Below, in pieces: positions 1-64,000 of a DNA stretch of 64,000 nt. Every line of letters begins with the position of its first letter. The first letter of the stretch is position 1. The notes under the pieces are model-generated. The model searched no databases. It was not told where the DNA came from and saw only the letters and a list, made by a program, of their open reading frames with translations. The DNA is from Caulobacter sp. Root1455 (lineage in GTDB: Bacteria; Pseudomonadota; Alphaproteobacteria; Caulobacterales; Caulobacteraceae): NCBI RefSeq assembly GCF_001426905.1, contig NZ_LMFQ01000012.1, positions 1,187 through 65,186 of the forward strand. Reading direction: 5' to 3'. The translations under genes and the position numbers were made by a program.

Positions 1-136
1 GATCATGCCGGGCGACAACGCCGAGCTGGACGTCGAGCTGATCACCCCGATCGCCATGGACCAAGGCCTGCGCTTCGCCATCCGCGAAGGCGGCCGCACG
101 GTCGGCGCCGGCGTCGTGGCCAAGATCGTCGAGTAA
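1..136 (+). CDS. tuf: Elongation factor Tu, C-terminal end (partial)
   Basis: Only the last 44 codons are present; the gene enters from the left edge in the frame starting at base 2 and ends with TAA at 134-136. The peptide (…[19 protein letters not shown]… ending [10 protein letters not shown]) is the barrel domain III of EF-Tu, the GTPase that brings aminoacyl-tRNA to the ribosome. It is followed at once by a strong terminator and not by rpsJ, so this copy is the last gene of its transcript. Alphaproteobacteria often carry two tuf copies; which one this is cannot be told from the window. Confidence 0.97.
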
Positions 137-169
137 CCTCGAAGATCCTTAGCTTCGGCTGACAATGCG

Positions 170-204
170 AAGGCCCCGGAGGAAACTCCGGGGCCTTTTG
201 CTTT
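170..204 (+). terminator. Rho-independent terminator of tuf
   Basis: A perfect 12-bp stem AAGGCCCCGGAG (170-181) / CTCCGGGGCCTT (186-197) with a GAAA tetraloop is followed by TTGCTTTT. It sits 33 bases after the tuf stop codon. Confidence 0.9.
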
Positions 205-287
205 TGGGGGGCTCGATCATCGGACCGGAAGATCCGATAGTGCTTGTCATGGGGTTCGTCCCGACCGAGCCGGGCGGAGGATGTAAG

Positions 288-473
288 ATGACGCGCAACA
301 GATCGCCGAACGACCAGTTCAGGGGCCTGCCCCTGCACAATCTCATCGGAGGTCCTCTGAACGCCACGCCCGCCGCTCAGGAAGCCCTGGCCAGGGCCGA
401 GGCTGAATTCATGGCCATGATCGCGGCCTCTGAGGCGCCCACCGAGGCCGAGGATCAGGATCCCGACGCCTAG
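288..473 (+). CDS. Small hypothetical protein (61 aa)
   Basis: ATG at 288 is preceded by CGGAGG (275-280) with good spacing, which decides this start; longer upstream readings would run through the tuf terminator. The product starts MTRNRSPNDQFRGLPLHNLIG and ends in a very acidic tail (EAPTEAEDQDPDA). No membrane segment, signal peptide or motif is recognised. It is probably a real, lineage-specific soluble protein of unknown function. Confidence 0.55.
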   Translation: MTRNRSPNDQFRGLPLHNLIGGPLNATPAAQEALARAEAEFMAMIAASEAPTEAEDQDPDA

Positions 474-668
474 GCTCTGATCGGCCCGGAAAGGCGCACC
501 TGATCTGGATTGTCAGGGGCCCACGGCATGACGACCTGATCTCGCCCGCCTGCACGCGTGGCTCCGCATCCGGTGGGCCGCCCGACCTGCGCCGCGGGCC
601 GGCGAACGGGCGCCGGTTCCCGTTTCCGAGAGGACGCGTTACCCTGACGGTGAAATCGGGGTGATCTC

Positions 669-1154
669 TTGGTCCGCACCTACCTTCCTGTCCTGGCGCT
701 CGCGCTCGTCCTGGCCGCCTGCCAGAAGACGCCCGACCCGCCGTCGTCCATCCCCCTGCCGCCGCCCGGCCTGGGCGACCGCGTGCGGGTGCTGAGCGCC
801 GACGCCATGGTGGTCGACGGCCAGCACCTGCGCCTGGCCAACGCCTATGGGCCGCAGGGCGTGCCCGACGCCCGGTGCTGGGCCGAGGCCACGGCGGCCC
901 AGACCACGCTGGCCTGGGTGCGGGCGAAGATGAGAGACGCCCGCGAGATCGCCGTCGAGCCTGCCGCGGGCTTCGACGAATTCCATCGCCGGTTGGCGAT
1001 CGTGAAACTGGACGGCGTCGACCTGGGCCAGGAGATGTACGAGAACGGCCTGGCGGCGCGGCGCGCCGACGGGCTGAACGGACGCTTCGCCTGGTGCGAG
1101 CCGATCAGCGGCAAGGCCGTCGGCGCCCCGGCGGTCAGCTCGCTGCTCGACTAG
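669..1154 (+). CDS. Nuclease-fold (SNase/TNase-like) lipoprotein, probably inactive
   Basis: The best start is TTG at 669. The N-terminus is a lipoprotein signal with lipobox LVLAAC, so the mature protein is likely anchored in the envelope. Residues about 40-135 follow the staphylococcal-nuclease plan: a VVDG…LRLAN strand pair, a C-W-AEA helix, then FDEFHRRLAIVKLDGVDLGQEMYENGLA, which matches the DxYGR…lv..G.A part of the family. The usual RLaGIDaPE motif reads RLANAYGPQ, so the metal-binding Asp and catalytic Glu appear replaced by Tyr and Gln. A structural or binding role is therefore more likely than nuclease activity. It stands alone between a gap of about 195 bases and a repeat. Confidence 0.7.
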   Translation: MVRTYLPVLALALVLAACQKTPDPPSSIPLPPPGLGDRVRVLSADAMVVDGQHLRLANAYGPQGVPDARCWAEATAAQTTLAWVRAKMRDAREIAVEPAAGFDEFHRRLAIVKLDGVDLGQEMYENGLAARRADGLNGRFAWCEPISGKAVGAPAVSSLLD

Positions 1155-1260
1155 AGCATTTTCAAGCGAAGTGGATTCCGGTTCGCGTGAAGAAAATGCG
1201 TCAAAACAAAAGATCTAGAGCCCCGGCCTGATGCAATCAGGTCGGGAAAGACTCTAGAGC
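1155..1260. repeat. Intergenic hairpin repeat (GAGCATTTTC / TCTAGAGC type)
   Basis: Two hairpins lie in tandem. The first has arms GCATTTTC and GAAAATGC (about 1157-1200) and the second CCTGAT/ATCAGG, flanked by TCTAGAG and CTCTAGA (about 1212-1258). This class of AGAGC…GCTCT palindromes recurs at 23871-23920 and 58154-58250 in this window. It separates two convergent genes and may act as a bidirectional terminator. Confidence 0.6.
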
Positions 1261-1754
1261 GTCAGACGATAGAAGACGCTGTCCACGGCCATGCGCGGAA
1301 AGGTCGGGGGCAGGGCTTCGGGCGCGATGCGGGCAAAGCCGTGCTTCTCGTAGAACCGGTGCGCGGCCAGGAACCGGTCGGTCGTCCCCAGATAGATCTC
1401 GGCCACGTCGCGGGCCCGGGCATGGCCGATCGCCGTCGCCAGCAGCGGCCCCGCGACGCCCAGGGCGCCGCGCGCCTCCGGGCCGACGAACATCTTGCGC
1501 AAGGCCACGGCTCGCCGCCCGTTCGCTTGGGCGCCGATGTCCCTGAGCCCGATCGTGCCGACGACCGCGCCCTCGCGTTCGGCCACCCAGAACCGACCCG
1601 CGCCGGTCTGATAGAAGCCGGGCACGTCGGCCAGGTCCGGCTGGTCGTCGGCGGTGACAGCCAGGCCGAACTCGCCGCGCTGGATCGACAGGATCAGCGC
1701 CAGCACGGCGGCGGCGTCGCCCGCCGCGAACGGACGGACGACGCCCCCGTTCAC
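1254..1754 (-). CDS. GNAT-family N-acetyltransferase
   Basis: The sequence VVRPFAAGDAAAVLALIL… followed by FWVAEREGAVVGTIGLRDI, an acetyl-CoA loop region (ALRKMFVGPEARGALGVAGPLLATAIGHAR) and FYEKHGFARI is a complete GNAT domain. The GTG at 1754 is chosen because it lies just past the stop of the RND pump gene (1765); a longer reading from 1799 would overlap that gene. The gene is the last of the leftward efflux unit, 10 bases after the pump gene, so it is probably co-transcribed. The substrate is unknown; a detoxifying acetyltransferase would fit the context but that is inference. Confidence 0.8.
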   Translation of the reverse strand: MNGGVVRPFAAGDAAAVLALILSIQRGEFGLAVTADDQPDLADVPGFYQTGAGRFWVAEREGAVVGTIGLRDIGAQANGRRAVALRKMFVGPEARGALGVAGPLLATAIGHARARDVAEIYLGTTDRFLAAHRFYEKHGFARIAPEALPPTFPRMAVDSVFYRLTL

Positions 1755-1764
1755 AGGTGGACGC

Positions 1765-4700
1765 TCACAGCCGGTCGACCGGCGACAGGGCCGCCCCATC
1801 GGCCTCGCGCGGCGTGGTCATCCGCGAGAGCTTGGGGGTCAGCCAGCGCTCGATGTCGTCGACGATCTCGTAGACCACCGGCACCAGCACCAGGGACAGC
1901 ACGGTCGAGGTGATCAGCCCGCCGATCACCGCCACGGCCATCGGCTGGCGGAATTCCGAACCGGTGCCGATGCCCAGGGCCGTGGGCGCCATGCCGGCCA
2001 TCATCGCCAGGGTGGTCATGATGATCGGTCGGGCCCGCTCGTGGCAGGCGTCGAGGATCGCCTCGCGCTGGCTCATGCCGGACCGCTCCTGCTCGATCGC
2101 GTACTCGACCAGCAGGATCGAGTTCTTGGCCGCCAGGCCCATCAGCATCAGGAAGCCGATCAGGGACGGCATCGACAGCGACTGGCCGGTGACCAGCAGG
2201 GCCAGGAACGCCCCGCCGATCGCCAGGGGCAGGGCCGACAGGATGGTGATCGGCTTGAAGAAGCTGCGGAACAGCAGCACCAGCACGCCGAACACCAGGC
2301 CGACCGCCGAGAGCAGGGCGACGGCGAAGCCGGTGAACAGCTCCACGAACGCTTCCTGGTCGCCGGCCGTGGCCGGTCCGACGCTGGGCGGCAGGTTCTT
2401 CATGGTCGGCAGATTGCCGACGTCGCTCATCGCCTGACCCAGCTGGGCGCCGTTGTTGAGGTCGGCCTCGATGGTCACCTGCCGCTTGCGGGCGAAGCGG
2501 TCGATCTTGGCCGGGCCGGCCTGAAACGACAGGTCGGCGACGGTGTCGAGCCGGGTCGTGCCGCCGTTGGCCGTTGGAATGCGCAGGGCGCCCAGGGCCT
2601 CGAGGTCGGCGCGGGTCTCGGCCGGCAGGCGCACCCGGATCGGAATCCGCCGCTCGCCCTGGGTCATCTTGGCGACGTTGGCGTCGATGTCGCCGACCGT
2701 GGCCACGCGGGCGATGGCGGCGATGTCGGCGGCGTTGACGCCGAGGCGGGCGGCCTCGTCGGGCTTGGGCCGGATGACGATTTCGGGGCCGCTGGGCGGC
2801 GACGACGGACGCGGATCGGCCACCGTGCTCAGCTTTTGCATCTCGCGCTCGATCTGGGCGGCGGTGCGTTCCAGCAGCGGGCCGTCGTCGGAGATCAGGA
2901 TGGTCTGAACCTCGGACGTGCCCCAGTCGCCCAGCAGGTTGACCCGGGCGTCGGGGATGTCGTGCAGGCCGTCGCGGACCACCTGCTTGATCTCCGTCAC
3001 GCGCAGGTCGCGCTTGCCGTTCAGCACGATGGTGACCGTGGCGTCGCGGATGTCGGCGGCGCTCTGGCCGCCCCAACCGCTGCCGATGTTCGAACCGACC
3101 TGGGCGAAGACGTGCGCCGTCTCGGGGCGCTTGCGGAACATGGCGGTCACGGCCTGGACGGTGCGCTCCATGTCGGCCGTGGTCGCCCCGGGCGGGCCCT
3201 GGACCTTGAGATAGTAGTAATTGGCGTTGCCGGCCGGCTGAAAGGCGGTGGGAATGAACTTCACCAGGGCGAACGAGCCGATCAGGATCACCGTGCCGAT
3301 GATCAGGCTGAGGATCCGGTGGTCCAGCGACCAGTCCAGCACGCCGCGATAGAAGCCCGTGAAGTCGCGGCGCGGATGCGGGTTCTTGGCCGGCTTCAGG
3401 AAGTAGGCGGCCAGCAGCGGGGTCAGCAGGCGGGCCACGACCAGCGAGAACAGCACCGCCATGGCGACGGTCAGGCCGAACTCCTTGAAGAACTGGCCGG
3501 GCGTGCCGGGCATGTAGGACACCGGCACGAACACCGCCACGATGGTGAAGGTGGTGGCCACGACGGCCAGGCCGATGGAGTCCGCGCCCTCCATCGCCGC
3601 CTGGAACGGCCTCTGCCCGCGCGAGACGCGCTTTTCGATGTTCTCGATCTCGACCACGGCGTCGTCGACCAGGATGCCGATGACCAGGGTCAGGGCCAGC
3701 AGGGTCACGACGTTGAGCGAGAAGCCCATGACCGACATGAAGGCGAAGGTGGGGATCAGCGACACCGGCATGGCGATGGCGGTGATCAGGGTGGCCCGCC
3801 ATTCGCGCAGGAACAGGAACACCACCAGCGAGGCCAGCAGCATGCCTTCCAGCAGGGTGTGTTCGGTCGCCGTGAAGCTGGCGCGGGTCTCGTCGACGGT
3901 CGAAAAGATCTTCACGAAGGTGACGCCCGGCTGCTTGGCCTCCAGCTTGTCGACGGCCGCCTTGACGCGGTCCTCGACGGCGACGTCGCTGGAGTCGCGG
4001 GTCTTCATCACCTGGAACGCGACCACGGGCTTGCCGTCGAGGCGGGCGAAGCCGCGCTCCTCTTCCGAGCCCTGGCCGACCTGGGCCACGTCGGTCAGCC
4101 GCACATAGCGGCCGCCGGCGATCGGGATGGTGATGTTGCGAAGCTGCTCGACCGTGGTGGCCGCGCCCAGCACGCGCAGGGTCTGCTCGCGACCGCCGAT
4201 CCTAGCGCGGCCGCCGGGGGCGTCGACGCTGAAGCTGGCCAGGGCCTGGTTCAGCTGGGGCGCGGTGACGCCGAAGCTGGCCATGCGGTCGGGATCGATG
4301 ATCACGTTGATCTCGCGATCCACGCCGCCGACCCGGGCGACCTGGGCCACGCCCTTTTCGCCCTGCAGGGCGCGGGTGACGGTGTCGTCGATGAACCACG
4401 ACAGCTCGGTCGCGCTCATGTTCGGGGCCGAGACGGCGTAGGTGATGATCGGAGCGCTGGTGATCTCCAGGCGCTGGACGATCGGCTCGTCGACCTCGCG
4501 GGGCAGCAGCGAGCGGGTCTGGTCGACCTTGGAGCGCACCTCGTCGGTGACCTTCTGCAGGTCCTCGCCGAGGTTGAACTCGATCGTGGTTGTCGAGGCG
4601 CCCTGGACCACCGACGAGCGGATGGTCTTGACGTTGGAGATGCTGGCCACCGCGTCCTCGATGGGGCGGGTGACCTGGGTCTCCATCTCGCCGGGCGCGG

Positions 4701-4887
4701 CGCCGCTCTGGGTGACCGTGACGGTCACGGCGGGGAATTCGACGTTGGGGAACTGCTTGATGGGCAGGCCCATGTAGCAGCCGATCCCGGCGATGATCAG
4801 GGCGATGAACAGGACCGCGACGGGGATCGGATTCTTGATCGCCCAGGCGGAGATGCGCAGCTCGCCCGTCTTTTGCTCGCCGGCCAT
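1765..4887 (-). CDS. RND-family multidrug efflux permease (AcrB/MdtC-like)
   Basis: At 1040 aa this is full length for an inner-membrane HAE-type RND pump. It begins with a cytoplasmic tail and TM1 (PIPVAVLFIALIIAGIGCYMG), has the porter-domain motif QFPNVEFPAVTVTVTQSGAAPGEME, and carries the proton-relay pair Asp408-Asp409 in GILVDDAVVEIENI of TM4. The second half repeats the plan (RSFFKPITILSALPLAIGGAF). Such pumps exchange protons for drugs or other amphiphiles and work with a periplasmic adaptor and outer-membrane channel, both encoded just upstream. Its ATG shares one base with the adaptor stop codon (TGATG), implying translational coupling. Confidence 0.95.
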   Translation of the reverse strand: MAGEQKTGELRISAWAIKNPIPVAVLFIALIIAGIGCYMGLPIKQFPNVEFPAVTVTVTQSGAAPGEMETQVTRPIEDAVASISNVKTIRSSVVQGASTTTIEFNLGEDLQKVTDEVRSKVDQTRSLLPREVDEPIVQRLEITSAPIITYAVSAPNMSATELSWFIDDTVTRALQGEKGVAQVARVGGVDREINVIIDPDRMASFGVTAPQLNQALASFSVDAPGGRARIGGREQTLRVLGAATTVEQLRNITIPIAGGRYVRLTDVAQVGQGSEEERGFARLDGKPVVAFQVMKTRDSSDVAVEDRVKAAVDKLEAKQPGVTFVKIFSTVDETRASFTATEHTLLEGMLLASLVVFLFLREWRATLITAIAMPVSLIPTFAFMSVMGFSLNVVTLLALTLVIGILVDDAVVEIENIEKRVSRGQRPFQAAMEGADSIGLAVVATTFTIVAVFVPVSYMPGTPGQFFKEFGLTVAMAVLFSLVVARLLTPLLAAYFLKPAKNPHPRRDFTGFYRGVLDWSLDHRILSLIIGTVILIGSFALVKFIPTAFQPAGNANYYYLKVQGPPGATTADMERTVQAVTAMFRKRPETAHVFAQVGSNIGSGWGGQSAADIRDATVTIVLNGKRDLRVTEIKQVVRDGLHDIPDARVNLLGDWGTSEVQTILISDDGPLLERTAAQIEREMQKLSTVADPRPSSPPSGPEIVIRPKPDEAARLGVNAADIAAIARVATVGDIDANVAKMTQGERRIPIRVRLPAETRADLEALGALRIPTANGGTTRLDTVADLSFQAGPAKIDRFARKRQVTIEADLNNGAQLGQAMSDVGNLPTMKNLPPSVGPATAGDQEAFVELFTGFAVALLSAVGLVFGVLVLLFRSFFKPITILSALPLAIGGAFLALLVTGQSLSMPSLIGFLMLMGLAAKNSILLVEYAIEQERSGMSQREAILDACHERARPIIMTTLAMMAGMAPTALGIGTGSEFRQPMAVAVIGGLITSTVLSLVLVPVVYEIVDDIERWLTPKLSRMTTPREADGAALSPVDRL

Positions 4888-5966
4888 CAGCGCACCGCCT
4901 GTTGGGTCGTGGTCGCCGGACGGATCACGTCGCCGTCGGCGACGAACGACGCGCCGCCCAGCACCACGCGGGTCCCGGCCGGCGGACCCTGGACCAGCTG
5001 AGCCCAGCCCCCGCCCTTCTGGCCGACCTTCACGGCCACCTGGTGGGCGCGGTTATTGCTGTCGATGGTCATGACGAACAGGCCGTCGGCCTCATAGCGG
5101 ATCGCCGCCTCCGGAATGGCGGTCACCGCCGCGCCCGAGGCGCCGAAGGTGGCGCGGCCGAAGCCGCCGGGGCGCAGGTCGGGACGGACGGGCAGGCGCA
5201 CGCGCACCTTCCCCAGCCGGGTGGCGCTGTCGACCCGGGGACTGACCAGGCGCACGACGCCCGACACCGACTGGCCGCCTGGCAGGCTGACCTGGGCCGG
5301 CTGGCCGGCGCGAACGCCCGCCAGGTCGGCCTCGTTGACCTCGGCGTCCAGCTCGACCAGGCCGTCGCGGGCGATGGTGAACCACGGCGTGGTCCCGCCG
5401 CCGGCGATCTGGCCCGGCTGAACGCCGCGCTGCAGGACCAGGCCGCTGACCGGCGCGGTGATGGTCATCCGCGAGACCCGGGTGCGCAGCTCCTTCAAGG
5501 CCGCTTCCTGGGCCTTGGCCTGATAGCGGCGGGTCTCGATCTGCTCCTGGCTGATCACGCCCTGGCCGTCCAGGCCGGCGACGCGGCGGGCCTCGGCGTC
5601 GGCCTGGGCGGTGACGGCCGCCTGCTGTTCGACCTGGGCCCGCAGCAGGGTGTCGTCCAGCTGGGCCAGGGGCTGGCCGGCCCTCACCCAGTCGCCCTCG
5701 TCGGCGTAGAGGCGGGCGACACGGTAGCCGCTGAGCTCCGAGCCGACCGCGGCCTCCTCGCGCGAGACCAGCAGGCCCGAGGCCTCGACCCCGCCGCCCA
5801 GCGGCCGGGTCTCGACGGAGCCGACGCTGACGGTGCGGGCCAGGGCGGCGGCCGGGGCCTTGGCGGCGGGTTTGTCCTTCTTCTCGCCGCAGGCTGTCAG
5901 GCCCGTCGCGGCGATCAGGATCATGGCGGCGAGCGCGGTGCGGGTCGTCATGGGAGAGGGTCTCAT
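4887..5966 (-). CDS. RND efflux membrane-fusion (periplasmic adaptor) lipoprotein
   Basis: The 359-aa product has a lipoprotein signal (MILIAATGLTAC), then the adaptor order: barrel/lipoyl half (GSELSGYRVARLYADEGDWVRAGQPLAQLD), a helical hairpin (AQVEQQAAVTAQADAEARR…KAQEAALKELRTR), the second lipoyl half (ITAPVSGLVLQRGVQPGQIAGGG) and a C-terminal beta-barrel. It bridges the pump and the outer-membrane channel. The start at 5966 overlaps the upstream stop as ATGA, which suggests coupling; ATG 5951 (MTTRTALAAM) would also give a good lipoprotein signal and cannot be excluded. Reading further upstream is only the opposite-frame shadow of the channel gene. Confidence 0.92.
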   Translation of the reverse strand: MRPSPMTTRTALAAMILIAATGLTACGEKKDKPAAKAPAAALARTVSVGSVETRPLGGGVEASGLLVSREEAAVGSELSGYRVARLYADEGDWVRAGQPLAQLDDTLLRAQVEQQAAVTAQADAEARRVAGLDGQGVISQEQIETRRYQAKAQEAALKELRTRVSRMTITAPVSGLVLQRGVQPGQIAGGGTTPWFTIARDGLVELDAEVNEADLAGVRAGQPAQVSLPGGQSVSGVVRLVSPRVDSATRLGKVRVRLPVRPDLRPGGFGRATFGASGAAVTAIPEAAIRYEADGLFVMTIDSNNRAHQVAVKVGQKGGGWAQLVQGPPAGTRVVLGGASFVADGDVIRPATTTQQAVR

Positions 5967-7495
5967 TTCGAGGAAACTTGGGTCGGGGCCGCGCCTTGCG
6001 CGGCGTTTTGGAGGGCGACGACGGCGTCTGGCGACCAGCCGCCGCCGAGCGCCTTGTAGGTCTGGACGGCGTGCAGCAGGGCGTCGGTGCGGGCGCTGGT
6101 CAGGACGGCGCGCGACAGCCGCCAGGACTGCTCGGCCTGCAGGGTGGTGGTCAGGTCGATCAGGCCCAGGCCGTAGCCCTTGCGGTTGGCCTGGTAGGCG
6201 CGTTCGGCCCGGGCGACGCCGGCGGTCAGCAGGGCGACGCGGCGCTGGTCGGCGGCCAGTTGCAGCATGGCGTTCTCGGCCTCGCCATAGGCGGTCTGCA
6301 CGGCCTTCTCGTAGGCGATGGCCGCCTGCTGGGTGCGGGCGTCCTGGGCGTCGATGTCGGCCAGCAGGGCGGGAATGTTCAGCACCGGGATCGAGACATT
6401 GGCGCCGATGGTCCAGGCCGAGCTGGTGGTCGAGGTCTGACCGCCGCCGCCGCCCGCGAACGGGAACGACGGCTGGACGCTCTTGGTCAGGCCGGCGCCG
6501 GGCGTGATGTTGAAGGTCGGCAACAGCGCCAGTTCGTTGAGCTTCAGATTGCCGGAGGCGGAAGCTAGGCGCGCCTGCGCCTCGCGCACGTCCGGGCGAC
6601 GGCCCAGCAGCTCGCCGGGGATCGTGGCGGGCGCGGCCGGCGCCAGGTCGAGCTGGGCTTCGACCGGCAGGCTGGCCAGGGGATCGACGCCGCGCCCGAC
6701 CAGGATCAGCAGGCTGCGGCGCGCCGCGCCCAGCTGGGCTTCCAGGTTGGCGACCCGGGCCTGGGTGTCGGCCAGGTCGGCCTCGGCGCGGTCGGCTTCG
6801 GAGGTGGCGATCAGGCCGGCGTCGGCCTTCCTGGTCGCGAAGTCGCGCAGCGAGGCGTTGATGCGCTCGGTCTGGCGGGCGTCGTCCAGCTGGACGGCCA
6901 GGCCGCGCGCCTCGAAATACGACTGGGCGACATTGGCGGCCAGCGAGGCGCGGGCGCCTTCGTAGGCGAAGCGGGCGGCGGCGAAGTCGTTGTCGACCAC
7001 GCTCATGCCGGCGCGCTTGCGGCCGAACAGGTCCAGCTCCCACGACACATCGAAATTGGCCGCGTAGTTCTCGCTGTCGCCGCCCTGGGTGAAGCCGGCG
7101 GCGCCGCTGCTGTCGAGGATTTCGGTGTGGGTCTTGCTGGCGCTGCCGGTCAGCGGCGTGCCGGGGATCCAGATCTGGCGCACCTGGCCCTTGCGGACGG
7201 CCCGGGCTTCTTCCAGGCGCGCGGCGGCGGTGCGGGCGTCGGGCGCCTTATCCAGCGCCGTTTCGATCAGGTCGGTCAGCCGCGGATCGTTGAAGCTGGT
7301 CCACCAGTGGTCCAGGTCCGCCTGGGCCGATCCGGCGGGCGCCTCGTAGGCGGCCGGCAGGCGGGTGTCGGGCGTCGGGCGTGGGGTGTTCACGCAGCCG
7401 GCCAGGGCCAGGCCCGCCAGACCCAGGGCCAGAAGGGAGGCCCCGGATCGGAACGGCCGAGGGCGCCCGCGCTCTCCGGTCATGATTTCACTCAT
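5963..7495 (-). CDS. NodT/TolC-family outer-membrane efflux lipoprotein
   Basis: A lipoprotein signal (LLALGLAGLALAGC) is followed by two copies of the outer-membrane-factor repeat: YFEARGLAVQLDDARQTERINASLRDF…TARVANLEAQLGAARRSLLILVG and the second half FPFAG…QTAYGEAENAMLQLAADQRRVALL. The sequence LGRRPDVREAQARLASASGNL is typical of NodT-type channels. The protein forms the outer-membrane exit duct of the tripartite pump. ATG 7495 is preferred to the adjacent TTG 7498 because AGGTGA lies 6 bases upstream. Co-transcribed with the marR gene 50 bases upstream. Confidence 0.93.
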   Translation of the reverse strand: MSEIMTGERGRPRPFRSGASLLALGLAGLALAGCVNTPRPTPDTRLPAAYEAPAGSAQADLDHWWTSFNDPRLTDLIETALDKAPDARTAAARLEEARAVRKGQVRQIWIPGTPLTGSASKTHTEILDSSGAAGFTQGGDSENYAANFDVSWELDLFGRKRAGMSVVDNDFAAARFAYEGARASLAANVAQSYFEARGLAVQLDDARQTERINASLRDFATRKADAGLIATSEADRAEADLADTQARVANLEAQLGAARRSLLILVGRGVDPLASLPVEAQLDLAPAAPATIPGELLGRRPDVREAQARLASASGNLKLNELALLPTFNITPGAGLTKSVQPSFPFAGGGGGQTSTTSSAWTIGANVSIPVLNIPALLADIDAQDARTQQAAIAYEKAVQTAYGEAENAMLQLAADQRRVALLTAGVARAERAYQANRKGYGLGLIDLTTTLQAEQSWRLSRAVLTSARTDALLHAVQTYKALGGGWSPDAVVALQNAAQGAAPTQVSSK

Positions 7496-7545
7496 CAATA
7501 ATCACCTGCAGGCGCGACCGAAGGGGGAGGACGGTCGTGGCTATT

Positions 7546-8058
7546 TCAACAATGGGGTTCGGAGCCCGACGACGGCGGAAGGCCGGCGACCGTGCCGTAG
7601 ACGTCGACCACCTGATCCAGAAAGCGCTCGATGACTTGGCGTTCGGCCGGGTCCAGGCGGGCGATGACGCCGTCCAGTCCGTCGATCATCGGCGCCAGCC
7701 GCTCGAAGGCCCGCTCGACCGAGGCCTCCACGGGCACGACGCAGATCTTGCGCCGGTCGTGGGCCCGCCTCTGGCGCGCGACATGGCCGGCCCGCTCCAG
7801 GCGGTCGACGATCTGGGTGGCGGCGGCCGTCGTCACCTTCAGATGCTCGGCCAGCTGGCCGGGCGTCATCGGGCCGTTGTTCAGAAGCTGCTCCAGCGCG
7901 GCCATGTCGGTGACGTTCACGCCCAGACTCTCGCCGATCTTGCGGCCGATCTGGCGCGTCAGCATCGAGATGGTCTTCAGGCGCTGGCCGATCGGATCGC
8001 GGGGCGCGTGCGACGCGCGCCATCCCCCCTGCGCTGAACTGGGATCGCTGGTTTCCAT
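7546..8058 (-). CDS. MarR-family transcriptional regulator of the efflux operon
   Basis: The 170-aa protein has a winged helix at about residues 50-110: MAALEQLLNNGPMTPGQLAEHLKVTTAAATQIVDRLERAGHVARQRRAHDRRK, the last part being the MarR wing DxRRK. Helices for dimerisation flank it. It is the first gene of the leftward efflux unit, and an 11-bp perfect inverted repeat lies just upstream, so autorepression relieved by a pump substrate is the likely control. The direct target and ligand are not visible in sequence. Confidence 0.9.
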   Translation of the reverse strand: METSDPSSAQGGWRASHAPRDPIGQRLKTISMLTRQIGRKIGESLGVNVTDMAALEQLLNNGPMTPGQLAEHLKVTTAAATQIVDRLERAGHVARQRRAHDRRKICVVPVEASVERAFERLAPMIDGLDGVIARLDPAERQVIERFLDQVVDVYGTVAGLPPSSGSEPHC

Positions 8059-8066
8059 GGCGGCGA

Positions 8067-8110
8067 TCGATATCGCTAAGCAACTTAATAGTCAAATTAC
8101 TTAGCGATAT
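8067..8110 (-). promoter_or_regulatory. Candidate MarR operator and promoter of the efflux operon
   Basis: ATATCGCTAAG (8070-8080) and CTTAGCGATAT (8100-8110) form a perfect 11-bp inverted repeat with a 19-base AT-rich spacer, 12 bases from the marR start codon. On the minus strand a TTGACT at 8095-8090 lies 17 bases from TATCGA (8072-8067), so a sigma-70-type promoter would be buried in the dyad. MarR binding is inferred. Confidence 0.6.
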
Positions 8111-8731
8111 GGTTGAGCGCCTCGGAGCGCTCGCCGCGCGCCTGGCTGACAGCACACTCATCGCCAGAACCCCAAGAGGGCGGCCGCCCGACTAACGCCG
8201 CCGATCATCGTTCGTTCAATTGGGGATGAGGACGGCGGGATGAAAGGGCGGGACGGCAACGCTTTTTCTCCTGCCGGCGATTGATGACGCGCGTTGCGTT
8301 GCTGGCGCTCGCGCATGGGCCTCGAGGGAATGACGAGCGAAGCTTCGGCTTTGCGACACCGGCGCGGCGATTATTTCGCCGGCGCGGATTCGAAGCGGTG
8401 TCGGGCGGCGTTCGAGGCCCCGGCGCGATGCGCGGTTGACGTGGCGTCAAAACATACCGCATCATCGAAACAGATGTTCGACTCCCAAGGTCTGGCATTC
8501 GCTCGCGCGGAATGGCGGGCTTCAGTCAAGCGTTTCCAGTACCTGGCCTAGGGGGATCCCACGGTTGTCGGCTCGCGAACACGCATCTTCAGTTTTCGAA
8601 ACGTGCGCATCGGGCGGCGCGGCGGCTAAGGCCGCCCCGCGGATCGATCCACGAGCGAGGCGCGCCGCCGACTGAGTTTCCCGAAGCCCAAAAGACCTGC
8701 GTTCAAAAAAAGCAGCACGGGAGGGAAGACC
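8111..8731. other. Long intergenic region upstream of the TonB receptor
   Basis: About 620 bases without a convincing gene. Short readings on both strands lack ribosome sites or family similarity. The one clear structure is the dyad TTGACG-TGG-CGTCAA at 8436-8450, followed by AAAACATACC, which could be an operator or part of a promoter. The last 30 bases hold the GGGAGG ribosome site of the receptor gene. Confidence 0.5.
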
Positions 8732-11700
8732 ATGAACAAAGCGATGTTCCTGCGCGGGGCCTCGGTCCTGACGCTCACCTTTTGCGGGGCGGTCGGCGCC
8801 GCCCACGCCCAGACGCGGCCACCGGCCGACCAGGGGCCGACCACGGTGGAAGAAGTCATCGTCACCGGATCGTTCATCCGGGGCACGCCCGAGGACGCCT
8901 CGCTGCCCGTCGACGTGATCGGCGTCGAGGACCTGCAGAAGCAGGGCTCGCCCTCGACGGTGGAAATGCTCAAGGCCTTGCCGGTCTCGAACGGCGTGCT
9001 GGGCGACACCAACCAGTTCGACAGCCGCGCCCAGGGCTCGGAGGGCTCGGGCTCGGTCAACCTGCGCGGCCTCGGCTCGCAGCGCACCCTGGTGCTGATG
9101 AACGGTCGGCGCCTGGCGATCAACCCCCTGGCCGCGGCCGGCGCGGGCATCGTCGACACCAACATCATTCCCACCGCCGCCATCGGCCGGATCGAGGTGC
9201 TGAAGGACGGCGCGGCGGCGACCTACGGTTCGGACGCCATCGCCGGCGTCGTCAACTTCATCACCAAGAAGAACTTCAACGGCCTGGAGGCCGGGGCCGA
9301 CTACCGGTTCATCGACGGCTCGAAGGGCGACTACGGCCTGAACGTCACCTACGGCAAGGTCTGGGACAAGGCCAACATCCTGGCCGCCATCGGCTGGCAG
9401 CATCGCTCGAAGCTCGGCGTGGCCGACCGTGACTGGGCCAACAAGCCGTATCTCGACAACCCCGAGGCGGGCTGGTCGGCGGCGGGCAATCCCTCGACCT
9501 TCATCCCGGCCGCGGCCTCGACCACCGGCTTCCGCGACCCCAGCTGCTCGTCGCTGGGCGGCTTCGCCGGCTTCAGCGGCCTGACCCCGGTCTGCTACTG
9601 GCACTACACGCCGTTCGACAACCTGGTCGAGAAGCAGGACGCCATCCAGGCCTATGGCGAGGTCAACGCCGAGCTGTCGGAAAAGACCAAGTTCCACATG
9701 GAGGCCCTGTACAGCCACACCGACGTTCCCGACTGGAACACCTCGCCGTCCTACGCGGCCCTGGCGGTGCCGACCGCCGAGGTGGCCGCCGCGCCCAGTC
9801 TTACGGGCCGCTACTACGTGCCGGCCAACAACCCGGGCCTGATCGCCTTCATGGCCGCCAACCCGACCATCGTCACCACCAGCCTGGTGACCGGCGCCCA
9901 GACCACCGTGCCCTCGGCGATCCTGGCGGGCGGGGCGATCAACGCCGCCAACCGGCCCTATGGCCTGGGCGGCAATCCCGCCTTCGGTTACGGCCCCTCG
10001 ATCGGCGCGCGCGCCTATGACGCCTACCGGGTGTCGGGCGACCTTTCCGGTGAATTCGACAACGGCGTCGGCTGGGACCTGGCCCTGACCTATTCGCAGG
10101 AGGTCGGCATCCGCACCGGCTACGACACCCTGGTCAACCGGTTCGAACTGGCCCTGCGCGGGCTGGGCGGCCCGCGTTGCGACACCGACGCCGCCACCCC
10201 GGGCATCCAGGGCGTGCCCGGCGTCAACGGCTGCCTGTTCTACAATCCGTTCGCCAACGCCATCCCCGGCAACGCCACCACCGGCGTGGCCAATGCGGGC
10301 TACAACCCGGCCCTGGCCAACAGCGAGGAAGTCACCCGCTGGTTCTTCCAGAAGCTGACCACCAAGCAGGCCTCGCGCCTGTTCGTCGGCGAGGCGATCC
10401 TCAACGGCAAGACCAACATCACCCTGCCGGGCGGCGACGTCGCCTGGGCCGCCGGGGTGCAGTACCGCCGCACCTACTTCAAGTCCGACTACAACGACAT
10501 CTCCAACGCCTTGATCAATCCGTGCGTCAACACGCCCGACTACGGCGTCACCACCTGCACCGGCTCGGTCCGCAACGGCCCGTTCATGTTCCTGGGCGTC
10601 AACACCCCGGCCGACAAGCAGAGCGACGTCATGGCCGGCTTCGGCGAGCTGTCGGTGCCGATCACCGAGGATCTGCAGATGCAGCTGGCCGCCCGCTACG
10701 AGGACTATGGCGGCGCCACCGGCTCGACCTTCAACCCGAAGGTCGCGCTCCGCTGGCAGGCCACCTCGTGGATGGCGCTGCGCGGCTCGGCGGGCTCGAC
10801 CTTCCGCGGTCCGCCCGACCCGCAGCTGGTCACCTCATCGATCACCTCGCTGCAGAGCATCCTGGGCGTGTTCCGCGCCGTCGATATCTACGGCAATCCC
10901 AACCTGCAGCCGGAAGAGGCCAACACCTATAACGCCGGCGTCCTGTTCAGCAGCGGCAACTTCAAGGCCAGCATCGACTACTTCCAGTTCGACTTCGACA
11001 AGCCGATCGTCGCCGAACCGGTGGCGGGGATGGTCAACGCCCTCTATCCGAACGGCGCGACCGGGGCCAACAACTGCGGAAACCCGGCCTACGCCGCCCT
11101 GCAGGCGCGGTTCACCTACACCACCAGCTGCAGCACGATCTCGTCGCTGGCCCGCCTGAAGACCTATTATGTCAACGGACCGTCGATCAAGAATTCGGGC
11201 ATCGACTTCTCGGCCGACTACATCTTCGAGGACGTGGGCGGCGGCGACCTGCGGCTGGGCGCCAACGCCACCTACATCTCCGAATACAAGATCGACGCCC
11301 AGACCGTCGAAGGCGTGGTGGTCACCCCGGCGTTCGACGCGGTGGGCCTGCTGAACTACCAGACCATCGCCGTGCCGGTCCCGCAGTGGAAGGGCGACGT
11401 GTTCGGCGAATGGACCCGGGGACCGCACAACGTCCGCCTGACGGTCCACTATATCGACAGCTACACCGACCAGCGCACCGCGCCGTTCGCGGCCGGGGCC
11501 TACAAGGACTCCTCCGGCGCGCCGGTGCAGGTGGCCAACGGCAAGACGATCGACACCCAGATCCTGACCGACCTAGCCTATCGGGTGTTCCTGCCCTGGG
11601 ACACCACCCTGACGGCGGCGATCACCAACGTCTTCGACCAGGATCCGTCCTACGCCCGTCTGGACCTCGGCTACGATCCGTTCACCGGCGATCCGCTGGG

Positions 11701-11737
11701 CCGCACCTACAAGCTGGGCGTCCGGAAGAAGTTCTAG
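8732..11737 (+). CDS. TonB-dependent outer-membrane receptor
   Basis: The 1001-aa protein starts at ATG 8732 after GGGAGG, has a Sec signal peptide cleaved near AHAQT, a TonB-box-like stretch (VEEVIVTGSFIRG) and a plug domain with LRGLGSQRTLVLMNGRRLA and IGRIEVLKDGAAATYGSDAIAGVVNFITKK. The rest is the 22-strand barrel, ending in the terminal strand LGRTYKLGVRKKF with C-terminal Phe. Such receptors import large or scarce nutrients (siderophores, glycans, peptides) using TonB-ExbBD energy. The GS-FIRG plug form is common in oligomer/peptide-type receptors of this group, but the substrate cannot be named. Its neighbour is a convergent double-TetR regulator. Confidence 0.95.
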   Translation: MNKAMFLRGASVLTLTFCGAVGAAHAQTRPPADQGPTTVEEVIVTGSFIRGTPEDASLPVDVIGVEDLQKQGSPSTVEMLKALPVSNGVLGDTNQFDSRAQGSEGSGSVNLRGLGSQRTLVLMNGRRLAINPLAAAGAGIVDTNIIPTAAIGRIEVLKDGAAATYGSDAIAGVVNFITKKNFNGLEAGADYRFIDGSKGDYGLNVTYGKVWDKANILAAIGWQHRSKLGVADRDWANKPYLDNPEAGWSAAGNPSTFIPAAASTTGFRDPSCSSLGGFAGFSGLTPVCYWHYTPFDNLVEKQDAIQAYGEVNAELSEKTKFHMEALYSHTDVPDWNTSPSYAALAVPTAEVAAAPSLTGRYYVPANNPGLIAFMAANPTIVTTSLVTGAQTTVPSAILAGGAINAANRPYGLGGNPAFGYGPSIGARAYDAYRVSGDLSGEFDNGVGWDLALTYSQEVGIRTGYDTLVNRFELALRGLGGPRCDTDAATPGIQGVPGVNGCLFYNPFANAIPGNATTGVANAGYNPALANSEEVTRWFFQKLTTKQASRLFVGEAILNGKTNITLPGGDVAWAAGVQYRRTYFKSDYNDISNALINPCVNTPDYGVTTCTGSVRNGPFMFLGVNTPADKQSDVMAGFGELSVPITEDLQMQLAARYEDYGGATGSTFNPKVALRWQATSWMALRGSAGSTFRGPPDPQLVTSSITSLQSILGVFRAVDIYGNPNLQPEEANTYNAGVLFSSGNFKASIDYFQFDFDKPIVAEPVAGMVNALYPNGATGANNCGNPAYAALQARFTYTTSCSTISSLARLKTYYVNGPSIKNSGIDFSADYIFEDVGGGDLRLGANATYISEYKIDAQTVEGVVVTPAFDAVGLLNYQTIAVPVPQWKGDVFGEWTRGPHNVRLTVHYIDSYTDQRTAPFAAGAYKDSSGAPVQVANGKTIDTQILTDLAYRVFLPWDTTLTAAITNVFDQDPSYARLDLGYDPFTGDPLGRTYKLGVRKKF

Positions 11738-11746
11738 GATGAGGAC

Positions 11747-11814
11747 GGGGACACACACTCACGCCACGGGCGGCGTCCAGCTGGATGCAGAACTTGGAAT
11801 GAGTGTGTGTCCCC
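11747..11814. repeat. GGGGACA…TGTCCCC hairpin (large form)
   Basis: A perfect 15-bp stem, GGGGACACACACTCA (11747-11761) and TGAGTGTGTGTCCCC (11800-11814), encloses 38 bases. It lies between the convergent TonB receptor and tetR genes and may end both transcripts. Smaller relatives occur at 21907-21932 and 38500-38533. Confidence 0.65.
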
Positions 11815-11830
11815 AACTCTTGGAGCCGGC

Positions 11831-13069
11831 CTACCTCGAAAACAACCCCGTCAGCAGCGGCCGGGCGAACAGCCGGGCGGCTTCCTCGCGCTCCAGTCCG
11901 GGGACCCAGATCCCCAGCGAGGCGGCGGCGTTGAGCATCGAATTGATCATGTGGGCCGCGATCATCGGGTCCACGGCCCGGACCGAGCCCTCGGCCACGC
12001 CGTCGGAGATGATCGCCGCGAAGCGTTCGGAGCCTCGGTTGTAGCCCTGGGTCATTTCGGTGCGGATCTCGATCGGCAGGGCGCCCATCGACGAGGCGCG
12101 CAGAAGCGGACCGTGCTCCGACAGCTGGTAGGCGACCAGGGCCGCCGTCGCCGACGACAGCTGCTCCCAGCTGTCCTCGGCCAGGTCGCGGGCGTCGACC
12201 TGGGCCTTGCGGGTGACGGCGAAGGTGCGCTCGAAGCACTCGACCACCAGGGCGTCCTTGTCCTCGTGGTGGTGATAGAACGAGCCCTTGGTGACGTTCA
12301 GTTGGGCCGAGATGTCCTCGACCGAGGCACCGCGATAGCCGCGCTGGTTGATCAGCCGGGTGGCGGCGACCAGGAAGGTCTCGCGCCATTCCTGGCCCTC
12401 GGGCGCCTCCGGCGTCGGATCGGGCAGGACCAGCGGCTTCCAGGCGTTGTCTCCCGCGCCTTTCGGCGCCAAGCCGTTGACCAGGATGTCGTACATCTTG
12501 TCGCGCACCCGGCCGTAGTCGTCGACGTCGTAGCGCCGCAGCCACGAGCCCGACCAGAACACCTGCTCGAGCAGCAGGTGGGTGCGGGCGTTGCGGTCGC
12601 GCTTGTCCAGGTGATCGAACTCGGGGCCTTCGAAGAAGCCGCGCACCCGGCGGAACAGGTCGTTGAACGCGCCCTGCACCGAGCCGCGCAGGGGCTCCTT
12701 CAGGGCCCGCATCTCGGTGAAGCTGGTCAGAGGCGCGGCCTCGCCCAGGCGCACCCGGCGGTTCAGGTCGAGATAGAGGTCCAGGAAGGCCAGCAGGCGC
12801 GTGGGCGCGTCCGGCGCCTTGGCCGCCTCGCCGACCAGGGCGCCGAAACGCTCCAGGCCGCGCATGAAGCAGGCGGCCGCCAGGTCGTCCTTCTTGCGAT
12901 AATAGTAGGTGACGCTGGTGGTGATCAGGCCGACCTTGGCGGCGACATCGGCCAGGGTCATGCCCTTGACGCCCTGGCGGTTCAGGATGGCGGTCGCGGC
13001 GGCGAGGATCGCTTCCTTCTTCTTCGCGTACCGCTCGGTGGCGGGGCTCGCGATCCGGCCGTCGTCCAT
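11831..13069 (-). CDS. Double TetR-family transcriptional regulator (two HTH units in one chain)
   Basis: The 412-aa protein is twice the usual TetR length. One HTH lies at about residues 18-62 (EAILAAATAILNRQGVKGMTLADVAAKVG…VTYYYRKKDDL) and a second at about 228-272 (FLVAATRLINQRGYRGASVEDISAQLN…GSFYHHHEDKDAL), each followed by a helical ligand/dimer region. The two halves are diverged, so this is an old fusion and not a recent duplication. A single chain could act as a pseudo-dimer with two different ligand pockets. A TTGGACC-CGTT-GGTCCAA palindrome lies 38 bases upstream. It is divergent from a serine hydrolase gene and convergent with the TonB receptor; either could be a target. Confidence 0.9.
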   Translation of the reverse strand: MDDGRIASPATERYAKKKEAILAAATAILNRQGVKGMTLADVAAKVGLITTSVTYYYRKKDDLAAACFMRGLERFGALVGEAAKAPDAPTRLLAFLDLYLDLNRRVRLGEAAPLTSFTEMRALKEPLRGSVQGAFNDLFRRVRGFFEGPEFDHLDKRDRNARTHLLLEQVFWSGSWLRRYDVDDYGRVRDKMYDILVNGLAPKGAGDNAWKPLVLPDPTPEAPEGQEWRETFLVAATRLINQRGYRGASVEDISAQLNVTKGSFYHHHEDKDALVVECFERTFAVTRKAQVDARDLAEDSWEQLSSATAALVAYQLSEHGPLLRASSMGALPIEIRTEMTQGYNRGSERFAAIISDGVAEGSVRAVDPMIAAHMINSMLNAAASLGIWVPGLEREEAARLFARPLLTGLFSR

Positions 13070-13106
13070 GTGTCGCCCCCTCGCTCGCGGCCGAAGCCCG
13101 CGTCCC

Positions 13107-13124
13107 TTGGACCCGTTGGTCCAA
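13107..13124. promoter_or_regulatory. Candidate TetR operator (18-bp palindrome)
   Basis: TTGGACC (13107-13113) and GGTCCAA (13118-13124) are perfect arms around CGTT. The site lies 38 bases upstream of the double-tetR start, in the 348-base gap it shares with the divergent hydrolase gene, which is where an autoregulatory operator is expected. The rest of that gap shows no gene. Confidence 0.55.
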
Positions 13125-13417
13125 TTTAGGAAGCCCTGTCTTCACAGCAAGGCGCGCGGCTCGTTTCGCATCGCTTTCGTGAGCCCGGAATCTTGCGGCC
13201 GTGTTGCGCGATTGAAGCGGCGGCGTGGTTCGAAGGCCGGGGACGCGCGAACGGCCCGTCGCGCGAGGACTTGCCCATCCCCGCTCCCTAGTTTTCAATC
13301 GATATGCGCATGACGGGGCGAGGGCGGGTTTCGACGCGCCGCCTCTTCGATCGCGCCAAGAACAGTAGGCCCGCCCCTGTGATCCTTCAGGCGGCCGGCC
13401 GCAGGAGGGATATCGTC

Positions 13418-14644
13418 TTGAGCACGCCTGAAGCCGTGGGTTTGTCATCGGATCGACTGAAGCGCATCGACGCCTTCATCCAGGAGCGCTACATCGCGCC
13501 CGGAAAGCTGCCCTGCGCCTTGGTGCAGGTCTGGCGTCGCGGCCAGTTGGCCCACACGACGATCCTGGGCTCGGCGGACAAGGAGCGCGGGCGGCCGCTG
13601 AAGGCCGACAGCCTGTTCCGCATCTATTCGATGACCAAGCCGATCACCTCGATCGCCTTCATGATGCTGGTCGAGGAGGGCAAGGTCGCGCTGGACGATC
13701 CGGTGCACCGGTTCATCCCGTCGTGGAAGAAACTCGGCGTGTTCCAGGCCGGGGTGACGGGCGCCTTCATGACCACGCCGGTCGATCAGCCGATGCGGAT
13801 CATCGACCTGCTGCGCCACACCTCCGGCCTGACCTACGGCTTCCAGCAGCGCTCCAACGTCGACGCCGCCTATCGCAAGTTGAAGCTGGACGGGGTCGAC
13901 AGCGAGGGCGGTCTCGAAGCGTTCGTCGAGACCCTGGGGAGCGTGCCGCTGGAGTTCTCGCCGGGCGAGGCCTGGAACTATTCGGTGGCCACCGACGTGC
14001 TGGGCTACCTGGTCGAGGCGATCTCCGGCCAGCCGTTCGACGCGTTCCTGAAGGAACGGATCTTCGATCCGCTGAAGATGGTCGACACCGGCTTCTTCGT
14101 GCCCGACGACCAGCGCGATCGCTTCACCGCCTGCTACACCCTGAACCCCAAGGGCGAGGTGGTGCTGCAGGACGATCCGACCACCAGCCGCTACCTGTCC
14201 GAGCCGGCGGTGAAGTCGGGCGGCGGCGGCCTGGTCTCGACAGCCGACGACTACATGCGGTTCTGCCGCATGCTGCTGAACGGCGGCGAGCTGGACGGCG
14301 CGCGGATCGTCAGCCCCAAGACCCTCAAGCTGATGACCATGAACCACCTGCCGGGCGGCAAGGAGCTGACCCAGATGTCGCAGTCGCTGTTCAGCGAGGC
14401 GGTGTTCGAAGGCCTGGGCTTCGGCCTCGGCTTCGCCATGACCATCGACCAGGCCCGGACCAAGAACCTGGGCTCGCTGGGCGAGTACTTCTGGGGCGGC
14501 ATGGCCTCGACGGCGTTCTGGATCGATCCGGTCGAGGATCTGGCGGTGGTGTTCATGACCCAGCTGATCCCGTCCTCGGCCTATCCGATCCGCCGCGAAT
14601 TGCGGACGCTGGTCTATGCGGCGCTGACGGAGAGTAACGCCTAG
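13418..14644 (+). CDS. CubicO-type serine hydrolase (class C beta-lactamase/esterase fold)
   Basis: TTG 13418 follows AGGAGG (13403-13408) by nine bases, so this start is preferred to longer readings. The 408-aa protein has the family nucleophile motif SxxK (Ser71-Met-Thr-Lys74 in RIYSMTKPI) and the YxN-like catalytic tyrosine as Tyr188-Ser-Val (WNYSVATDVLGYLVEAISG). GGGLVSTADDYMRFCRMLLNGG is also typical. No signal peptide is present with this start, which suggests a cytoplasmic esterase. Members hydrolyse esters or D-amino-acid amides; few are true beta-lactamases. It is divergent from the double TetR gene and overlaps the next gene tail to tail by four bases. Confidence 0.88.
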   Translation: MSTPEAVGLSSDRLKRIDAFIQERYIAPGKLPCALVQVWRRGQLAHTTILGSADKERGRPLKADSLFRIYSMTKPITSIAFMMLVEEGKVALDDPVHRFIPSWKKLGVFQAGVTGAFMTTPVDQPMRIIDLLRHTSGLTYGFQQRSNVDAAYRKLKLDGVDSEGGLEAFVETLGSVPLEFSPGEAWNYSVATDVLGYLVEAISGQPFDAFLKERIFDPLKMVDTGFFVPDDQRDRFTACYTLNPKGEVVLQDDPTTSRYLSEPAVKSGGGGLVSTADDYMRFCRMLLNGGELDGARIVSPKTLKLMTMNHLPGGKELTQMSQSLFSEAVFEGLGFGLGFAMTIDQARTKNLGSLGEYFWGGMASTAFWIDPVEDLAVVFMTQLIPSSAYPIRRELRTLVYAALTESNA

Positions 14645-15294
14645 CCCCTAGGTGGCGGCACGTTGGAAATGATCACAGGCGGCCCGCAGGGCTTGAGATC
14701 GGCCAGGGCAGCCCGGCGCGTGGACGCAAACAGCGCATCGACCATCGCCTGCGGTGGGTAGCGCAGTGTTCCCGACCCCAGTTCATGGCCGTCGAGGTCC
14801 AGCCGTTTGAGCGCGATGTTCACGCCAGCGGGCAGGGCGGTCAGCCGGTCCGGATGGATAGGATAGCGTGGGCCGCGAGCGATCCGGTGGTCCACGGACC
14901 CTCGGATCTTGGCCGGGTCGCCCCAGTCTCGCTGGGGTTCGCCGGAATATTCCGACACGGTCCAAGGGCCGCCATCGAAGCTCCAGGCGATGTTTTCGCG
15001 AACCGCCGCCTTGGGGTCGGGCAGCGGCATGTAGGCGGTGAAGAAGAGGCCCACGGGCGATCCGAGGACGTCGCCGACGGGCTCGTAATGGGTCCCGGCG
15101 GCGAAGGTCTTGTCAGCGCTGGCGACGTCGAGATGGACATAGGTCACTTGCGGAGGGGCGGCGCCAAACTGCCTGACGGTCACGAACATCTCGGCCGCGC
15201 CAGAGGTTATCCGGCCCCCGCCGCACCTGTCTTCGGCCAGCGCGCCTAACGGCAGGCTCAGCGCCGCCAGAACGGCGATCCATCCCAATTTCAT
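14641..15294 (-). CDS. Exported protein of unknown function
   Basis: ATG 15294 follows a GAGGGGG ribosome site. The 217-aa product has a Sec signal (MKLGWIAVLAALSLPLGALA, cleaved before EDRC) and no further membrane segment, so it is likely periplasmic. It holds a pair of cysteines (DRCGGG near the N-terminus and LKPCGPP near the C-terminus) that could form a disulphide. The stop overlaps the hydrolase stop by four bases on the other strand. I recognise no family. Confidence 0.75.
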   Translation of the reverse strand: MKLGWIAVLAALSLPLGALAEDRCGGGRITSGAAEMFVTVRQFGAAPPQVTYVHLDVASADKTFAAGTHYEPVGDVLGSPVGLFFTAYMPLPDPKAAVRENIAWSFDGGPWTVSEYSGEPQRDWGDPAKIRGSVDHRIARGPRYPIHPDRLTALPAGVNIALKRLDLDGHELGSGTLRYPPQAMVDALFASTRRAALADLKPCGPPVIISNVPPPRG

Positions 15295-15378
15295 GTCATC
15301 GGTCCCCCTCGAACGATCGAGGGGTAGCTTAACCGCGGCATATGCAAAATCGAAACGTCGCTCCAGCCACAAGAAAGC

Positions 15379-15402
15379 GGCGCGGGACGGGGGTCCCGCG
15401 CC
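15379..15402 (-). terminator. Strong GC hairpin in a gene-free gap
   Basis: GGCGCGGGAC (15379-15388) and GTCCCGCGCC (15393-15402) form a perfect 10-bp stem with a four-base loop. On the minus strand it is followed by GCTTTCTT, so it looks like a leftward terminator, although no leftward gene lies to its right. The whole gap 15295-15784 (490 bases) otherwise shows only the promoter region of the next gene. Confidence 0.4.
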
Positions 15403-15732
15403 GAGTGCGCTTCACCTAAGTCGACACGCCGAAACGGCGCGCCACGTGCGCGCGAGACGGCCGGCTTCGAAGATGTGGGACGTGTGCAAGTCGCGCCCCC
15501 GACACCGGCCCCTTACGCGTACGCCCTCGACAGTCGAAGCCCGCATCGGCGTATCCGCGAGGTTCGCGGGCGCTTGGCTCGGCGGCTCCCCCCGCCCCGC
15601 ACGGATCGGCTCCGGCTGAAATTCTCATTTTCGAATTTCGAGTACGAATGGAGCGGCGTCAATGGCAGGCGCCTAATTTCCCGGCGCCCCTACGGACCTC
15701 TGGACTTCGGCGACAGGTCGTGCAGGGTTCGC

Positions 15733-15746
15733 TTCAAACAACCGTT
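15733..15746. promoter_or_regulatory. Candidate operator TTCAAACAACCGTT upstream of the beta-oxidation gene
   Basis: The site lies 38 bases upstream of the ATG at 15785. It matches the first 14 bases of the dyad TTCAAACGATCGTTTTGAA at 53091-53109 in 12 positions, which suggests a shared TetR-type acyl-CoA regulator. This is inferred from similarity only. Confidence 0.35.
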
Positions 15747-15784
15747 CAAAAGAACGCAACCACAGACTTGAGGGTGGAAAAGCC

Positions 15785-17863
15785 ATGGCCGCGATCAACA
15801 ACGTCACGGATCTGACCGTCGAAGGCGACATCGGGGTGGTGACGCTCAACTCGCCGCCGGTCAACGCGCTGTCGGCCGCCGTGCGCGAGGGGCTGTCCAA
15901 GGCCTTCGACGCCGCCATCGCCGACCCGGCGGTCAAGGCCATCGTGCTGATCTGCGAGGGCAAGACCTTCATCGCCGGCGCCGACATCACCGAGTTCGGC
16001 AAGGCCATGACCGGCCCGTCGCTGCAGGAGGTGCAGAACACCATCGAGAACTCGCCCAAGCCGGTGGTCGCCGCGATCCACGGCACGGTGCTGGGCGGCG
16101 GGCTGGAGGTGGCGCTGGTGGCGCACTACCGCGTGGCGGTGCCCTCGGCCAAGGCGGGTCTGCCGGAAGTGAACATCGGCCTGCTGCCGGGGGCCGGCGG
16201 CACCCAGCGCTTGCCGCGCGTCGTCGGCGTCGAGAAGGCGCTGGAGATGGTCACCACCGGCCAGCACGTGCCGGCCAAAGCCGCTCTGGCGATGGGCCTG
16301 TTCGACTCCATCGTCGAGGAGGGCGCCCTGCGCGACGGGGCCATCGCCTTCGCCCGCGTGGTCCTGGCCGAGGACAAGCCGCTGACCCGCATCCGCGACC
16401 AGAACGCCAAGGTCGAGGCCGCGCGCGGCAAGCCCGAGATCTTCAGCGAGTACCGCAAGGCCAACGCCCGCAAGTTCCGCGGCTTCCTGGCGCCGGAGAA
16501 CAACATCAAGTGCATCGAGGCGGCGGTGAACCTGCCCTTCGACGAAGGCCTGAAGGAAGAGCGCCGGCTGTTCATGGAGCTGATGACCGGCAGCCAGTCG
16601 GCCGCCCAGCGCTATGTGTTCTTCGCCGAACGCCAGGCCGCCAAGATCCCGGACGTGCCGGACGACACCCCGATCATCCCGATCAAGAAGGTGGGCGTGA
16701 TCGGGGCCGGCACCATGGGCGGCGGCATCTCGATGAACTTCCTCAACGCCGGCATTCCGGTGACGATCATCGAGGCCAAGCAGGAGAACCTCGACCGCGG
16801 CGTCGGGGTGATCCGCAAGAACTACGAGAACACCGCCAAGAAGGGCCGCCTGACCCAGGACGACGTCGAAAAGCGCATGGGCCTGCTGACGCCCTCGATG
16901 AACCTGGAAGACCTGGCCGACTGCGACCTGATCATCGAGGCCGTATTCGAGCTGATGGAGATCAAGAAGGAAGTGTTCGGCAAGCTGGACAAGATCGCCA
17001 AGCCCGGCGCGATCCTGGCCTCCAACACCTCCTACCTCGACATCGACGTGATCGCCGCTTCGACCTCGCGGCCCGAGAGCGTGATCGGCCTGCACTTCTT
17101 CTCGCCGGCCAATGTCATGAAGCTGCTGGAGATCGTGCGCGGGGCCAAGACCGACAAGTCGGTGATCGCCACCTCGATGCAGATCGGCAAGAAGATCGGC
17201 AAGGTCGCGGTGCTGGTCGGCAACTGCCACGGCTTCGTGGGCAACCGCATGCTGGCCCAGCGCCAGCGCGAGGCCCAGAAGCTGATCCTGGAAGGCGCCA
17301 TGCCCTGGGACGTCGATCGCGTGCTCTACGACTTCGGCCTGCCGATGGGCCCGTTCGCCATGAGCGACCTGGCCGGCCTCGACATCGGCTGGGACCCGGC
17401 CAAGACCTCGTCGTCCACCGTGCGTGAAGTGCTGTGCGAGATGGATCGTCGCGGCCAGAAGAACGGCAAGGGCTTCTACGACTACGACGAGAACCGCGTC
17501 GCCAAGCCCTCGAAGGACGTCGAGCAGGTGATCCTCGACTTCGCCGAGAAGCGCCAGATCCAGCGCCGCGCGATCAGCGACCAGGAGATCCTGGAGCGCT
17601 GCCTGTATCCGATGGTCAACGAGGGGGCCAAGATCCTGGAAGAGGGCAAGGCCATCCGGGCGTCCGACATCGATACGGTCTGGATCAACGGCTACGGCTG
17701 GCCGGTCTACACCGGCGGCCCGATGTTCTGGGGCGAGCTGACCGGGCTGGATAAGATCCTGGCCAAGATGAAGGAATTCCAGGCCAGCCTCGGCGACGAC
17801 TTCAAGCCGTCGGCCCTGCTGGAACGGCTGGTCGCCGAGGGCAAGGGGTTCAAGGACGCCTGA
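15785..17863 (+). CDS. Bifunctional enoyl-CoA hydratase / 3-hydroxyacyl-CoA dehydrogenase (FadB/FadJ type)
   Basis: The 692-aa protein is the fatty-acid oxidation multifunctional enzyme. The N-terminal crotonase domain (about 10-200) has the oxyanion motif [10 protein letters not shown] and both catalytic glutamates (GGGLEVAL and [20 protein letters not shown]). The NAD-binding domain starts near residue 300 ([12 protein letters not shown]) and has the catalytic His in [17 protein letters not shown], followed by the C-terminal domain [12 protein letters not shown]. It hydrates enoyl-CoA and oxidises the product to 3-ketoacyl-CoA in the cytoplasm. No thiolase gene is adjacent, but an acyl-CoA ligase follows. 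It starts with ATG after GAGGGTGGA. Confidence 0.93.
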
Positions 17864-17883
17864 ACGCGTCCAGAGCTTTTCCC

Positions 17884-17985
17884 GTTGTCATCCCGGGCGA
17901 AGCGCAGCGAAGACCCGGGACCCAGGGGCCGTGCGCACCGCCCCTGGGTCCCGGACAGCCTCTGCGAGGCTTCCGGGATGACAAC
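17884..17985. repeat. GTCATCCCGG intergenic repeat (full form)
   Basis: GTTGTCATCCCGG at 17884 pairs with CCGGGATGACAAC ending at 17985. Inside is a second long stem, CCGGGACCCAGGGGC with GCCCCTGGGTCCCGG. This dispersed palindromic family is common in alphaproteobacterial gaps. Related copies here are at 22381-22413, 29099-29133, 33750-33862 and 51577-51608. Confidence 0.75.
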
Positions 17986-18014
17986 TGTTTTTGCGTGATG
18001 CGGATGTGCTCGCC

Positions 18015-19565
18015 ATGACCTCGATCCAATCCATGATGACCGCCGACTACGGCGTGATGGGCGACATCCTCCGCCTCCGCGCGGCCGAGGCTCCCGACCA
18101 TCCCGCCGTGATCATGGAGACCGGCGAGACGGTCACCTACGGCCAGCTCGACGCCCTGGCCGACCGGGTCGCCGCCGCCCTGCAGCGCGACGGAATCCGG
18201 AAGGGCGAGGCCGTCGCCGTCTGCGCCCTGTCGTCCATTCCGTATGCGGCCTTGTTCCTCGGCGCCCTGCGGGCCGGCGTGGCGGTGGCGCCCCTGGCCC
18301 CGTCCTCGACGCCCGAGGCCATCGCCGGCATGGTCGCCGACTGCGGCGCGCGGCTGTTCTTCATGGACGCCGGGGTGGCCGAGGCCCAGAAGGCCGTCCC
18401 GATCGCCGTACGCTACATCGCCCTGGACGGTTCGGACTTCGGCGAGGCGTTCGACGCCTGGCTGGCGCCCGAGGGCGCGATCCCGACCGCCGTGGCGATC
18501 GCGCCGGAGGACCCGTTCAACATCATCTATTCCAGCGGCACGACCGGCGCGCCCAAGGGCATCGTCCAGTCGCACGGCATGCGCTGGAAGCACGTGTTCC
18601 GCGGCGACGCGGTGGGCTACGGCCCCGGGGCCGTCGCCCTGCTGTCGACCCCGCTCTATTCCAACACCACCCTGGTCTGCTTCTTCCCCGCCCTGGCGGG
18701 CGGCGGCACGGTGGTGCTGATGAGGAAGTTCGACGCCGGCCGCTATCTGCAGCTGGCGCAGGCCCATCGCATGACCCACACCATGCTGGTGCCGGTGCAG
18801 TATCGCCGCCTGATGGACCGGCCCGACTTCGACGACTTCGACCTGTCGTCGACCCACCTGAAGTTCTGCACCAGCGCGCCGTTCTCGGCCGAGCTGAAGG
18901 CCCAGGTGCTGGCCCGTTGGCCCGGCGGGCTGGTCGAGTATTTCGGCATGACCGAGGGCGGCGGCACCTGCATCCTGATGGCCCACGAGCATCCGGACAA
19001 GCTGCACACCGTGGGACGTCCCGCCCCCGGCCACGACATCCGGCTGATCGACGAGGACGGCGTCCAGGTCGGCCCCGGCGTGGTCGGCGAGATCGTCGGC
19101 CGCTCGGCCGGCATGATGAACGGCTATCACGGCCAGCCGGGCAAGACCGCCGAGGCGACCTGGGTCTCGCCCGAGGGCTGGAGCTTCATCCGCACCGGCG
19201 ACGTCGGCCGCTTCGACGAGGACGGCTTCCTGACGCTGATGGACCGCAAGAAGGACATGATCATCAGTGGCGGCTTCAACATCTATCCCAGCGACATCGA
19301 GGCCGAGATCGTCAAGCATCCCGACGTGGTCGAGGCGGCGGTGGTCGGCGTGCCGTCCGACGCCTGGGGCGAATCACCGGTGGCTTTCGTGGCCGTTAAG
19401 CCGAATGCGCGAATTGACGCGGACGGGTTGAGGACCTGGGTCAATGCTCGCCTCGGCAAGACCCAGCGGCTGGTCGACCTCAAGCTCTTGGAATCCTTGC
19501 CCCGCAGCCATATCGGCAAGGTTCTGAAGCGCGAGTTGCGCGACAGCTGGACGTCTCTTGCCTAG
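18015..19565 (+). CDS. AMP-forming acyl-CoA ligase (ANL superfamily)
   Basis: The 516-aa protein has the ANL core motifs: the P-loop IIYSSGTTGAPKGIVQSH, the A5 motif VEYFGMTEGGG, the hinge/A8 region RTGDVGRFDEDGFLTLMDRKKDMIISGG and the A10 lysine in GKVLKRELR. It activates a carboxylic acid as an acyl-adenylate and then forms the CoA thioester in the cytoplasm. Substrate class is not clear, although following a beta-oxidation enzyme makes a fatty or aromatic acid plausible. ATG 18015 is used; TTG 17991 and GTG 18006 in frame are alternatives, and no strong ribosome site decides. A repeat fills the gap before it. Confidence 0.9.
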   Translation: MTSIQSMMTADYGVMGDILRLRAAEAPDHPAVIMETGETVTYGQLDALADRVAAALQRDGIRKGEAVAVCALSSIPYAALFLGALRAGVAVAPLAPSSTPEAIAGMVADCGARLFFMDAGVAEAQKAVPIAVRYIALDGSDFGEAFDAWLAPEGAIPTAVAIAPEDPFNIIYSSGTTGAPKGIVQSHGMRWKHVFRGDAVGYGPGAVALLSTPLYSNTTLVCFFPALAGGGTVVLMRKFDAGRYLQLAQAHRMTHTMLVPVQYRRLMDRPDFDDFDLSSTHLKFCTSAPFSAELKAQVLARWPGGLVEYFGMTEGGGTCILMAHEHPDKLHTVGRPAPGHDIRLIDEDGVQVGPGVVGEIVGRSAGMMNGYHGQPGKTAEATWVSPEGWSFIRTGDVGRFDEDGFLTLMDRKKDMIISGGFNIYPSDIEAEIVKHPDVVEAAVVGVPSDAWGESPVAFVAVKPNARIDADGLRTWVNARLGKTQRLVDLKLLESLPRSHIGKVLKRELRDSWTSLA

Positions 19566-19696
19566 GTCGAAGATTCCGGCCACCTTTTTGCCGCGACGGC
19601 GCGCCGCATCTGGGCTCGCCGAGTCAGTCGATACGTTTGCTTAACCATAAAGGCGCTGTCGTGTGACAGAGCCGGATTGTTCGGAAGCGACGTCTG

Positions 19697-20683
19697 ATGC
19701 AAGCCCAGCCCAAAGCCTCATTGTCGCCGGAAGCCCGCAAGCAGGCCAAGGCCGAAGCGGCGCTCGCGGCGGCCGGCGTTCCCCTGGATTTCGCGGCCGT
19801 GGAGAAGGTGCTCCGCCAGGGTCTGACCCCCGGCCTCGACGCCAAGCTGGCCGACCGCTTCGACCGTCCCACCGCCGTCCGCGCCGTCGCCACCCGCGTG
19901 GCCGCCCTGACCGCCGCCCTCGTCGCCTCGGGCGTACGTCGCGGCGGCGTCTGCATCGTTCCGGCCCTAGCCTCGGCCGCCACGCTGGAGGCGGTCGCCG
20001 CCGCCGGCCTGCGGGCCTGGCTGGTCGACGTGGATCCCTACAGCTGGATGTTCGATCCGGCCCACCTGCGCGAGCGTCTCGGTGAGGCCCCGCCGCCGAT
20101 CGAGGCCATCGTCCCCACCTGCGCCTTCGGCCGCGCCCCCGACATGACCGCCTGGGCAGCCTTCCAGCGCGAGACCGGCCTGCCGATCGTGGTCGACGCC
20201 ACCGACGGCTTCGACGTGATCATGGACGCCCCGGTCCCCGTGGTCGTCGGCCTGCCCAGCGGGCGCGGCGTGTTCGTGGCCAGCCAGGACGCCGACTTCA
20301 TCGCCCGCCTTGACGCGCCGGCCTTCGTCGGCGAGGCCGGGCTCGACAACTGGTCCAGCCAGCGCCTGCGCCTGGCCACCGCCGCCCAACGCCTGCGCAT
20401 GCTGCTGATGGGCGCCTCGATCGGCTTCCAGCCGGGTTGGGGCATGAGCTGGGTGTCCGACGCCTGGGTCGTCAGCGTCCCCGAAGGCGCGGCTCCGGTC
20501 GTGGCCGAGAAGCTGGCCGAGATGGGCTACGCCACCAACCCGGTCGGCCCCGGCATCGTCGTCCGCGACCAGACGCCGGTGGCGGATCGCCTAGCCAAGT
20601 CGGTGCTGAGCCTGCCGTTCCATGCGGACCTGGGCATCGCGGAGCTGGACGAGTTGGCCGAGGCGGTTCGTAAGGCGCTCTAG
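19697..20683 (+). CDS. DegT/DnrJ/StrS-like PLP-fold protein lacking an evident catalytic lysine
   Basis: The 328-aa protein has the aminotransferase-I-fold order of the DegT family: GVCIVPALASAATLEAVAAAGLRAWLVDVDPYSWMFDPAHLRE, then IEAIVPTCAFGRAPDMTAWAAFQRETGLPIVVDATDGFD, where the Asp of VVDAT would face the PLP ring nitrogen. In active members the next strand ends with S…K.L..G.GG; here the stretch is VPVVVGLPSGRGVFVASQDADFIARL, with no lysine. The chain is also shorter than typical (about 360-400 aa). It may have lost enzymatic activity or be a carrier or regulatory homologue. No sugar-biosynthesis neighbours are present. Confidence 0.6.
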   Translation: MQAQPKASLSPEARKQAKAEAALAAAGVPLDFAAVEKVLRQGLTPGLDAKLADRFDRPTAVRAVATRVAALTAALVASGVRRGGVCIVPALASAATLEAVAAAGLRAWLVDVDPYSWMFDPAHLRERLGEAPPPIEAIVPTCAFGRAPDMTAWAAFQRETGLPIVVDATDGFDVIMDAPVPVVVGLPSGRGVFVASQDADFIARLDAPAFVGEAGLDNWSSQRLRLATAAQRLRMLLMGASIGFQPGWGMSWVSDAWVVSVPEGAAPVVAEKLAEMGYATNPVGPGIVVRDQTPVADRLAKSVLSLPFHADLGIAELDELAEAVRKAL

Positions 20684-20827
20684 CGGCGAACACCTGCCCC
20701 CTACGGATCGCTTCGCGATCGTCTTCCCCCATAGGGGGAAGAGGAGCCTTGCGCGTGTCCTCCGCCCCCTATGGGGGCGGACAGACCGCGAAGCGGTCAG
20801 GTGGGGGCAAGTCAGTGAGCCGCTGCC
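20683..20827. repeat. ~145-bp dispersed element, copy A
   Basis: This element fills the whole space between two convergent stop codons. It contains hairpins GGATCGCTTCGCGATC, CTTCCCCCATAGGGGGAAG, CCGCCCCCTATGGGGGCGG and GACCGCGAAGCGGTC. The reverse complement of 32308-32453 matches it closely along its full length. Likely a mobile-type repeat serving as a bidirectional terminator. Confidence 0.7.
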
Positions 20828-21847
20828 CTACTGCGCCGCCACGTAGGCGTCGATTCCCGCCACTCGCCGCGCCTTCTCCGCCTCATCCAGAAACGACCCC
20901 GTGAAGCTGTTCTTGGCCAGGGTCACCAGCTCGTCCCGCGTCAGGCCGACGGCTTCCGCCGTCTGCACGTAGTTCTCCAGCAGGTAGCCGCCGAAATAGG
21001 CCGGGTCGTCGGAATTGACCGTGGCCTTCAGGCCCAGCTTCAGCATGCGCTTCAGCGGGTGTTCCTTCAGGTCCGACACCCCGCACAGCTTCAGGTTCGA
21101 CAGCGGGCAGACGGTCAGGGTCGTGGCGTCCTGCACCAGGCGGGCGGTCAGGCAGTCGTCCTCCAGGGCGCGGTTGCCGTGGTCGATGCGGTCGACGTCG
21201 AGGATGTCCACCGCTTCCCAGACGTAGGCCGGCGGGCCTTCCTCGCCGGCGTGGGCCACGACCTTGAGGCCCAAGTCGCGGGCCGCCTGCATCACCCGGG
21301 CGAACTTGGCGGGCGGGTGGCCGACCTCCGAGGAGTCCAGGCCCACCCCGGCGATCTTGGAAAGATACGGTTTGGCCTGCTCCAGGGTGGCGAAGGCGGC
21401 GGCCTCGTCCAGGTGGCGCAGGAAGCAGAGGATCAGCTTGGAGGTGACGCCCAGGGTTCGCTCGGCCTCTTCCATGCCGGCGGTCAGCCCCTCGATCACC
21501 GTGCCGAAGGCCACGCCGCGGTCGGTGTGGGTCTGAGGGTCGAAGAAGATCTCGGCGTGAGTCCCGCCGTCGGCCTTCAGCCGGCGGAAATAGGCCAGGG
21601 CCAGGTCCTTGAAGTCGGCTTGCGTCAGGAGCACGCCCGCGCCCTGGTAATAGATGTCCAGGAAGTCCTGCAGGTTCGAGAAGGCGTAGGCGGCGCGGAT
21701 CTCGTCCACCGTCTTGAACGGCAGGGTCACGCCGTTGCGCTCGGCCAGCTCGAACATCAGCTCGGGCTCGAGGCTGCCCTCGATGTGCATGTGCAGCTCG
21801 GCCTTGGGCAGGCCGCGGACGAAGGTTTCGAGGGCGAGATCGGTCAT
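20828..21847 (-). CDS. Adenine deaminase (adenosine-deaminase superfamily)
   Basis: The 339-aa metal-dependent hydrolase has the zinc motif HMHIEGSLEPE near the N-terminus, the third metal His in VVAHAGEEG, DHGNRALED, and the metal Asp in NSDDPAYFGGYL. The sequence YAFSNLQDFLDIYYQGAGVLL and AEIFFDPQTHTDRG are characteristic of the Aah1-like adenine-specific branch, not of classical Add. It would convert adenine to hypoxanthine and ammonia in purine salvage. ATG 21847 gives MTDLALETFVRGLPKAELH, the expected N-terminus; longer readings add unrelated residues. The exact substrate (adenine or adenosine) should be tested. Confidence 0.88.
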   Translation of the reverse strand: MTDLALETFVRGLPKAELHMHIEGSLEPELMFELAERNGVTLPFKTVDEIRAAYAFSNLQDFLDIYYQGAGVLLTQADFKDLALAYFRRLKADGGTHAEIFFDPQTHTDRGVAFGTVIEGLTAGMEEAERTLGVTSKLILCFLRHLDEAAAFATLEQAKPYLSKIAGVGLDSSEVGHPPAKFARVMQAARDLGLKVVAHAGEEGPPAYVWEAVDILDVDRIDHGNRALEDDCLTARLVQDATTLTVCPLSNLKLCGVSDLKEHPLKRMLKLGLKATVNSDDPAYFGGYLLENYVQTAEAVGLTRDELVTLAKNSFTGSFLDEAEKARRVAGIDAYVAAQ

Positions 21848-21906
21848 GGGGGAATTATGGGCGCTGAGGGCGGGACGGTTCAACCGGGATCGTGACGACG
21901 CGGGAC

Positions 21907-21932
21907 GGGGACATGCACTTGTGCGTGTCCCC
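21907..21932. repeat. GGGGACATGCAC hairpin repeat
   Basis: GGGGACATGCAC and GTGCGTGTCCCC pair with one mismatch around a two-base loop. It lies between divergent genes, upstream of the ORF starting at 21959. Same family as 38500-38533. Confidence 0.6.
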
Positions 21933-21958
21933 GACCCGGGCACGGGCTAAAGGCGCTC

Positions 21959-22345
21959 GTGACCACGAATTCTTCCCTTCCCCAGCCCGTCGAGGACGCG
22001 GGGCCCGACATCGGCTTGGCCGAGGCGGAGGCCGCCGCCCTCTACGGCCGCGACTACCGCAAGACGCTGGCCAGCGACGACGGCTTCCAGCGGCTGGACG
22101 CGGTGGAGCGGCTGGCCGGCGCCCGCGCGGCGCTGTCGGTGCAGGAGGTCGCGGTGATGGACATGGCCGCCGGTCGGGGCCACGCCCTGGCCGAAATCGT
22201 CCGGCTCACGGGTCGCGAGGCGGCCTTCATCGAGGCCTTGTTCCTGGGCGCCTGCGCCAGGCTCGTGGCGCATTACCAGGCCGTGGGCGAGGCCGACGAC
22301 GAGGTCGGGCCGGGGCCGCCGAGGCTGCCCGGGCCGTTCTTGTAG
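21959..22345 (+). CDS. Hypothetical protein (128 aa)
   Basis: It starts at GTG 21959. The product MTTNSSLPQPVEDAGPDIGL… has a helical core (QRLDAVERLAGARAALSVQEVAVMDMAAGRGHALAEIVRLTGREAAFIEALFLGACARLVAHYQ) and an acidic, proline-rich C-terminus. The core resembles a helix-turn-helix arrangement (ALAEIVRLTGREAAFIEALFLGA), but I cannot tie it to a family. No signal or membrane segment. Confidence 0.55.
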   Translation: MTTNSSLPQPVEDAGPDIGLAEAEAAALYGRDYRKTLASDDGFQRLDAVERLAGARAALSVQEVAVMDMAAGRGHALAEIVRLTGREAAFIEALFLGACARLVAHYQAVGEADDEVGPGPPRLPGPFL

Positions 22346-22380
22346 CGAGCGAACCTCGGGTCATCCCATTCTCAAAATCG

Positions 22381-22413
22381 CCGCCATCCCGGGCCTTGTG
22401 CGCGGGATGACGG
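22381..22413. repeat. GTCATCCCGG-family repeat (short, imperfect)
   Basis: CCGCCATCCCG and CGCGGGATGACGG form an imperfect hairpin in the gap between convergent genes. Confidence 0.45.
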
Positions 22414-22441
22414 TTGAAGGGAATGGCGAGGGCTCCGTCCC

Positions 22442-23332
22442 CTACGACATCGGCGGCGGGGGCGGCGGCGGCTCGGGCAGGGGGGTGAACTCCTGGTCGT
22501 CCAGGTCGGGCAGCTTCATGCGCTGGGCCCGCCAGTCGGCCTTGGCCTGCTCGATCCGCTCCTTGGACGAGGAGACGAAGTTCCACTCGATGAAGCGCGG
22601 CCCCACCGGCTCGCCGCCCAGCAGCATGACGGTCGAGGGCTCGATCGCCTCGAAGGTGATCGTCTCGCCCGGCTTGAACACCGCCATCTGGCCGGCGTGC
22701 AGCACCTGGCCGGCGGCCTCGACCTTGCCGGTGGCGACATAGGCGGCGCGCTCGGGATATTCGGCCGGCAGACCGGCCTTGGCCCCGGCCGTCATCTCCC
22801 AGTGCACGTAGAACAGCGGCGAGAACACCGGCACCTTGGCCTCGGCCCCGAACGCCTTGCCGGCCACCAGCGCCGCCTTCAGGCCATTGGCCTCGTAGAT
22901 CGGCATCTCGTCGCGGGCGTGGTGCGAGAAGGCCGGGGCGACCTCCTCCTGGCCGTCGGGCAGGGCCACCCAGGCCTGGATGCCGTGCATCGTCCCGCCG
23001 TGTTCGCGCAGTCCCTCGAAGCGCTCGGAATGGGTGATGCCGCTGCCGGCCGTCATCCAGTTGACCTCGCCCGGACGAATGACCAGCTCGGAGCCCAGGC
23101 TGTCGCGATGGGTGATCTCGCCTTCGAACAGGTAGGTCAGGGTCGACAAGCCGATGTGCGGGTGGGGCCGCACGTCGACATTGCGCGGGAAGCCGGGCTC
23201 GAAGCTGGCCGGGCCCATATGGTCGAAGAAGGTGAAGGGACCCACCATCCGCCGGCTGTGGAACGGCAGCACCCGCCCCACCTCGAAGCCGCCGAGATCC
23301 TTGCGTCGCTGGTCGATGACGAGGTCGATCAT
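22442..23332 (-). CDS. Pirin-family bicupin protein
   Basis: The 296-aa protein has the pirin N-domain motif VGPFTFFDHMGP, the metal-binding cluster RPHPHIGLSTLTYLFEGEITHRDSLGS (His, His, His/Glu ligands) and GITHSE, then a C-terminal cupin. Pirins are Fe- or Ni-binding proteins; some have quercetinase activity and others act as regulators. The C-terminus ends in an unusual polyproline run (PLPEPPPPPPPMS). ATG 23332 follows GGAG and gives MIDLVIDQRRKDLGGFEVGR. Confidence 0.92.
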   Translation of the reverse strand: MIDLVIDQRRKDLGGFEVGRVLPFHSRRMVGPFTFFDHMGPASFEPGFPRNVDVRPHPHIGLSTLTYLFEGEITHRDSLGSELVIRPGEVNWMTAGSGITHSERFEGLREHGGTMHGIQAWVALPDGQEEVAPAFSHHARDEMPIYEANGLKAALVAGKAFGAEAKVPVFSPLFYVHWEMTAGAKAGLPAEYPERAAYVATGKVEAAGQVLHAGQMAVFKPGETITFEAIEPSTVMLLGGEPVGPRFIEWNFVSSSKERIEQAKADWRAQRMKLPDLDDQEFTPLPEPPPPPPPMS

Positions 23333-23424
23333 GGGAGGGCTCCGGGAGGCTGGAGCCCTCACTGTGACGGGTGCGGCAAGGCGATTCTAGAAGAATTTGG
23401 CCATGAAGCGGGGGTGGCCGGCGA

Positions 23425-23838
23425 TCAGCCCGTCGGCATCCCCGCGAACGTCCGCTGGCCCGGCGCGACCGGGTCCCAGGCGTGGCCGCGCGCGGTGAAC
23501 AGCGTCATCGAGGGCGCGTAGCGTTCCGGCGCGTCGAGGCTGGCGGCGTGGACGGTGAACAGGTCGGGCATGGCGGGGAAGGCCAGATAGACCGGCGCGC
23601 CGCAGGTCGGGCAGAAGGCGTGCGCCTTCACCGTGCCCAGGTCGCCGACGACCTCCCACCGCCGCGCCTCGCCGCTCAGCGTCACCGCCGCGTCCTTGAA
23701 GGTCAGGTACGAGCCGTGGCCCGTGCCGCTCAGGTGCTGGCAGTGGCGGCATTGGCAGTCGGCCATCACCAGCGGCTCGCCGACGATGGAATAGCGCACG
23801 GCGCCGCAAGCGCAGCCGCCCGTGAAGGGGTCGCTCAT
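23425..23838 (-). CDS. GFA (glutathione-dependent formaldehyde-activating) family protein
   Basis: The 137-aa protein has the CENP-V/GFA zinc pattern: GGCACGAVRY, then CQCRHCQHLSG and HAFCPTCGAPVY. It is a small cytoplasmic protein that binds structural zinc; most homologues have no proven formaldehyde role. ATG 23838 follows CAGGAG. It lies near but apart from a leftward ArsR/SRPBCC operon. Confidence 0.88.
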   Translation of the reverse strand: MSDPFTGGCACGAVRYSIVGEPLVMADCQCRHCQHLSGTGHGSYLTFKDAAVTLSGEARRWEVVGDLGTVKAHAFCPTCGAPVYLAFPAMPDLFTVHAASLDAPERYAPSMTLFTARGHAWDPVAPGQRTFAGMPTG

Positions 23839-23870
23839 CGAAATCTCCTGGTTTTGAAGAGGGAGGTCCA

Positions 23871-23920
23871 AGAGCGTGACAGCCGAAAGCGGATGCCGGT
23901 TTCGGCGTCCGTCACGCTCT
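23871..23920. repeat. AGAGCGTGAC palindromic repeat
   Basis: AGAGCGTGAC (23871-23880) and GTCACGCTCT (23911-23920) are perfect arms; inside, GCCGAAA pairs with TTTCGGC. A long cruciform between two leftward genes, likely terminating the SRPBCC transcript. Confidence 0.6.
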
Positions 23921-23931
23921 AAAGGTTTGAA

Positions 23932-24432
23932 CTAGTGCTGGGTCTCGTCCTGCTCGGCCGTGCAGGTCTCGAGCCGCTGCATGACGGTCTTCCAGCCCTT
24001 GCCCATGCCCTCGAAGGCGGTCGCGTTGCGCGGCAGGACGAAGCCGGAATGGACCATGCGCACGCGGGTGCCGGCCTCGCTGGCCGTCAGGGTCCAGGTG
24101 ACCACCGTCTCCAGCGGCGCGCCGTAGCCGACATTGGCCTCGTGGCCGCCGCTCCAGGCATAGGCGAAGCGCTCGTTCTCGGCCACTTCCAGCACCTGGC
24201 AGCGGATCACCCCGTCCCACTGGCCGCCCGGCGTGGTCTGGAAGGTGAAGCGATGGCCCTCGACCGGCGCGAAGTCGGTCGGCGCCATCAGCCAGCGGCC
24301 CATCAGGGCGCCGTTGGTCAGGGCCTTCCACACGGTCTGGGGCGCATGCGGGAAGACCTCGTCGACGACGATCTGGCCCCCATCTGATTCGGAGGTGTCG
24401 GGCTCGGCGAGCGAGCGGGCCGGGTTGGTCAT
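23932..24432 (-). CDS. SRPBCC (AHSA1-like) domain protein
   Basis: The 166-aa protein has the START-like pattern of AHSA1 proteins: IVVDEVFPHAPQTVWKALTNGALMGRWLMAPTDF…GHRFTFQTTPGGQWDGVIRCQVLEV…VTWTLTASEAGTRVRMVHSGF. The fold binds hydrophobic ligands. The ATG overlaps the stop of the upstream ArsR gene (ATGA), so the two are translated together, a very common ArsR plus SRPBCC pairing. Its ligand and the signal sensed are unknown. Confidence 0.88.
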   Translation of the reverse strand: MTNPARSLAEPDTSESDGGQIVVDEVFPHAPQTVWKALTNGALMGRWLMAPTDFAPVEGHRFTFQTTPGGQWDGVIRCQVLEVAENERFAYAWSGGHEANVGYGAPLETVVTWTLTASEAGTRVRMVHSGFVLPRNATAFEGMGKGWKTVMQRLETCTAEQDETQH

Positions 24433-24758
24433 GGGTCGATCTCCTGAAGAAGGGCGCGCAGGTCGGCGAACCGTTCGCGCCAGAACACGCCGTAGTGGGT
24501 CATCCAGTCGACCAGCGGCGTCAGGCCGTCGGGCTGGGCGCGGTAATAGACGTTGCGGCCCTCGGGGCGCTCGACCACCAGACCGGCGGTCCTCAGCGAC
24601 TTCAGGTGCTGGGACACCGCGCCCTGGCTGACGCCGGCCCCGCGGGTCAGCTCGCCCACGCTGATTTCCTCGGATCGCACGATCCGCTCGTAGACGGCCC
24701 GTCGCGTGGGGTCGGCCAAGGCGCGCATGACGGCGTCGATGGGGGCGGCTTCGATCAT
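24429..24758 (-). CDS. ArsR/SmtB-family transcriptional regulator
   Basis: The 109-aa winged-helix protein (MIEAAPIDAVMRALADPTRRAVYERIVRSEEISVGELT…GVSQGAVSQHLKSLRTAGLVVERPEGRNVYYRAQPDGL) lacks the ELCVC metal motif, so it is a non-metal ArsR of the type paired with SRPBCC proteins. ATG 24758 is chosen because the longer TTG reading from 24794 would start inside the operator. No ribosome site precedes the ATG, and the promoter predicted in the operator would start transcription about there, so the mRNA may be leaderless. Confidence 0.88.
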   Translation of the reverse strand: MIEAAPIDAVMRALADPTRRAVYERIVRSEEISVGELTRGAGVSQGAVSQHLKSLRTAGLVVERPEGRNVYYRAQPDGLTPLVDWMTHYGVFWRERFADLRALLQEIDP

Positions 24759-24766
24759 GGCGGACC

Positions 24767-24802
24767 AATTAGCAGCGACTAATGCATTAGTCAATGCTAA
24801 TT
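24767..24802. promoter_or_regulatory. ArsR operator: 36-bp dyad overlapping the promoter
   Basis: The outer arms AATTAGCA (24767-24774) and TGCTAATT (24795-24802) and the central perfect palindrome GACTAATGCATTAGTC (24777-24792) share one centre. On the minus strand it contains TTGACT, then 15 bases later GCTAATTG, a fair match to the caulobacterial housekeeping promoter (TTGACG-GCTANAWC type). Binding would block the promoter. Confidence 0.75.
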
Positions 24803-24819
24803 GGTTTGGATTTTAGTTT

Positions 24820-24982
24820 CCTTCTCCCCTTGCGGGAGAAGGTGTCGGCGCAGCCGACGGATGAGGGGTTTCTCAAACGGAAAACGCCGCGACCGGCCTT
24901 TCGGCTGACCGCGGCGTTCGATGTCTTTCGACCCCTCATCCGACCTGCTTCGCAGGCCACCTTCTCCCGCAAGGGGAGAAGG
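24820..24982. repeat. CTTCTCCC inverted repeat
   Basis: CCTTCTCCCCTTGCGGGAGAAGG on the left and CCTTCTCCCGCAAGGGGAGAAGG on the right are inverted copies, each itself a hairpin. Between them are GGATGAGGGG/CCCCTCATCC and a central stem AACGCCGCG/CGCGGCGTT. It occupies the gap between the AsnC and ArsR genes and probably ends the AsnC transcript. Confidence 0.7.
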
Positions 24983-24996
24983 ACGAAGAAGGCGTG

Positions 24997-25494
24997 CTAG
25001 CTCAGCGGGCTGACATAGGGGCTGACCAGACCCAGCGGCACGGCCGTGGAGTTCTTGACCCCGCGGATGACGATCCGGCTCTCGATATTGCTGACCAGGC
25101 CCAGCGACAGCAGCTTGTCGCGCAGGAACTCGTCGAAGGCGCGCATGTCGCGGGTGACGATGCGCAGCTCGTAGTCGGCCGCGCCGGTCACGGTGGCGCA
25201 CTGCACGACCTCGGCCCACTTGCCCACGGCCTGCTCGAAGACCTCGAGGTTTTCCTTGGTCGGCAGCGACAGCTTGGCGGTGCAATAGACCTCGAAGCCG
25301 AGGCCCAGCTTTTCGCGATCGAGGATGGTCACGCGGCGCTGAATGACGCCCGCGTCCTCCAGCCTTTTGATCCGTCGCCAGCACGGGCTGGACGACAGCC
25401 CGACTCGCTCCGCGATCTCCGCGACGGACAGTCCGGCGTCGTGTTGGATGAGATCCAGGATCTTGGCATCCACGGCGTCGAGTTGTTCGGACAA
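24997..25494 (-). CDS. Lrp/AsnC-family transcriptional regulator
   Basis: TTG 25494 follows GGAGG by five bases and is clearly the start. The 165-aa product begins MSEQLDAVDAKILDLIQHDAGLSVAEIAERVGLSSSPCWRRIKRLEDAGVI (AsnC HTH), then a RAM/ligand domain (KWAEVVQCATVTGAADYELRIVTRDMRAFDEFL). Family members bind amino acids. It is divergent, across a 142-base gap, from the indolepyruvate oxidoreductase gene, so aromatic amino-acid-responsive control of that gene is the natural hypothesis. Confidence 0.92.
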   Translation of the reverse strand: MSEQLDAVDAKILDLIQHDAGLSVAEIAERVGLSSSPCWRRIKRLEDAGVIQRRVTILDREKLGLGFEVYCTAKLSLPTKENLEVFEQAVGKWAEVVQCATVTGAADYELRIVTRDMRAFDEFLRDKLLSLGLVSNIESRIVIRGVKNSTAVPLGLVSPYVSPLS

Positions 25495-25636
25495 GATTTC
25501 CTCCCCCCAGAGGGTGATTGGCGCGCTGATCTTGCGCAAAGCGGCCTTGAGTCGGGCACACCTTGGGCAAACAATTTCCCCGTTTCTATAAGATATTGCT
25601 GAGCGGGCAGGAAGACCCGGGAGGAATTTTTTTGCT

Positions 25637-28600
25637 ATGCGGCACTCGGAAGTCACGCTCGACGACAAATATCTGCTCGAAGATGGTCGCGCGTTCATCA
25701 CCGGCGTGCAGGCGCTGATCAGAGTCCTCCTCGACAGAAAGCGCCTGGATACCCGGGCCGGGCTCAATACGGCGGGCTTCCTTTCCGGCTATCGGGGCTC
25801 GCCCCTGGGGGGATTGGATCAGCAGGCCGCTCGCCTCTCGAAGCTGCTCACCGCCCACGACGTGGTCTTCAAGGAAGGCCTGAACGAGGATCTGGCCGCC
25901 ACCGCCGTCTGGGGCAGCCAGCAGGCGAACCTGTTCCCGGGCGCGACTCACGACGGCGTGTTCGGCATGTGGTACGGCAAGGCGCCGGGCGTGGACCGCA
26001 CCGGCGACGTCTTCAAGCACGCCAATTTCGCCGGCGCCTTCCCGACCGGCGGCGTGCTGGCCGTGGCTGGCGACGACCACGCCTGCAAGAGCTCGACCCT
26101 GCCGTCGCAGTCTGAATTCGCGTTCCAGGACTTCGAGATGCCGGTGCTGTCGCCGGCCGACGTGCAGGAGGTGCTCGACTACGGCCTGCTGGGCATTTCG
26201 ATGTCGCGCTTCTCCGGCCTGTGGACCGGCATGATCGCCCTGGCCGACACCATGGACAGCGGCGTGACCATCGACGTCTCGCTGGACCGCCACAAGCTGG
26301 TCGTGCCCGAGAACTTCCCGATGCCGCCGGGCGGCCTGGGCATCCGGCTGAAGGACCAGCCGATGGAGAAGGAGCGCCGCCTCCGTCTTCACAAGATCCC
26401 CGCCGCCCTGGCCTTCGCCCGCGCCAACGGGATCGACCGGGTCGTGCTGGGCGCGCATCACGTTCGCGTCGGCAAGGCGCGCCTGGGCATCGTCTGCCAG
26501 GGCCAGGCCTACAAGGACGTGCTGGAGGCCTTCACCGCCATGGGCATGAGCCTGGAGGAGGCGTCGGACCTGGGCGTCTCGATCTACAAGGTCGGCATGC
26601 CCTGGCCGCTGGAGCCGCTGGGCATCCGCGCCTTCGCCGCCGGCCTCGAGACCCTGATGGTCGTCGAGCACAAGCGCGGCCTGATCGAGCCCCAGGCCCG
26701 GGCCGCCCTCTACGACCTGCCAGCCCACGCCCGCCCGCGGATCATCGGCAAGCTGGACGAACACGGCCATCCGCTGCTGTCGGAGCTGGGCTCGCTGTCG
26801 GTGGCCGAAATCGCCCTGGCGATCTATGACCGCCTGCCGGACGGCCCGCACATGGAGCGGGCCCAGGCCTATCTGAACCGCGTCTCGGCCGCCGGCGTCG
26901 CCGCCGTCAGCCTGGCCGCCGACCAGGCCCGCAAGCCGTTCTTCTGCTCGGGCTGCCCGCACAACACCTCGACCAAGCTGCCCGAGGGCAGCAGGGCCCT
27001 GGCCGGCATCGGCTGCCACTACATGGCCAGCTTCAACGACCCGTCGACCGACCTGAACACCCACATGGGCGGCGAAGGCCTGACCTGGGTGGGCGCCGCG
27101 CCGTTCACCACCGAAAAGCACGTCTTCCAGAACCTGGGCGACGGCACCTACAACCACTCCGGCTCGCTGGCGATCCGCGCCGCGATCGCGGCCGGGGCCA
27201 ACATCACCTACAAGCTGCTGTTCAACGACGCCGTCGCCATGACCGGCGGCCAGCGCGCCGAAAGCGGCTTCACCCCGGCCCAGATCACCCGCCAGCTGGC
27301 CGCCGAAGGCGTGGCCAAGACGGTGATCGTGGTCGACGAGCTGGAGCGCTATCAAAGCGTCAACGACCTGGCCCCCGGCGTCGAGGTCTTCCCGCGCGCC
27401 GAACTGATGAGCGTGCAGAAGATGCTGCGCGACACGCCTGGCACAACGGTGCTGCTCTACGACCAGACCTGCGCCACCGAAAAGCGCCGCCGCCGCAAGC
27501 GCGGGACCATGGCCAAGGCCACCAAGCGGGTGTTCATCAACCCGCTGGTCTGCGAGGGCTGCGGCGACTGCTCGATCAAGTCCAACTGCGTGTCGGTCGA
27601 GCCGCTGAACACCGAGTTCGGCCGCAAGCGCAAGATCAACCAGTCAACCTGCAACCAGGACTACAGCTGCGTCGACGGCTTCTGCCCGTCGTTCATCACC
27701 CTGGAAGGGGCCGAGAGCACGAACGCCAAGAAGGTCCCGGCCCTGACCGCCGACTCCACGCCCCTGCCGGTGTTCGACGACTTCCACGGCGTGCGCCGGA
27801 TCATCTTCACCGGCGTCGGCGGCACCGGTGTGACGACCGTGGCCTCGATCCTGGCCATGGCCGCCCACGTGGACGGCCGCGCCGGCAGCGTGGTCGACAT
27901 GACCGGCCTGGCCCAGAAGGGCGGCTCGGTGTTCAGCCACGTCAAGATCGGCGAGACCGAGGAGACGGTGGTCGGCGGCCGCGTGCCCGCCGCCAGCGCC
28001 GACGTGCTGATCGCCTGCGACATGCTGGTGGCCGCTTCGCCGGAAGGCCTGTCGCTGTACGCCAAGGACCGCACCAGCGCCTTCGGCAACAGCGACTTCG
28101 CCCCCACCGCCGACTTCGTCACCAGCCGCGACATCCGCTTCGACAGCGGGGCCATGGCCCGCCGCATCAAGGGCGCGGTGAAGAGCTTCGATTCCTGCCC
28201 GGCCCAGCACCTGGCCGAGACCCAGTTCGGCGACGCCATCTTCGCCAACATGATCATGGTCGGCTTCGCCTGGCAGCGCGGGGTGATCCCGCTGTCCAGC
28301 CGCGCGGTCTATCGGGCGATCAAGCTGAACGGCGTCGACTACGAGTCCAACCTGGCGGCCTTCGAACTGGGCCGCCGCGTGGCGCACGATCCGGCCTCGA
28401 TGGGGCCGCGCGACGCCGACGTGCCGACGCCGGAGACCATGCCGCTGGACGCGCTGATCGCCAAGCGGGCCGCCGACCTGACGGCCTACCAGAACGAGGC
28501 CTACGCCAAGCGCTACCTGGCTCGGATCGAGAAGGTCGCGGCGGCCGAGGCGGCCAACGGCGGCGGTGAGGCCCTGACCCGCGCGGCGGCCGTCAACCTC

Positions 28601-29068
28601 TACAAGCTGATGGCCTACAAGGACGAGTACGAGGTCGCCCGGCTCTATACCGACGGTCGCTTCGCGGCCGAGCTGGCCGGGACCTTCAAGGGCGGCAAGG
28701 CCAAGGTCTGGCTGGCCCCGCCGATCATCGGCGCCAAGGACAAGGACGGCAAGCCGCGCAAGATGGCCTTCGGCGGCTGGATGCTCGACTACGCCTTCCC
28801 GATCATGGCGAAGATGAAGGGCCTGCGCGGCGGGCCGCTGGACGTGTTCGGCAAGACCGAGGAGCGCCGCATGGAGCGCGGCCTGATCGCCGACTACGAG
28901 GTCACGCTCGACCGCCTCGTCGGCGGCCTGACCCCCGAGCGCCTGCCGCTGGCGGCCCGCATCGCCTCGGTCCCGCAGGACATCCGCGGCTACGGCCACG
29001 TCAAGGACGCCTCGGTGGTTAAGGCCAAGGCCGAGGCCAAGACGTTGTGGAGCCAGTGGGAGGGGTAG
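25637..29068 (+). CDS. Indolepyruvate:ferredoxin oxidoreductase, fused alpha/beta subunits
   Basis: The 1143-aa protein fuses the IorA and IorB units, as is usual in proteobacteria. The N-terminal pyrimidine domain has GYRGSPLGGLD; the TPP-binding region has CSGCPHNTSTKLPEGSRALAGIGCHYM and GGEGLTWVGAAPFT; a ferredoxin-like stretch supplies cysteines (VCEGCGDCSIKSNC and TCNQDYSCVDGFCPSF). The gamma-type domain follows (IIFTGVGGTGVTTVASILAMAAH…TGLAQKGGSVFSHVKI). It oxidatively decarboxylates arylpyruvates from aromatic amino acids to aryl-acetyl-CoA, reducing ferredoxin. It starts at ATG 25637 after GGGAGGAA, and has a divergent Lrp regulator. Confidence 0.94.
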   Translation: MRHSEVTLDDKYLLEDGRAFITGVQALIRVLLDRKRLDTRAGLNTAGFLSGYRGSPLGGLDQQAARLSKLLTAHDVVFKEGLNEDLAATAVWGSQQANLFPGATHDGVFGMWYGKAPGVDRTGDVFKHANFAGAFPTGGVLAVAGDDHACKSSTLPSQSEFAFQDFEMPVLSPADVQEVLDYGLLGISMSRFSGLWTGMIALADTMDSGVTIDVSLDRHKLVVPENFPMPPGGLGIRLKDQPMEKERRLRLHKIPAALAFARANGIDRVVLGAHHVRVGKARLGIVCQGQAYKDVLEAFTAMGMSLEEASDLGVSIYKVGMPWPLEPLGIRAFAAGLETLMVVEHKRGLIEPQARAALYDLPAHARPRIIGKLDEHGHPLLSELGSLSVAEIALAIYDRLPDGPHMERAQAYLNRVSAAGVAAVSLAADQARKPFFCSGCPHNTSTKLPEGSRALAGIGCHYMASFNDPSTDLNTHMGGEGLTWVGAAPFTTEKHVFQNLGDGTYNHSGSLAIRAAIAAGANITYKLLFNDAVAMTGGQRAESGFTPAQITRQLAAEGVAKTVIVVDELERYQSVNDLAPGVEVFPRAELMSVQKMLRDTPGTTVLLYDQTCATEKRRRRKRGTMAKATKRVFINPLVCEGCGDCSIKSNCVSVEPLNTEFGRKRKINQSTCNQDYSCVDGFCPSFITLEGAESTNAKKVPALTADSTPLPVFDDFHGVRRIIFTGVGGTGVTTVASILAMAAHVDGRAGSVVDMTGLAQKGGSVFSHVKIGETEETVVGGRVPAASADVLIACDMLVAASPEGLSLYAKDRTSAFGNSDFAPTADFVTSRDIRFDSGAMARRIKGAVKSFDSCPAQHLAETQFGDAIFANMIMVGFAWQRGVIPLSSRAVYRAIKLNGVDYESNLAAFELGRRVAHDPASMGPRDADVPTPETMPLDALIAKRAADLTAYQNEAYAKRYLARIEKVAAAEAANGGGEALTRAAAVNLYKLMAYKDEYEVARLYTDGRFAAELAGTFKGGKAKVWLAPPIIGAKDKDGKPRKMAFGGWMLDYAFPIMAKMKGLRGGPLDVFGKTEERRMERGLIADYEVTLDRLVGGLTPERLPLAARIASVPQDIRGYGHVKDASVVKAKAEAKTLWSQWEG

Positions 29069-29098
29069 GGGCGATAGCCCCGCACCTCCCTTTCAACC

Positions 29099-29133
29099 GT
29101 CATCCCGGGCCTTGTTGTTCAGTCCGGGATGAC
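29099..29133. repeat. GTCATCCCGG-family repeat
   Basis: GTCATCCCGG (29099-29108) and CCGGGATGAC (29124-29133) are perfect 10-bp arms between convergent genes. Confidence 0.65.
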
Positions 29134-29163
29134 GATCGAAAGAGGGGGCGAAATTCGACCCGC

Positions 29164-30279
29164 CTACTTCTGCGTCGTCCCGTCCGCCCGGTCGGGCTTG
29201 GCGCCGCTGGCGCGGATGTTGGTCACCGACTGCAGGGTCCCGAACCAGAACGGCGAGCCCAACGAGACGGCCAGGCCGGTGATCGCCAGGCCCAGCAGGG
29301 TCAGGAAGATCTTCACCGTCGCGCTCCAGCCGCTGCGATAGGGCGTCTTGCAGACCGAGGCGGGCCGCTTGCTGGGGGGCAGGGACTTGAGCGGCTGATG
29401 GACCAGGGCGCAAAGGTTCTCCTGATTCCAGCCGATCGGCAGGGGCAGGTCCTGGGCCAGGTTGGCGGCGCTCTCGCCGGTGTCGCAGGCGGCCTCGGAC
29501 GCGGCGCCGTCGACGTCGGCGGCGGCCTGGTCGCCATCCGTCGCGGCCGGGCCCGGCCCGGCCAACTGGGCCTGGGCGCCGCGCGCGTCGTCAGCGCCCC
29601 TGGCCGTCGTCGAGGCCTGGGCCACCAGGCCGGCCCGGGCCACCGGGTCGCGCCACAGGTTGTCGATCAACTGCAGCGAATTGACGTTGAAGGCTAAGGC
29701 GACCGCGAAGCCGGCCCAGAAGGTCAGCCGGTGGATCCAACGCTTATAGGCCCCGCCGGTGCGGTCCATGGCGCTGTCGAACCAGGTGGCGACCTTGGTC
29801 TGGAACACGTCGAGCTTGCCCTCGGCGTCGTCGAGCATCGGCAGCAGGGCGTTCTTCAGGGCGTCGTTATTCTGGATGCCGGCCACCGCGGTCTTCAGTT
29901 CGGCGAAGCTGAGATGGGCGGTTTCGGACGGCTTCAGCGTCTCGGTCAGGGCCACGGCGAAGGTCTTGCCGGGAATATAGGACGGCGCGTTCTTGAGCAG
30001 CGCGCCCCGCTTGGTGCAGTGGTCCTCGGCCGTCTGGTGGGACTTCAGGGCGCTGATCAGCGGGTGATTCCACACCGCGCACATCTCGGGCGACCATTCG
30101 CCGGAGGTCTTCTCCGAGCCGTCGCCGCCCAGCAGGCTCTGCACCCGCGACAGCAGATATTCGCTGCGCTTGTTGAGGAAGCTGGAGATGTATTCGTTGA
30201 GCGCGGTGACGAACAGGCTGACCAGCAGGTAGACGAAGATCAGTCCGATCGCGACGTCGAGCGCGGCGCCGAAGTTCAT
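29164..30279 (-). CDS. Membrane protein of unknown function (371 aa)
   Basis: It has an N-terminal membrane segment (LDVAIGLIFVYLLVSLFVTALNEYI), a long soluble domain (about 30-185), a second segment near RLTFWAGFAVALAFNVNSL, an Ala/Gly/Asp-rich low-complexity linker with a few cysteines, and a last segment (VKIFLTLLGLAITGLAVSLGSPFWFGTL) before a short polar tail. The start MNFGAALDVAIGL is good. The pattern FVTALNEYISSFLNKRSEYLLSRVQSLLGG and FWFGTLQSVTNIRASG recurs in uncharacterised bacterial membrane proteins. I cannot assign a role. Confidence 0.8.
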   Translation of the reverse strand: MNFGAALDVAIGLIFVYLLVSLFVTALNEYISSFLNKRSEYLLSRVQSLLGGDGSEKTSGEWSPEMCAVWNHPLISALKSHQTAEDHCTKRGALLKNAPSYIPGKTFAVALTETLKPSETAHLSFAELKTAVAGIQNNDALKNALLPMLDDAEGKLDVFQTKVATWFDSAMDRTGGAYKRWIHRLTFWAGFAVALAFNVNSLQLIDNLWRDPVARAGLVAQASTTARGADDARGAQAQLAGPGPAATDGDQAAADVDGAASEAACDTGESAANLAQDLPLPIGWNQENLCALVHQPLKSLPPSKRPASVCKTPYRSGWSATVKIFLTLLGLAITGLAVSLGSPFWFGTLQSVTNIRASGAKPDRADGTTQK

Positions 30280-30439
30280 GATGCCCTTCCCTGGGGGCTG
30301 GTTCCCGCGACCAGCGCTTCCTCAACCTTGTCGCGCAAGGTTTCACAGCTCTCCGAAAAGGGCAACGAAGGTCGGCGAACCTCGGTCTCGGCCATGACCA
30401 GCGTCTAGCGCGTTCGCGGAGCCGTGCTAGGCTGGCCGC

Positions 30440-30739
30440 ATGGATAAGCCGGTTCAGCCAAGGCCCGTCGTGGTGACCCTTCGGCCCGAGGACGCGTTCG
30501 ATCTCGGAGAGCGCGTGGCGCGTGGCGAATTCTCGTCGCTGGACGAGGCGGTGGCCGCCGAACTGGCGGACCTGAACTATCGCCGCGCCGTCGAGATCAT
30601 GGGCGGCGGCGACAAGCTGGAGGCCTTGCTGGAAAGGCTGGAGGCCGAGGATGACCCCGCGGCGAATGTCGAGGCCGAGGGCTTCTTCGCGGAGCTTCGC
30701 GCGGGCTTGAAGCAGCGCCTGGATGCATCGCGCGGGTGA
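30440..30739 (+). CDS. ParD-like ribbon-helix-helix protein, orphan antitoxin
   Basis: The 99-aa protein has a ParD/CopG-type N-terminus (VVVTLRPEDAFDLGERVARGEFSSLDEAVAAELADLNYRR), with a beta strand and two helices as in RHH antitoxins, and a C-terminal arm (EGFFAELRAGLKQRLDASRG) of the kind that wraps a ParE toxin. No ParE-like gene follows: the next gene, 22 bases on, is an FAD oxidase. It is either an orphan antitoxin or a DNA-binding protein put to another use. Confidence 0.65.
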   Translation: MDKPVQPRPVVVTLRPEDAFDLGERVARGEFSSLDEAVAAELADLNYRRAVEIMGGGDKLEALLERLEAEDDPAANVEAEGFFAELRAGLKQRLDASRG

Positions 30740-30761
30740 AGCGGCGGCTGGTGATCTCCCA

Positions 30762-31877
30762 ATGACCCAAGCATTCGATTTCGACGCCGTCGTGGTGGGC
30801 GCCGGCGCCGTCGGTCTGGCCTGCGGCTACGCCCTGTCCCGGCGGGGGCTGGTCGTCGCGGTGCTGGAGGGCGAAGGCCATATCGGCCAGGGCGTGTCGT
30901 CGCGCAATTCCGAGGTGATCCACGGCGGGCTCTACTATCCGACCGGCTCGCTGAAGGCGCGGTTCTGCGTCCAGGGACGGCGGCTGCTCTACGCGTTCCT
31001 CGACAAGCATCACCTCGACTACAAGAAGTGCGGCAAGCTGGTGGTGGCCACCAGCGAAAGCGAGATCCCGCAGCTGGAGGCGATCTTCCAGCAGGCCCTG
31101 GCCAACGACGTCGAGGGCATGGAGCACCTGACCGGCGTCCAGGCCCGGGCGCTGGAGCCGGGCCTCAACGCCCACACCGCCCTGCTGTCGCCCGAGAGCG
31201 GCGTGTTCGCCAGCCACGACTACATGCTGGCCCTGCAGGGCGAGATCGAGGCGGCCGGCGGGGCGGTGGTGGTGAGCACCCCGTTCGAGGGCGCCACGCC
31301 CCGAGCCGACGGCGGCTTCATCGTGCGGATCGGCGGGGCCGAGCCGGCCAGCCTGACCTGCCGCCTGCTGGTCACCGCCCCCGGCCTTTCGGCGCAGGCC
31401 GTGGCCGGGACGATCGAAGGCTTCCCGGCCGACCAGATTCCCAAGGGCTGGTACGGCAAGGGCGTCTATTTCCGGCTGGCGGCCAAGGCGCCGTTCCAGC
31501 GGCTGATCTATCCGCCGCCGATCCACGGAGCCCTGGGCACCCACTATCGCAACGACCTGGGCGGCCAGGCGGTGTTCGGGCCCGACCTGGAATACGTCCC
31601 GGCCCCCGACTATTCGGTCGATCCGGCCAAGGCGGCCGCCTTCGCCGCCTATGTCCGCAAGTTCTGGCCGGACGTGCCCGAGGCGCTGTTGGTTCCCGAC
31701 TATGCCGGGGTGCGGCCCAAGATCCACGGTCCGGACGAGCCGCAGCCGGACTTCCAGCTGAGCGGCGCCGACACGCACGGGTTGGAAGGCCTGATGGCGC
31801 TGTTCGGCATCGAGAGCCCCGGCCTGACCAGTTCCCTGGCGATCGGCGAAGAGGTCGCGCTTCGCCTGACGGCGTAG
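30762..31877 (+). CDS. FAD-dependent oxidoreductase, L-2-hydroxyglutarate oxidase-like
   Basis: The 371-aa DAO-family flavoprotein has the dinucleotide motif VVVGAGAVGLACGYALSRRGLVVAVLE, the LhgO-type segment SSRNSEVIHGGLYYPTGSLKARFCVQGRRLLYAFLDKH, and the C-terminal FAD motif FGIESPGLTSSLAIGEEVA. Members oxidise L-2-hydroxyglutarate or related 2-hydroxy acids to 2-oxo acids, passing electrons to the membrane. ATG 30762 is preferred because upstream residues are not part of the fold. It lies 22 bases after the RHH gene and may be co-transcribed. Confidence 0.88.
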   Translation: MTQAFDFDAVVVGAGAVGLACGYALSRRGLVVAVLEGEGHIGQGVSSRNSEVIHGGLYYPTGSLKARFCVQGRRLLYAFLDKHHLDYKKCGKLVVATSESEIPQLEAIFQQALANDVEGMEHLTGVQARALEPGLNAHTALLSPESGVFASHDYMLALQGEIEAAGGAVVVSTPFEGATPRADGGFIVRIGGAEPASLTCRLLVTAPGLSAQAVAGTIEGFPADQIPKGWYGKGVYFRLAAKAPFQRLIYPPPIHGALGTHYRNDLGGQAVFGPDLEYVPAPDYSVDPAKAAAFAAYVRKFWPDVPEALLVPDYAGVRPKIHGPDEPQPDFQLSGADTHGLEGLMALFGIESPGLTSSLAIGEEVALRLTA

Positions 31878-31933
31878 CTTTGCCACCAACCGCCGCTTCG
31901 CGCGTTGCAATCTTGGCTTTTCAGGAGGGCGCG

Positions 31934-32305
31934 ATGCTGGACGACTTCATCGACAGACTGATTTCGCGGTTGATGGCCGGGGCCGGCCTGATCATGGCCG
32001 CGGCGATCGCGGCGGTGGCGGGGGCGATGGCGGTGTTCGCCTTCCTGTCCCAGTGGGTCGGCTCGGCCTGGGCCTACACCATCGTCGCGGTGGTGGCGGC
32101 CGTGGTCGTCGCCGTCTGGTCGCTGCTGCACAAGCAGCACCTGGCCCGCACCCGGCAGCCGCCGCTGGACAAGCGGGTCCTGGCCATGATGCAGGAGCAT
32201 CCGACGGCCTCGTTCCTGGCCGGCATGGCCGCCGCGACCCTGCTGAAGGGCAAGCCCTCGCTGGCCGCGAGTTTGTGGGAGGCTCGGAAGGGGAAACCGA
32301 AGTAG
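31934..32305 (+). CDS. Small membrane protein of unknown function (123 aa)
   Basis: ATG 31934 follows CAGGAGGGCGCG. The product has two adjacent membrane segments (LIMAAAIAAVAGAMAVFAFLSQW and AWAYTIVAVVAAVVVAVWSLL) and a cytoplasmic tail with a third weakly hydrophobic stretch (ASFLAGMAAATLLKG). The arrangement resembles phage-holin-superfamily or YqjD/DUF-type inner-membrane proteins, but no assignment is safe. Confidence 0.75.
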   Translation: MLDDFIDRLISRLMAGAGLIMAAAIAAVAGAMAVFAFLSQWVGSAWAYTIVAVVAAVVVAVWSLLHKQHLARTRQPPLDKRVLAMMQEHPTASFLAGMAAATLLKGKPSLAASLWEARKGKPK

Positions 32306-32307
32306 GG

Positions 32308-32453
32308 CGGTGGCTCACGCACTTGCCCCCACCTGACGGCTTCGCCGTCTGTCCGCCCCCAGAGGGGGCGGAGGACGCGCGCACGGCTCCTTTTCCCCCT
32401 CTGGGGGAAGACGGTCGCGAAGCGACCCATAGGGAGCAAGTGTTCGCCGCTTA
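32308..32453. repeat. ~145-bp dispersed element, copy B (inverted relative to copy A)
   Basis: The sequence from GCGGTGGCTCACGC to TGTTCGCCGC is, read on the minus strand, nearly the same as 20683-20827, with the same order of four hairpins and compensating changes in the stems (for example CCCTCTGGGGG for CCATAGGGGG). It again spans the space between two convergent stop codons. Confidence 0.7.
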
Positions 32454-33668
32454 GCCCTTCGGAACGACCCGCAGCACCCGCCCGTCGTCCTCATCCGTCA
32501 CCAGGTACAGCGCCCCGTCCGGGCCGACCTTCACGTCGCGGATGCGGAAGTTCAGCTCCGACAGCAGGCGCTCCTCGCCGACCACCTGGTGGTCCTTCAG
32601 CGTCAGCCGCACCAGGTAGCCCTTGAGCCCGCCGACGAACAGGCTGCCCTTCCAGGCCGGGAACAGGTCGGCGTTGTAGAAGGCCAGGCCCGAGGGGGCG
32701 ATCACCGGGTCCCAGTAGTAGAGCGGCTGCTCCATGCCCTCGTGCTGGGTGACGCCGTCGCCGATCGGCTTGCCCGAATAGTCCTCGCCATAGGTGATGG
32801 TCGGCCAGCCGTAGTCCTTGCCGGCCTTGGGGGTGTTGAGCTCGTCGCCGCCCTTGGCGCCGTGCTCGACGGTCCACAGCTCGCCGGTCCACGGGTTGAT
32901 CGTCGCGCCCTGCAGGTTGCGGTGGCCCCTGGACCAGATCTCCGGCTTGGCCTGCGGATTGCCGACATAGGGGTTGTCGGCCGGGATCGAACCATCGGGC
33001 CGGATGCGGATGACCTTGCCCAGGGCCGCGTCCAGCTTCTGGGCCTGCATCCGGCCGGGGATGATCGACCGCTCGCCGGTGGTCACGAACAGCGCCCCGT
33101 CGCGGGCAAAGGCCAGGCGGCCGCCGAAGTGCAGGGCCGAGTCCATGGTCGGCATCTGCCGCCAGATCACCTGGACGTTCTCCAGCTTCGGCGCGGCGCC
33201 GGGCACGAGCTTGCCGCGCGCCGCCGTCGTGCCGTTGCCGCCTTCGCGCGGCTCGGCATAGGTCCAGTAGATCAGGCCGGTCTTGGCGTAGTCGGGGTCC
33301 AGCGCCACGTCCAGCAAGCCGCCCTGGCCCTCGGCATAGACCGCCGGCAGGCCGGCGACGGCGGGCGACAGCTTGCCGTCGGCGCCCAGGATCCGCAGGC
33401 GGCCGGCCCGCTCGGTGACCAGCTTGGAGCCGTCGGGCAGGAAGGCCAGGCTCCAGGGATGGTCCAAGCCCGTGGCCAGGGTCTCGACCTGATAGGCGAC
33501 GCCCAGCTTCTCCTCGGGCGCGCGGGTCTGCCCTGGGAAGGCCGGCTTCTGGTCGGGCGCGTTGGGCGGACCGGTCTCGACCGGTGGGTTCGGCACGGCC
33601 TGGGCCGTGTTGGCGGGGCCGCACGCCGACAGGACCAGCGCGGCGAGGGCGAGATGGCGAAGACGCAT
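32451..33668 (-). CDS. PQQ-dependent sugar dehydrogenase-type lipoprotein (Asd/YliI-like)
   Basis: The 405-aa protein has a lipoprotein signal ([16 protein letters not shown]), a Pro-rich linker, and a six-bladed propeller of the soluble glucose-dehydrogenase type: [106 protein letters not shown] and [26 protein letters not shown]. Such proteins oxidise aldose sugars in the periplasm using PQQ. No PQQ synthesis genes are in view. Confidence 0.9.
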
Positions 33669-33936
33669 GGGAACTGTCCGGTTGGGATGGGGGCGACGGG
33701 GCTGTTGACGACGTTGTCATTTCAATCCGCGCTTGTCATCCGCTCCTAGCTGTCATCCCGGACGAGCGCGCAGCGCGAAGATCCGGGACCGACGCCTGAG
33801 CGCCGCGCTTCCGGCGGTCCCGGATCTTCACCCGGCTTCGCCGGGCTCGTCCGGGATGACAGGCAGGAGGGAGCGTTGACTTGAACCACGCCGCCGACGA
33901 AGGTCCGGCCTCGCCGAGCCAGAAACGGAGCCCGCC
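33669..33936. repeat. Gap holding a long GTCATCCCGG-family repeat (33750-33862)
   Basis: CTGTCATCCCGG (33750-33761) pairs with CCGGGATGACAG (33851-33862). Inside are the stems GATCCGGGACCG/CGGTCCCGGATC and CCCGGCTTCGCCGGG. The rest of the gap is the region between divergent genes and shows no ORF. Confidence 0.7.
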
Positions 33937-34989
33937 TTGACCGCCATCCTGCACGCCATGTTGGGCAAGGGCCTGGGCGGGCTGGAGCAGGTGTTCCTCG
34001 ACTACCAGCCGATCCTGGAGGCCTACGCGGCCCGGGACGGCGGCGCGGCCACGGGCCTGGTCCGGGCCGGCGGCAAGGTCGCCGCCCAACAGAGCGGCCG
34101 CGTGCCGCCGCTGACGGCCATGCCGGCCTATACCGACTGGGACCCGGTGACGGTCGGCGCCGCCCGCAAGATCGTCAAGGCCACGGCCCCGAACCTGATC
34201 CTCAGCCACGGCCAGCGGCCCGCCCGCCTGCTGGCCAGGGTCGCGCCGGCCAAGGCCGTGCTGGCGATCTGCGTGCACAAGCCGGCCTTCGACGTCGAGA
34301 CCACGCGCACCCACTATGTCTGCGTCGGCCGGCACCTGGCCGACCTGGCGATCGAGCGCGGCGTGCCGGCCCAGCGCGTGCACTTCGTGCCCAACGCCGT
34401 GAAGCCGCCGACAACGCTGGCGACGCCGTTTCGCGACGGAATCTGCGCGCCGCGCGTCGTCGCCGCCGGCCGCCTGCATCCCAAGAAGGGCTTCGACGTG
34501 CTGATCGCCGCCCTGGCGCTGCTGCGCGATCAGGGCCAGGGCTTCGAGTGCGAGATCGCCGGCGAGGGCGACGAGCGCGGCAAGCTGGAGGGACTGATCG
34601 CCCAGCACGGCCTGGGCGATCGCGTGCGCCTGGTCGGTTGGCGCGGCGACGTCTCGGCCTTCCTGGCGACCGGTGACGTCTTCGCCTTCCCGTCCCACCA
34701 GGAGGGCTTTCCGCTGGTGCTGCTCGAGGCCATGGCCGTCGGCCTGCCGGCCGTGTCGGCCGCGATTCCCGGGCCGGTGGAGATGATCGAAGGCGGCGTC
34801 GACGGCGTCCTGGTCCCGCCGGGCGACCCGGCCGCCCTGGCGAAGGCCCTGGCCGGCGTGATCGCCACCCCTCGAAAGGCCCGCGCCCTGGGCGTGGCGG
34901 CCCGCGCCAAGGTGTTGGCCGACTATGGTCCGGAAAGCCTGAAGCGGCGTCTCGACGCGGTGCTCGATCTGATGCTCGGACGGGCTTGA
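33937..34989 (+). CDS. Glycosyltransferase family 4 (GT-B)
   Basis: The 350-aa protein has the two-Rossmann GT-B order. The C-terminal half holds the GT4 signature: VVAAGRLHPKKGFDVLIAALALL, CEIAGEGDERGKLEGLIAQHGLGDRVRLVGWRGDVSAFLATGDVFAFPSHQEGFPLVLLEAMAVGLPAVS, with the EGFPLVLLE motif that binds the nucleotide-sugar. The N-terminal half starts TTG 33937 after ACGGAG with MTAILHAMLGKGLGGLEQVF, the usual acceptor-domain start. It probably adds a sugar to an envelope glycan; acceptor unknown. No other glycan genes flank it. Confidence 0.9.
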   Translation: MTAILHAMLGKGLGGLEQVFLDYQPILEAYAARDGGAATGLVRAGGKVAAQQSGRVPPLTAMPAYTDWDPVTVGAARKIVKATAPNLILSHGQRPARLLARVAPAKAVLAICVHKPAFDVETTRTHYVCVGRHLADLAIERGVPAQRVHFVPNAVKPPTTLATPFRDGICAPRVVAAGRLHPKKGFDVLIAALALLRDQGQGFECEIAGEGDERGKLEGLIAQHGLGDRVRLVGWRGDVSAFLATGDVFAFPSHQEGFPLVLLEAMAVGLPAVSAAIPGPVEMIEGGVDGVLVPPGDPAALAKALAGVIATPRKARALGVAARAKVLADYGPESLKRRLDAVLDLMLGRA

Positions 34990-35033
34990 AGCCGCCCCCG
35001 CTTTGCGCTTATAAGCCCGCCTCCGCTTCGTGC

Positions 35034-35110
35034 GGCTGGGTAGCTCAGATGGTTAGAGCGGTGGATTCATAACCCACAGGTCGGCGGTTCGATCCCGCCC
35101 CCAGCCACCA
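35034..35110 (+). tRNA. tRNA-Met (CAT), elongator type
   Basis: Cloverleaf: acceptor GGCTGGG (35034-35040) pairs with CCCAGCC (35100-35106); discriminator A and encoded CCA follow (35107-35110). The anticodon loop is TTCATAA (35066-35072) with anticodon CAT; the T arm is GGCGG-TTCGATC-CCGCC (35083-35099). The anticodon stem has one A-C mismatch next to the loop. A lysidine-modified tRNA-Ile2 also has CAT, but the overall sequence fits elongator Met better. It lacks the initiator acceptor-end mismatch. Confidence 0.93.
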
Positions 35111-35186
35111 CCCCCGGGTCCTGGCGGCCCTGGATGTCGGCGGTTCCCAAAATCAAAACCCCGCGACCCAATATTTCGCGTCGCCG

Positions 35187-35214
35187 TGTCGGATCGCGCC
35201 GTGCCTGATCGTCC
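35187..35214 (+). promoter_or_regulatory. Candidate ECF42 promoter, copy 1 (TGTCGG-N17-CGTCC)
   Basis: TGTCGG (35187-35192), 17 bases, then CGTCC (35210-35214), 26 bases before the YCII start codon. The same motif with the same spacing lies at 36940-36967. ECF42 factors are reported to use a TGTCGA-type -35 box, so this is probably the autoregulated promoter of the cluster. Confidence 0.6.
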
Positions 35215-35239
35215 TGGCTACGACAAGGTGCGCGGTCCG

Positions 35240-35650
35240 ATGCTCTATGCCATTCTCTGCTACAATTCCGAGGACGCGGTCGGCGCCTGGACGCCGGCGG
35301 AGGACGCCGTGGTCATGGCCCGGCTCGCGATGGTCGAGGCCGTGCTGGCCGGCGCCGATCGACTGGGCGCGGTGGCCCGCCTGCTGCCGACGACGGCCGC
35401 CGTCACCCTACGCAAGGGGCGCCCGGAGGGGGGCCGCGAGTCGGTGGTGATCGACGGGCCGTTCGCCGAGACCAAGGAGCAGCTCCTGGGGTTCTATGTC
35501 GTCGATTGCGGGAACCTGGACGGGGCGATCGACGTGGCGCGCGACCTGGCCGCGGCCAATCCCGACCGGGGCGCCTATGAAATCCGTCCGCTGGCCGTCT
35601 ATCGTCCCGGCGGCTTGACCCAAGGACGCGCGAGGAAGGTTCGGGCATGA
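35240..35650 (+). CDS. YCII/DGPF-domain protein, ECF42 partner
   Basis: The 136-aa protein starts at ATG 35240 (MLYAILCYNSEDAVGAWTP); the longer GTG reading from 35186 would run through the predicted promoter. It has the family signature DGPFAETKEQLLGFYVVDCGNLDGAIDVARDL and ends near the overlap with the sigma gene (ATGA at 35647-35650). DGPF proteins accompany ECF42 sigma factors in many bacteria and are thought to be targets or modulators; their biochemical role is not established. Confidence 0.9.
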   Translation: MLYAILCYNSEDAVGAWTPAEDAVVMARLAMVEAVLAGADRLGAVARLLPTTAAVTLRKGRPEGGRESVVIDGPFAETKEQLLGFYVVDCGNLDGAIDVARDLAAANPDRGAYEIRPLAVYRPGGLTQGRARKVRA

Positions 35651-36912
35651 CCATCGCCAATATCGACGCGGCCTGGATCGACGCCGCCCTGACCGCGGCC
35701 CGGCCCCAGGCGGTGGCGGCGCTGCTGCGCTATTTCCGCGACCTGGACACCGCCGAGGAGGCCTTCCAGGACGCCTGCCTGCGAGCCTTGAAGGCCTGGC
35801 CCAAGAATGGTCCGCCGCGCGACCCGACCGCCTGGCTGATCCTGGTCGGCCGCAACGCCGCCCTGGACGGTGTGCGCAAGCAGAGCAAGTCGTCGCCGCT
35901 GCCGCCGGAAGAGCTGATCTCCGACCTGGAGGACGCCGAGGCCGCCCTGGTCGACCGGCTGGACGGCGAGCACTATCGCGACGACGTGCTGCGGCTGCTG
36001 TTCATCTGCTGCCATCCGGACCTGCCGGCGACCCAGCAGGTCGCCGTGGCCCTGCGCATCGTCTCGGGCCTGTCGGTCAGACAGATCGCTCGCGCCTTCC
36101 TGGTCGGCGAGTCGGCGATGGAGCAGCGGATCACCCGCGCCAAGGCCCGGATCGGAGCGGCCGACGTGCCGTTCGGCGCGCCCGACCCCGAGGAACGGGA
36201 TAAGCGCCTGACCGCCGTGGCGGCCATGGTCTATCTGATCTTCAACGAGGGCTATTCGGCCGGCGGCAAGGAACTGCTGACCCGCGGCTCGCTGTGCGAC
36301 GAGGCCATCCGGCTGGCGCGCCTGCTGCTGCGCCTATTCCCCAGCGAGCCGGAGATCATGGGCCTGACCGCCCTGCTGCTGCTGCAGCACGCCCGCGCGC
36401 CGGCGCGGTTCGACGCCGACGGGGCGGTGGTGCTGCTGGAGGACCAGGACCGCTCGCTGTGGAACCCGCGGATGATCGCCGAGGGGCTGGCCCTGATCGA
36501 CAAGGCGGTGCGCCATCGCCGGCCCGGACCCTATCTGGTGCAGGCCGCCATCGCCGCCGAGCACGACCGCGCCGAACGGGCGGATCTGACCAACTGGACT
36601 CGGATCGACTTGCTGTACGGCGACCTGGAGCAACTGGCGCCGTCGCCGGTGGTCACGCTGAACCGGGCCGTGGCGGTGTCGAAGGTGGCCGGGCCCGAGG
36701 CGGCGCTGACGATGATCGAGCCGCTGGCGCCCAAGCTGTCGGGCTATTTCCACTTCTTCGGCGTGAAGGGCGGACTGCTGCTGCAACTGGATCGGCGGGA
36801 CGAGGCGCGCGTCGCCTTCGACCAGGCCATCGCCCTGGCCAACACCGCCGCCGAGGCCGCCCACATCCGCCTGCACCTGGACAGGCTGATGAAGGAAGGG
36901 ACGGGCGGCTAG
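35647..36912 (+). CDS. ECF42-type RNA polymerase sigma factor with C-terminal TPR-like extension
   Basis: The 421-aa protein is far longer than a minimal ECF factor. Region 2 spans about 14-80 (AVAALLRYFRDLDTAEEAFQDACLRALKAWPKNGPPRDPTAWLILVGRNAALDGVRK), region 4 about 115-170 (LRLLFICCHPDLPATQQVAVALRIVSGLSVRQIARAFLVGESAMEQRITRAK), then FNEGYSAGGKELLTRGSLCDEAIRLARLLLRLFP and TPR-like helices to the end, the ECF42 hallmark. No anti-sigma gene is adjacent; the extension is thought to control activity. It overlaps the YCII gene by four bases. Genes to 38495 are the likely regulon. Confidence 0.93.
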   Translation: MTIANIDAAWIDAALTAARPQAVAALLRYFRDLDTAEEAFQDACLRALKAWPKNGPPRDPTAWLILVGRNAALDGVRKQSKSSPLPPEELISDLEDAEAALVDRLDGEHYRDDVLRLLFICCHPDLPATQQVAVALRIVSGLSVRQIARAFLVGESAMEQRITRAKARIGAADVPFGAPDPEERDKRLTAVAAMVYLIFNEGYSAGGKELLTRGSLCDEAIRLARLLLRLFPSEPEIMGLTALLLLQHARAPARFDADGAVVLLEDQDRSLWNPRMIAEGLALIDKAVRHRRPGPYLVQAAIAAEHDRAERADLTNWTRIDLLYGDLEQLAPSPVVTLNRAVAVSKVAGPEAALTMIEPLAPKLSGYFHFFGVKGGLLLQLDRRDEARVAFDQAIALANTAAEAAHIRLHLDRLMKEGTGG

Positions 36913-36939
36913 GGGATCTCGAAAAAAGTTTCCGGCGCG

Positions 36940-36967
36940 TGTCGGGTCGGCGGGGCGGCGTCCGTCC
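36940..36967 (+). promoter_or_regulatory. Candidate ECF42 promoter, copy 2 (TGTCGG-N17-CGTCC)
   Basis: TGTCGG (36940-36945), 17 bases, then CGTCC (36963-36967), 27 bases before the SnoaL-like gene. It shares GTGTCGG-N-TCG and the downstream box with the copy at 35187, although the spacers are otherwise different. Confidence 0.6.
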
Positions 36968-36994
36968 TTTGGTCGAACCCAACGGGAGACCGCC

Positions 36995-37429
36995 ATGCCT
37001 GACGCCGCCGCCGACGAGGTCGCGATCCGTCGCGTGATCGACGCCTGGACCAAGGCGCTGCACGACAAGGACGCCCAGGGCGCGACCGCCGACCTGACCG
37101 CCGACTTCGCGCTCTATTCGCTGGCCCCGCCGCTGGGCTCCACGGGGCCCGATCCCGCCGGCTTGCAGGCCTGGTTCGACACCTGGTCCAGCCCCATCGG
37201 CTATGACTTGCCCGATCTCGAGATCGCCGCCGCCGGCGACGTGGCCTTCGCCCACGGCCTGGCCCACATGACCGGGACCAAGACCGACGGCGAGATCGCC
37301 GACCTGTGGTTCCGCTGCACCCTGGGCCTGCGCAAGCGCGGCGGCGCCTGGAAGATCGTCCACGCCCACGAGTCCGTGCCGTTCCTGATGGACGGCAGCT
37401 TCAAGGCCGCCCTCGACCTGAAGCCCTGA
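36995..37429 (+). CDS. SnoaL/NTF2-like protein
   Basis: The 144-aa protein (AIRRVIDAWTKALHDKDAQGATADLTADFALYSLAPPLG…WFDTWSSPIGYDLPDLEIAAAGDVAFAHGLAHMTGTKTDGEIADLWFRCTLGLRKRGGAWKIVHAHESVPF) has the cone-shaped NTF2 fold of SnoaL-type and ketosteroid-isomerase-like proteins. The active-site type is unclear. ATG 36995 follows CGGGAG. It starts the second half of the ECF42 cluster, right behind the candidate promoter. Confidence 0.88.
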   Translation: MPDAAADEVAIRRVIDAWTKALHDKDAQGATADLTADFALYSLAPPLGSTGPDPAGLQAWFDTWSSPIGYDLPDLEIAAAGDVAFAHGLAHMTGTKTDGEIADLWFRCTLGLRKRGGAWKIVHAHESVPFLMDGSFKAALDLKP

Positions 37430-37457
37430 CCAACCCCTCGACTGGAGAGAAACGTCC

Positions 37458-37880
37458 ATGACCGACGCCCAACCGAAAATGCCCGAGTTGCCGCCCGTTT
37501 CCGGGGGCATCGTGCCCTACCTGTCGCCGAGCAACGCCGGCCAGGCGGCCGACTTCTACGCCAAGGCCTTCGGGGCCCAGGACCTCTACCGCATGCCGCC
37601 GGACGAGAAGGGCCGGACCATGCACATCCACCTGCTGATCAACGGCAATTCGCTGATGCTCAGCGACTTCTATCCCGAGCATGGCTACCCCGAGGAAAAG
37701 CCCGCCGCCTTCACCCTGCACCTGCAGGTCGACGACGTGGACAAGTGGTTCGAGCGCGCGGTGGCGGCCGGGTGCGAGGTGACCTTGCCGGTGCAGCTGA
37801 TGTTCTGGGGCGACCGCTACGGCCAGTTGAAGGATCCCTACGGCTTCTCGTGGTCGATCGCCACGACGCCCAAGGCCTGA
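37458..37880 (+). CDS. VOC-family protein (PhnB/glyoxalase-like)
   Basis: The 140-aa protein has a single pair of VOC modules: IVPYLSPSNAGQAADFYAKAFGAQDLYRMPPDEKGRTMHIHLLINGNSLMLSDFYPE and FTLHLQVDDVDKWFERAVAAGCEVTLPVQLMFWGDRYGQLKDPYGFSWSIA. The WGDRYGQLKDPYGFSW end is that of the PhnB/YdcE-type branch. Such proteins are often stress-linked and of unknown substrate. It lies 28 bases after the SnoaL gene, with a GGAG site. Confidence 0.9.
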   Translation: MTDAQPKMPELPPVSGGIVPYLSPSNAGQAADFYAKAFGAQDLYRMPPDEKGRTMHIHLLINGNSLMLSDFYPEHGYPEEKPAAFTLHLQVDDVDKWFERAVAAGCEVTLPVQLMFWGDRYGQLKDPYGFSWSIATTPKA

Positions 37881-37967
37881 AGCCGACCCGAGTGAAGCCA
37901 ACAAGGACGGGGCCGGCCATCTCGCGGATTTGGCCGGTTCCGTTCGTCGCAAGAGGAGGGGACAGCC

Positions 37968-38495
37968 GTGCTCAAGATCATCGCCATCGTCGTCGCCGTC
38001 GCGATCGTCGCCCTGCTGGGCTACGCGGCGACCAAGCCCAACCACTTCCGCGTCGCCCGCTCGACCGTGATCAAGGCGCCGCCGGAAAAGATCTACGCCC
38101 TGATCGACGACTTCCATAAGTGGGGAGCCTGGTCGCCCTACGAGAAGCTGGATCCGGCCATGACCCGCACCTACGGCGGCCCGGCCAGCGGGCTGGGCTC
38201 GACCTATGCCTGGAGCGGCAACGGCAAGGCCGGGGCCGGCCGCATGGAGATCATCGAGGCCGCCGCGCCGTCGAAGCTGGTCACCAGCCTGGACTTCACC
38301 AAGCCTTTCGAGGTCCACAACAAGGCGATCTTCACCCTGGTCCCCGAGGGCGAGGCCACCCGCGTCACCTGGGCCATGGAGGGACCGTCGCCCTTCCTGT
38401 TCAAGGTGATGGACGTGATCTTCAACATGGACCGGATGGCCGGCAAGGACTTCGAGACCGGTCTGGCCAGCCTGAAGGCGGAAGCCGAAAAGTAG
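37968..38495 (+). CDS. Membrane-anchored SRPBCC protein
   Basis: GTG 37968 follows AGGAGGGGACAGCC. The 175-aa protein has an N-terminal membrane anchor (MLKIIAIVVAVAIVALLGYAATKP) and a polyketide-cyclase-like SRPBCC domain (FRVARSTVIKAPPEKIYALIDDFHKWGAWSPYEKLDPAMTRTYGGPASGLGSTYAWSG…RMEIIEAAAPSKLVTSLDFTKPF). The domain would face the periplasm if the anchor is uncleaved with N-in topology. It is the last gene of the ECF42 cluster. Confidence 0.88.
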   Translation: MLKIIAIVVAVAIVALLGYAATKPNHFRVARSTVIKAPPEKIYALIDDFHKWGAWSPYEKLDPAMTRTYGGPASGLGSTYAWSGNGKAGAGRMEIIEAAAPSKLVTSLDFTKPFEVHNKAIFTLVPEGEATRVTWAMEGPSPFLFKVMDVIFNMDRMAGKDFETGLASLKAEAEK

Positions 38496-38499
38496 ACCC

Positions 38500-38533
38500 G
38501 TCTGGGGACATGCGCTTGCGCGTGTCCCCAGAC
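38500..38533. repeat. GTCTGGGGACA hairpin repeat / bidirectional terminator
   Basis: GTCTGGGGACATGCGC and GCGCGTGTCCCCAGAC pair over 16 bp with one mismatch and a TT loop. It fills the gap between the convergent SRPBCC and glucokinase genes. Confidence 0.7.
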
Positions 38534-38542
38534 ACGAGCCGC

Positions 38543-39535
38543 TCAGCAGTCGAGGAACTTCACGTCCGAGGCGGCGTAGTGCATGTCGCTGGGGGTGAAC
38601 AGGCTGGACAGGCCTAGCAGGGTGGGGCGGCCGGGCATTCTGAACACCGGCACCTCGGCCAGATAATAGCTCATCCGCCCCTTGGTCCGGTAGCGGCGCG
38701 CGAAGGCTTCCAGGTCCAGCAGGCCGTCGATCGCCTCCAGCAGCGGGCTGTTGAGGAACACCCCGCCCCGGGCGGCGAACAGCAGGGCCATGTCCCCGGC
38801 GAAACCGCCCAGCAGGGCGCTGAAGATCGAGATCGCCTCGCGGGCCTTGGTGTCTCCGGCTCGCGCCAGCTCTATGATAACGTTGTCATTTTCCGGCACG
38901 GCGAGAGGATCCCCGTCGCCGACCAGCGCGCAGTGGATGTCGCCGAGGCCTTCCTTGGACAGCAGGCGTTCGGCGGACACGTCGCCGTGGCGGGCGCGGA
39001 CGGCCGAGAAGATCGGCGCCTCGCGGGCCTCGACCGGACAGAAGTCCATGTGACCGCCCTCGCTGGGCACGGCCAGCCAGCCCTCGCCCCGCAGCGGGGC
39101 CAGGCCGGCCACGCCCAGGCCGATGTCGGGACCCAGCACGGCGATGGCGCCGTTGCGGGCGGGCTTGCCGGGATGGACCACGCTCAGCTCGGCCTCGGCG
39201 ACCTTGGGCGCGCCCATGGCGCAGGCGGTGAAGTCGTTGACCAGATAGACCCGGGGCGTGCGCAGGACGTGGCGCAGCCAAGTCAGGGAGACGCTCAGGC
39301 CGCCGTTGGTCACGACGATCGTCCCGTCGATCTCGGGACCGGCGACGGCGATCGCCGCGCCCACCAGCGCATCCGGACCCAGCTCGGCCAGGACCGACTT
39401 GAGGCCAGCTTCCAGCTCCAGCGGCGTGGAGCCGGGCAGCACCCGGTGCTCGCCGGGCGTGTCGCCGGGCCGGGCCAGGGCGACGATCAGATCGCGGCCG
39501 TTCACGTCGGCCAACAGCGCCACGCCGTGGGTCAT
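38543..39535 (-). CDS. glk: Glucokinase (Glk, hexokinase-fold)
   Basis: The 330-aa protein follows the bacterial Glk plan: LADVNGRDLIVALARPG (phosphate 1), AIAVAGPEIDGTIVVTNGGLSVS, VYLVNDFTACAMGAPKV (catalytic Asp in NDF), AVLGPDIGLGVAGLAPLRGEGWLAVPSEGGHMDFCPV, and the C-terminal adenosine motif GGVFLNSPLLEAIDG. The usual ATP-loop GTGLG reads GPDIGLG, a modest change. It phosphorylates glucose to glucose-6-phosphate, feeding the Entner-Doudoroff route in this group. ATG 39535 follows AAAGGA. Three alternating ATAACC half-sites lie 55-86 bases upstream. Confidence 0.88.
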   Translation of the reverse strand: MTHGVALLADVNGRDLIVALARPGDTPGEHRVLPGSTPLELEAGLKSVLAELGPDALVGAAIAVAGPEIDGTIVVTNGGLSVSLTWLRHVLRTPRVYLVNDFTACAMGAPKVAEAELSVVHPGKPARNGAIAVLGPDIGLGVAGLAPLRGEGWLAVPSEGGHMDFCPVEAREAPIFSAVRARHGDVSAERLLSKEGLGDIHCALVGDGDPLAVPENDNVIIELARAGDTKAREAISIFSALLGGFAGDMALLFAARGGVFLNSPLLEAIDGLLDLEAFARRYRTKGRMSYYLAEVPVFRMPGRPTLLGLSSLFTPSDMHYAASDVKFLDC

Positions 39536-39589
39536 CGGGCGGTCCTTTTCATTTCCTCGTGGGCCGGTCTTCGCCGGCCTGGGCGCATC

Positions 39590-39621
39590 ATAACCGCAAC
39601 CGGGTTATCCGCTAAATAACC
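39590..39621. promoter_or_regulatory. Array of three ATAACC half-sites upstream of glk
   Basis: ATAACC (39590-39595), GGTTAT (39603-39608) and ATAACC (39616-39621) alternate in orientation with exactly seven bases between each. A fourth ATAACC lies at about 39671. Evenly spaced inverted half-sites suggest an operator for a dimeric regulator, between divergent glk and the PilZ gene. Confidence 0.45.
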
Positions 39622-39755
39622 GCGGCCGCTCGCGGTTCCCCATTGGCGCTCAAGAGGCGCTTTTTGCGGGGATAACCGGGGCCCGCGGCGTGGTCAGCGG
39701 CAAATAAACCTTTCCGCTGCACCGCCGATTAACGCCGCCGCGCGTTGGTAGGGGT

Positions 39756-40109
39756 ATGTCGAAGTTTGGTTCTGACGGGGCTCTCGACCGGCGCGCCGGT
39801 CCCCGCACGTCTATGCAGCATCCCGGGAAGGTGCTTTGCGGCGCCTTCGCGTGGGACTGCGTCGTGCGCGACCAGTCGGACACGGGCCTGCGCATCCAGA
39901 TGCTGTCCAGCGCGACGCCGCCGGACAGCGTCCAACTGGTCGACCTGGTCACCGGCTATGCCCACGAAGCCAAGGTGGTCTGGCAGAAGGACCGCGAATT
40001 CGGCCTGAAGATCCTTCGCAGCCACGACCTGCGGGGTCTGGCGCCGGCCTCGCTGCAGACGGCCAAGCGCATCTGGCAGGCCGGCCAGCGTCGGGTTTCG
40101 GCCAGCTAG
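39756..40109 (+). CDS. PilZ-domain c-di-GMP-binding protein
   Basis: The 117-aa protein is a stand-alone PilZ domain. The RxxxR motif is Arg13-Ala-Gly-Pro-Arg17 and the (D/N)xSxxG motif is Asp39-Gln-Ser41-Asp-Thr-Gly44 (VVRDQSDTGLRIQM). Both are needed for cyclic di-GMP binding, so it is a probable receptor for that messenger. It could link glucose use, motility or surface attachment to c-di-GMP, but the target is unknown. Confidence 0.85.
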   Translation: MSKFGSDGALDRRAGPRTSMQHPGKVLCGAFAWDCVVRDQSDTGLRIQMLSSATPPDSVQLVDLVTGYAHEAKVVWQKDREFGLKILRSHDLRGLAPASLQTAKRIWQAGQRRVSAS

Positions 40110-40339
40110 GCGATCCAAAGCCGCGAGGTCGATCCACCGCTGTCGGCCGCCGACCCCGCGCGACGCCGCGTCATGTCAAGACTGATTTCGCTTCATAAGT
40201 GCATCTATAATTCTTCCCCCATGCGTTGACTCAATCCTTTGGGATGAGCAACTTCTCCCGCGATCATAGGTGGTCTTCAGTTGATCGCTCGCCGCGCGCG
40301 AGGGCGACGCCGAATTCCGAGGGGCCGGGAGGACGAGAC

Positions 40340-42658
40340 ATGTCTACGCCGCAGACCGCGCAGGTCTACATCACCAACACCACTGACGGAAACGCGGCGA
40401 TCACGCTGTGGCACACCAATTCCGACTACCCCACCGAGTCCGGCTCATGGACAGCAGGGCCCAACCAGACGGTCGGCCCACTCACCGTGCATTTCAAGAC
40501 CGGCATCGGATCGTGGACGGTCTGGGACTACTGGGCCTGCGAGATCAACGTGACCAGCGGCTCGACGCCCGGTCTCTACGAGAGCAGCGGCACCCTGGAA
40601 TACAGCGACTGGAAGGAATGCCAGCTGCAGGGGCCGGACGCCGGCCAGAACCTGACCTTCACGGTCAATTCCGAGACCTTCGTCATCAATCTGGACTCCG
40701 GCGGCACCTCGACGGACATGAACCCGGTCGATCAGGTGACGGCCGAGGCCTATGTGACCAACAACACCGACGGCAACGCCATCATCACGCTGTGGCACAA
40801 CAACAGCACCGACGGGACCCAGTGCGGAACCTGGACGGCGACGCCGGGCCAGCAGGTGGGGCCGCTGACCGTCACCTTCCGCCTGGGCCTGGATGTGGCC
40901 CTGGTGCTGGACTACTGGGCCCTGAAGCTGGTCGTGCAGGACGGTTCGACGCCGGGCGTCTACCAGAGCGGGGGCTCGTTGATCGACTCCCTTTGGAAGG
41001 AGTGCCAGCTGCAGTCGGCCGACGCCGGCCAGAACCTGGGGCTGACGGTCGACACCGGCACGTTCTCGATCAACCTGCCCTCGGGCGGGACCACGACGGC
41101 GATGAGCAAGACCGGTCCCTACGCCCTGGTCGACAACGTCTTCGTCCTGATGCTGGAGAACCATTCGTTCGACAACATCTTCGCCCTCTCGGGCATTCCC
41201 GGGATCACGGCGGCCACCGCCTCGGACAGCAACAGCTATAACGGAACGCCCTATTTCGTCGGTTCTCCGGCCCCGCCGTCCATGCCGACCGATCCCGGGC
41301 ACGAGTTCGCCGACGTCGTCGAGCAACTGTGCGGCCAGGGCGCGACCCACACGCCGTGGCAGGCCTACAACACGCCGATCAACAACAGCGGCTTCGTCGC
41401 CAACTACGCCACCACGACCACCGAGATCACGTCGAACAATCCCGGCCTGCCGACCTCGGGCGAGTATGGCGACGTTATGCTGTGCTTCGATACGCCGACC
41501 CAGTTGCCGGTGATCTACCAGCTGGCCACCACCTTCGCCCTCTGCGACCAGTGGCATTCCTCCATTCCCGGCCCGACCTGGCCCAACCGGTTCTTCGTCC
41601 ACGGCGCCTCGTCGGCGGGCTGGGCGGATTCCCCCAGCTCCGCCCAGATCGGCCTGTGGGAGGCGCCGCTGGGGGGCGGCTTCGTGTATCCCAGCGGCAG
41701 TTCGATCTACGGCAAGCTGACGGCGAACGGCCAGCAGTGGCGCCTCTATGCCGACGAGAGCGGCCCGGTGCTGGGCGGCGTGCCCCAGGTGTCGGCGCTG
41801 AAGGGCATCGTCTGGAAGCTCGACACCAACGACGTCTCTTCGCTAGCCTCGGACCTCCAGGGTCCGTATCCTTACGCCTACACCTTCATCGAGCCCAACT
41901 ACGGCGATGTGTTGGGCGGCTCGTATGTCGGCGGTTCGTCGCAGCACCCGATGGATTCGGTGACGGGCGGCGAGGCCCTGATCAAGACGACCTACGAGGC
42001 GATCCGCAATTCGCCGCTCTGGGACCGCAGCCTGCTGATCATCACCTATGACGAGCACGGCGGCTTCTACGACTCCGTCGCGCCCGTCGCGGCCACGCCG
42101 CCGAACGACGGCAGCCCGCAGGACCTGTCGATCAATTCCGGCGGCTTCCTGTTCGACGTGTACGGCGTGCGCGTGCCGGCGGTGATCGTTTCGCCTCTGA
42201 TCCCGGCGGGCGTGGTCGACCACACGCTCTACGATCACGCCTCGGTCTCGGCCACGCTGCAGGGGTTGTTCGGCCTGACCCCGATGACCCAGCGCGACAC
42301 CGGCGCCAACAACGTCCTGTCGCTGCTGTCGCTGTCGACCCCGCGCACCGACTGCCCGACCGTCCTGAACAATCCCGCGACGGCGGCGGTCGCGCGGGCG
42401 GCGGTCGCGGCGCCCCCGCCCGACACCCCCTTTCCCGAGAGCGGCAACGCCCAGGGCTTCCTGCAGATCCTGGCCAAGACCGATGCGGCGCTGACGCGCG
42501 GCGATCCGGCCGAGACCGCGGCGATCCAGGCGCGCCTTGCCGCCATCAAGACCGTGGGCGAGGCGCAAGCCTATGGGGACGAGGTGGCGGCGAAGGTCAG
42601 CCTGGCCCGGGCGGCCCGCAAGGCCCCGCCCGCTCCGCCGTCGCGCCCGTCCCGCTGA
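40340..42658 (+). CDS. Phosphoesterase (phospholipase C/acid phosphatase family) with duplicated N-terminal module
   Basis: ATG 40340 follows GGGAGGACGAGAC. The 772-aa protein starts with two tandem modules of about 120 residues (VYITNTTDGNAAITLWHTN…GTSTDM and AYVTNNTDGNAIITLWHNN…GTTTAM), both containing DYWA and WKECQLQ. The catalytic domain starts near 265 with VDNVFVLMLENHSFDNIF, and has SSIPGPTWPNRFFVHGA, LLIITYDEHGGFYDSV and VPAVIVSPLIPAGVVDHTLYDHASVSATLQ, all diagnostic of the PLC/AcpA phosphoesterase family. No signal peptide is visible, which is unusual for this mostly secreted family. The C-terminal 90 residues are Ala-rich helix. Confidence 0.9.
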   Translation: MSTPQTAQVYITNTTDGNAAITLWHTNSDYPTESGSWTAGPNQTVGPLTVHFKTGIGSWTVWDYWACEINVTSGSTPGLYESSGTLEYSDWKECQLQGPDAGQNLTFTVNSETFVINLDSGGTSTDMNPVDQVTAEAYVTNNTDGNAIITLWHNNSTDGTQCGTWTATPGQQVGPLTVTFRLGLDVALVLDYWALKLVVQDGSTPGVYQSGGSLIDSLWKECQLQSADAGQNLGLTVDTGTFSINLPSGGTTTAMSKTGPYALVDNVFVLMLENHSFDNIFALSGIPGITAATASDSNSYNGTPYFVGSPAPPSMPTDPGHEFADVVEQLCGQGATHTPWQAYNTPINNSGFVANYATTTTEITSNNPGLPTSGEYGDVMLCFDTPTQLPVIYQLATTFALCDQWHSSIPGPTWPNRFFVHGASSAGWADSPSSAQIGLWEAPLGGGFVYPSGSSIYGKLTANGQQWRLYADESGPVLGGVPQVSALKGIVWKLDTNDVSSLASDLQGPYPYAYTFIEPNYGDVLGGSYVGGSSQHPMDSVTGGEALIKTTYEAIRNSPLWDRSLLIITYDEHGGFYDSVAPVAATPPNDGSPQDLSINSGGFLFDVYGVRVPAVIVSPLIPAGVVDHTLYDHASVSATLQGLFGLTPMTQRDTGANNVLSLLSLSTPRTDCPTVLNNPATAAVARAAVAAPPPDTPFPESGNAQGFLQILAKTDAALTRGDPAETAAIQARLAAIKTVGEAQAYGDEVAAKVSLARAARKAPPAPPSRPSR

Positions 42659-42697
42659 GGGCGTCGCGTGGCCGGGATTCGCGGCCGCAAAAACGAT

Positions 42698-42727
42698 CGG
42701 GCCCCGGCGATGTCTCGCCGGGGCCCG
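42698..42727 (-). terminator. Strong terminator between the phosphoesterase and XRE genes
   Basis: CGGGCCCCGGCGA (42698-42710) and TCGCCGGGGCCCG (42715-42727) pair perfectly over 13 bp with loop TGTC. On the minus strand it is followed by ATCGTTTTTG, so it ends the leftward XRE transcript; it may also stop the rightward one. Confidence 0.85.
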
Positions 42728-42766
42728 AACGGACTAGCTGTGATTTTCGCGAGACCCGGGGCCGGA

Positions 42767-43207
42767 TCAGGCGGCGGCGTTTTCGGCCCGAGCGGCTTCT
42801 TCGGCCATGGCGCGAACCAGGTCGAGAACCTGACGGCGCACGCGGCCGCGGCCGATCTTCGGGAACACTTCGGCCAGTTCCAGACCCTCGGGGGTGGTCA
42901 GGAATTCCTGCACGATGCGTTCGGCCTGTTGACCGACTTCGTCGCCGTCGGAACCGTCCATCGGGTCGGCCAGGCCGTCGAAGAAGAACGACACCGGGAC
43001 CTGGAGGGTCTTGGCGATTTCATACAGCTTCGAAGCGCTGACGCGGTTGGCGCCACGCTCGTACTTCTGCACCTGCTGGAAGGTCAGGCCCAGCGAGTCG
43101 GCCAGCTGTTCCTGGCTGACGCCCAAAAGCTTGCGACGCATCCGGACACGGCCACCGACGTGCAGATCGACGGGATTCGGGCGTCGGCCCTCGGTTTCTT
43201 CGCTCAA
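42767..43207 (-). CDS. XRE-family HTH transcriptional regulator
   Basis: TTG 43207 follows GGAGG. The 146-aa protein has a Cro/CI-type HTH at about 16-72 (VGGRVRMRRKLLGVSQEQLADSLGLTFQQVQKYERGANRVSASKLYEIAKTLQVPVSFFFDGL) and an acidic then helical C-terminal region (RIVQEFLTTPEGLELAEVFPKIGRGRVRRQVLDLVRAMAEEAARAE). This short XRE type is widespread in alphaproteobacteria and often global. It lies 187 bases downstream of the LuxI-family gene on the same strand. Confidence 0.92.
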   Translation of the reverse strand: MSEETEGRRPNPVDLHVGGRVRMRRKLLGVSQEQLADSLGLTFQQVQKYERGANRVSASKLYEIAKTLQVPVSFFFDGLADPMDGSDGDEVGQQAERIVQEFLTTPEGLELAEVFPKIGRGRVRRQVLDLVRAMAEEAARAENAAA

Positions 43208-43394
43208 GTTTCGCCTCCAAAGGTTGTCAATTCACCATGCCACGTCCGGGGCGTTCATGGAACGCGGCAGAGGCAGGGCGCGGCGTTAGGTCGCTGTGGT
43301 TTAGCTGACAAGCCCCAAGCTTTCCCTAACGTAGGGACGTACACGCCCAGATCGAGGCGATTTCCGGGCAAAATTGTTTCGCTGTACGACAGCT

Positions 43395-44219
43395 CTAGGT
43401 GTTGAACGCCTGACGGAAGGGTTGTGATCCGCGGTCCGCCCAGATTCGGCGAGCCTGTCCGAACACGTCGTTAAGCCGATACAGGGTCTCGGCGGCCAGG
43501 GTCTCGTCGCGGGCGGTCCCCGGGGCGAACTGCGGGATCTGGGCGCGAACCACCTGGCGCTGCACGGCGGCCAGATTGCCGAAGGCCCGCAGATCGAACT
43601 CGTCGACATGATAGCCGACCGGCCCGTCCATGCCGATCGCCTCGCGCACCCGTTCCAGCAGGTCGGGCGACAGCGCGATCTCGGAGCCGGCGACCACGCC
43701 ATAGGCATAGGGCCGGGGCAGGCCGACCAGGCGTGTGTCGATCGGCGAATTCAGGATCCCGGGATAGAGCGACATGTCGATCATGCCGACGAAGCGCGAG
43801 ACCTTGTTGACCAGGGCCAGCTCCATCGCCGCGGCCCAGACCTCGAACACCCGGGCGCCGCGGCCCGGACCCTTCTTGGCGCGATAGATCTCGGTGGTGA
43901 ACAGGCGGGTCGCCTCCCAGACGTCGACGCCTTTCTTGGGCGTCTCGCCGGGCGCGATCAGGTGGGGGAACTTGTCGGCCAGCATGCAGCGCTCGTCGGT
44001 GGGATGCAGGCGCAAGCCGACCTCGAGCAGCATGTCGTCATCGAAACCCAGCAGGTAGATGGCGCGGAAGTCGTCGTAGTCGTCGACCTCGCCGCCATCG
44101 AGCACGACCAGGTCGACCCAGCCGTTCTTCTCGACGCACTGCTCGCGCCGCTGTTCGTGCATGGCCCACAACTGCGGCCCGTAAAGGTGTCGGTTCTCGG
44201 ACGTGACGATGTGGATCAT
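43395..44219 (-). CDS. LuxI-family (N-acyl-homoserine-lactone synthase-like) protein, orphan
   Basis: The 274-aa protein aligns with autoinducer synthases over its first 110 residues: Arg24-Arg25 (MHEQRREQC), Trp34 (NGWVDL), Glu44-x-Asp46-x-Tyr48-Asp49 (GEVDDYDDF), GLRL with Arg70, PT…CMLADKFPHL, and Glu102/Arg105 in VWEATR. These match the usual invariant Arg, Trp, Glu/Asp/Asp, Arg, Glu, Arg set; the usual Phe28 is Cys. It is about 60-70 residues longer than typical synthases at the C-terminus. AHL synthases join acyl-ACP and S-adenosylmethionine. No LuxR-type gene is in the window. It may make an AHL or a related amide, or have diverged. ATG 44219 has a GGGGGATGG site. Confidence 0.78.
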   Translation of the reverse strand: MIHIVTSENRHLYGPQLWAMHEQRREQCVEKNGWVDLVVLDGGEVDDYDDFRAIYLLGFDDDMLLEVGLRLHPTDERCMLADKFPHLIAPGETPKKGVDVWEATRLFTTEIYRAKKGPGRGARVFEVWAAAMELALVNKVSRFVGMIDMSLYPGILNSPIDTRLVGLPRPYAYGVVAGSEIALSPDLLERVREAIGMDGPVGYHVDEFDLRAFGNLAAVQRQVVRAQIPQFAPGTARDETLAAETLYRLNDVFGQARRIWADRGSQPFRQAFNT

Positions 44220-44276
44220 GGTTCCATCCCCCGCGGCGGATGGCGTTCATAGATCACAGGTTCTTCGCGCGCCGGG

Positions 44277-44294
44277 ATAGGCCGAACGGCCTAT
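44277..44294. promoter_or_regulatory. 18-bp dyad upstream of the LuxI-family gene
   Basis: ATAGGCC (44277-44283) and GGCCTAT (44288-44294) are perfect 7-bp arms around GAAC, in the gap between the LuxI-like gene (58 bases away) and the divergent Mpo1-like gene. The length equals that of some LuxR-type boxes, but a different regulator is possible. Confidence 0.45.
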
Positions 44295-44359
44295 AGCTGA
44301 CCCTGGATTGTGCGCCCTGGCGGGCTTGCTTCCGGCCGCCGACAGACGGAACATGGGGC

Positions 44360-44689
44360 ATGACCAGCCATGACGACGGACAAGCCGGAACCGAGCGCTA
44401 CCGCACCTTCGCGGCGTTCTATCCCTTCTATCTGACCGAACACGTCAACCGCGTCAGCCGGCGGCTGCACGTGATCGGCACGACCCTGGTCATCGCCGTC
44501 CTGGCCTGCGGTTTCCTGGTCGACTGGCGGTTCTTCGTGGCCGCGCCCCTGGTCGGCTACGGCTTCGCCTGGGTCGGGCACTTCGTGTTCGAGAAGAACC
44601 GGCCGGCCACGTTCAAGCACCCGTTCTACAGCCTGGCGGGCGATTTTCGGCTGTGGTTCGAGGTGGTGACGGGCAAGCGACCCTTCTAG
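44360..44689 (+). CDS. Mpo1-like (DUF962) membrane protein
   Basis: The 109-aa protein has the family pattern FYPFYLTEHVNRVSRRLHVIGTTLVI and YGFAWVGHFVFEKNRPATFKHPFYSLAGDFRLW, with two membrane segments between them. Conserved histidines (EHVNR, RLHVIG, GHFVFEKN, FKHP) are those proposed to bind iron in the yeast Mpo1 dioxygenase, which removes one carbon from 2-hydroxy fatty acids. That activity is unproven for bacterial members. Confidence 0.87.
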   Translation: MTSHDDGQAGTERYRTFAAFYPFYLTEHVNRVSRRLHVIGTTLVIAVLACGFLVDWRFFVAAPLVGYGFAWVGHFVFEKNRPATFKHPFYSLAGDFRLWFEVVTGKRPF

Positions 44690-44702
44690 GTCTCTTCGCT
44701 TT

Positions 44703-44719
44703 TGCGATATTGCATCGCA
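44703..44719. promoter_or_regulatory. Dyad TGCGAT-ATTGC-ATCGCA upstream of the mutase gene
   Basis: Perfect 6-bp arms at 44703-44708 and 44714-44719, within a wider TTTTGC (44700)…GCAAAA (44725) context, 78 bases before the mutase start. TTTGC/GCAAA elements are known near short-chain acyl-CoA genes in other alphaproteobacteria, so a metabolic regulator site is plausible. Confidence 0.35.
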
Positions 44720-44796
44720 GCAAAACCCGGTTCATGATCGTTGCCATACCCATAATGAAAGATGGGCAAGAACGATAAGACGATCGGGAGCGCAGG

Positions 44797-46785
44797 ATGT
44801 CAGGCAAGCCGTATCAGCACGCGCCGGATGCGCCGTGGATTTTCCGGACCTATGCGGGGCATTCCACGGCCGAGAAATCCAACGCGCTGTACCGGGCCAA
44901 CCTGGCCAAGGGCCAGACCGGCCTCTCCGTCGCCTTCGACCTGCCCACCCAGACCGGCTACGACGCCGACCACATCCTGGCGCGCGGCGAGGTCGGCAAG
45001 GTGGGGGTGCCGATCAGCCATATCGGCGACATGCGCCAGCTGTTCGACCAGATCCCGCTGGAACAGTCCAACACCTCCATGACCATCAACGCCCCGGCCG
45101 CTTGGCTGCTGGCGATGTACGTGGCGTTGGCCGACGAGCAGGGGGCCGATCGCGCGCTCCTGCAGGGCACCACCCAGAATGACCTGATCAAGGAGTATCT
45201 GAGCCGGGGCACCTACATCTTCCCGCCGGGCCCGAGCCTGCGGCTGATCGGCGACATGATCGCCTGGTGCTACCGGGAGGTTCCCAAGTGGAACCCGATG
45301 AACGTCTGCAGCTACCACCTGCAGGAGGCGGGCGCGACGCCGGAGCAGGAGCTGGCCTTCGCCCTGGCCACGGCGATCAGCGTGCTCGACACCGTCAAGG
45401 CCGGCGGCCAGGTGCCCGAGGAAGACTTCGAGATCGTCGCCTCGCGGATCAGCTTCTTCGTCAACGCCGGGGTGCGGTTCGTCACCGAGCTTTGCAAGAT
45501 GCGGTCGTTCACGCGCCTGTGGGACCAGATCCTGCTGGAGCGCTACGGCGTGCGGGACCAGAAGGCCCGGCGCTTCCGCTACGGGGTGCAGGTCAACAGC
45601 CTGGGCCTGACCGAGCAGCAGCCCGAGAACAACGTCTACCGCATCCTGATCGAGGCCCTGGCGGTGACGCTCAGCAAGGACGCCCGCTGCCGGGCCCTGC
45701 AGCTGCCGGCCTGGAACGAGGCGCTGGGCCTGCCGCGTCCGTTCGACCAGCAGTGGTCGCTGCGGCTGCAGCAGGTGCTGGCCTACGAGACCGACCTGCT
45801 GGAATACGAGGACCTGTTCGACGGCAGCCACGTGGTCGAGGCCAAGGTCGCCGAGCTGTCGAAGGGGGCGCTGGAGCAGCTGGCCCTGATCGACGCCATG
45901 GGCGGGGCGCCCAACGCCATCGACTACATGAAGACCGAGCTGGTCGGTTCGAACGCCCGGCGCGTGCGCTCGGTCGAGACGGGCGACATGACCGTGGTCG
46001 GGGTCAACCGCTGGACCGACAGCGAGGACTCGCCCCTGTCGGCCGGCGAGAGCAGCATCGAGACCGTCGATCCGCGCCTGGAGGCCGGCGTCGTCGAGCG
46101 GTTGAAGGCCTGGCGCGCGGCCCGCGACCCAGTGGCCGCCGAAGCCGCCATGGCCGACCTGAAGGCCGCGGCCGCCGACGGCCGCAACATCATGGAGCCC
46201 TCGATCGTCGCCGCCAAGGCCGGGATCACCACCGGCGAGTGGGCCGGGGCCCTGCGCGAGGTGTTCGGCGAATATCGCGGCCCGACCGGCGTGGCCGTCG
46301 TGGTCTCGACCGGCGAGGCCGAGGACGTCGAGGCGGTCAAGCGCGAGGTCGAGCGGGTCTCGCGGGTGCTGGGCCGCACCCTGACCTACCTGGTCGGCAA
46401 GCCGGGCCTGGACGGCCACTCCAACGGCGCCGAGCAGATCGCCACCCGGGCCCGGGCTTGCGGCATGGAGGTGATCTATGACGGCATCCGCTCGACCCCG
46501 GAAGAGATCGTCCGCCGCGCCAAGGAAGGCCGCGCCCACGTGGTGGGCCTGTCCATCCTGTCGGGCTCGCACCTGGACCTGGTGCAGGAGGTCATCCGCG
46601 TGATGCGCGCCGAAGGCCTGGGCCACATCCCGGTCGTGGCCGGCGGCATCATCCCCGAGGGCGACGCCCTGATCCTCAAACAGATGGGCGTGGCGCGGAT
46701 CTACACGCCGAAGGACTTCAAGATCACCGAGATCATGGGCGACGTGGTGCGGCTGGTGGAGGAGGCGGCGCTGGCGGAAGCTTGA
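44797..46785 (+). CDS. Coenzyme B12-dependent mutase, ethylmalonyl-CoA mutase type (MeaA)
   Basis: The 662-aa protein has the catalytic barrel first (RTYAGHSTAEKSNALYRANLAKGQTGLSVAFDLPTQTGYD; NTSMTINAPAAWLLAMYVALADEQG) and the B12 domain at about 515-660, with the cobalt-ligand motif DxHxxG in KPGLDGHSNGAEQIATRARACGMEV and the base-off pocket GLSILSGSHLDLVQEV. Absence of a small-subunit partner and the length match the ethylmalonyl-CoA mutase branch, which makes methylsuccinyl-CoA in the ethylmalonyl-CoA pathway for C2 assimilation. A methylmalonyl- or isobutyryl-type role cannot be ruled out without alignment. ATG 44797 follows GGGAGCGCAGG. Confidence 0.88.
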   Translation: MSGKPYQHAPDAPWIFRTYAGHSTAEKSNALYRANLAKGQTGLSVAFDLPTQTGYDADHILARGEVGKVGVPISHIGDMRQLFDQIPLEQSNTSMTINAPAAWLLAMYVALADEQGADRALLQGTTQNDLIKEYLSRGTYIFPPGPSLRLIGDMIAWCYREVPKWNPMNVCSYHLQEAGATPEQELAFALATAISVLDTVKAGGQVPEEDFEIVASRISFFVNAGVRFVTELCKMRSFTRLWDQILLERYGVRDQKARRFRYGVQVNSLGLTEQQPENNVYRILIEALAVTLSKDARCRALQLPAWNEALGLPRPFDQQWSLRLQQVLAYETDLLEYEDLFDGSHVVEAKVAELSKGALEQLALIDAMGGAPNAIDYMKTELVGSNARRVRSVETGDMTVVGVNRWTDSEDSPLSAGESSIETVDPRLEAGVVERLKAWRAARDPVAAEAAMADLKAAAADGRNIMEPSIVAAKAGITTGEWAGALREVFGEYRGPTGVAVVVSTGEAEDVEAVKREVERVSRVLGRTLTYLVGKPGLDGHSNGAEQIATRARACGMEVIYDGIRSTPEEIVRRAKEGRAHVVGLSILSGSHLDLVQEVIRVMRAEGLGHIPVVAGGIIPEGDALILKQMGVARIYTPKDFKITEIMGDVVRLVEEAALAEA

Positions 46786-46927
46786 GTTCGGGGAATCAGA
46801 TGCACTGTCACCGTACCGGGGTAGGGGGACTAGGCGGGCTGATCGAGCAGGGCGCGCGGCTCGCCATCAAGGATTTAAGGCGCGGCCTCGCCGCTGCGGG
46901 CTTTCCGCGCCCCCGGAGAGAGGGCGC

Positions 46928-48010
46928 TCAAGTCCGCTTCCCTCCCCACGCCCCCGCCCGCGCCGCCGCGAACCACATGACCGGCGCCTGGCCGTGCAGG
47001 TCTCCGGTCGTCCGGGGACGGTTTAGATAGTAGGCGGCGTCTTGCGACTGGCCGGTGCCGATGCAGACGTCCGACACCTGACCGTCCGCGCCGACATAGG
47101 CGGCCAGGGCTTTCCAGGCCCGGTCGCCGGCGGTGCGATAGGCCTTCTCGCGCAGCAGGCCTCGGCCGACGCCGACGGTCATGGCGAAGCCGAACATCGC
47201 CGTGGACGAGGTCTCCTTCCAGGCGTCGGGATAGTCGATCAACTGCCGCCACATGCCGTCGTCGGCCTGATAGCGCAGAAGCGCGGCCATCATCTTCCGA
47301 TAGCCGGCGTGCACGGCCGCGAACCGCGCGTGGGTCGGCGGCAGTTCGGACAGCACCTCGGCCAGTCCCGCGGCCACCCAGCCGTTGCCGCGTCCCCAGA
47401 AGAACGGCGCGTCCGGGCCGTGGTGGATCAGGCCGTTGGGCTGCTGCAGGCGCTCCACATAGGCCTGGGCCGTATGGGCCGCGCGGTCCAGGTAGCGGGT
47501 CTCGCCGGTGGCGCGCCAGGCCTGCAGCTGCAGGGCGCCGATCATCCAGATGTCGTCGATCCAGAACCGCGACTGGGCGCTGAGGCCGTCGGGGCGCGGA
47601 TCGCGCCACTGGCCGTCGGCCAGGGCCAGGCCGCGCTCGAGGTCCGCCTGGTCACGGGTCCGCCGATAGAGCTCCAGCGGCCAGACGCCGTAGACATTGA
47701 CGTCGACATGGTTGGCGGTGTTGACGATGTGGGCGGCCAGCAGGCGCTGGTGGCGCTCGGCCAGGCGGGCGAACAGCGCCGTGTCGCCGGTGGCGGCGGC
47801 CAGCCGGGCCACGCCATAGGCGGCGGCCACCTCGGCGTAGTGCACGCCCGTGACCTCGCCGGCCTTGTTGTACATCATGAAGTCGGGCCGCCCGAGATAG
47901 GCGTTGGCCGCCCGCGCGCCGATGTCGTCCGAGGCGCGCGCCGACGCCGCGCCGGACGCCAGCAGCCCCGCGCCCGCCGCCAGTCCGCCGATCACCGTCC
48001 GCCTGTCCAT
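46928..48010 (-). CDS. GH88/GH105-family unsaturated-uronyl hydrolase-like enzyme
   Basis: The 360-aa protein has a Tat-like signal (MDRRTVIGGLAAGAGLLASGAASARA) and the (alpha/alpha)6 barrel motifs of YteR/YesR-type enzymes: HVDVNVYGVWPLELYRRT, RFWIDDIWMIGALQLQAWRATGETRYLDRA, LIHHGPDAPFFWGRGNGWVAAGLAEVL, WRQLIDYPDAWKETSSTAMFGFAM. The WIDD aspartates are the expected catalytic site. Such enzymes hydrate the unsaturated end left by pectate or rhamnogalacturonan lyases. It would act in the periplasm on plant-cell-wall oligosaccharides. No polysaccharide lyase is nearby. Confidence 0.88.
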   Translation of the reverse strand: MDRRTVIGGLAAGAGLLASGAASARASDDIGARAANAYLGRPDFMMYNKAGEVTGVHYAEVAAAYGVARLAAATGDTALFARLAERHQRLLAAHIVNTANHVDVNVYGVWPLELYRRTRDQADLERGLALADGQWRDPRPDGLSAQSRFWIDDIWMIGALQLQAWRATGETRYLDRAAHTAQAYVERLQQPNGLIHHGPDAPFFWGRGNGWVAAGLAEVLSELPPTHARFAAVHAGYRKMMAALLRYQADDGMWRQLIDYPDAWKETSSTAMFGFAMTVGVGRGLLREKAYRTAGDRAWKALAAYVGADGQVSDVCIGTGQSQDAAYYLNRPRTTGDLHGQAPVMWFAAARAGAWGGKRT

Positions 48011-48041
48011 CCCGGCCTCGCTTTCGTGTTACACTGCCTTC

Positions 48042-48332
48042 ATGACCCTTGACGAAGCCCTCGCCAAGCTGCGCGCGGCCAAGCCGCTGCTGGACCGGTA
48101 CGGCGTCCAGCGCGTCGGCGTGTTCGGCTCGACGGCGCGAGGCGAGGCGGGACCGGACAGCGACGTGGACGTGCTGGTGGAGTTCCTGCCCGCCACGCTT
48201 CCGGGATTTGGCTTCTTCCGGCTGGAGCGGGATCTGGCGGCGCTGTTTGGAAAGCCGGTTGATCTCGTCACGCCGGACGGACTGCACGACCTGATCCAGG
48301 AGAAAGTACTGGGCGAGGCGGTCTTTGCGTGA
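48042..48332 (+). CDS. MNT-type nucleotidyltransferase (minimal), antitoxin-like
   Basis: The 96-aa protein has the minimal nucleotidyltransferase motif GSx10DxD: VGVFGSTARGEAGPDSDVDVLVEF, with the two metal aspartates. MNT proteins pair with HEPN toxins and AMPylate or neutralise them. The next frame, overlapping the stop by 8 bases, is a damaged HEPN gene (48325-48514), so the pair was once a complete MNT/HEPN module. Confidence 0.88.
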   Translation: MTLDEALAKLRAAKPLLDRYGVQRVGVFGSTARGEAGPDSDVDVLVEFLPATLPGFGFFRLERDLAALFGKPVDLVTPDGLHDLIQEKVLGEAVFA

Positions 48333-48514
48333 TCCCGTCGACCGCCTCTACCTGTCGCGAATGCTCGACGCGATAGGACGCATTCGGCTCTACACGCGGG
48401 GCATGGATCAAGCGGCTTTTCTGGCTGACCCCATGGCGTGCGACGCGGTCGCCGGTGGTGGAACTCGATCCGCTGGCGACGGCGGTTGAGCACATCGTCG
48501 CCTTGGAAGCCTAG
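48325..48514 (+). pseudogene. Remnant of a HEPN (DUF86-like) toxin gene
   Basis: From TTG 48325 the reading gives RDPVDRLYLSRMLDAIGRI, then RLYTRGMDQAAFLADPMACDAV, the typical N-terminus of a DUF86 HEPN toxin, but the frame then turns into GGGTRSAGDGG and stops at 48489. In the +1 frame RSPVVELDPLATAVEHIVALEA runs to TAG 48512-48514, matching the usual C-terminal helix. The middle, which holds the Rx4-6H RNase motif, is missing. An internal deletion with frameshift best explains this. Intact HEPN toxins are about 110-140 aa. Confidence 0.72.
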
Positions 48515-49887
48515 TCCCGTCCCAACCGCCAGGCCGCCGCCAGTCCCACCAGCGCCAGCGGCACGAACGCCGCGAACAGCCACGGGCCGTGCGTCAGGCC
48601 GCTCGCCGGGGTGACACCCTGGGCGAAACCCAGGGCGTTGGCCAGGGCGCCGGCGGCGGCCGCGCCGGTGGCGCCGCCGATCAGCTGGGTGGTGGGCACG
48701 GCGGCCGAGGCCAGGGGCTGCTCCTCCAGCGGCGCGCCGCCGATCACCCGCTTGGCCAGGAACGCCCAGCAGATGCCGAAGCCGCCGCCCAGGGTGATCA
48801 TCGACAGGGTGATCCCGACCAGGCCGCCGTGCACGATCTCGACCGCGCCCCAGGCGACTCCGGCCGCGATGACCACGGCCCCCAGGCGGATCGCCCGGCC
48901 CTCGTGCCTGGGCTTCAGCCCCGCGACGACGAACGACAAGGCCGTCCAGCCAGCGGCGATGCCGCCGATCACATAGCCGCTCAGCAGCGGCTCGGCGCCG
49001 TGCAGCACCTGGATGAAGGTCGGACCGTAGACCGAGAAGCCGACGGTCGCCGCCTCGCAGAAGAAGATCACCGCCAGACCAAGGCCGGTCGCGGTGGCCA
49101 GGTCGGACGCCGAGCGCGGCAACAGGCGGTCGGGCGAGCGGTCGTTGACCACCATCATGGCCGCCATGGCCAGGGTTCCGAACACCGCGCACAACGCCGC
49201 CGTCAGTCCGCCCGGCACGACGCCGGCGGCGGCGATCAGGGTCACGCCCAGGGTCAGCAGGGCCAGCTGCCGCCCGGGGATGCGTCCGCCTTGGGGAGCC
49301 TTGGGGGCGGACGGCACCATGACCAGCACCGCGCCCACGAAGATCACCGCCTGGACCACGAAGAACCAGAACGCCCCGCGCCAGAAGCCGGCCTGGGCGA
49401 ACAGTCCGCCGCACAGCGGACCCAGCAGGGTCGCCGCACCCCACACCCCGGCGATCGCGCCATAGACCCGCGGCCACAGGCTTTCGGGGAACATGGCGTT
49501 GATGGCGACGTAGCACAGCGAGACGATCGCCCCCGCGCCCAGGCCCTGGACCAGACGGCCGGCCACGAAGGTCAGGAACTCCGGCGCGCACGCGCCCATG
49601 GCGCAGCCGACGGCGTAGACCACGCCCGCCAGGGCGGTGGCGCGGCGCAGACCGAACCGGATCGACAACTTGCCCGCGCAGGCCCCCGCCAGGATCGAGC
49701 CCAGAAGGAAGGCGGCGATCGACCAGCCGAAATATTGCCAACCGCCGATCTCCTTGGCGATGCTGGGCATGATCGTCACCGTCACCAGGGTGTCGGCGGC
49801 GTTCAGCCAGATGCCCAGGCACAGCAGGGCGAAGCGTGGGGCCAGTTCGGCGTTGACCAGGCCGCGCCAGCTGTTCGAGGGGGTCAT
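48511..49887 (-). CDS. MFS transporter (DHA2-like drug:H+ antiporter type)
   Basis: The 458-aa protein has about 12-14 membrane segments. Motif D1/A features are visible: LCLGIWLNAADTLVTVTIMPSIAKEIGG, AAFLLGSILAGACAGKLSIRFGLRRATALAGVVYAVG, and motif C-like LVQGLGAGAIVSLCYVAINAMFPESLWPRVYGAIAGVWGAATLLGPLCGG. The acidic residue in TM1 and the LGPLCGG motif fit drug exporters. Substrate unknown. ATG 49887 follows GGAGA; its stop overlaps the decayed HEPN remnant. Confidence 0.9.
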   Translation of the reverse strand: MTPSNSWRGLVNAELAPRFALLCLGIWLNAADTLVTVTIMPSIAKEIGGWQYFGWSIAAFLLGSILAGACAGKLSIRFGLRRATALAGVVYAVGCAMGACAPEFLTFVAGRLVQGLGAGAIVSLCYVAINAMFPESLWPRVYGAIAGVWGAATLLGPLCGGLFAQAGFWRGAFWFFVVQAVIFVGAVLVMVPSAPKAPQGGRIPGRQLALLTLGVTLIAAAGVVPGGLTAALCAVFGTLAMAAMMVVNDRSPDRLLPRSASDLATATGLGLAVIFFCEAATVGFSVYGPTFIQVLHGAEPLLSGYVIGGIAAGWTALSFVVAGLKPRHEGRAIRLGAVVIAAGVAWGAVEIVHGGLVGITLSMITLGGGFGICWAFLAKRVIGGAPLEEQPLASAAVPTTQLIGGATGAAAAGALANALGFAQGVTPASGLTHGPWLFAAFVPLALVGLAAAWRLGRD

Positions 49888-49980
49888 GAGCGTCTCCAGG
49901 GACGCGGTAAATGCTCCTTCGGACCGGCCAAGCCAAGCCTTGGGGCTGAACTTCACGACGGCCGCGCCGTTGGATGAAGC

Positions 49981-50706
49981 GTGAAGCTGGTCCTGCGCGA
50001 AACCTCTCCCGAAGCCCGGTCGCTGGCGAGCGCGGCCGGCTTCCTGCTGGACCTGCTGCTGGCGGGGCTCCTGGTGTTCGCCCTGGTCGATCGCCTGGCG
50101 CCGCCGCAGGACCTGCCTTGGAAGCCGTTCTCGCTGAACCAGCCGATCGGCCTGGCCACGGCCGGCAAGCTGGCGCGGATCGGCGCGGATCCGGCCGCCT
50201 GCCGCGCCGCCCTGCGCGAAGGCGGGGTGCGGTTCGCGGAAGGCGAGACGCGGGAGACCGGCTACTGCTCGACGCGCGACACGGTGCGGGCCGCCGGCCG
50301 CCTGGCGCCCGCCGCGCCGGTCATGACCTGCCCGCTGGCGCTGGGTTACGCGCTGTGGGAGCACCAGGTCCTGGTCCCGGCGTCGCGCGAGATCATGGGC
50401 AGCCGGCTGGTCCGGGTGGAGCACTACGGAACCTACGCCTGCCGCACGATCTACGGCCGGCCCGGCGAGCGGCCCAGCGCCCATGCCCACGCCGCCGCCC
50501 TGGACGTGGCCGGCTTCCGCTTCGCCGACGGACGCCGGGCCACGGTGGCGGCCGACTTCCGGTCAGGCAGCGACGAGGGCCATTTCGTTCAGGCGGCGCG
50601 CAACGGCGCCTGCCGGGTGTTCGGGACCGTCCTGAGCCCGGACTACAACGCCGCCCACCGCGATCACCTGCATCTGGAGGGCGGCGGCTACAGGCTGTGC
50701 CGTTGA
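49981..50706 (+). CDS. Extensin-family (LAS-type peptidase-like) membrane protein, paralogue 1
   Basis: GTG 49981. The 241-aa protein has one N-terminal membrane segment (FLLDLLLAGLLVFALVDRLAP) and an extensin-like C domain: DPAACRAALREGGVRFAEGE, VEHYGTYACRTIYGRPGERPSAHAHAAALDVAGFRFADGRRATVA, CRVFGTVLSPDYNAAHRDHLHLEGG. The S-x-H-(x6)-D and HRDHLH clusters are the zinc ligands of LAS/MEPS-type peptidoglycan peptidases, so a cell-wall role in the periplasm is plausible. A diverged copy follows 87 bases later. Confidence 0.85.
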   Translation: MKLVLRETSPEARSLASAAGFLLDLLLAGLLVFALVDRLAPPQDLPWKPFSLNQPIGLATAGKLARIGADPAACRAALREGGVRFAEGETRETGYCSTRDTVRAAGRLAPAAPVMTCPLALGYALWEHQVLVPASREIMGSRLVRVEHYGTYACRTIYGRPGERPSAHAHAAALDVAGFRFADGRRATVAADFRSGSDEGHFVQAARNGACRVFGTVLSPDYNAAHRDHLHLEGGGYRLCR

Positions 50707-50793
50707 TCCGGGTTAGAGGTTGACCCGCCGCTCCGCTAAGGCAAGGCTTGAGCATCAACCCTTTTCAAGCGCCTTCCCCAAATCCCCCTGCCC

Positions 50794-51546
50794 ATGGCCT
50801 ATCGCGTCCCGCGACATCAGAGCGTCGAGCATCGCACGCGCCGCCAAAACCGCCTGGCGGGGCTGACGGCGCTGTTCCTGCTGTGGGCGCTGGTGCTGGT
50901 CATGGCGTTGGTGGCCGAGCGCGGCATAGCCCGCCAGCACCTGCCCTGGAAGCCGCTCAGCATCGTCGATCCGGTCGGCATGGCCACGCGGATCAAGGCG
51001 GCGCGGGCCGGCGATGATCCGGCCACCTGTCGGGCGATCCTGCGCAAGGCGGGGCTGTCTTACGAAGAGGTTCCGGAGAAGACCGACGGCGGGTTCTGCA
51101 CGGTGCGCGACGCCCTGAAGATCGACGGCGGCATGGCCGGCCTGTCGCCGATCGACGCGCCGATGGTCTGCAAGGAGGCTCTGGCCCTGTCGATCTGGGA
51201 GCGCCAGGTGGTGCAGCCGGCCGCCTACGAGGTGCTGGGCCAGGGGGTGGTCGGGCTGGAGCACTACGGCACCTATTCCTGCCGGCGGATGTACGGCAAG
51301 ACGGCCGGACCGGTCAGCGAGCACGCCAGCGCCGACGCCATCGACCTGGCCGGCTTCAAGCTGGCCGACGGCCAGACGGTCTATGTCGCCCGCGACTGGA
51401 GCGATCCGGGCCCCAAGGGCCAGTTCCTGCGCCGGGTGCGCGACGGGGCCTGCCGGGTGTTCATCACCACGCTCAGCCCCGACTTCAACGCCGAGCACCA
51501 CGACCACTTCCACCTGGACATGCACGGGTGGAGCAAGTGCGCGTGA
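50794..51546 (+). CDS. Extensin-family (LAS-type peptidase-like) membrane protein, paralogue 2
   Basis: The 250-aa protein shares its plan and many residues with the gene upstream: membrane anchor (LTALFLLWALVLVMALVAER), LPWKPLSI, DPATCRAILRKAGLSYEEVPE, LEHYGTYSCRRMYGKTAGPVSEHASADAIDLAGFKLADGQTVYVARDW, CRVFITTLSPDFNAEHHDHFHLDMHG. Four cysteines sit in equivalent places. The tandem pair comes from an old duplication. Zinc ligands are all present. ATG 50794 is used. Confidence 0.85.
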   Translation: MAYRVPRHQSVEHRTRRQNRLAGLTALFLLWALVLVMALVAERGIARQHLPWKPLSIVDPVGMATRIKAARAGDDPATCRAILRKAGLSYEEVPEKTDGGFCTVRDALKIDGGMAGLSPIDAPMVCKEALALSIWERQVVQPAAYEVLGQGVVGLEHYGTYSCRRMYGKTAGPVSEHASADAIDLAGFKLADGQTVYVARDWSDPGPKGQFLRRVRDGACRVFITTLSPDFNAEHHDHFHLDMHGWSKCA

Positions 51547-51576
51547 GGCAGGATTGCGCGAGAACCTCAAATAGAG

Positions 51577-51608
51577 CCGCTCATCCCGGCATTCGCCGGG
51601 ATGAGCGG
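51577..51608. repeat. CATCCCGG-family hairpin between convergent genes
   Basis: CCGCTCATCCCGGC (51577-51590) and GCCGGGATGAGCGG (51595-51608) are a perfect 14-bp stem with an ATTC loop, between the extensin-family and SRPBCC stop codons. Probably a bidirectional terminator. Confidence 0.75.
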
Positions 51609-51622
51609 AATAAAAATTTAGT

Positions 51623-52105
51623 TCAGAACGTCTTGGCCACTTCGGCCAATTGATCGGCGACGATGCCCCAGCCTTCGTGGAAGCCCATCCGCTCGTGGGC
51701 CTCGCGGTCCTCGACCGTCCAGTGGCGGGCGGTGGCGGTGTAGCGGGTCGTGCCGTCGCCCAGGTCCTCGAACTCGACGATCGCGACCATGAACGGCTTG
51801 CCCGACGGGACCCAGGCCGAGCTGAAGGCGTCGGTGAAGACCAGGCGCTTGTTCGGAACGACCTCGAGATAGACGCCGGGATTGGGCACCTCCTCGCCGT
51901 TGGGGCCTTGCATGACGACCAGGCTGGAGCCGCCGGGGCGGATGTCCATCTCGGCGTGCGAGACGGTCCAGGGCTTGGGGCAGAACCACTCGTGCATCCG
52001 CTCGGGCGTCGTCCAGCACTTGAACAGCTTGTCGGCGGGCACGTCGATGATGCGGGTCAGCACCAGTTCGCGGTCGGCGATGGGGGAGGGGGCGGGGGCG
52101 GTCAC
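51623..52105 (-). CDS. SRPBCC (AHSA1-type) domain protein
   Basis: GTG 52105 follows TAGGAG and gives MTAPAPSPIADRELVLTRIIDVPADKLFKCWTTPERMHEWFCPKPWTVSHAEMDIRPGG…GEEVPNPGVYLEVVPNKRLVFTDAFSSAW…VEFEDLGDGTTRYTATARHWTVEDREAHERMGFHEGWGIVADQLAEV. This is a complete AHSA1-family domain of 160 aa, a common hydrophobic-pocket protein. Unlike the copy at 23932 it stands alone with no ArsR partner. Confidence 0.9.
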   Translation of the reverse strand: MTAPAPSPIADRELVLTRIIDVPADKLFKCWTTPERMHEWFCPKPWTVSHAEMDIRPGGSSLVVMQGPNGEEVPNPGVYLEVVPNKRLVFTDAFSSAWVPSGKPFMVAIVEFEDLGDGTTRYTATARHWTVEDREAHERMGFHEGWGIVADQLAEVAKTF

Positions 52106-52310
52106 GGCGTTTCTCCTAAGGGGGGCGTTGTTGTGCCCGAAGGACGACCACGCGGGCGGCGATCCGACATCGCCGGCGAACTTTTGTCGATGCCTGTCCG
52201 TCAATGCCCGGCGCCGATAGCGGCAAGCCGAGGGCCGCCTAGGGTGTTCACCTGATTTACCCCTCGCCTGGACAGTTCAGGCTCCGGCTGGGTCGCCAGG
52301 GAGCTGTCTG

Positions 52311-53045
52311 ATGAAGGTTGCGGTGGTTCTGGGTTGCGCGGTGGCGCTGGCGGCGACAGCCGTACAGGCGAGGGCCGACGATTTGACGTTCCGCATGGGC
52401 ACCTATGTCTGGCTGCCCAGCGTCGAGGGGCCTCTGGGGCTGGAGTCCGACCGGCCGACGCCTGTCGTCGGCGACGGCAACATACTGGATAACCTGCAGT
52501 TTTTCGGTTTCGGGGTCGCCGAGCTCAGCGGCAACCGGTTCGGTGCGCTGGTGGATTTCGCCTATGTCGACATCGGCTTTGGCCATGACGTCGAACTGCC
52601 GCCGCAGATCCCCCTGGAGCCGGACCTCAGCACCAAGGCGATGGTCGGCACGGTGAGCGCCTACTATCGGGTGGTGGACGGCGAAAATTGGGATGTGGAC
52701 CTGACAGGCGGGATCAGGGGGTTCTGGCTCGAGACCGACTTCACGCTCAGCGCGCCCAACACCACGCTGATCGACGCCGGCGGCGACACCAACTGGATCG
52801 ACGGGGTGATCGGCGCGAGGGCCCGAGGCCAGTACGGCCGGTGGGGTCTGACCGGCCAGATCGACAGCGGTTGGGGAAGCGACACCTCCAGCTGGCAGGG
52901 CCAGGCCCTGGTCGAATACGACCTCTCCAACCGCTGGCGGCTGATGGGCGGCTACCGCTACCTGCACCTGGAGAACGACAAGCGCCGGGTCGACGTCGAC
53001 CTCGACCTCAAGGGGCCGCTGTTCGGGTTCACCTATCGGTTCTGA
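52311..53045 (+). CDS. Outer-membrane beta-barrel protein of unknown function
   Basis: The 244-aa protein has a Sec signal (MKVAVVLGCAVALAATAVQARA) and alternating amphipathic strands (FRMGTYVWLPSVEGPLGL, FGFGVAELSGNRFGALVDFAYVDIGFG, AMVGTVSAYYRVVD, WDVDLTGGIRGFWLETDFTL, GVIGARARGQYGRWGLTGQIDSGWGS, GQALVEYDLSNRWRLMGGYRYLHLEN) ending in FTYRF with the C-terminal Phe used by the BAM machine. It is probably an 8- to 10-strand barrel. Function unknown. Confidence 0.85.
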   Translation: MKVAVVLGCAVALAATAVQARADDLTFRMGTYVWLPSVEGPLGLESDRPTPVVGDGNILDNLQFFGFGVAELSGNRFGALVDFAYVDIGFGHDVELPPQIPLEPDLSTKAMVGTVSAYYRVVDGENWDVDLTGGIRGFWLETDFTLSAPNTTLIDAGGDTNWIDGVIGARARGQYGRWGLTGQIDSGWGSDTSSWQGQALVEYDLSNRWRLMGGYRYLHLENDKRRVDVDLDLKGPLFGFTYRF

Positions 53046-53090
53046 GCCGACGCTTGACCTGGACGGGCCCGCGTCCCAATCTGCCCGAAA

Positions 53091-53109
53091 TTCAAACGAT
53101 CGTTTTGAA
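53091..53109. promoter_or_regulatory. Candidate TetR-type operator TTCAAACGATCGTTTTGAA
   Basis: It contains the perfect 12-bp palindrome AAACGATCGTTT (53094-53105) and near-perfect flanks, 21 bases before the SDR start. A related site lies before the beta-oxidation gene at 15733. Confidence 0.5.
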
Positions 53110-53129
53110 AACTTCCGGGAACCGCCGCC

Positions 53130-53915
53130 ATGATCCCTCTCGCCGCCATGACGTCCCTCTTCGACCTCACCGGCAAGGTGGCGATCATCACCGGCAGCTC
53201 GCGCGGCATCGGCAGGGCCATCGCCGAGCGCATGGCCGAGCACGGGGCCAAGGTGGTGATCTCCTCGCGCAAGGCCGGGCCCTGCGACGAGGTCGCCGCG
53301 GCGATCAACTTCAAATGCGGGGCCGGAACGGCGCTCGCGGTCCCGGCCAACATCGCCTCCAAGGAAGATCTCCAGCACCTGGTCGACGAAACCCGGGCGG
53401 TGTTCGGCAAGGTCGACATCTGCGTGTGCAACGCCGCGTCCAACCCCTATTACGGCCCGCTGTCCGGCATCGCCGACGACCAGTTCCGCAAGATCCTCGA
53501 CAACAACATCATCAGCAATCACTGGCTGATCTCGATGGTCGCCCCGGAGATGCGCGAGCGGAAGGACGGGTCGATCATCATCGTCAGTTCGATCGGCGGC
53601 CTGCGCGGCAACGCGGTCATCGGCGCCTACAACATTTCCAAGGCCGCCGACTTCCAGCTGGCCCGCAACCTGGCCCACGAGTTCGGCCCCGACAACGTGC
53701 GGGTCAACTGCATCGCGCCGGGCCTGATCAAGACCGACTTCGCCAAGGCGCTGTGGGACAATCCCGAGACCCTGGAGCGCTCGACCAAGGGCGTGCCGCT
53801 GCGCCGGATCGGCGAGCCCGACGAACTGGCCGGGGCGGCCATCTACCTGGCGTCGAAGGCGGGCAGTTTCATGACCGGACAAGCTCTGGTGGTGGACGGC
53901 GGCGCCACCATCTGA
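53130..53915 (+). CDS. Short-chain dehydrogenase/reductase (SDR)
   Basis: The 261-aa classical SDR has the NAD(P) motif TGKVAIITGSSRGIGRAIAERMAEHGAKVVISSRK, VCNAASNPYYGPLSG (NNAG equivalent), the catalytic Ser in IIIVSSIGGLRGNAVIGAYNISKAA (Y-x-x-x-K) and PGLIKTDFAKALW. It ends AGSFMTGQALVVDGGATI. The type is close to SDRs found with fatty-acid or acyl-CoA metabolism. ATG 53130 or 53148 are both possible; the second gives MTSLFDLTGK. A candidate operator precedes it. Confidence 0.92.
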   Translation: MIPLAAMTSLFDLTGKVAIITGSSRGIGRAIAERMAEHGAKVVISSRKAGPCDEVAAAINFKCGAGTALAVPANIASKEDLQHLVDETRAVFGKVDICVCNAASNPYYGPLSGIADDQFRKILDNNIISNHWLISMVAPEMRERKDGSIIIVSSIGGLRGNAVIGAYNISKAADFQLARNLAHEFGPDNVRVNCIAPGLIKTDFAKALWDNPETLERSTKGVPLRRIGEPDELAGAAIYLASKAGSFMTGQALVVDGGATI

Positions 53916-54068
53916 GCGTCGCCATAAAACCGAGCGCGCGACGTGAACGGGGGGATTTTTTGCCCCATTTTCCGCTATTTCTCGATAGAATATCGCATTC
54001 CGTGGATCTTTAACTTTGGATACAGGTCGTTTTTGTATCTTGCCGCGGTTCACCAGGAAAACCACGGC
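53916..54068. promoter_or_regulatory. AT-rich promoter region of the histidine kinase gene
   Basis: The 150 bases are noticeably richer in A+T than the surroundings, with runs such as GGGATTTTTTGCCCC and TTTTTGTATCTTG. The upstream reading of the kinase frame here lacks family similarity, so this is more likely its promoter than coding. No clear consensus is assigned. Confidence 0.4.
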
Positions 54069-56633
54069 TTGCGGCGTTACGTTCTGTTCCTCGCGGCGAT
54101 CGCAACCCTGTTGGCCGGACCCGGCGGCGCGGCCCTAGCCCGGTCGCCGCAGTCGGCCAAGCTGGACGCCCTGTATCGCGAAATCAGCCGCGACGAGATC
54201 AAGCCGCCCACGCGCGAGAACGACGACATCGAGCGGGTCGGACGCCGGGCGCTGAAGCAGCATGGCGACAAGCGCCTGTATGGCCTGTGGTCGGTGCTCT
54301 ACGCCTACAAGAGCAACCAGGTGCAGCCCCAGTTCGACGACTGGAGCCGCCGCGTGCGTCGCCTGGCCGTGGCCGAGGACGACGCCGAGCTGTTGAACCT
54401 GGTCGACCTGCTGACCACGGCCTATCGCCACGAGTCGGGCGGCTTCCGCACTTTCAACGAGGCCGACTGGGTCCGCTATCTCGAGCGCTCGGGTCCGAAC
54501 ATCCGGATGATGGCGGCCATCGAGCGAATCCGCACCCTGGGCCGTTCGGGCCAGTGGGCCGACGCCTCGCGACTGGCGGCCGAGGCGATGGGCCAGATGG
54601 AACGCAAGGGTTCGATCGCCCGGCCGCTGCTGGCCGAGGCCCATCAGGTGCACTCCTACACCCTGTCCTACATCGGCGATAAGGAGGGCTCGCTCGACCA
54701 TATGAGCACGGCCGCGCGCCTGGACGAGGGCAACGCCTTCTACATGCGCAAGGTCGAGCGCATCTACGACATCGCCTACACCGCCGCCGAGGTGGGCGAG
54801 CTGGACGCCGCCGAGCACTTCGCCGGCGTGCACCACCATATGACCCAGGCGGCCGGCGACCCGGACCTGAAGACCTGGGATCGTTATCTCTGCGCCCGCA
54901 TCGCCAACGAGCGGCGCGCGCCGGGGCGGATCCTGGACTGCCTGGACTCGGGCGCGTTCGAGATCGACCACCCGACCAACCGCCTGACCGGCCTGAGTCT
55001 GCGGCTGCGCGCCCAGGCCGAAGCCGAGCGCGGCGACGCGGCCAGGGCCAAGGCCGACCTCGACGTGATCCGCGCCATCCCCATCGAGACCCTGGAGCGC
55101 GATCCCCAGGCCGAGCGGCTGATCAGCGCCTATATCGCCCTGGCCGAACATCGCGGCGAGGACGCCTTCCGCCTGCTCGACCAATGGCGCCGGCAGGACC
55201 ACGAGAAGACCCAGGCGGCCCTGTCGCGCAACGGGGCCCAGATGGCCTCGGCGCTGGAGACCGAGCTGAAGTCCAAGCGCGACGAAAGCCGCCGCCTGAC
55301 CGCCGAGGTCGAACTCAACCGCCGTCTGGCCCACGCCTCGATCGTCATCGCCATGCTGCTGGGCGTGCTGGTGCTGGGCGGGATCGCCTGGGGCGTCTAT
55401 CTGCGCCGGGCCTCGGAGCGGTTGAAGGAGGCGCGTGGTCGGGCCGAGGCGGCCAACGAGGCCAAGTCCGCCTTCCTGGCCGTGATGAGCCACGAGCTGC
55501 GCACGCCGCTGAACGGCATGCTGGGCATGGCCCAGGCCCTGCGCGGCGAGACCCTGAACGCCCGCCAGCGCGAGCAGGTGGAGCTGATGATCGACAGCGG
55601 CGACACGCTGTTGGTGCTGCTCAACGACATTCTGGACCTGTCGAAGATCGAGGCCGGCAAGCTGGAGATCGCCCCCACGGCCGGCGACCTCGTCGGGGTC
55701 TGCGCCCGCCTGGTGGGCGGCTATCAGCCTACGGCGCGCGAGAAGGGCGTCGATCTGACCTTCACCGTGGCCGGCGAGCCGCCGCCGATGTTGCTGTTCG
55801 ACGCCGTACGGGTTCGCCAGTGCCTGGCCAACCTGCTGTCCAACGCCCTGAAGTTCACGGTGGTCGGTCGGGTCGACGTGACCCTGGCCTGGGCGCCCGA
55901 TCCCCAGACGGGGCGCACGGTGGTGACCTTGACCGTCAGCGACACCGGCATCGGCATGGGCCAGGCCACCCTGTCCAAGCTGTTCGGGGCCTTCACCCAG
56001 GCCGATGCCTCGACCACCCGCACGTTCGGCGGCACGGGCCTGGGCCTGAACATCACCCGCCGGCTGGCCGAGCTGATGGACGGCGAGATCCTGGTCGACA
56101 GCCGGGAGGGCGGGGGCTCGACCTTCACGCTCGGCTTCCAGGTCGATGTCTCGAGCGCGGGAGCGACCGAGACGGCCGCCGCGGCGTTCGGCGTTCCGGA
56201 CGAGGACGAGGCGCTCTCGCCCCTGCACGGCCGCCGGGTGCTGGTGGTCGACGACCATCCGGTCAACCGCCGGGTCATCAAGCTGTTCCTGGCTCCGTTC
56301 GACTGCGACCTGGTCGAGGTCGAGAACGGCCGCCAGGCCCTGGAGGCGTTGGAGGCCGAGCCCTTCGACCTGGTGCTGATGGACGTCAACATGCCGGTGA
56401 TGGACGGGCTGGAGGCCACGCGCCGCCTGCGCCGCGATCCGCGCTGGGCCGCCTTGCCGGTCATCGCCCTGACCGCCGACGTCATGCGGACCCAGATCGA
56501 CACCTGCATCGAGGCCGGCATGGACGCCCACATCGCCAAGCCGATCGACCTGCGCGACCTGCTGTCGGTGCTGGTCCAGGTGCTGGACAGGCAGGGCGCG
56601 ACCCAGGCCGCCGCCGAAACCGTCAGCGCCTAG
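54069..56633 (+). CDS. Hybrid sensor histidine kinase with periplasmic TPR-like sensor
   Basis: TTG 54069, after AGGAAAA, gives a Sec signal (MRRYVLFLAAIATLLAGPGGAALA). Residues about 30-415 form a helical, TPR-like sensor; a membrane segment follows (about 422-444, ASIVIAMLLGVLVLGGIAWGVYL). The kinase has the H box SHELRTPLNG with His475, N box LANLLSNALKFT, G1 SDTGIGMG, F box LFGAFTQAD and G2 GGTGLGLNIT. A receiver domain (LVVDDHPVNRR…LVLMDVNMPVMDG, phospho-Asp772, Lys in HIAKPID) ends the 854-aa chain. Output partner (an HPt protein) is not local. The signal sensed is unknown. Confidence 0.9.
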   Translation: MRRYVLFLAAIATLLAGPGGAALARSPQSAKLDALYREISRDEIKPPTRENDDIERVGRRALKQHGDKRLYGLWSVLYAYKSNQVQPQFDDWSRRVRRLAVAEDDAELLNLVDLLTTAYRHESGGFRTFNEADWVRYLERSGPNIRMMAAIERIRTLGRSGQWADASRLAAEAMGQMERKGSIARPLLAEAHQVHSYTLSYIGDKEGSLDHMSTAARLDEGNAFYMRKVERIYDIAYTAAEVGELDAAEHFAGVHHHMTQAAGDPDLKTWDRYLCARIANERRAPGRILDCLDSGAFEIDHPTNRLTGLSLRLRAQAEAERGDAARAKADLDVIRAIPIETLERDPQAERLISAYIALAEHRGEDAFRLLDQWRRQDHEKTQAALSRNGAQMASALETELKSKRDESRRLTAEVELNRRLAHASIVIAMLLGVLVLGGIAWGVYLRRASERLKEARGRAEAANEAKSAFLAVMSHELRTPLNGMLGMAQALRGETLNARQREQVELMIDSGDTLLVLLNDILDLSKIEAGKLEIAPTAGDLVGVCARLVGGYQPTAREKGVDLTFTVAGEPPPMLLFDAVRVRQCLANLLSNALKFTVVGRVDVTLAWAPDPQTGRTVVTLTVSDTGIGMGQATLSKLFGAFTQADASTTRTFGGTGLGLNITRRLAELMDGEILVDSREGGGSTFTLGFQVDVSSAGATETAAAAFGVPDEDEALSPLHGRRVLVVDDHPVNRRVIKLFLAPFDCDLVEVENGRQALEALEAEPFDLVLMDVNMPVMDGLEATRRLRRDPRWAALPVIALTADVMRTQIDTCIEAGMDAHIAKPIDLRDLLSVLVQVLDRQGATQAAAETVSA

Positions 56634-57256
56634 AGCCTTTCCCGACCTGATCGCGCCGGACGGCCAAGGCCGCCGCGCAGATAGAGCTCGATCAGGATCA
56701 GGTTCGGGATCCACGCCAGGAACGATGAGGCGCGATAGGCGTCCAGCGGCGCCATCCCCAGCATCGGCAGCACCACGATGTAGATCCGCAGGGTGACCGC
56801 GGCGAAGGTCATGGCGAAGGAGCGCAGCATCCAGGCCCGGTGGTCGTCGAAGCGGCGCGCCATCGCCAGGCGCCAGCCCTGGAGGTTGGCCGTGATCCAG
56901 CAGATGGCCAGGCTGGCGAAGCCGACCGTCGCGATGGGGCCGGCCGTCGTACCGAAGGCCATGACCAGGCCGCCGATCCCGCCGGCCAGGCAGCCGACCA
57001 CGTAGACGCGTCCCAACGTCCGATGCAGGGCGGGAAGGCGCCGCCGGACCCAGGGCAGGAACTGGATCGGCCCGACCAGCAGCGCCGTCGCCGCTCCGGC
57101 CACATGCACGTCCAGCCACGGCCGCGCGAACAGGTTGGCCAGGATGTCGGGCGACAGCAGCCCGACGCGCGGCAGGTAACGGTAGGAAAACAGCGCCACC
57201 GCCGCGCTCATCAGCGCATACAGGGTCCAGAGGCTCCAGGTCAGGCGTCGGGTCAT
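56630..57256 (-). CDS. DUF2306-type membrane protein
   Basis: The 208-aa protein starts at ATG 57256 after GGAGA and has six or so membrane segments: WSLWTLYALMSAAVALFSYRYL, VHVAGAATALLVGPIQFLPWVRRRLPALHRTLGRVYVVGCLAGGIGGLVMAF, GFASLAICWITANLQGWRLAMARRFDDHRAWMLRSFAMTFAAVTLRIYIVVLPML. The HRTLGRVYV and DDHRAWMLRSFAMTFAAVTLR motifs, with conserved His and Arg, are those of DUF2306. The divergent LytTR gene is a possible regulator. Confidence 0.85.
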   Translation of the reverse strand: MTRRLTWSLWTLYALMSAAVALFSYRYLPRVGLLSPDILANLFARPWLDVHVAGAATALLVGPIQFLPWVRRRLPALHRTLGRVYVVGCLAGGIGGLVMAFGTTAGPIATVGFASLAICWITANLQGWRLAMARRFDDHRAWMLRSFAMTFAAVTLRIYIVVLPMLGMAPLDAYRASSFLAWIPNLILIELYLRGGLGRPARSGRERL

Positions 57257-57392
57257 GCGGATCTCCAGGGTTTGGCGGAGATTGCGAAGGTCGCCGACCG
57301 GCGCTAGGCGAGGTTGCGTGAGCGGCGTCAATTCTGCGCGAACGGGACGGCGGCGGCCATTTGCTGGGTTGGGGGCGATTTTCGGGGTGACG

Positions 57393-58154
57393 ATGCGGGC
57401 TGACCCACGAGCGACCGTCAAGCGCGGGGCGGCGGACCTGGCGCTGCTGCTGGCGATCGGCCTGTTCATGGGCACGGTCGGGCCGTACGGCACCGACGGC
57501 CTGCCGCCGCGCCAAGTCTATGTCTACTGGCTGCTGTGCATCGTCGGGGGCGGGCTGATCGGCGTCGCCGTCGACGAGACGATCGGGCGGCGGGCGCCGG
57601 GGTTCTGGCGCCGGCTGCTGGCCACCACCGTGCTGATGACGCCGCCGACCACCCTGCTCGTGATGGCGGCGGGTCATGTCGTGGCGGGTGGAGCGCTGAG
57701 TCTGGCGCGCTATTGGCCGCTGCTGTGGCAGGTGTTCCTGATCTCCATTCCGGTCATGGCGATCCGGGCCCTGGTCTGGCGGCGGCCGCCGCCCGTGGTC
57801 GAGACCCGGGTCGTCGTCACGCCGCCCCTGCCGGAAGCCGAGGCGGCCTTCCGCCGCCGGCTGTCGGCGCGGCGAAGGGCGGCGCGGTTGATCGCCATCG
57901 AGGCCGACGACCACTATCTGCGCGTCCACACCGACGCGGGGTCGGAGATGATCACCCTGCGCCTCGCCGTCGCCCTGGACGAGCTGTCGGGCGCGCACGG
58001 CTTTCAGACCCATCGTTCGTGGTGGGTGGCGGCCGAGGCGATCGAGGGCGCGCGCTGGCGGCGCGGCGGCGGCGAGCTGCGCCTGGCCGGCGGCCTGACC
58101 GCTCCGGTCAGCCGGAGCCACGCGGCCACCGTCAAGGCGGCCGGCTGGTTCTAG
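57393..58154 (+). CDS. LytTR-domain transcriptional regulator with membrane segments
   Basis: The 253-aa protein has four membrane segments in its first 150 residues (ALLLAIGLFMGTVG, VYVYWLLCIVGGGLIGVAV, LLATTVLMTPPTTLLVMAAGHVV, LLWQVFLISIPVMAIRAL) and a C-terminal LytTR DNA-binding domain (LIAIEADDHYLRVHTDAGSEMITLRLAVALDELSGAHGFQTHRSWWVAAEAIEGARWRRGGGELRLAGGLTAPVSRSHAATVKAAGWF). Membrane-bound LytTR regulators often pair with a small membrane protein that inhibits them. The divergent DUF2306 gene could be target or partner. ATG 57393 or GTG 57387. Confidence 0.88.
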   Translation: MRADPRATVKRGAADLALLLAIGLFMGTVGPYGTDGLPPRQVYVYWLLCIVGGGLIGVAVDETIGRRAPGFWRRLLATTVLMTPPTTLLVMAAGHVVAGGALSLARYWPLLWQVFLISIPVMAIRALVWRRPPPVVETRVVVTPPLPEAEAAFRRRLSARRRAARLIAIEADDHYLRVHTDAGSEMITLRLAVALDELSGAHGFQTHRSWWVAAEAIEGARWRRGGGELRLAGGLTAPVSRSHAATVKAAGWF

Positions 58155-58250
58155 AGCAAGCCGCGCGATCGCGCGGATCGCTCGAGGTTTTCGTTTTCGC
58201 ATCGCTTTCGCGGAAAACCGGTCGCCACTTTTCCGCGCGATGCTCTAGGC
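58154..58250. repeat. AGAGC…GCTCT palindromic repeat
   Basis: AGAGCAAGCCGCGCG and the reverse partner CGCGCGATGCTCT enclose stems CGGTTTTCCGCG-type. It lies between convergent genes and belongs with the repeats at 1155 and 23871. Confidence 0.55.
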
Positions 58251-58685
58251 GGGCAGCGCCGCGGGGTCGGTGATCCCGAACAGCGACCGCATCTGGTGAC
58301 GCTGATCCAGCAGGTCTTCCAGGCTGTACTTGTCGAGCACCGCCATGAAGGCCGCCGTCGCCTCGTTCAGGACGCGGGGCAGGGTGCAGGCGGGCGCGAT
58401 CACGCAGCCGTCGCAGTCGACCAGCTGGAACCCCTCCTCGGTCTGGCGCACCACCTGGCCGATGCTGATCTGGTCGGCGGGCCGGGCCAGGGCGACGCCG
58501 CCGCCCCGACCGCGCACGGTGCGCACGAAGCCGGCCTTGCCCAGGTCCTGCACCACCTTCATCAGATGGTTCTGCGAGATCTTGTAGAGGCCAGCGATCT
58601 CGCCGATCGACGACAGGCCGTCGTCGCGCGCCGCCAGGTGCAGCAGCACCCGCATGGCGTAGTCGGTGTAGCGCGTCAGGCGCAT
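58245..58685 (-). CDS. Rrf2-family Fe-S regulator, NsrR-like
   Basis: The 146-aa protein has the Rrf2 HTH (MRLTRYTDYAMRVLLHLAARDDGLSSIGEIAGLYKISQNHLMKVVQDLGKAGFVRTVRGRGGGVALARP) and the cysteine motif near 91-100: Cys91-Asp-Gly-Cys94-Val-Ile-Ala-Pro-Ala-Cys100. This resembles the NsrR cluster ligands, though the first spacing is C-x2-C, not C-x5-C. NsrR senses nitric oxide by loss of its cluster. The divergent haemoglobin genes and a GATGC-N9-GCATC dyad between make NO control very likely. Confidence 0.88.
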   Translation of the reverse strand: MRLTRYTDYAMRVLLHLAARDDGLSSIGEIAGLYKISQNHLMKVVQDLGKAGFVRTVRGRGGGVALARPADQISIGQVVRQTEEGFQLVDCDGCVIAPACTLPRVLNEATAAFMAVLDKYSLEDLLDQRHQMRSLFGITDPAALPA

Positions 58686-58762
58686 CGGAACTCCAGCCGC
58701 CGCCGCCTAAGGGCGATTACGTATAACAAGTATTTCTATTGCATGTTTTGAGGGTGGCTCAT

Positions 58763-58784
58763 AGATGCACTTGATAAGCATCAA
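58763..58784. promoter_or_regulatory. Candidate NsrR operator
   Basis: GATGC (58764-58768) and GCATC (58778-58782) with 9 bases between, in AGATGCACTTGATAAGCATCAA. The arms and spacing match the known NsrR consensus of inverted GATGC/GCATC elements. It lies 17 bases before the truncated haemoglobin start. Confidence 0.7.
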
Positions 58785-58798
58785 TTAGGCCTCCCGCC

Positions 58799-59206
58799 AT
58801 GGACCCCCGTCAATCCGCCGAGATCGAAGCCGTGCTGCCGGCGCTGTTGGAGCGCTTCTACGCCCGCGTGCGTCAGGACGCCGAACTGGGTCCGGTGTTC
58901 AATGATGCGATCGGCGACTGGGATCATCACCTGGGCGTCCTGACCGACTTCTGGTCGTCGGTGATGCTGGCCAGCGGCCGCTACAAGGGCAATCCGATGC
59001 AGGCCCACATGCGGCACGGCGCCCGGATCCACCCGGAGATGTTCGAGCGCTGGCTGGCGATCTGGACCGAGACCACCGACGAGATGGTCTCGCCGCCGGT
59101 CGCCGCCGACATGCAGGCCAAGGCCGCCCGCATCGCCCAGAGCCTGAACCTGGCCATCACCTTCCGCCTGCCCAAGGCCGAACCTGTCCAACCCGCGGTC
59201 TCCTGA
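58799..59206 (+). CDS. Group III truncated haemoglobin
   Basis: The 135-aa protein has the group III pattern LPALLERFYARVRQDAELGPVFNDAIGDWDHHLGVLTDFWSSVMLASGRYKGNPMQAHMRHGARIHPEMFERWLAIWTETTDEM. The proximal His is expected in AHMRHGARIHPEMF, and Trp (DWD, FWSS) are typical. The family binds oxygen, NO or other small ligands. It is 32 bases ahead of the flavohaemoglobin gene and likely co-transcribed from the NsrR-controlled promoter. Confidence 0.92.
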   Translation: MDPRQSAEIEAVLPALLERFYARVRQDAELGPVFNDAIGDWDHHLGVLTDFWSSVMLASGRYKGNPMQAHMRHGARIHPEMFERWLAIWTETTDEMVSPPVAADMQAKAARIAQSLNLAITFRLPKAEPVQPAVS

Positions 59207-59238
59207 CCGCGCCCACTACCCAAACACGGAGAAACACT

Positions 59239-60462
59239 ATGGCGGCTGCGCTTAGCGCGGACACGATCACGCGCGTCAAGGCCACGGCTCCGGCCCTGGC
59301 CGAGCATGGCGTCGCGATCACCCTGGCGATGTACGCCCGGCTGTTCCAGGACGACCACATCAAGGCCCTGTTCAACCACGCCAACCAGAGCAGCGGCGCC
59401 CAGCCCAAGGCTCTGGCCGGCGCGGTGCTGGCCTACGCCCAGAACATCGACAATCTCGGGGTCCTGCTGCCGGCGGTCGAGCGCATCGCTCAGAAGCATG
59501 TCGGCTACCACATCCTGGCCGAACACTATCCGTTCGTCGCCACGGCCCTGCTGGGCGCGATCAAGGACGTGCTGGGCGACGCCGCCACCGACGAGATCCT
59601 GGCCGCCTGGGGCGAGGCCTTCTGGTTCCTGGCCGACATCCTGATCGATCGCGAAGCCAGGATCCGCGCCGAGATCGAGGCCGTCGACGGCGGCTGGACC
59701 GGCTGGCGCGACTTCGTGGTCGCCGAGAAGATCCGCGAAAGCGCGGTGATCACCTCGTTCGTGCTGCGGCCCAAGGACGGCGGGCCGGTGATCCCGCACA
59801 AGCCGGGCCAGTACCTGACCTTCCGCTTCGACCTGCCCGACGCGCCCCAATTCTCGCTGCAGGGCGAGAAGCGCAACTATTCGATCTCGGCCGGCCCCAA
59901 CGACGAGAGCTACCGCATCTCGGTCAAGCGCGAGGACCTGGGCGCGGCCTCGCGGTTCCTGCACGACCAGATCCGGATCGGCGACATCCTGCAGGCCACT
60001 CCGCCGGCCGGCGACTTCTTCCTGGCCGACCGGCCGGACCGTCCGGTGGTGCTGCTCAGCGGCGGGGTCGGCCTGACACCGATGGTCAGCATGGTCGAGC
60101 ACATCGCCAAGGCCCATCCGGAGCTTGAAGCCCACTTCGTGCACGGCGCGCTGAACAGCCGCGTCCACGCCCTGGACGGCCACGTCCGGACCCTGGCCAA
60201 GGACCACGGCGGCGTCTCGGTCACCACCTTCTACAGCGAGCCTCTGGCGGGCGACCGGGCCGGCCAGACCCACGACGTCGACGGGCTGATCACCCTGGAT
60301 TGGCTGAAGGCGAACACGCCGTTCGACCAGGCCGACTTCTATCTGTGCGGCCCCAAGCCGTTCCTGCGGACCTTCGTCGACGGTTTGGCGGGGGCGGGCG
60401 TGCCGGCCGACCGGATCCACTACGAGTTCTTCGGCCCGACGGACGAGGCGCTGGCGGCGTAG
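59239..60462 (+). CDS. hmp: Flavohaemoglobin, nitric-oxide dioxygenase
   Basis: The 407-aa protein has the globin (about 5-140) with proximal His in RIAQKHVGYHILAEHYPFV, then an FAD domain (KPGQYLTFRFDLP…RNYSISAGPNDESYRISVKRE) and an NAD domain (VVLLSGGVGLTPMVSMVEHI, YLCGPKPFLR, HYEFFGPTDEAL). It converts NO and oxygen to nitrate using NADH in the cytoplasm. Length matches Hmp (about 400). It forms an NO-defence unit with the truncated haemoglobin and divergent NsrR. Confidence 0.96.
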   Translation: MAAALSADTITRVKATAPALAEHGVAITLAMYARLFQDDHIKALFNHANQSSGAQPKALAGAVLAYAQNIDNLGVLLPAVERIAQKHVGYHILAEHYPFVATALLGAIKDVLGDAATDEILAAWGEAFWFLADILIDREARIRAEIEAVDGGWTGWRDFVVAEKIRESAVITSFVLRPKDGGPVIPHKPGQYLTFRFDLPDAPQFSLQGEKRNYSISAGPNDESYRISVKREDLGAASRFLHDQIRIGDILQATPPAGDFFLADRPDRPVVLLSGGVGLTPMVSMVEHIAKAHPELEAHFVHGALNSRVHALDGHVRTLAKDHGGVSVTTFYSEPLAGDRAGQTHDVDGLITLDWLKANTPFDQADFYLCGPKPFLRTFVDGLAGAGVPADRIHYEFFGPTDEALAA

Positions 60463-60570
60463 GGCGTTGCGCGACGCCCCCTCCGTCACGATGCGTATTC
60501 GCATCGCGCCACCTCCCCCGCTTCGCGGGTGAGGAGGAAACGGATCAGCCTCTCCTCCCCCGTGCAACGG
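60463..60570. repeat. Gap with CCTCCCCCGCTTCGCGGGTGAGGAGG-type hairpin
   Basis: The gap between convergent hmp and aminotransferase genes holds stems ACGATGCG-TATTC-GCATCG and CTCCCCCGCTTCGCGGGTGAGGAG. It looks like another repeat-type bidirectional terminator. No gene is seen. Confidence 0.5.
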
Positions 60571-61722
60571 CTAGCCCCGCGCCCTCGCCAACCGCGCCAC
60601 CGCCTCGTCCAACGTCCCATCGGCCTTGGCGAAGCACAGGCGAAGGATGTGGCGCACCGGATCCTCCGCATAGAAGGCCGAGACCGGGATGCTGGCCACG
60701 CCGTGGTCGCGCACGGCCCGCAGGGCGAAGGCCCGGTCGTCCTCGTCGATCCCCGAGGCCTTCAGGTCGACATTGAGGAAATAGGTCCCGCCGCTGTCGA
60801 GCACCACGAAGCCGGCGGCGCGCAGCCCCGCCGCCAGGCGGTCGCGCGAGCGCTGCAGGCCGGCGGGCATGGCCTCGAACCAGTCGCCGGGCTCCCCAAG
60901 TCCAAAGGCCACGGCCTCCTGCAGGTTGGGCGGGGTGGTGAAGGTCAGGAACTGGTGGGCGCCGGCCAGGGCCTTGGTCAGGGCGGGGGCGGCGCAGAGG
61001 AAGCCGACCTTCCAGCCGGTCATGCCGAACATCTTGCCGGCCGAGCCGATCTTCACCGTGCGCTCGCGCATGCCGGGATAGCCGATCAGCGGCCGGTGTC
61101 GGCGACCGTCGAACACCACGGCCTCCCAGACCTCGTCGCAGACGGCGATGGCGTCGTGCCGAACGCAGAACTCCGCGAGCAGGGCCAGGTCCTCGTCGGG
61201 GGTGACGACGCCGGCCGGATTGAGCGGGGTGTTCAGCACCACCATCCGCGTCTTGTCGCTGAACGCCGCCTCCAGCATGGCCCGGTCGAACCGCCAGTGC
61301 GGCGGCGTAAGTCTTACGAGCTTGGGCGTGCCGCCGGCCCGCTTCACCATCGGCAGGTAGGCGTCGTAGAGCGGCTGGAACAGCACCACCTCGTCGCCGG
61401 GCGAGATCAGGCTCAGGAACGCCGCCGCCAGGGCTTCGGTCGCGCCGGAGGTGACGACGATCTCGCTCTCCCAGTCCAGGTCCAGCCCCTGGGCGCGGCC
61501 ATAGTGGGTCGCCACGGCCTGACGCAGGGCGGGCAGGCCGCGCATCGGCGGATACTGGTTCGTGCCGGTCAGCAGGGCCTCGCCGGCCTTGCGGCGCAGC
61601 GCCATCGGGCCCGCGTCGTCGGGAAAGCCCTGCCCCAGGTTGATCGCCCCCGTGTCGCGCGCCAGGCCGCTCATCTCCTCGAAGACGGTGGTGGGCAGGT
61701 CGGCATAGACCGGGTGGACCAT
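60571..61722 (-). CDS. PLP-dependent aminotransferase, class I/II (YbdL/methionine aminotransferase-like)
   Basis: The 383-aa protein has the fold-I motifs: INLGQGFPDDAGP, NQYPPMRGLPALRQAVATHYGRAQGLDLD, VTSGATEALAAAF, NTPLNPAGVV, CDEVWEAVVFDG and the PLP lysine in GSAGKMFGMTGWKVGF. The INLGQGFPD start and SAGKMFGMTGWK are typical of the methionine/kynurenine aminotransferase (YbdL-KAT) branch. It would transfer amino groups between amino and 2-oxo acids. Substrate assignment is by similarity only. Confidence 0.93.
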   Translation of the reverse strand: MVHPVYADLPTTVFEEMSGLARDTGAINLGQGFPDDAGPMALRRKAGEALLTGTNQYPPMRGLPALRQAVATHYGRAQGLDLDWESEIVVTSGATEALAAAFLSLISPGDEVVLFQPLYDAYLPMVKRAGGTPKLVRLTPPHWRFDRAMLEAAFSDKTRMVVLNTPLNPAGVVTPDEDLALLAEFCVRHDAIAVCDEVWEAVVFDGRRHRPLIGYPGMRERTVKIGSAGKMFGMTGWKVGFLCAAPALTKALAGAHQFLTFTTPPNLQEAVAFGLGEPGDWFEAMPAGLQRSRDRLAAGLRAAGFVVLDSGGTYFLNVDLKASGIDEDDRAFALRAVRDHGVASIPVSAFYAEDPVRHILRLCFAKADGTLDEAVARLARARG

Positions 61723-61877
61723 GGCGGGCGTCTCCCAAAGCGCGCGTACCGGGAGAGCTTGCCTAGCATGGGTTGGAGATCATGGGCTTGCTCAAGTTCC
61801 GTCGGCGGGCGCGAGCCGCAACCAACCGAGCGCTTGGGCATTTTCTCCGGCAACCTTGGCTGCGGGAAACAAACGAC

Positions 61878-62135
61878 ATGAACGGCGTGGGCTTCATTGG
61901 CGCGATCATCATCGGCATCTTCGCCGGCTGGATCGCCGAGCAGATCATGGGCCGCAATCACGGCCTGATCACCAACCTGATCGTCGGCCTGGTCGGCGCC
62001 CTGATCGGGGCGTTCCTGGCCAGCGCCCTGGGCATTCACTTCATGGGCTGGATCGGCAGCCTGATCATCTCGACGATCGGGGCGATCGTGCTGCTGTTCC
62101 TGCTGGGCCTGTTCCGGGGCCGCAACCGGGTGTGA
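61878..62135 (+). CDS. GlsB/YeaQ/YmgE-family small membrane protein
   Basis: The 85-aa protein (MNGVGFIGAIIIGIFAGWIAEQIMGRNHGLITNLIVGLVGALIGAFLASALGIHFMGWIGSLIISTIGAIVLLFLLGLFRGRNRV) has three membrane segments and the family GWIAEQIMG and GLVGALIGAF glycine motifs. Such proteins are often raised in stress and stationary phase; no biochemical role is known. ATG 61878 is chosen over a longer reading from 61773 that adds an unrelated basic stretch. Confidence 0.92.
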   Translation: MNGVGFIGAIIIGIFAGWIAEQIMGRNHGLITNLIVGLVGALIGAFLASALGIHFMGWIGSLIISTIGAIVLLFLLGLFRGRNRV

Positions 62136-62145
62136 CGCCACGAAA

Positions 62146-62176
62146 AAGCCCGCCGTCCGGAAGGGGCGGCGGGCTT
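62146..62176. terminator. Bidirectional terminator between YeaQ-type gene and typA
   Basis: AAGCCCGCCG (62146-62155) and CGGCGGGCTT (62167-62176) form a perfect 10-bp stem. It is preceded by AAAAA (T run on the minus strand) and followed by CTC; it ends the leftward typA and probably the rightward gene. Confidence 0.8.
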
Positions 62177-62210
62177 CTCGATCGTCCGGCCCGGAAGCTC
62201 CGGGAACCGA

Positions 62211-64000
62211 CTATTCTTCCTTGACGCGACGCTTGCGGAACGACGGGTTCAGGATCTGCTTGCGCAGGCGGATGCTCTTCGGAGTCACTTCCACCAGCTC
62301 GTCTTCCTCGATGTAGGCGATGGCCTGTTCGAGGGTCATGCGGCGCGGCGGGGTCAGGCGGATCGATTCGTCCTTGCCCGAGGCGCGGACGTTGGTCAGC
62401 TGCTTGGCCTTCATCGGGTTGACGTCGAGGTCGTCCTGACGGGCGTTCTCGCCGATGATCATGCCCAGATAGCACTTCTCGTTGGCGCCGACGAACATGG
62501 TGCCGCGCTCTTCCAGGTTCCACAGCGCGTAGGCCGCGGTTTCACCGTCAGAGTTCGAGATCAGCACGCCCTTGCGCTGTTGGTCGAAGGCGCCCTTGTA
62601 GGGCTCGTAGTGGCTGAACACGCGGTTCAGCACGCCCGAACCGCGGGTGTCGGTCAGGAATTCGCCCTGATAGCCGATCAGCGAACGCGACGGCGCGGTC
62701 AGCTGGAGGCGGGTCTTGCCCGCGCCCGACGGGCCCATGTCCTTCAGCTCGGCCTTACGGAGCGACAGCTTCTCGATCACGATGCCCGAGAACTCGTCGT
62801 CGACGTCGATCATGACGTCTTCCATCGGCTCCAGGCGCTTGCCGGTTTCCGGGTCGGTCTGGAACACCACGCGCGGACGGCTGATCGACACTTCGAAGCC
62901 TTCGCGACGCATGTTCTCGATCAGGACGCCCAGCTGCAGTTCGCCGCGGCCCGACACTTCATAGGCGTCGCCCTCGCTGGTCTCGGTGACCTTGATGGCC
63001 ACGTTCGATTCGGCTTCCTTCAGCAGGCGGTCGCGGATCACGCGGCTCTGGACCTTGTCGCCTTCGCGGCCGGCCAGCGGGCTGTCGTTGACCGAGACGG
63101 TCATCGAGATGGTCGGCGGATCGATCGGCTGGGCCGGCAGGGCGTCGGTCACTTCCAGGGCGCACAGGGTGTCGGCCACGGTGGCCTTGGACATGCCGGC
63201 GATGGCGACGATGTCACCGGCTTCGGCGCCCTCGTCGACCGGCGAGCGCTTCAGACCGCGGAACGCCAGCACCTTGGTGATGCGGCCGCGCTCGATTTCC
63301 TTGCCGTCGCGGTCCAGGGCGTGGATGGCCATGCCGGGAACGGCCTTGCCGCTCTCGATGCGGCCCGTCAGCAGGCGGCCCAGGAACGGATCGGATTCGA
63401 TCAGCACGTTCAGGATCTGGAACGGCTCGTCCTTCTTGGCGATCTGCTTGGGTTCCGGCACGTGGCGCACGATCAGGTCGAACAGCGGGGCCAGGTTGTC
63501 GTTGGGCACGTTCATGTCCAGCGTGGCCCAGCCGGCGCGGCCCGAGGCGTAGATGTGCGGGAAGTCCAGTTGCTCGTCCGTGGCGCCGATGGCGGCGAAC
63601 AGATCGAAGGCGGCGTTGTGGACCTTGTCCGGATCGGCGTGGGCGCGGTCGACCTTGTTGATGCAGAGGATCGGGCGCAGGCCCATCTTCAGCGCCTTGG
63701 TCAGCACGAACTTGGTCTGCGGCATGACGCCTTCCTCGGCGTCGACCAGCAGCACGCAGCCGTCGACCATGCCCAGGATGCGTTCGACTTCGCCGCCGAA
63801 GTCGGCGTGGCCGGGGGTGTCGATGATGTTGATGCGGGTTTCGCCCGCCTCGCCGTGCCACAGGACGCTGGTGCACTTGGCCAGAATGGTGATGCCGCGC
63901 TCGCGCTCCTGGTCGTTGGAGTCCATGGCGCGCTCGGTCGTCGCCTCGTTGGCGCGGAACACGCCCGATTGGGCCAGAAGCTGATCGACGAGAGTGGTCT
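62211..64000 (-). CDS. typA: Ribosome-associated GTPase TypA/BipA (partial)
   Basis: About 596 codons are present and the gene runs off the right edge, missing roughly the first dozen residues. Visible are the end of the G1 region (KTTLVDQLL), switch I (ERERGITILAKC), G3 DTPGHADFGGEVERI, G4 NKVDR, domain II (VLIESDPFLGRLLTGRIESGKAVPGM), the two ribosome-binding domains (SGRGELQLGVLIENMRREGFEVSISRPRV) and the BipA-specific C-terminal domain (RKGVLISNSDGETAAYALWNLEERGTMFVGANEKCYLGMIIGENAR). TypA is an EF-G-like GTPase that aids ribosome assembly and stress or low-temperature growth. Confidence 0.97.
   Translation of the reverse strand, partial: TTLVDQLLAQSGVFRANEATTERAMDSNDQERERGITILAKCTSVLWHGEAGETRINIIDTPGHADFGGEVERILGMVDGCVLLVDAEEGVMPQTKFVLTKALKMGLRPILCINKVDRAHADPDKVHNAAFDLFAAIGATDEQLDFPHIYASGRAGWATLDMNVPNDNLAPLFDLIVRHVPEPKQIAKKDEPFQILNVLIESDPFLGRLLTGRIESGKAVPGMAIHALDRDGKEIERGRITKVLAFRGLKRSPVDEGAEAGDIVAIAGMSKATVADTLCALEVTDALPAQPIDPPTISMTVSVNDSPLAGREGDKVQSRVIRDRLLKEAESNVAIKVTETSEGDAYEVSGRGELQLGVLIENMRREGFEVSISRPRVVFQTDPETGKRLEPMEDVMIDVDDEFSGIVIEKLSLRKAELKDMGPSGAGKTRLQLTAPSRSLIGYQGEFLTDTRGSGVLNRVFSHYEPYKGAFDQQRKGVLISNSDGETAAYALWNLEERGTMFVGANEKCYLGMIIGENARQDDLDVNPMKAKQLTNVRASGKDESIRLTPPRRMTLEQAIAYIEEDELVEVTPKSIRLRKQILNPSFRKRRVKEE

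Follow-up and report, generated by a model that had tools for sequence, protein, structure and literature searches.

A conserved TGTCGG-N17-CGTC promoter and the predicted regulon of an ECF42-type sigma factor in Caulobacter sp. Root1455

Three exact copies of the bipartite element TGTCGG-N17-CGTCC, found in the 64,000-nucleotide stretch of Caulobacter sp. Root1455 DNA that was analysed here as a whole (the window), are with high probability promoters read by an ECF42-type sigma factor whose gene lies at 35647-36912. The predicted regulon of this sigma factor comprises five transcription units in its own genome and is wider than the first-pass annotation of this DNA had stated. The analysis fixes the exact promoter for a widespread, poorly understood group of sigma factors and yields a one-residue hypothesis for how paralogous ECF42 sigma factors avoid cross-talk.

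Promoter motifs and gene neighbourhood

The features on which the analysis draws are as follows.

35034-35110: tRNA-Met gene, preceding the YCII gene
35187-35214, plus strand: predicted promoter P1, -35 TGTCGG, N17, -10 CGTCC(T) (motif scan and ortholog conservation)
35240-35650, plus strand: YCII/DGPF-type protein, 136 aa (Pfam YCII, 3.3e-17)
35647-36912, plus strand: ECF42-type sigma factor (Sigma70_r2, Sigma70_r4_2, DUF6596, helical C-terminal extension with a predicted TPR-like fold)
36940-36967, plus strand: predicted promoter P2, -35 TGTCGG, N17, -10 CGTCC(T) (motif scan and ortholog conservation)
36995-37429, plus strand: SnoaL_3 protein, 144 aa (Pfam, 3e-19)
37458-37880, plus strand: VOC/glyoxalase-fold protein, 140 aa (Pfam Glyoxalase, 1.5e-17)
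37968-38495, plus strand: SRPBCC (Polyketide_cyc2) protein, 175 aa (Pfam, 9.4e-15)
51623-52105, minus strand: AHSA1/SRPBCC protein, 160 aa, putative P3 target (Pfam AHSA1, 1.9e-32)
52142-52169, minus strand: predicted promoter P3, a further copy of the motif, 15 kb away in trans
Contig C20: 3-dmu-9_3-mt gene (PhnB-like VOC, hereafter VOC2), motif upstream
Contig C22: DUF4287 gene, motif upstream

The first two copies, TGTCGGATCGCGCCGTGCCTGATCGTCC (35187-35214) and TGTCGGGTCGGCGGGGCGGCGTCCGTCC (36940-36967), share a 17-base spacer and end 25 bases before the ATG of the YCII gene (35240) and 27 bases before that of the SnoaL gene (36995), respectively; both had been placed exactly, with their identical spacing, by the first-pass annotation. 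The third (52142-52169, minus strand), absent from the first-pass annotation, lies upstream of the AHSA1/SRPBCC gene, for which we chose the GTG at 52105 as the start. A mechanical ORF caller takes a GTG inside P1 (35186) as the YCII start; the ATG at 35240 is the best placed start. The sigma factor gene overlaps the YCII gene and is followed by the SnoaL_3, VOC and SRPBCC genes, in that order, the last of these encoding a hydrophobic N-terminal segment that, by eye, looks like a membrane anchor.

When the spacer was allowed to vary from 15 to 19 bases, the window contained four matches against 0.64 expected, and four or more were reached in none of 100 shuffles. A scan of spacers from 8 to 29 bases gave three matches for N17 and one each for 13, 16 and 22, and 600 letter-permuted decoy motifs produced 0.10 matches on average, with 2 of the 600 reaching three.

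Promoters of the TGTCGG-N17 kind are already published for an ECF42 sigma factor, RpoE10 of Sinorhizobium meliloti. As described in PMC6180224, overexpression of RpoE10 raised the SMc01149-SMc01148 and SMb20475-SMb20474 transcripts, and the respective promoters read TGTCGG-N17-CGTCC and TGTCGG-N17-CGTCA, the spacers having been counted in the present analysis from the published sequences. Because transcription of SMc01149 starts eight bases past CGTCC, the starts in the window are predicted at about 35222 (P1), 36975 (P2) and 52134 (P3). A bipartite element of fixed spacing would also fit the two half-sites of an operator bound by a DNA-binding regulator, but its halves form neither inverted nor direct repeats, their form is that of an ECF -35/-10 pair, and the mapped SMc01149 start falls just past the motif, so that we regard an operator as very improbable compared with a promoter.

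Conservation of the promoters in related genomes

A search of 149 genomes of the family brought the number of sigma factor orthologs to 47 (own included). The neighbourhoods of 40 of them (64-95% identity) were fetched and, with the own locus, form the 41 loci analysed below; two orthologs on cut contigs (G110 and G081) were left out, and four further loci outside this set (L020, L027, L034 and L042) agree with these. TGTCGG-N17-CGTC precedes the YCII-sigma operon in 35 of the 41 loci (own included), against a chance level, from first-order resampling of the 41 loci, of 0.025 on average and 1 at most, and in these 35 loci begins 45-64 bases ahead of the YCII start. When all spacers from 10 to 24 bases ahead of the YCII gene were considered, 34 loci had the element at 17 and one at 13 (one locus left out). 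The 35 loci were selected for TGTCGG and CGTC, which therefore do not vary in their alignment; the T that follows CGTCC does not vary either, although it was no selection criterion. Most of the spacer is unconserved. The part that is kept reads TGTCGG-N17-CGTC(C)T, followed two bases later by a weaker GG. The N-TCG following the first hexamer, which the first-pass annotation had counted as part of the motif, is not conserved among these relatives. Five of the six loci without the strict element have one with a single mismatch (TGTCTG in two, CGTCGG in one, TGTAGG in two), and in L081 no P1 element was found before the YCII gene even with one mismatch allowed. Judged by this sequence conservation, TGTCGG-N17-CGTC is a conserved promoter.

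The P2 site goes with its gene, as far as the comparison of these loci indicates. A homolog of the SnoaL, VOC or anchored SRPBCC gene follows the sigma factor gene in 24 of the 41 loci, and the strict motif lies within 150 bases of the first such gene in 20 of these 24, with TGTAGG in two more; in L081 and L082 such a gene is present and the P2 motif was not found. Among the 17 loci that have no such gene after the sigma factor gene, none has the motif downstream of the latter on the same strand, and in L058 the motif occurs 2235 bases past the sigma factor start, ahead of a displaced VOC gene. SnoaL is the first gene after the sigma factor in three of the 41 loci only (the window, L049 and L050). 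The gene set of the cluster, earlier called richer than the usual one, is only partly new, since PMC6180224 already describes RpoE10 targets of the hydrophobic-ligand-binding and glyoxalase-like kinds.

Could the motif be a product of chance, given that GC-rich sequence often yields such hexamer pairs? Four loose matches in a single window, and about one exact motif per Mb in genomes that lack the sigma factor ortholog, might be taken to point that way. The fixed spacing, the nearly fixed distance to the gene and the largely unconserved spacers over 41 loci speak against it, as does a second set of loci from named genomes (see below), which shares a few records with the first and agrees with it. 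This 41-locus conservation, together with the named-genome set and the decoy motifs, refutes a chance origin, to which we assign a negligible probability.

P1 is probably a truly autoregulatory promoter, to judge from its conservation. The contrary view, that P2, P3 and the other trans sites depend on the sigma factor while the YCII-sigma operon uses another promoter, draws on S. meliloti. There, overexpression of RpoE10 did not induce the YCII gene SMc01151, for which a common transcript with rpoE10 is predicted, and the mapped start of SMc01151 overlaps the TGTCGG-N17-CGTC motif at this place (PMC6180224). It also draws on L065 and L071, where P1 is worn to TGTCTG and the trans AHSA1 sites of the same genomes (L100 and L098) are intact. 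P1 is retained in 35 of the 41 loci, and its distance to the ATG hardly varies. This argues against an inactive P1, and we consider that alternative rather unlikely. The cluster had earlier been called self-controlled, a description that stays plausible for P1 itself and is called into question by the unresponsive S. meliloti YCII operon.

Sites in trans and genome-wide counts

The 5.08 Mb genome, in which the window lies on contig C12, contains 12 exact motifs, compared with 2 for the reversed control. Five of the 12 precede start codons, those of the YCII, SnoaL, AHSA1, PhnB-like VOC and DUF4287 genes, and define the predicted regulon; one of the others precedes a YceI gene and six have no gene assignment. 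The YceI gene (L006, also on C12) has its exact motif 82 bases ahead of the ATG and stands outside the counted regulon.

For the AHSA1 and VOC2 genes, footprints were examined at the 30 best homolog loci of longer homolog lists, and the strict motif was found upstream in 22 of 30 and 25 of 30, respectively; for DUF4287 it precedes 4 of 11 homologs (own included in each case). The AHSA1 site is present in 20 of 22 loci from genomes with a sigma factor ortholog and in 2 of 8 from genomes without (Fisher p 0.001), whereas the corresponding figures for VOC2, 22 of 25 and 3 of 5, do not differ significantly (p 0.18). Across whole genomes, the 38 that have the ortholog contain 394 motifs and 81 matches to the reversed control; in the 40 that lack it the counts are 170 and 111, still some excess. 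Two genomes (G085 and G129) were left out of this 78-genome count because their promoter reads TGTAGG. The excess over control differs between the two groups (rank test p 1e-9); the reversed control itself is slightly less frequent where the ortholog is present (0.48 versus 0.75 per Mb, p 0.024). The co-occurrence of motif and sigma factor is thus significant for the genome-wide counts and for AHSA1, and not for VOC2.

Some genomes keep sites although no DUF6596 sigma factor was found in them (G012, G015 and G018) or only distant ones were (G004 and G038). G012 retains the promoter together with the first approximately 35 codons of the YCII gene, which, from its sequence, is likely a relic.

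Taken together, the ortholog footprints, the trans sites and the mapped S. meliloti promoters strongly support the ECF42 promoter reading proposed in the first-pass annotation.

The sigma factor and its ECF42 membership

The only sigma-70 domains that Pfam recognises in the protein encoded at 35647-36912 are Sigma70_r2 and Sigma70_r4_2, which fits an ECF core devoid of region 3, and the recognition helix, predicted at residues 155-172, carries Glu159 and Thr163. The C-terminal part consists of DUF6596 and helices between residues 181 and 418 (predicted model, pLDDT 85.7), and most of its nearest solved folds, matching mainly residues 292-420 or so, belong to TPR proteins, natural or designed, with Z scores of 13-14, values near the level about which the tool gives a warning in the case of repeats; Pfam calls no TPR in the extension. 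A TPR-like fold of the extension is accordingly supported by the structural model. The closest named record among the matches listed, which may omit the own genome, is from Caulobacter sp. UNC279MFTsu5.1 (95% identical).

ECF42 sigma factors have a TPR-rich C-terminal extension of about 200 residues, which the extension described above matches. Two more hallmarks of ECF42 are present: a YCII homolog lies just upstream of the sigma factor gene in all 41 loci, and the target promoters combine a TGTCG-type -35 box with a CG(T/A)C -10 box. ECF42 genes typically have no anti-sigma gene beside them; the five other genes scanned around the sigma factor gene encode Pfam domains of other kinds. The presence of a C-terminal extension is shared with ECF41 sigma factors, in which it is proposed to act instead of an anti-sigma factor (PMC6180224, PMC8103513). 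The hallmark of ECF41 is a SnoaL-like domain fused to the sigma factor; a Pfam scan detected no SnoaL domain in the protein considered here, in which the extension appears TPR-like and SnoaL is a separate putative target gene.

Paralogs and the last base of the -35 box

The genome encodes five DUF6596 sigma factors, the four paralogs being located on contigs C1, C9, C12 (at 228k) and C21. Those on C9, C12 and C1 (the last twice) have TGTCGA-N17-CG(T/A)C ahead of their YCII genes, and no site could be resolved for that on C21. The TGTCGA-like -35 box that had been expected for the window is that of the paralogs; the box of the sigma factor encoded at 35647-36912 is TGTCGG. The sites described here would be read by this sigma factor and by none of its four paralogs; TGTCGA stands at all three paralog operons for which a site could be resolved.

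To place the split in a wider frame, DUF6596 sigma factors were collected from the class, where they occur in 47 of 289 genomes (own included); 60 fetched regions cover 61 of the 65 matches outside the own genome, those of G421, G349, G311 and one of G393 being left out. In a tree of 105 sequences, built by a quick method with SH-aLRT support only (L086, with an internal stop, omitted), one alphaproteobacterial clade of 61 rows (support 99) comprises 50 members with TGTCGG, none with TGTCGA and 11 without a resolved site. The 44 sequences outside the clade include 27 with TGTCGA, 2 with TGTCGT, 1 with TGTCGG (L242) and 14 without a resolved site; only N17 elements with TGTCG and CG(T/A)C were counted there, so that many promoters of this group have no resolved site. 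The end of the -10 box differs as well: among resolved sites, CGTCC is seen at 46 of 50 inside the clade and at 1 of 30 outside. In 79 of the 80 resolved sites the last -35 base is G inside the clade and another base outside it, the exception being L242 (Gly159/Val163), whose TGTCGG-N17-CGTCA site may be a chance match. The deepest clade branch, L197, has Glu159 and Val163, and its best site, GGTCGG-N17-CGTCT, keeps the last G of the -35 box.

These data also bear on an alternative in which the element is a genuine ECF42 promoter that the paralogs read as well, so that the regulon is shared. Such sharing is made conceivable by the presence of five DUF6596 sigma factors whose boxes differ by one -35 base and the end of the -10 box, and by the sites kept in some genomes without the ortholog. 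Nevertheless, three of the four paralog operons have TGTCGA and a different -10 end, the motif excess is larger where the ortholog is present, and the last -35 base follows clade membership with the single exception named above, all of which makes a shared regulon unlikely relative to one read by the sigma factor of the window.

Glu159 is present in all 61 clade members and in none of the 44 others. Several further clade-specific residues covary with the split (Gln130, Gln131, Asp125 and others); Glu159 is favoured over them because it lies inside the recognition helix. By phmmer, residues 107-169 match residues 1-63 of 2h27_A, a sigma-E structure in which region 4 is bound to the -35 DNA, and position 159 would, if the match is ungapped, correspond to chain position 53, presumably Arg171 of sigma-E. 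Hand alignment further suggests that residues 157-161 correspond to 168-172 of Corynebacterium glutamicum sigma-H. These belong to a -35-recognising helix, and their replacement gave a hybrid named for sigma-D -35/sigma-H -10 recognition (PMC11588781). Whether Glu159 contributes to the choice between G and A at the last -35 base is close to an even question, and we put the contribution forward as tentative. The corresponding promoter code, held with the same reserve, would pair Glu159 (in the helix MEQRITRAK) with TGTCGG and Ala, Gly, Ser or Thr at this position with TGTCGA, with a drift to TGTAGG in Asticcacaulis; if true, it would keep as many as five ECF42 circuits within one genome insulated from one another. 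The split between G and A amounts to essentially one event on the tree, and the covariation is no proof of cause. Thr163 alone as the determinant was rejected, since four sigma factors with Ala159 and Thr163 have TGTCGA.

A second set of 80 loci from named genomes was fetched with patterns that favour the Glu159-type helix. Its 60 Glu159/Thr163 loci comprise 50 with TGTCGG-N17 upstream, none with TGTCGA and 10 without a resolved site, and 48 of the 50 sites fall in the expected stretch, against a resampled chance of 0; the 17 Ala159/Val163 loci comprise 4 with TGTCGA and 13 without a resolved site, and three more loci, with other or unread helices, have no resolved site. Among the 50 TGTCGG sites, those of L283, L297 and L301 lie further upstream than the rest. 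Of four actinobacterial loci (L266, with a doubtful label, was set aside), L318, L319 and L325 have Ala159/Val163 and L323 has Ser159/Val163; the only one with a resolved site, L325, has TGTCGA, and the ECF42 sigma factors of Streptomyces venezuelae reportedly use a TGTCGA-type -35 box as well, according to a 2018 J Bacteriol paper.

In two Asticcacaulis-type genomes both operon promoters read TGTAGG, a joint change that is expected if one sigma factor reads both. Genome-wide, TGTAGG-N17-CGTC shows no excess over the reversed control in these two genomes (9 versus 7 and 4 versus 8). The element is notable there by its place only, before the YCII and VOC genes and before another YCII gene.

Proposed mechanism and comparison with known systems

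In the mechanism that we propose, RNA polymerase carrying the sigma factor would read TGTCGG as the -35 box through region 4.2 and CGTCC(T) as the -10 box through region 2, across the 17-base spacer. Transcription by this polymerase would cover two operons, YCII-sigma and SnoaL-VOC-SRPBCC, together with at least three units in trans, namely the AHSA1/SRPBCC gene (52105 and below), the PhnB-like VOC gene on C20 and the DUF4287 gene on C22. The sigma factor may be held in check or activated via its TPR-like extension, perhaps together with the YCII protein. The shared targets (SRPBCC, VOC, SnoaL and AHSA1) suggest a role in dealing with small compounds that are hydrophobic or reactive; the regulated proteins would probably bind, convert or detoxify these.

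Parts of this scheme have counterparts elsewhere. In the review PMC8999054, the C-terminal TPR extension of ECF42 sigma factors is described as essential, including in Sven_0747, Sven_4377 and Sven_7131 of S. venezuelae, with which the protein studied here shares its ECF42 group; the YCII protein is suggested to take part in ECF42 regulation, and a Caulobacter vibrioides sigma factor with a fused YCII domain is named.

The closest parallel is with S. meliloti RpoE10 (PMC6180224). There, too, YCII adjoins the sigma factor and the promoters read TGTCGG-N17-CGTC(C/A); the induced genes, some near the sigma factor gene and some on another replicon, encode glyoxalase-like proteins, a predicted hydrophobic-ligand-binding protein and a protein without predicted function, akin to the targets predicted here. 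Unlike in S. meliloti, SnoaL heads the downstream operon, AHSA1 and DUF4287 are putative trans targets, and the genome has five ECF42-type sigma factors rather than one. RpoE10 would belong to the TGTCGG clade by its promoters rather than by its protein sequence. To the published promoter, the present analysis would add how far the regulon extends, a split of ECF42 into TGTCGG and TGTCGA types, which may itself already be published, and a residue to test. ECF-10 of Pseudomonas putida, another ECF42 member, has a genomic context similar to that of rpoE10 (PMC6180224).

Divergent promoters and a probable remnant of the sigma operon

In genomes G004 and G038, the divergent AHSA1 and VOC genes, predicted trans targets of the sigma factor, are preceded by back-to-back TGTCGG promoters (positions 3198-3264 of locus L119 and 3807-3863 of L120, respectively), and no sigma homolog was found within the fetched stretch of either locus. 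In genome G012, the YCII gene, normally located directly upstream of the sigma gene, is broken off after approximately 35 codons, with its TGTCGG promoter still intact (L118, 3783-3911), and the divergent AHSA1 gene retains its TGTCGG site. No DUF6596 (ECF42-type) sigma was found in this genome; the sigma operon looks to have been lost recently.

Additional sites and exceptions

An exact copy of the motif in the Caulobacter sp. Root1455 genome (C12:242929-242956, L006), 82 bases upstream of the ATG of a lipoprotein-like gene with a YceI domain, suggests that this gene may be an additional target. Two Asticcacaulis-type genomes carry TGTAGG-N17-CGTC upstream of a second, different YCII-like gene, approximately 7-8 kb away from a DUF6596 paralog (L343 in G129, L347 in G085); the altered promoter may thus occur at a third place in these genomes.

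The sole exception to the TGTCGG/TGTCGA split is L242 (G393), where the sigma has a TGTCGA-type helix (Gly159, Val163), yet a TGTCGG-N17-CGTCA site lies upstream. For one of the five ECF42-type sigmas of Root1455 (L123, C21:230500-238000), neither a YCII neighbor nor an upstream TGTCGA-N17 site was detectable. Both the sigma (71%) and the promoter of L266, a record titled Frankia sp. RB7, are of the alphaproteobacterial type, and this label may be wrong.

Other features of the window

The intergenic stretch at 33752-33860, ahead of a glycosyltransferase gene, is flanked by inverted 16-base arms (GTCATCCCGGACGAGC / GCTCGTCCGGGATGAC) and resembles a dispersed intergenic repeat. Two adjacent plus-strand ORFs (49981-50706 and 50794-51546) look related, with C-terminal halves alike by eye, and apparently represent a tandem gene pair.
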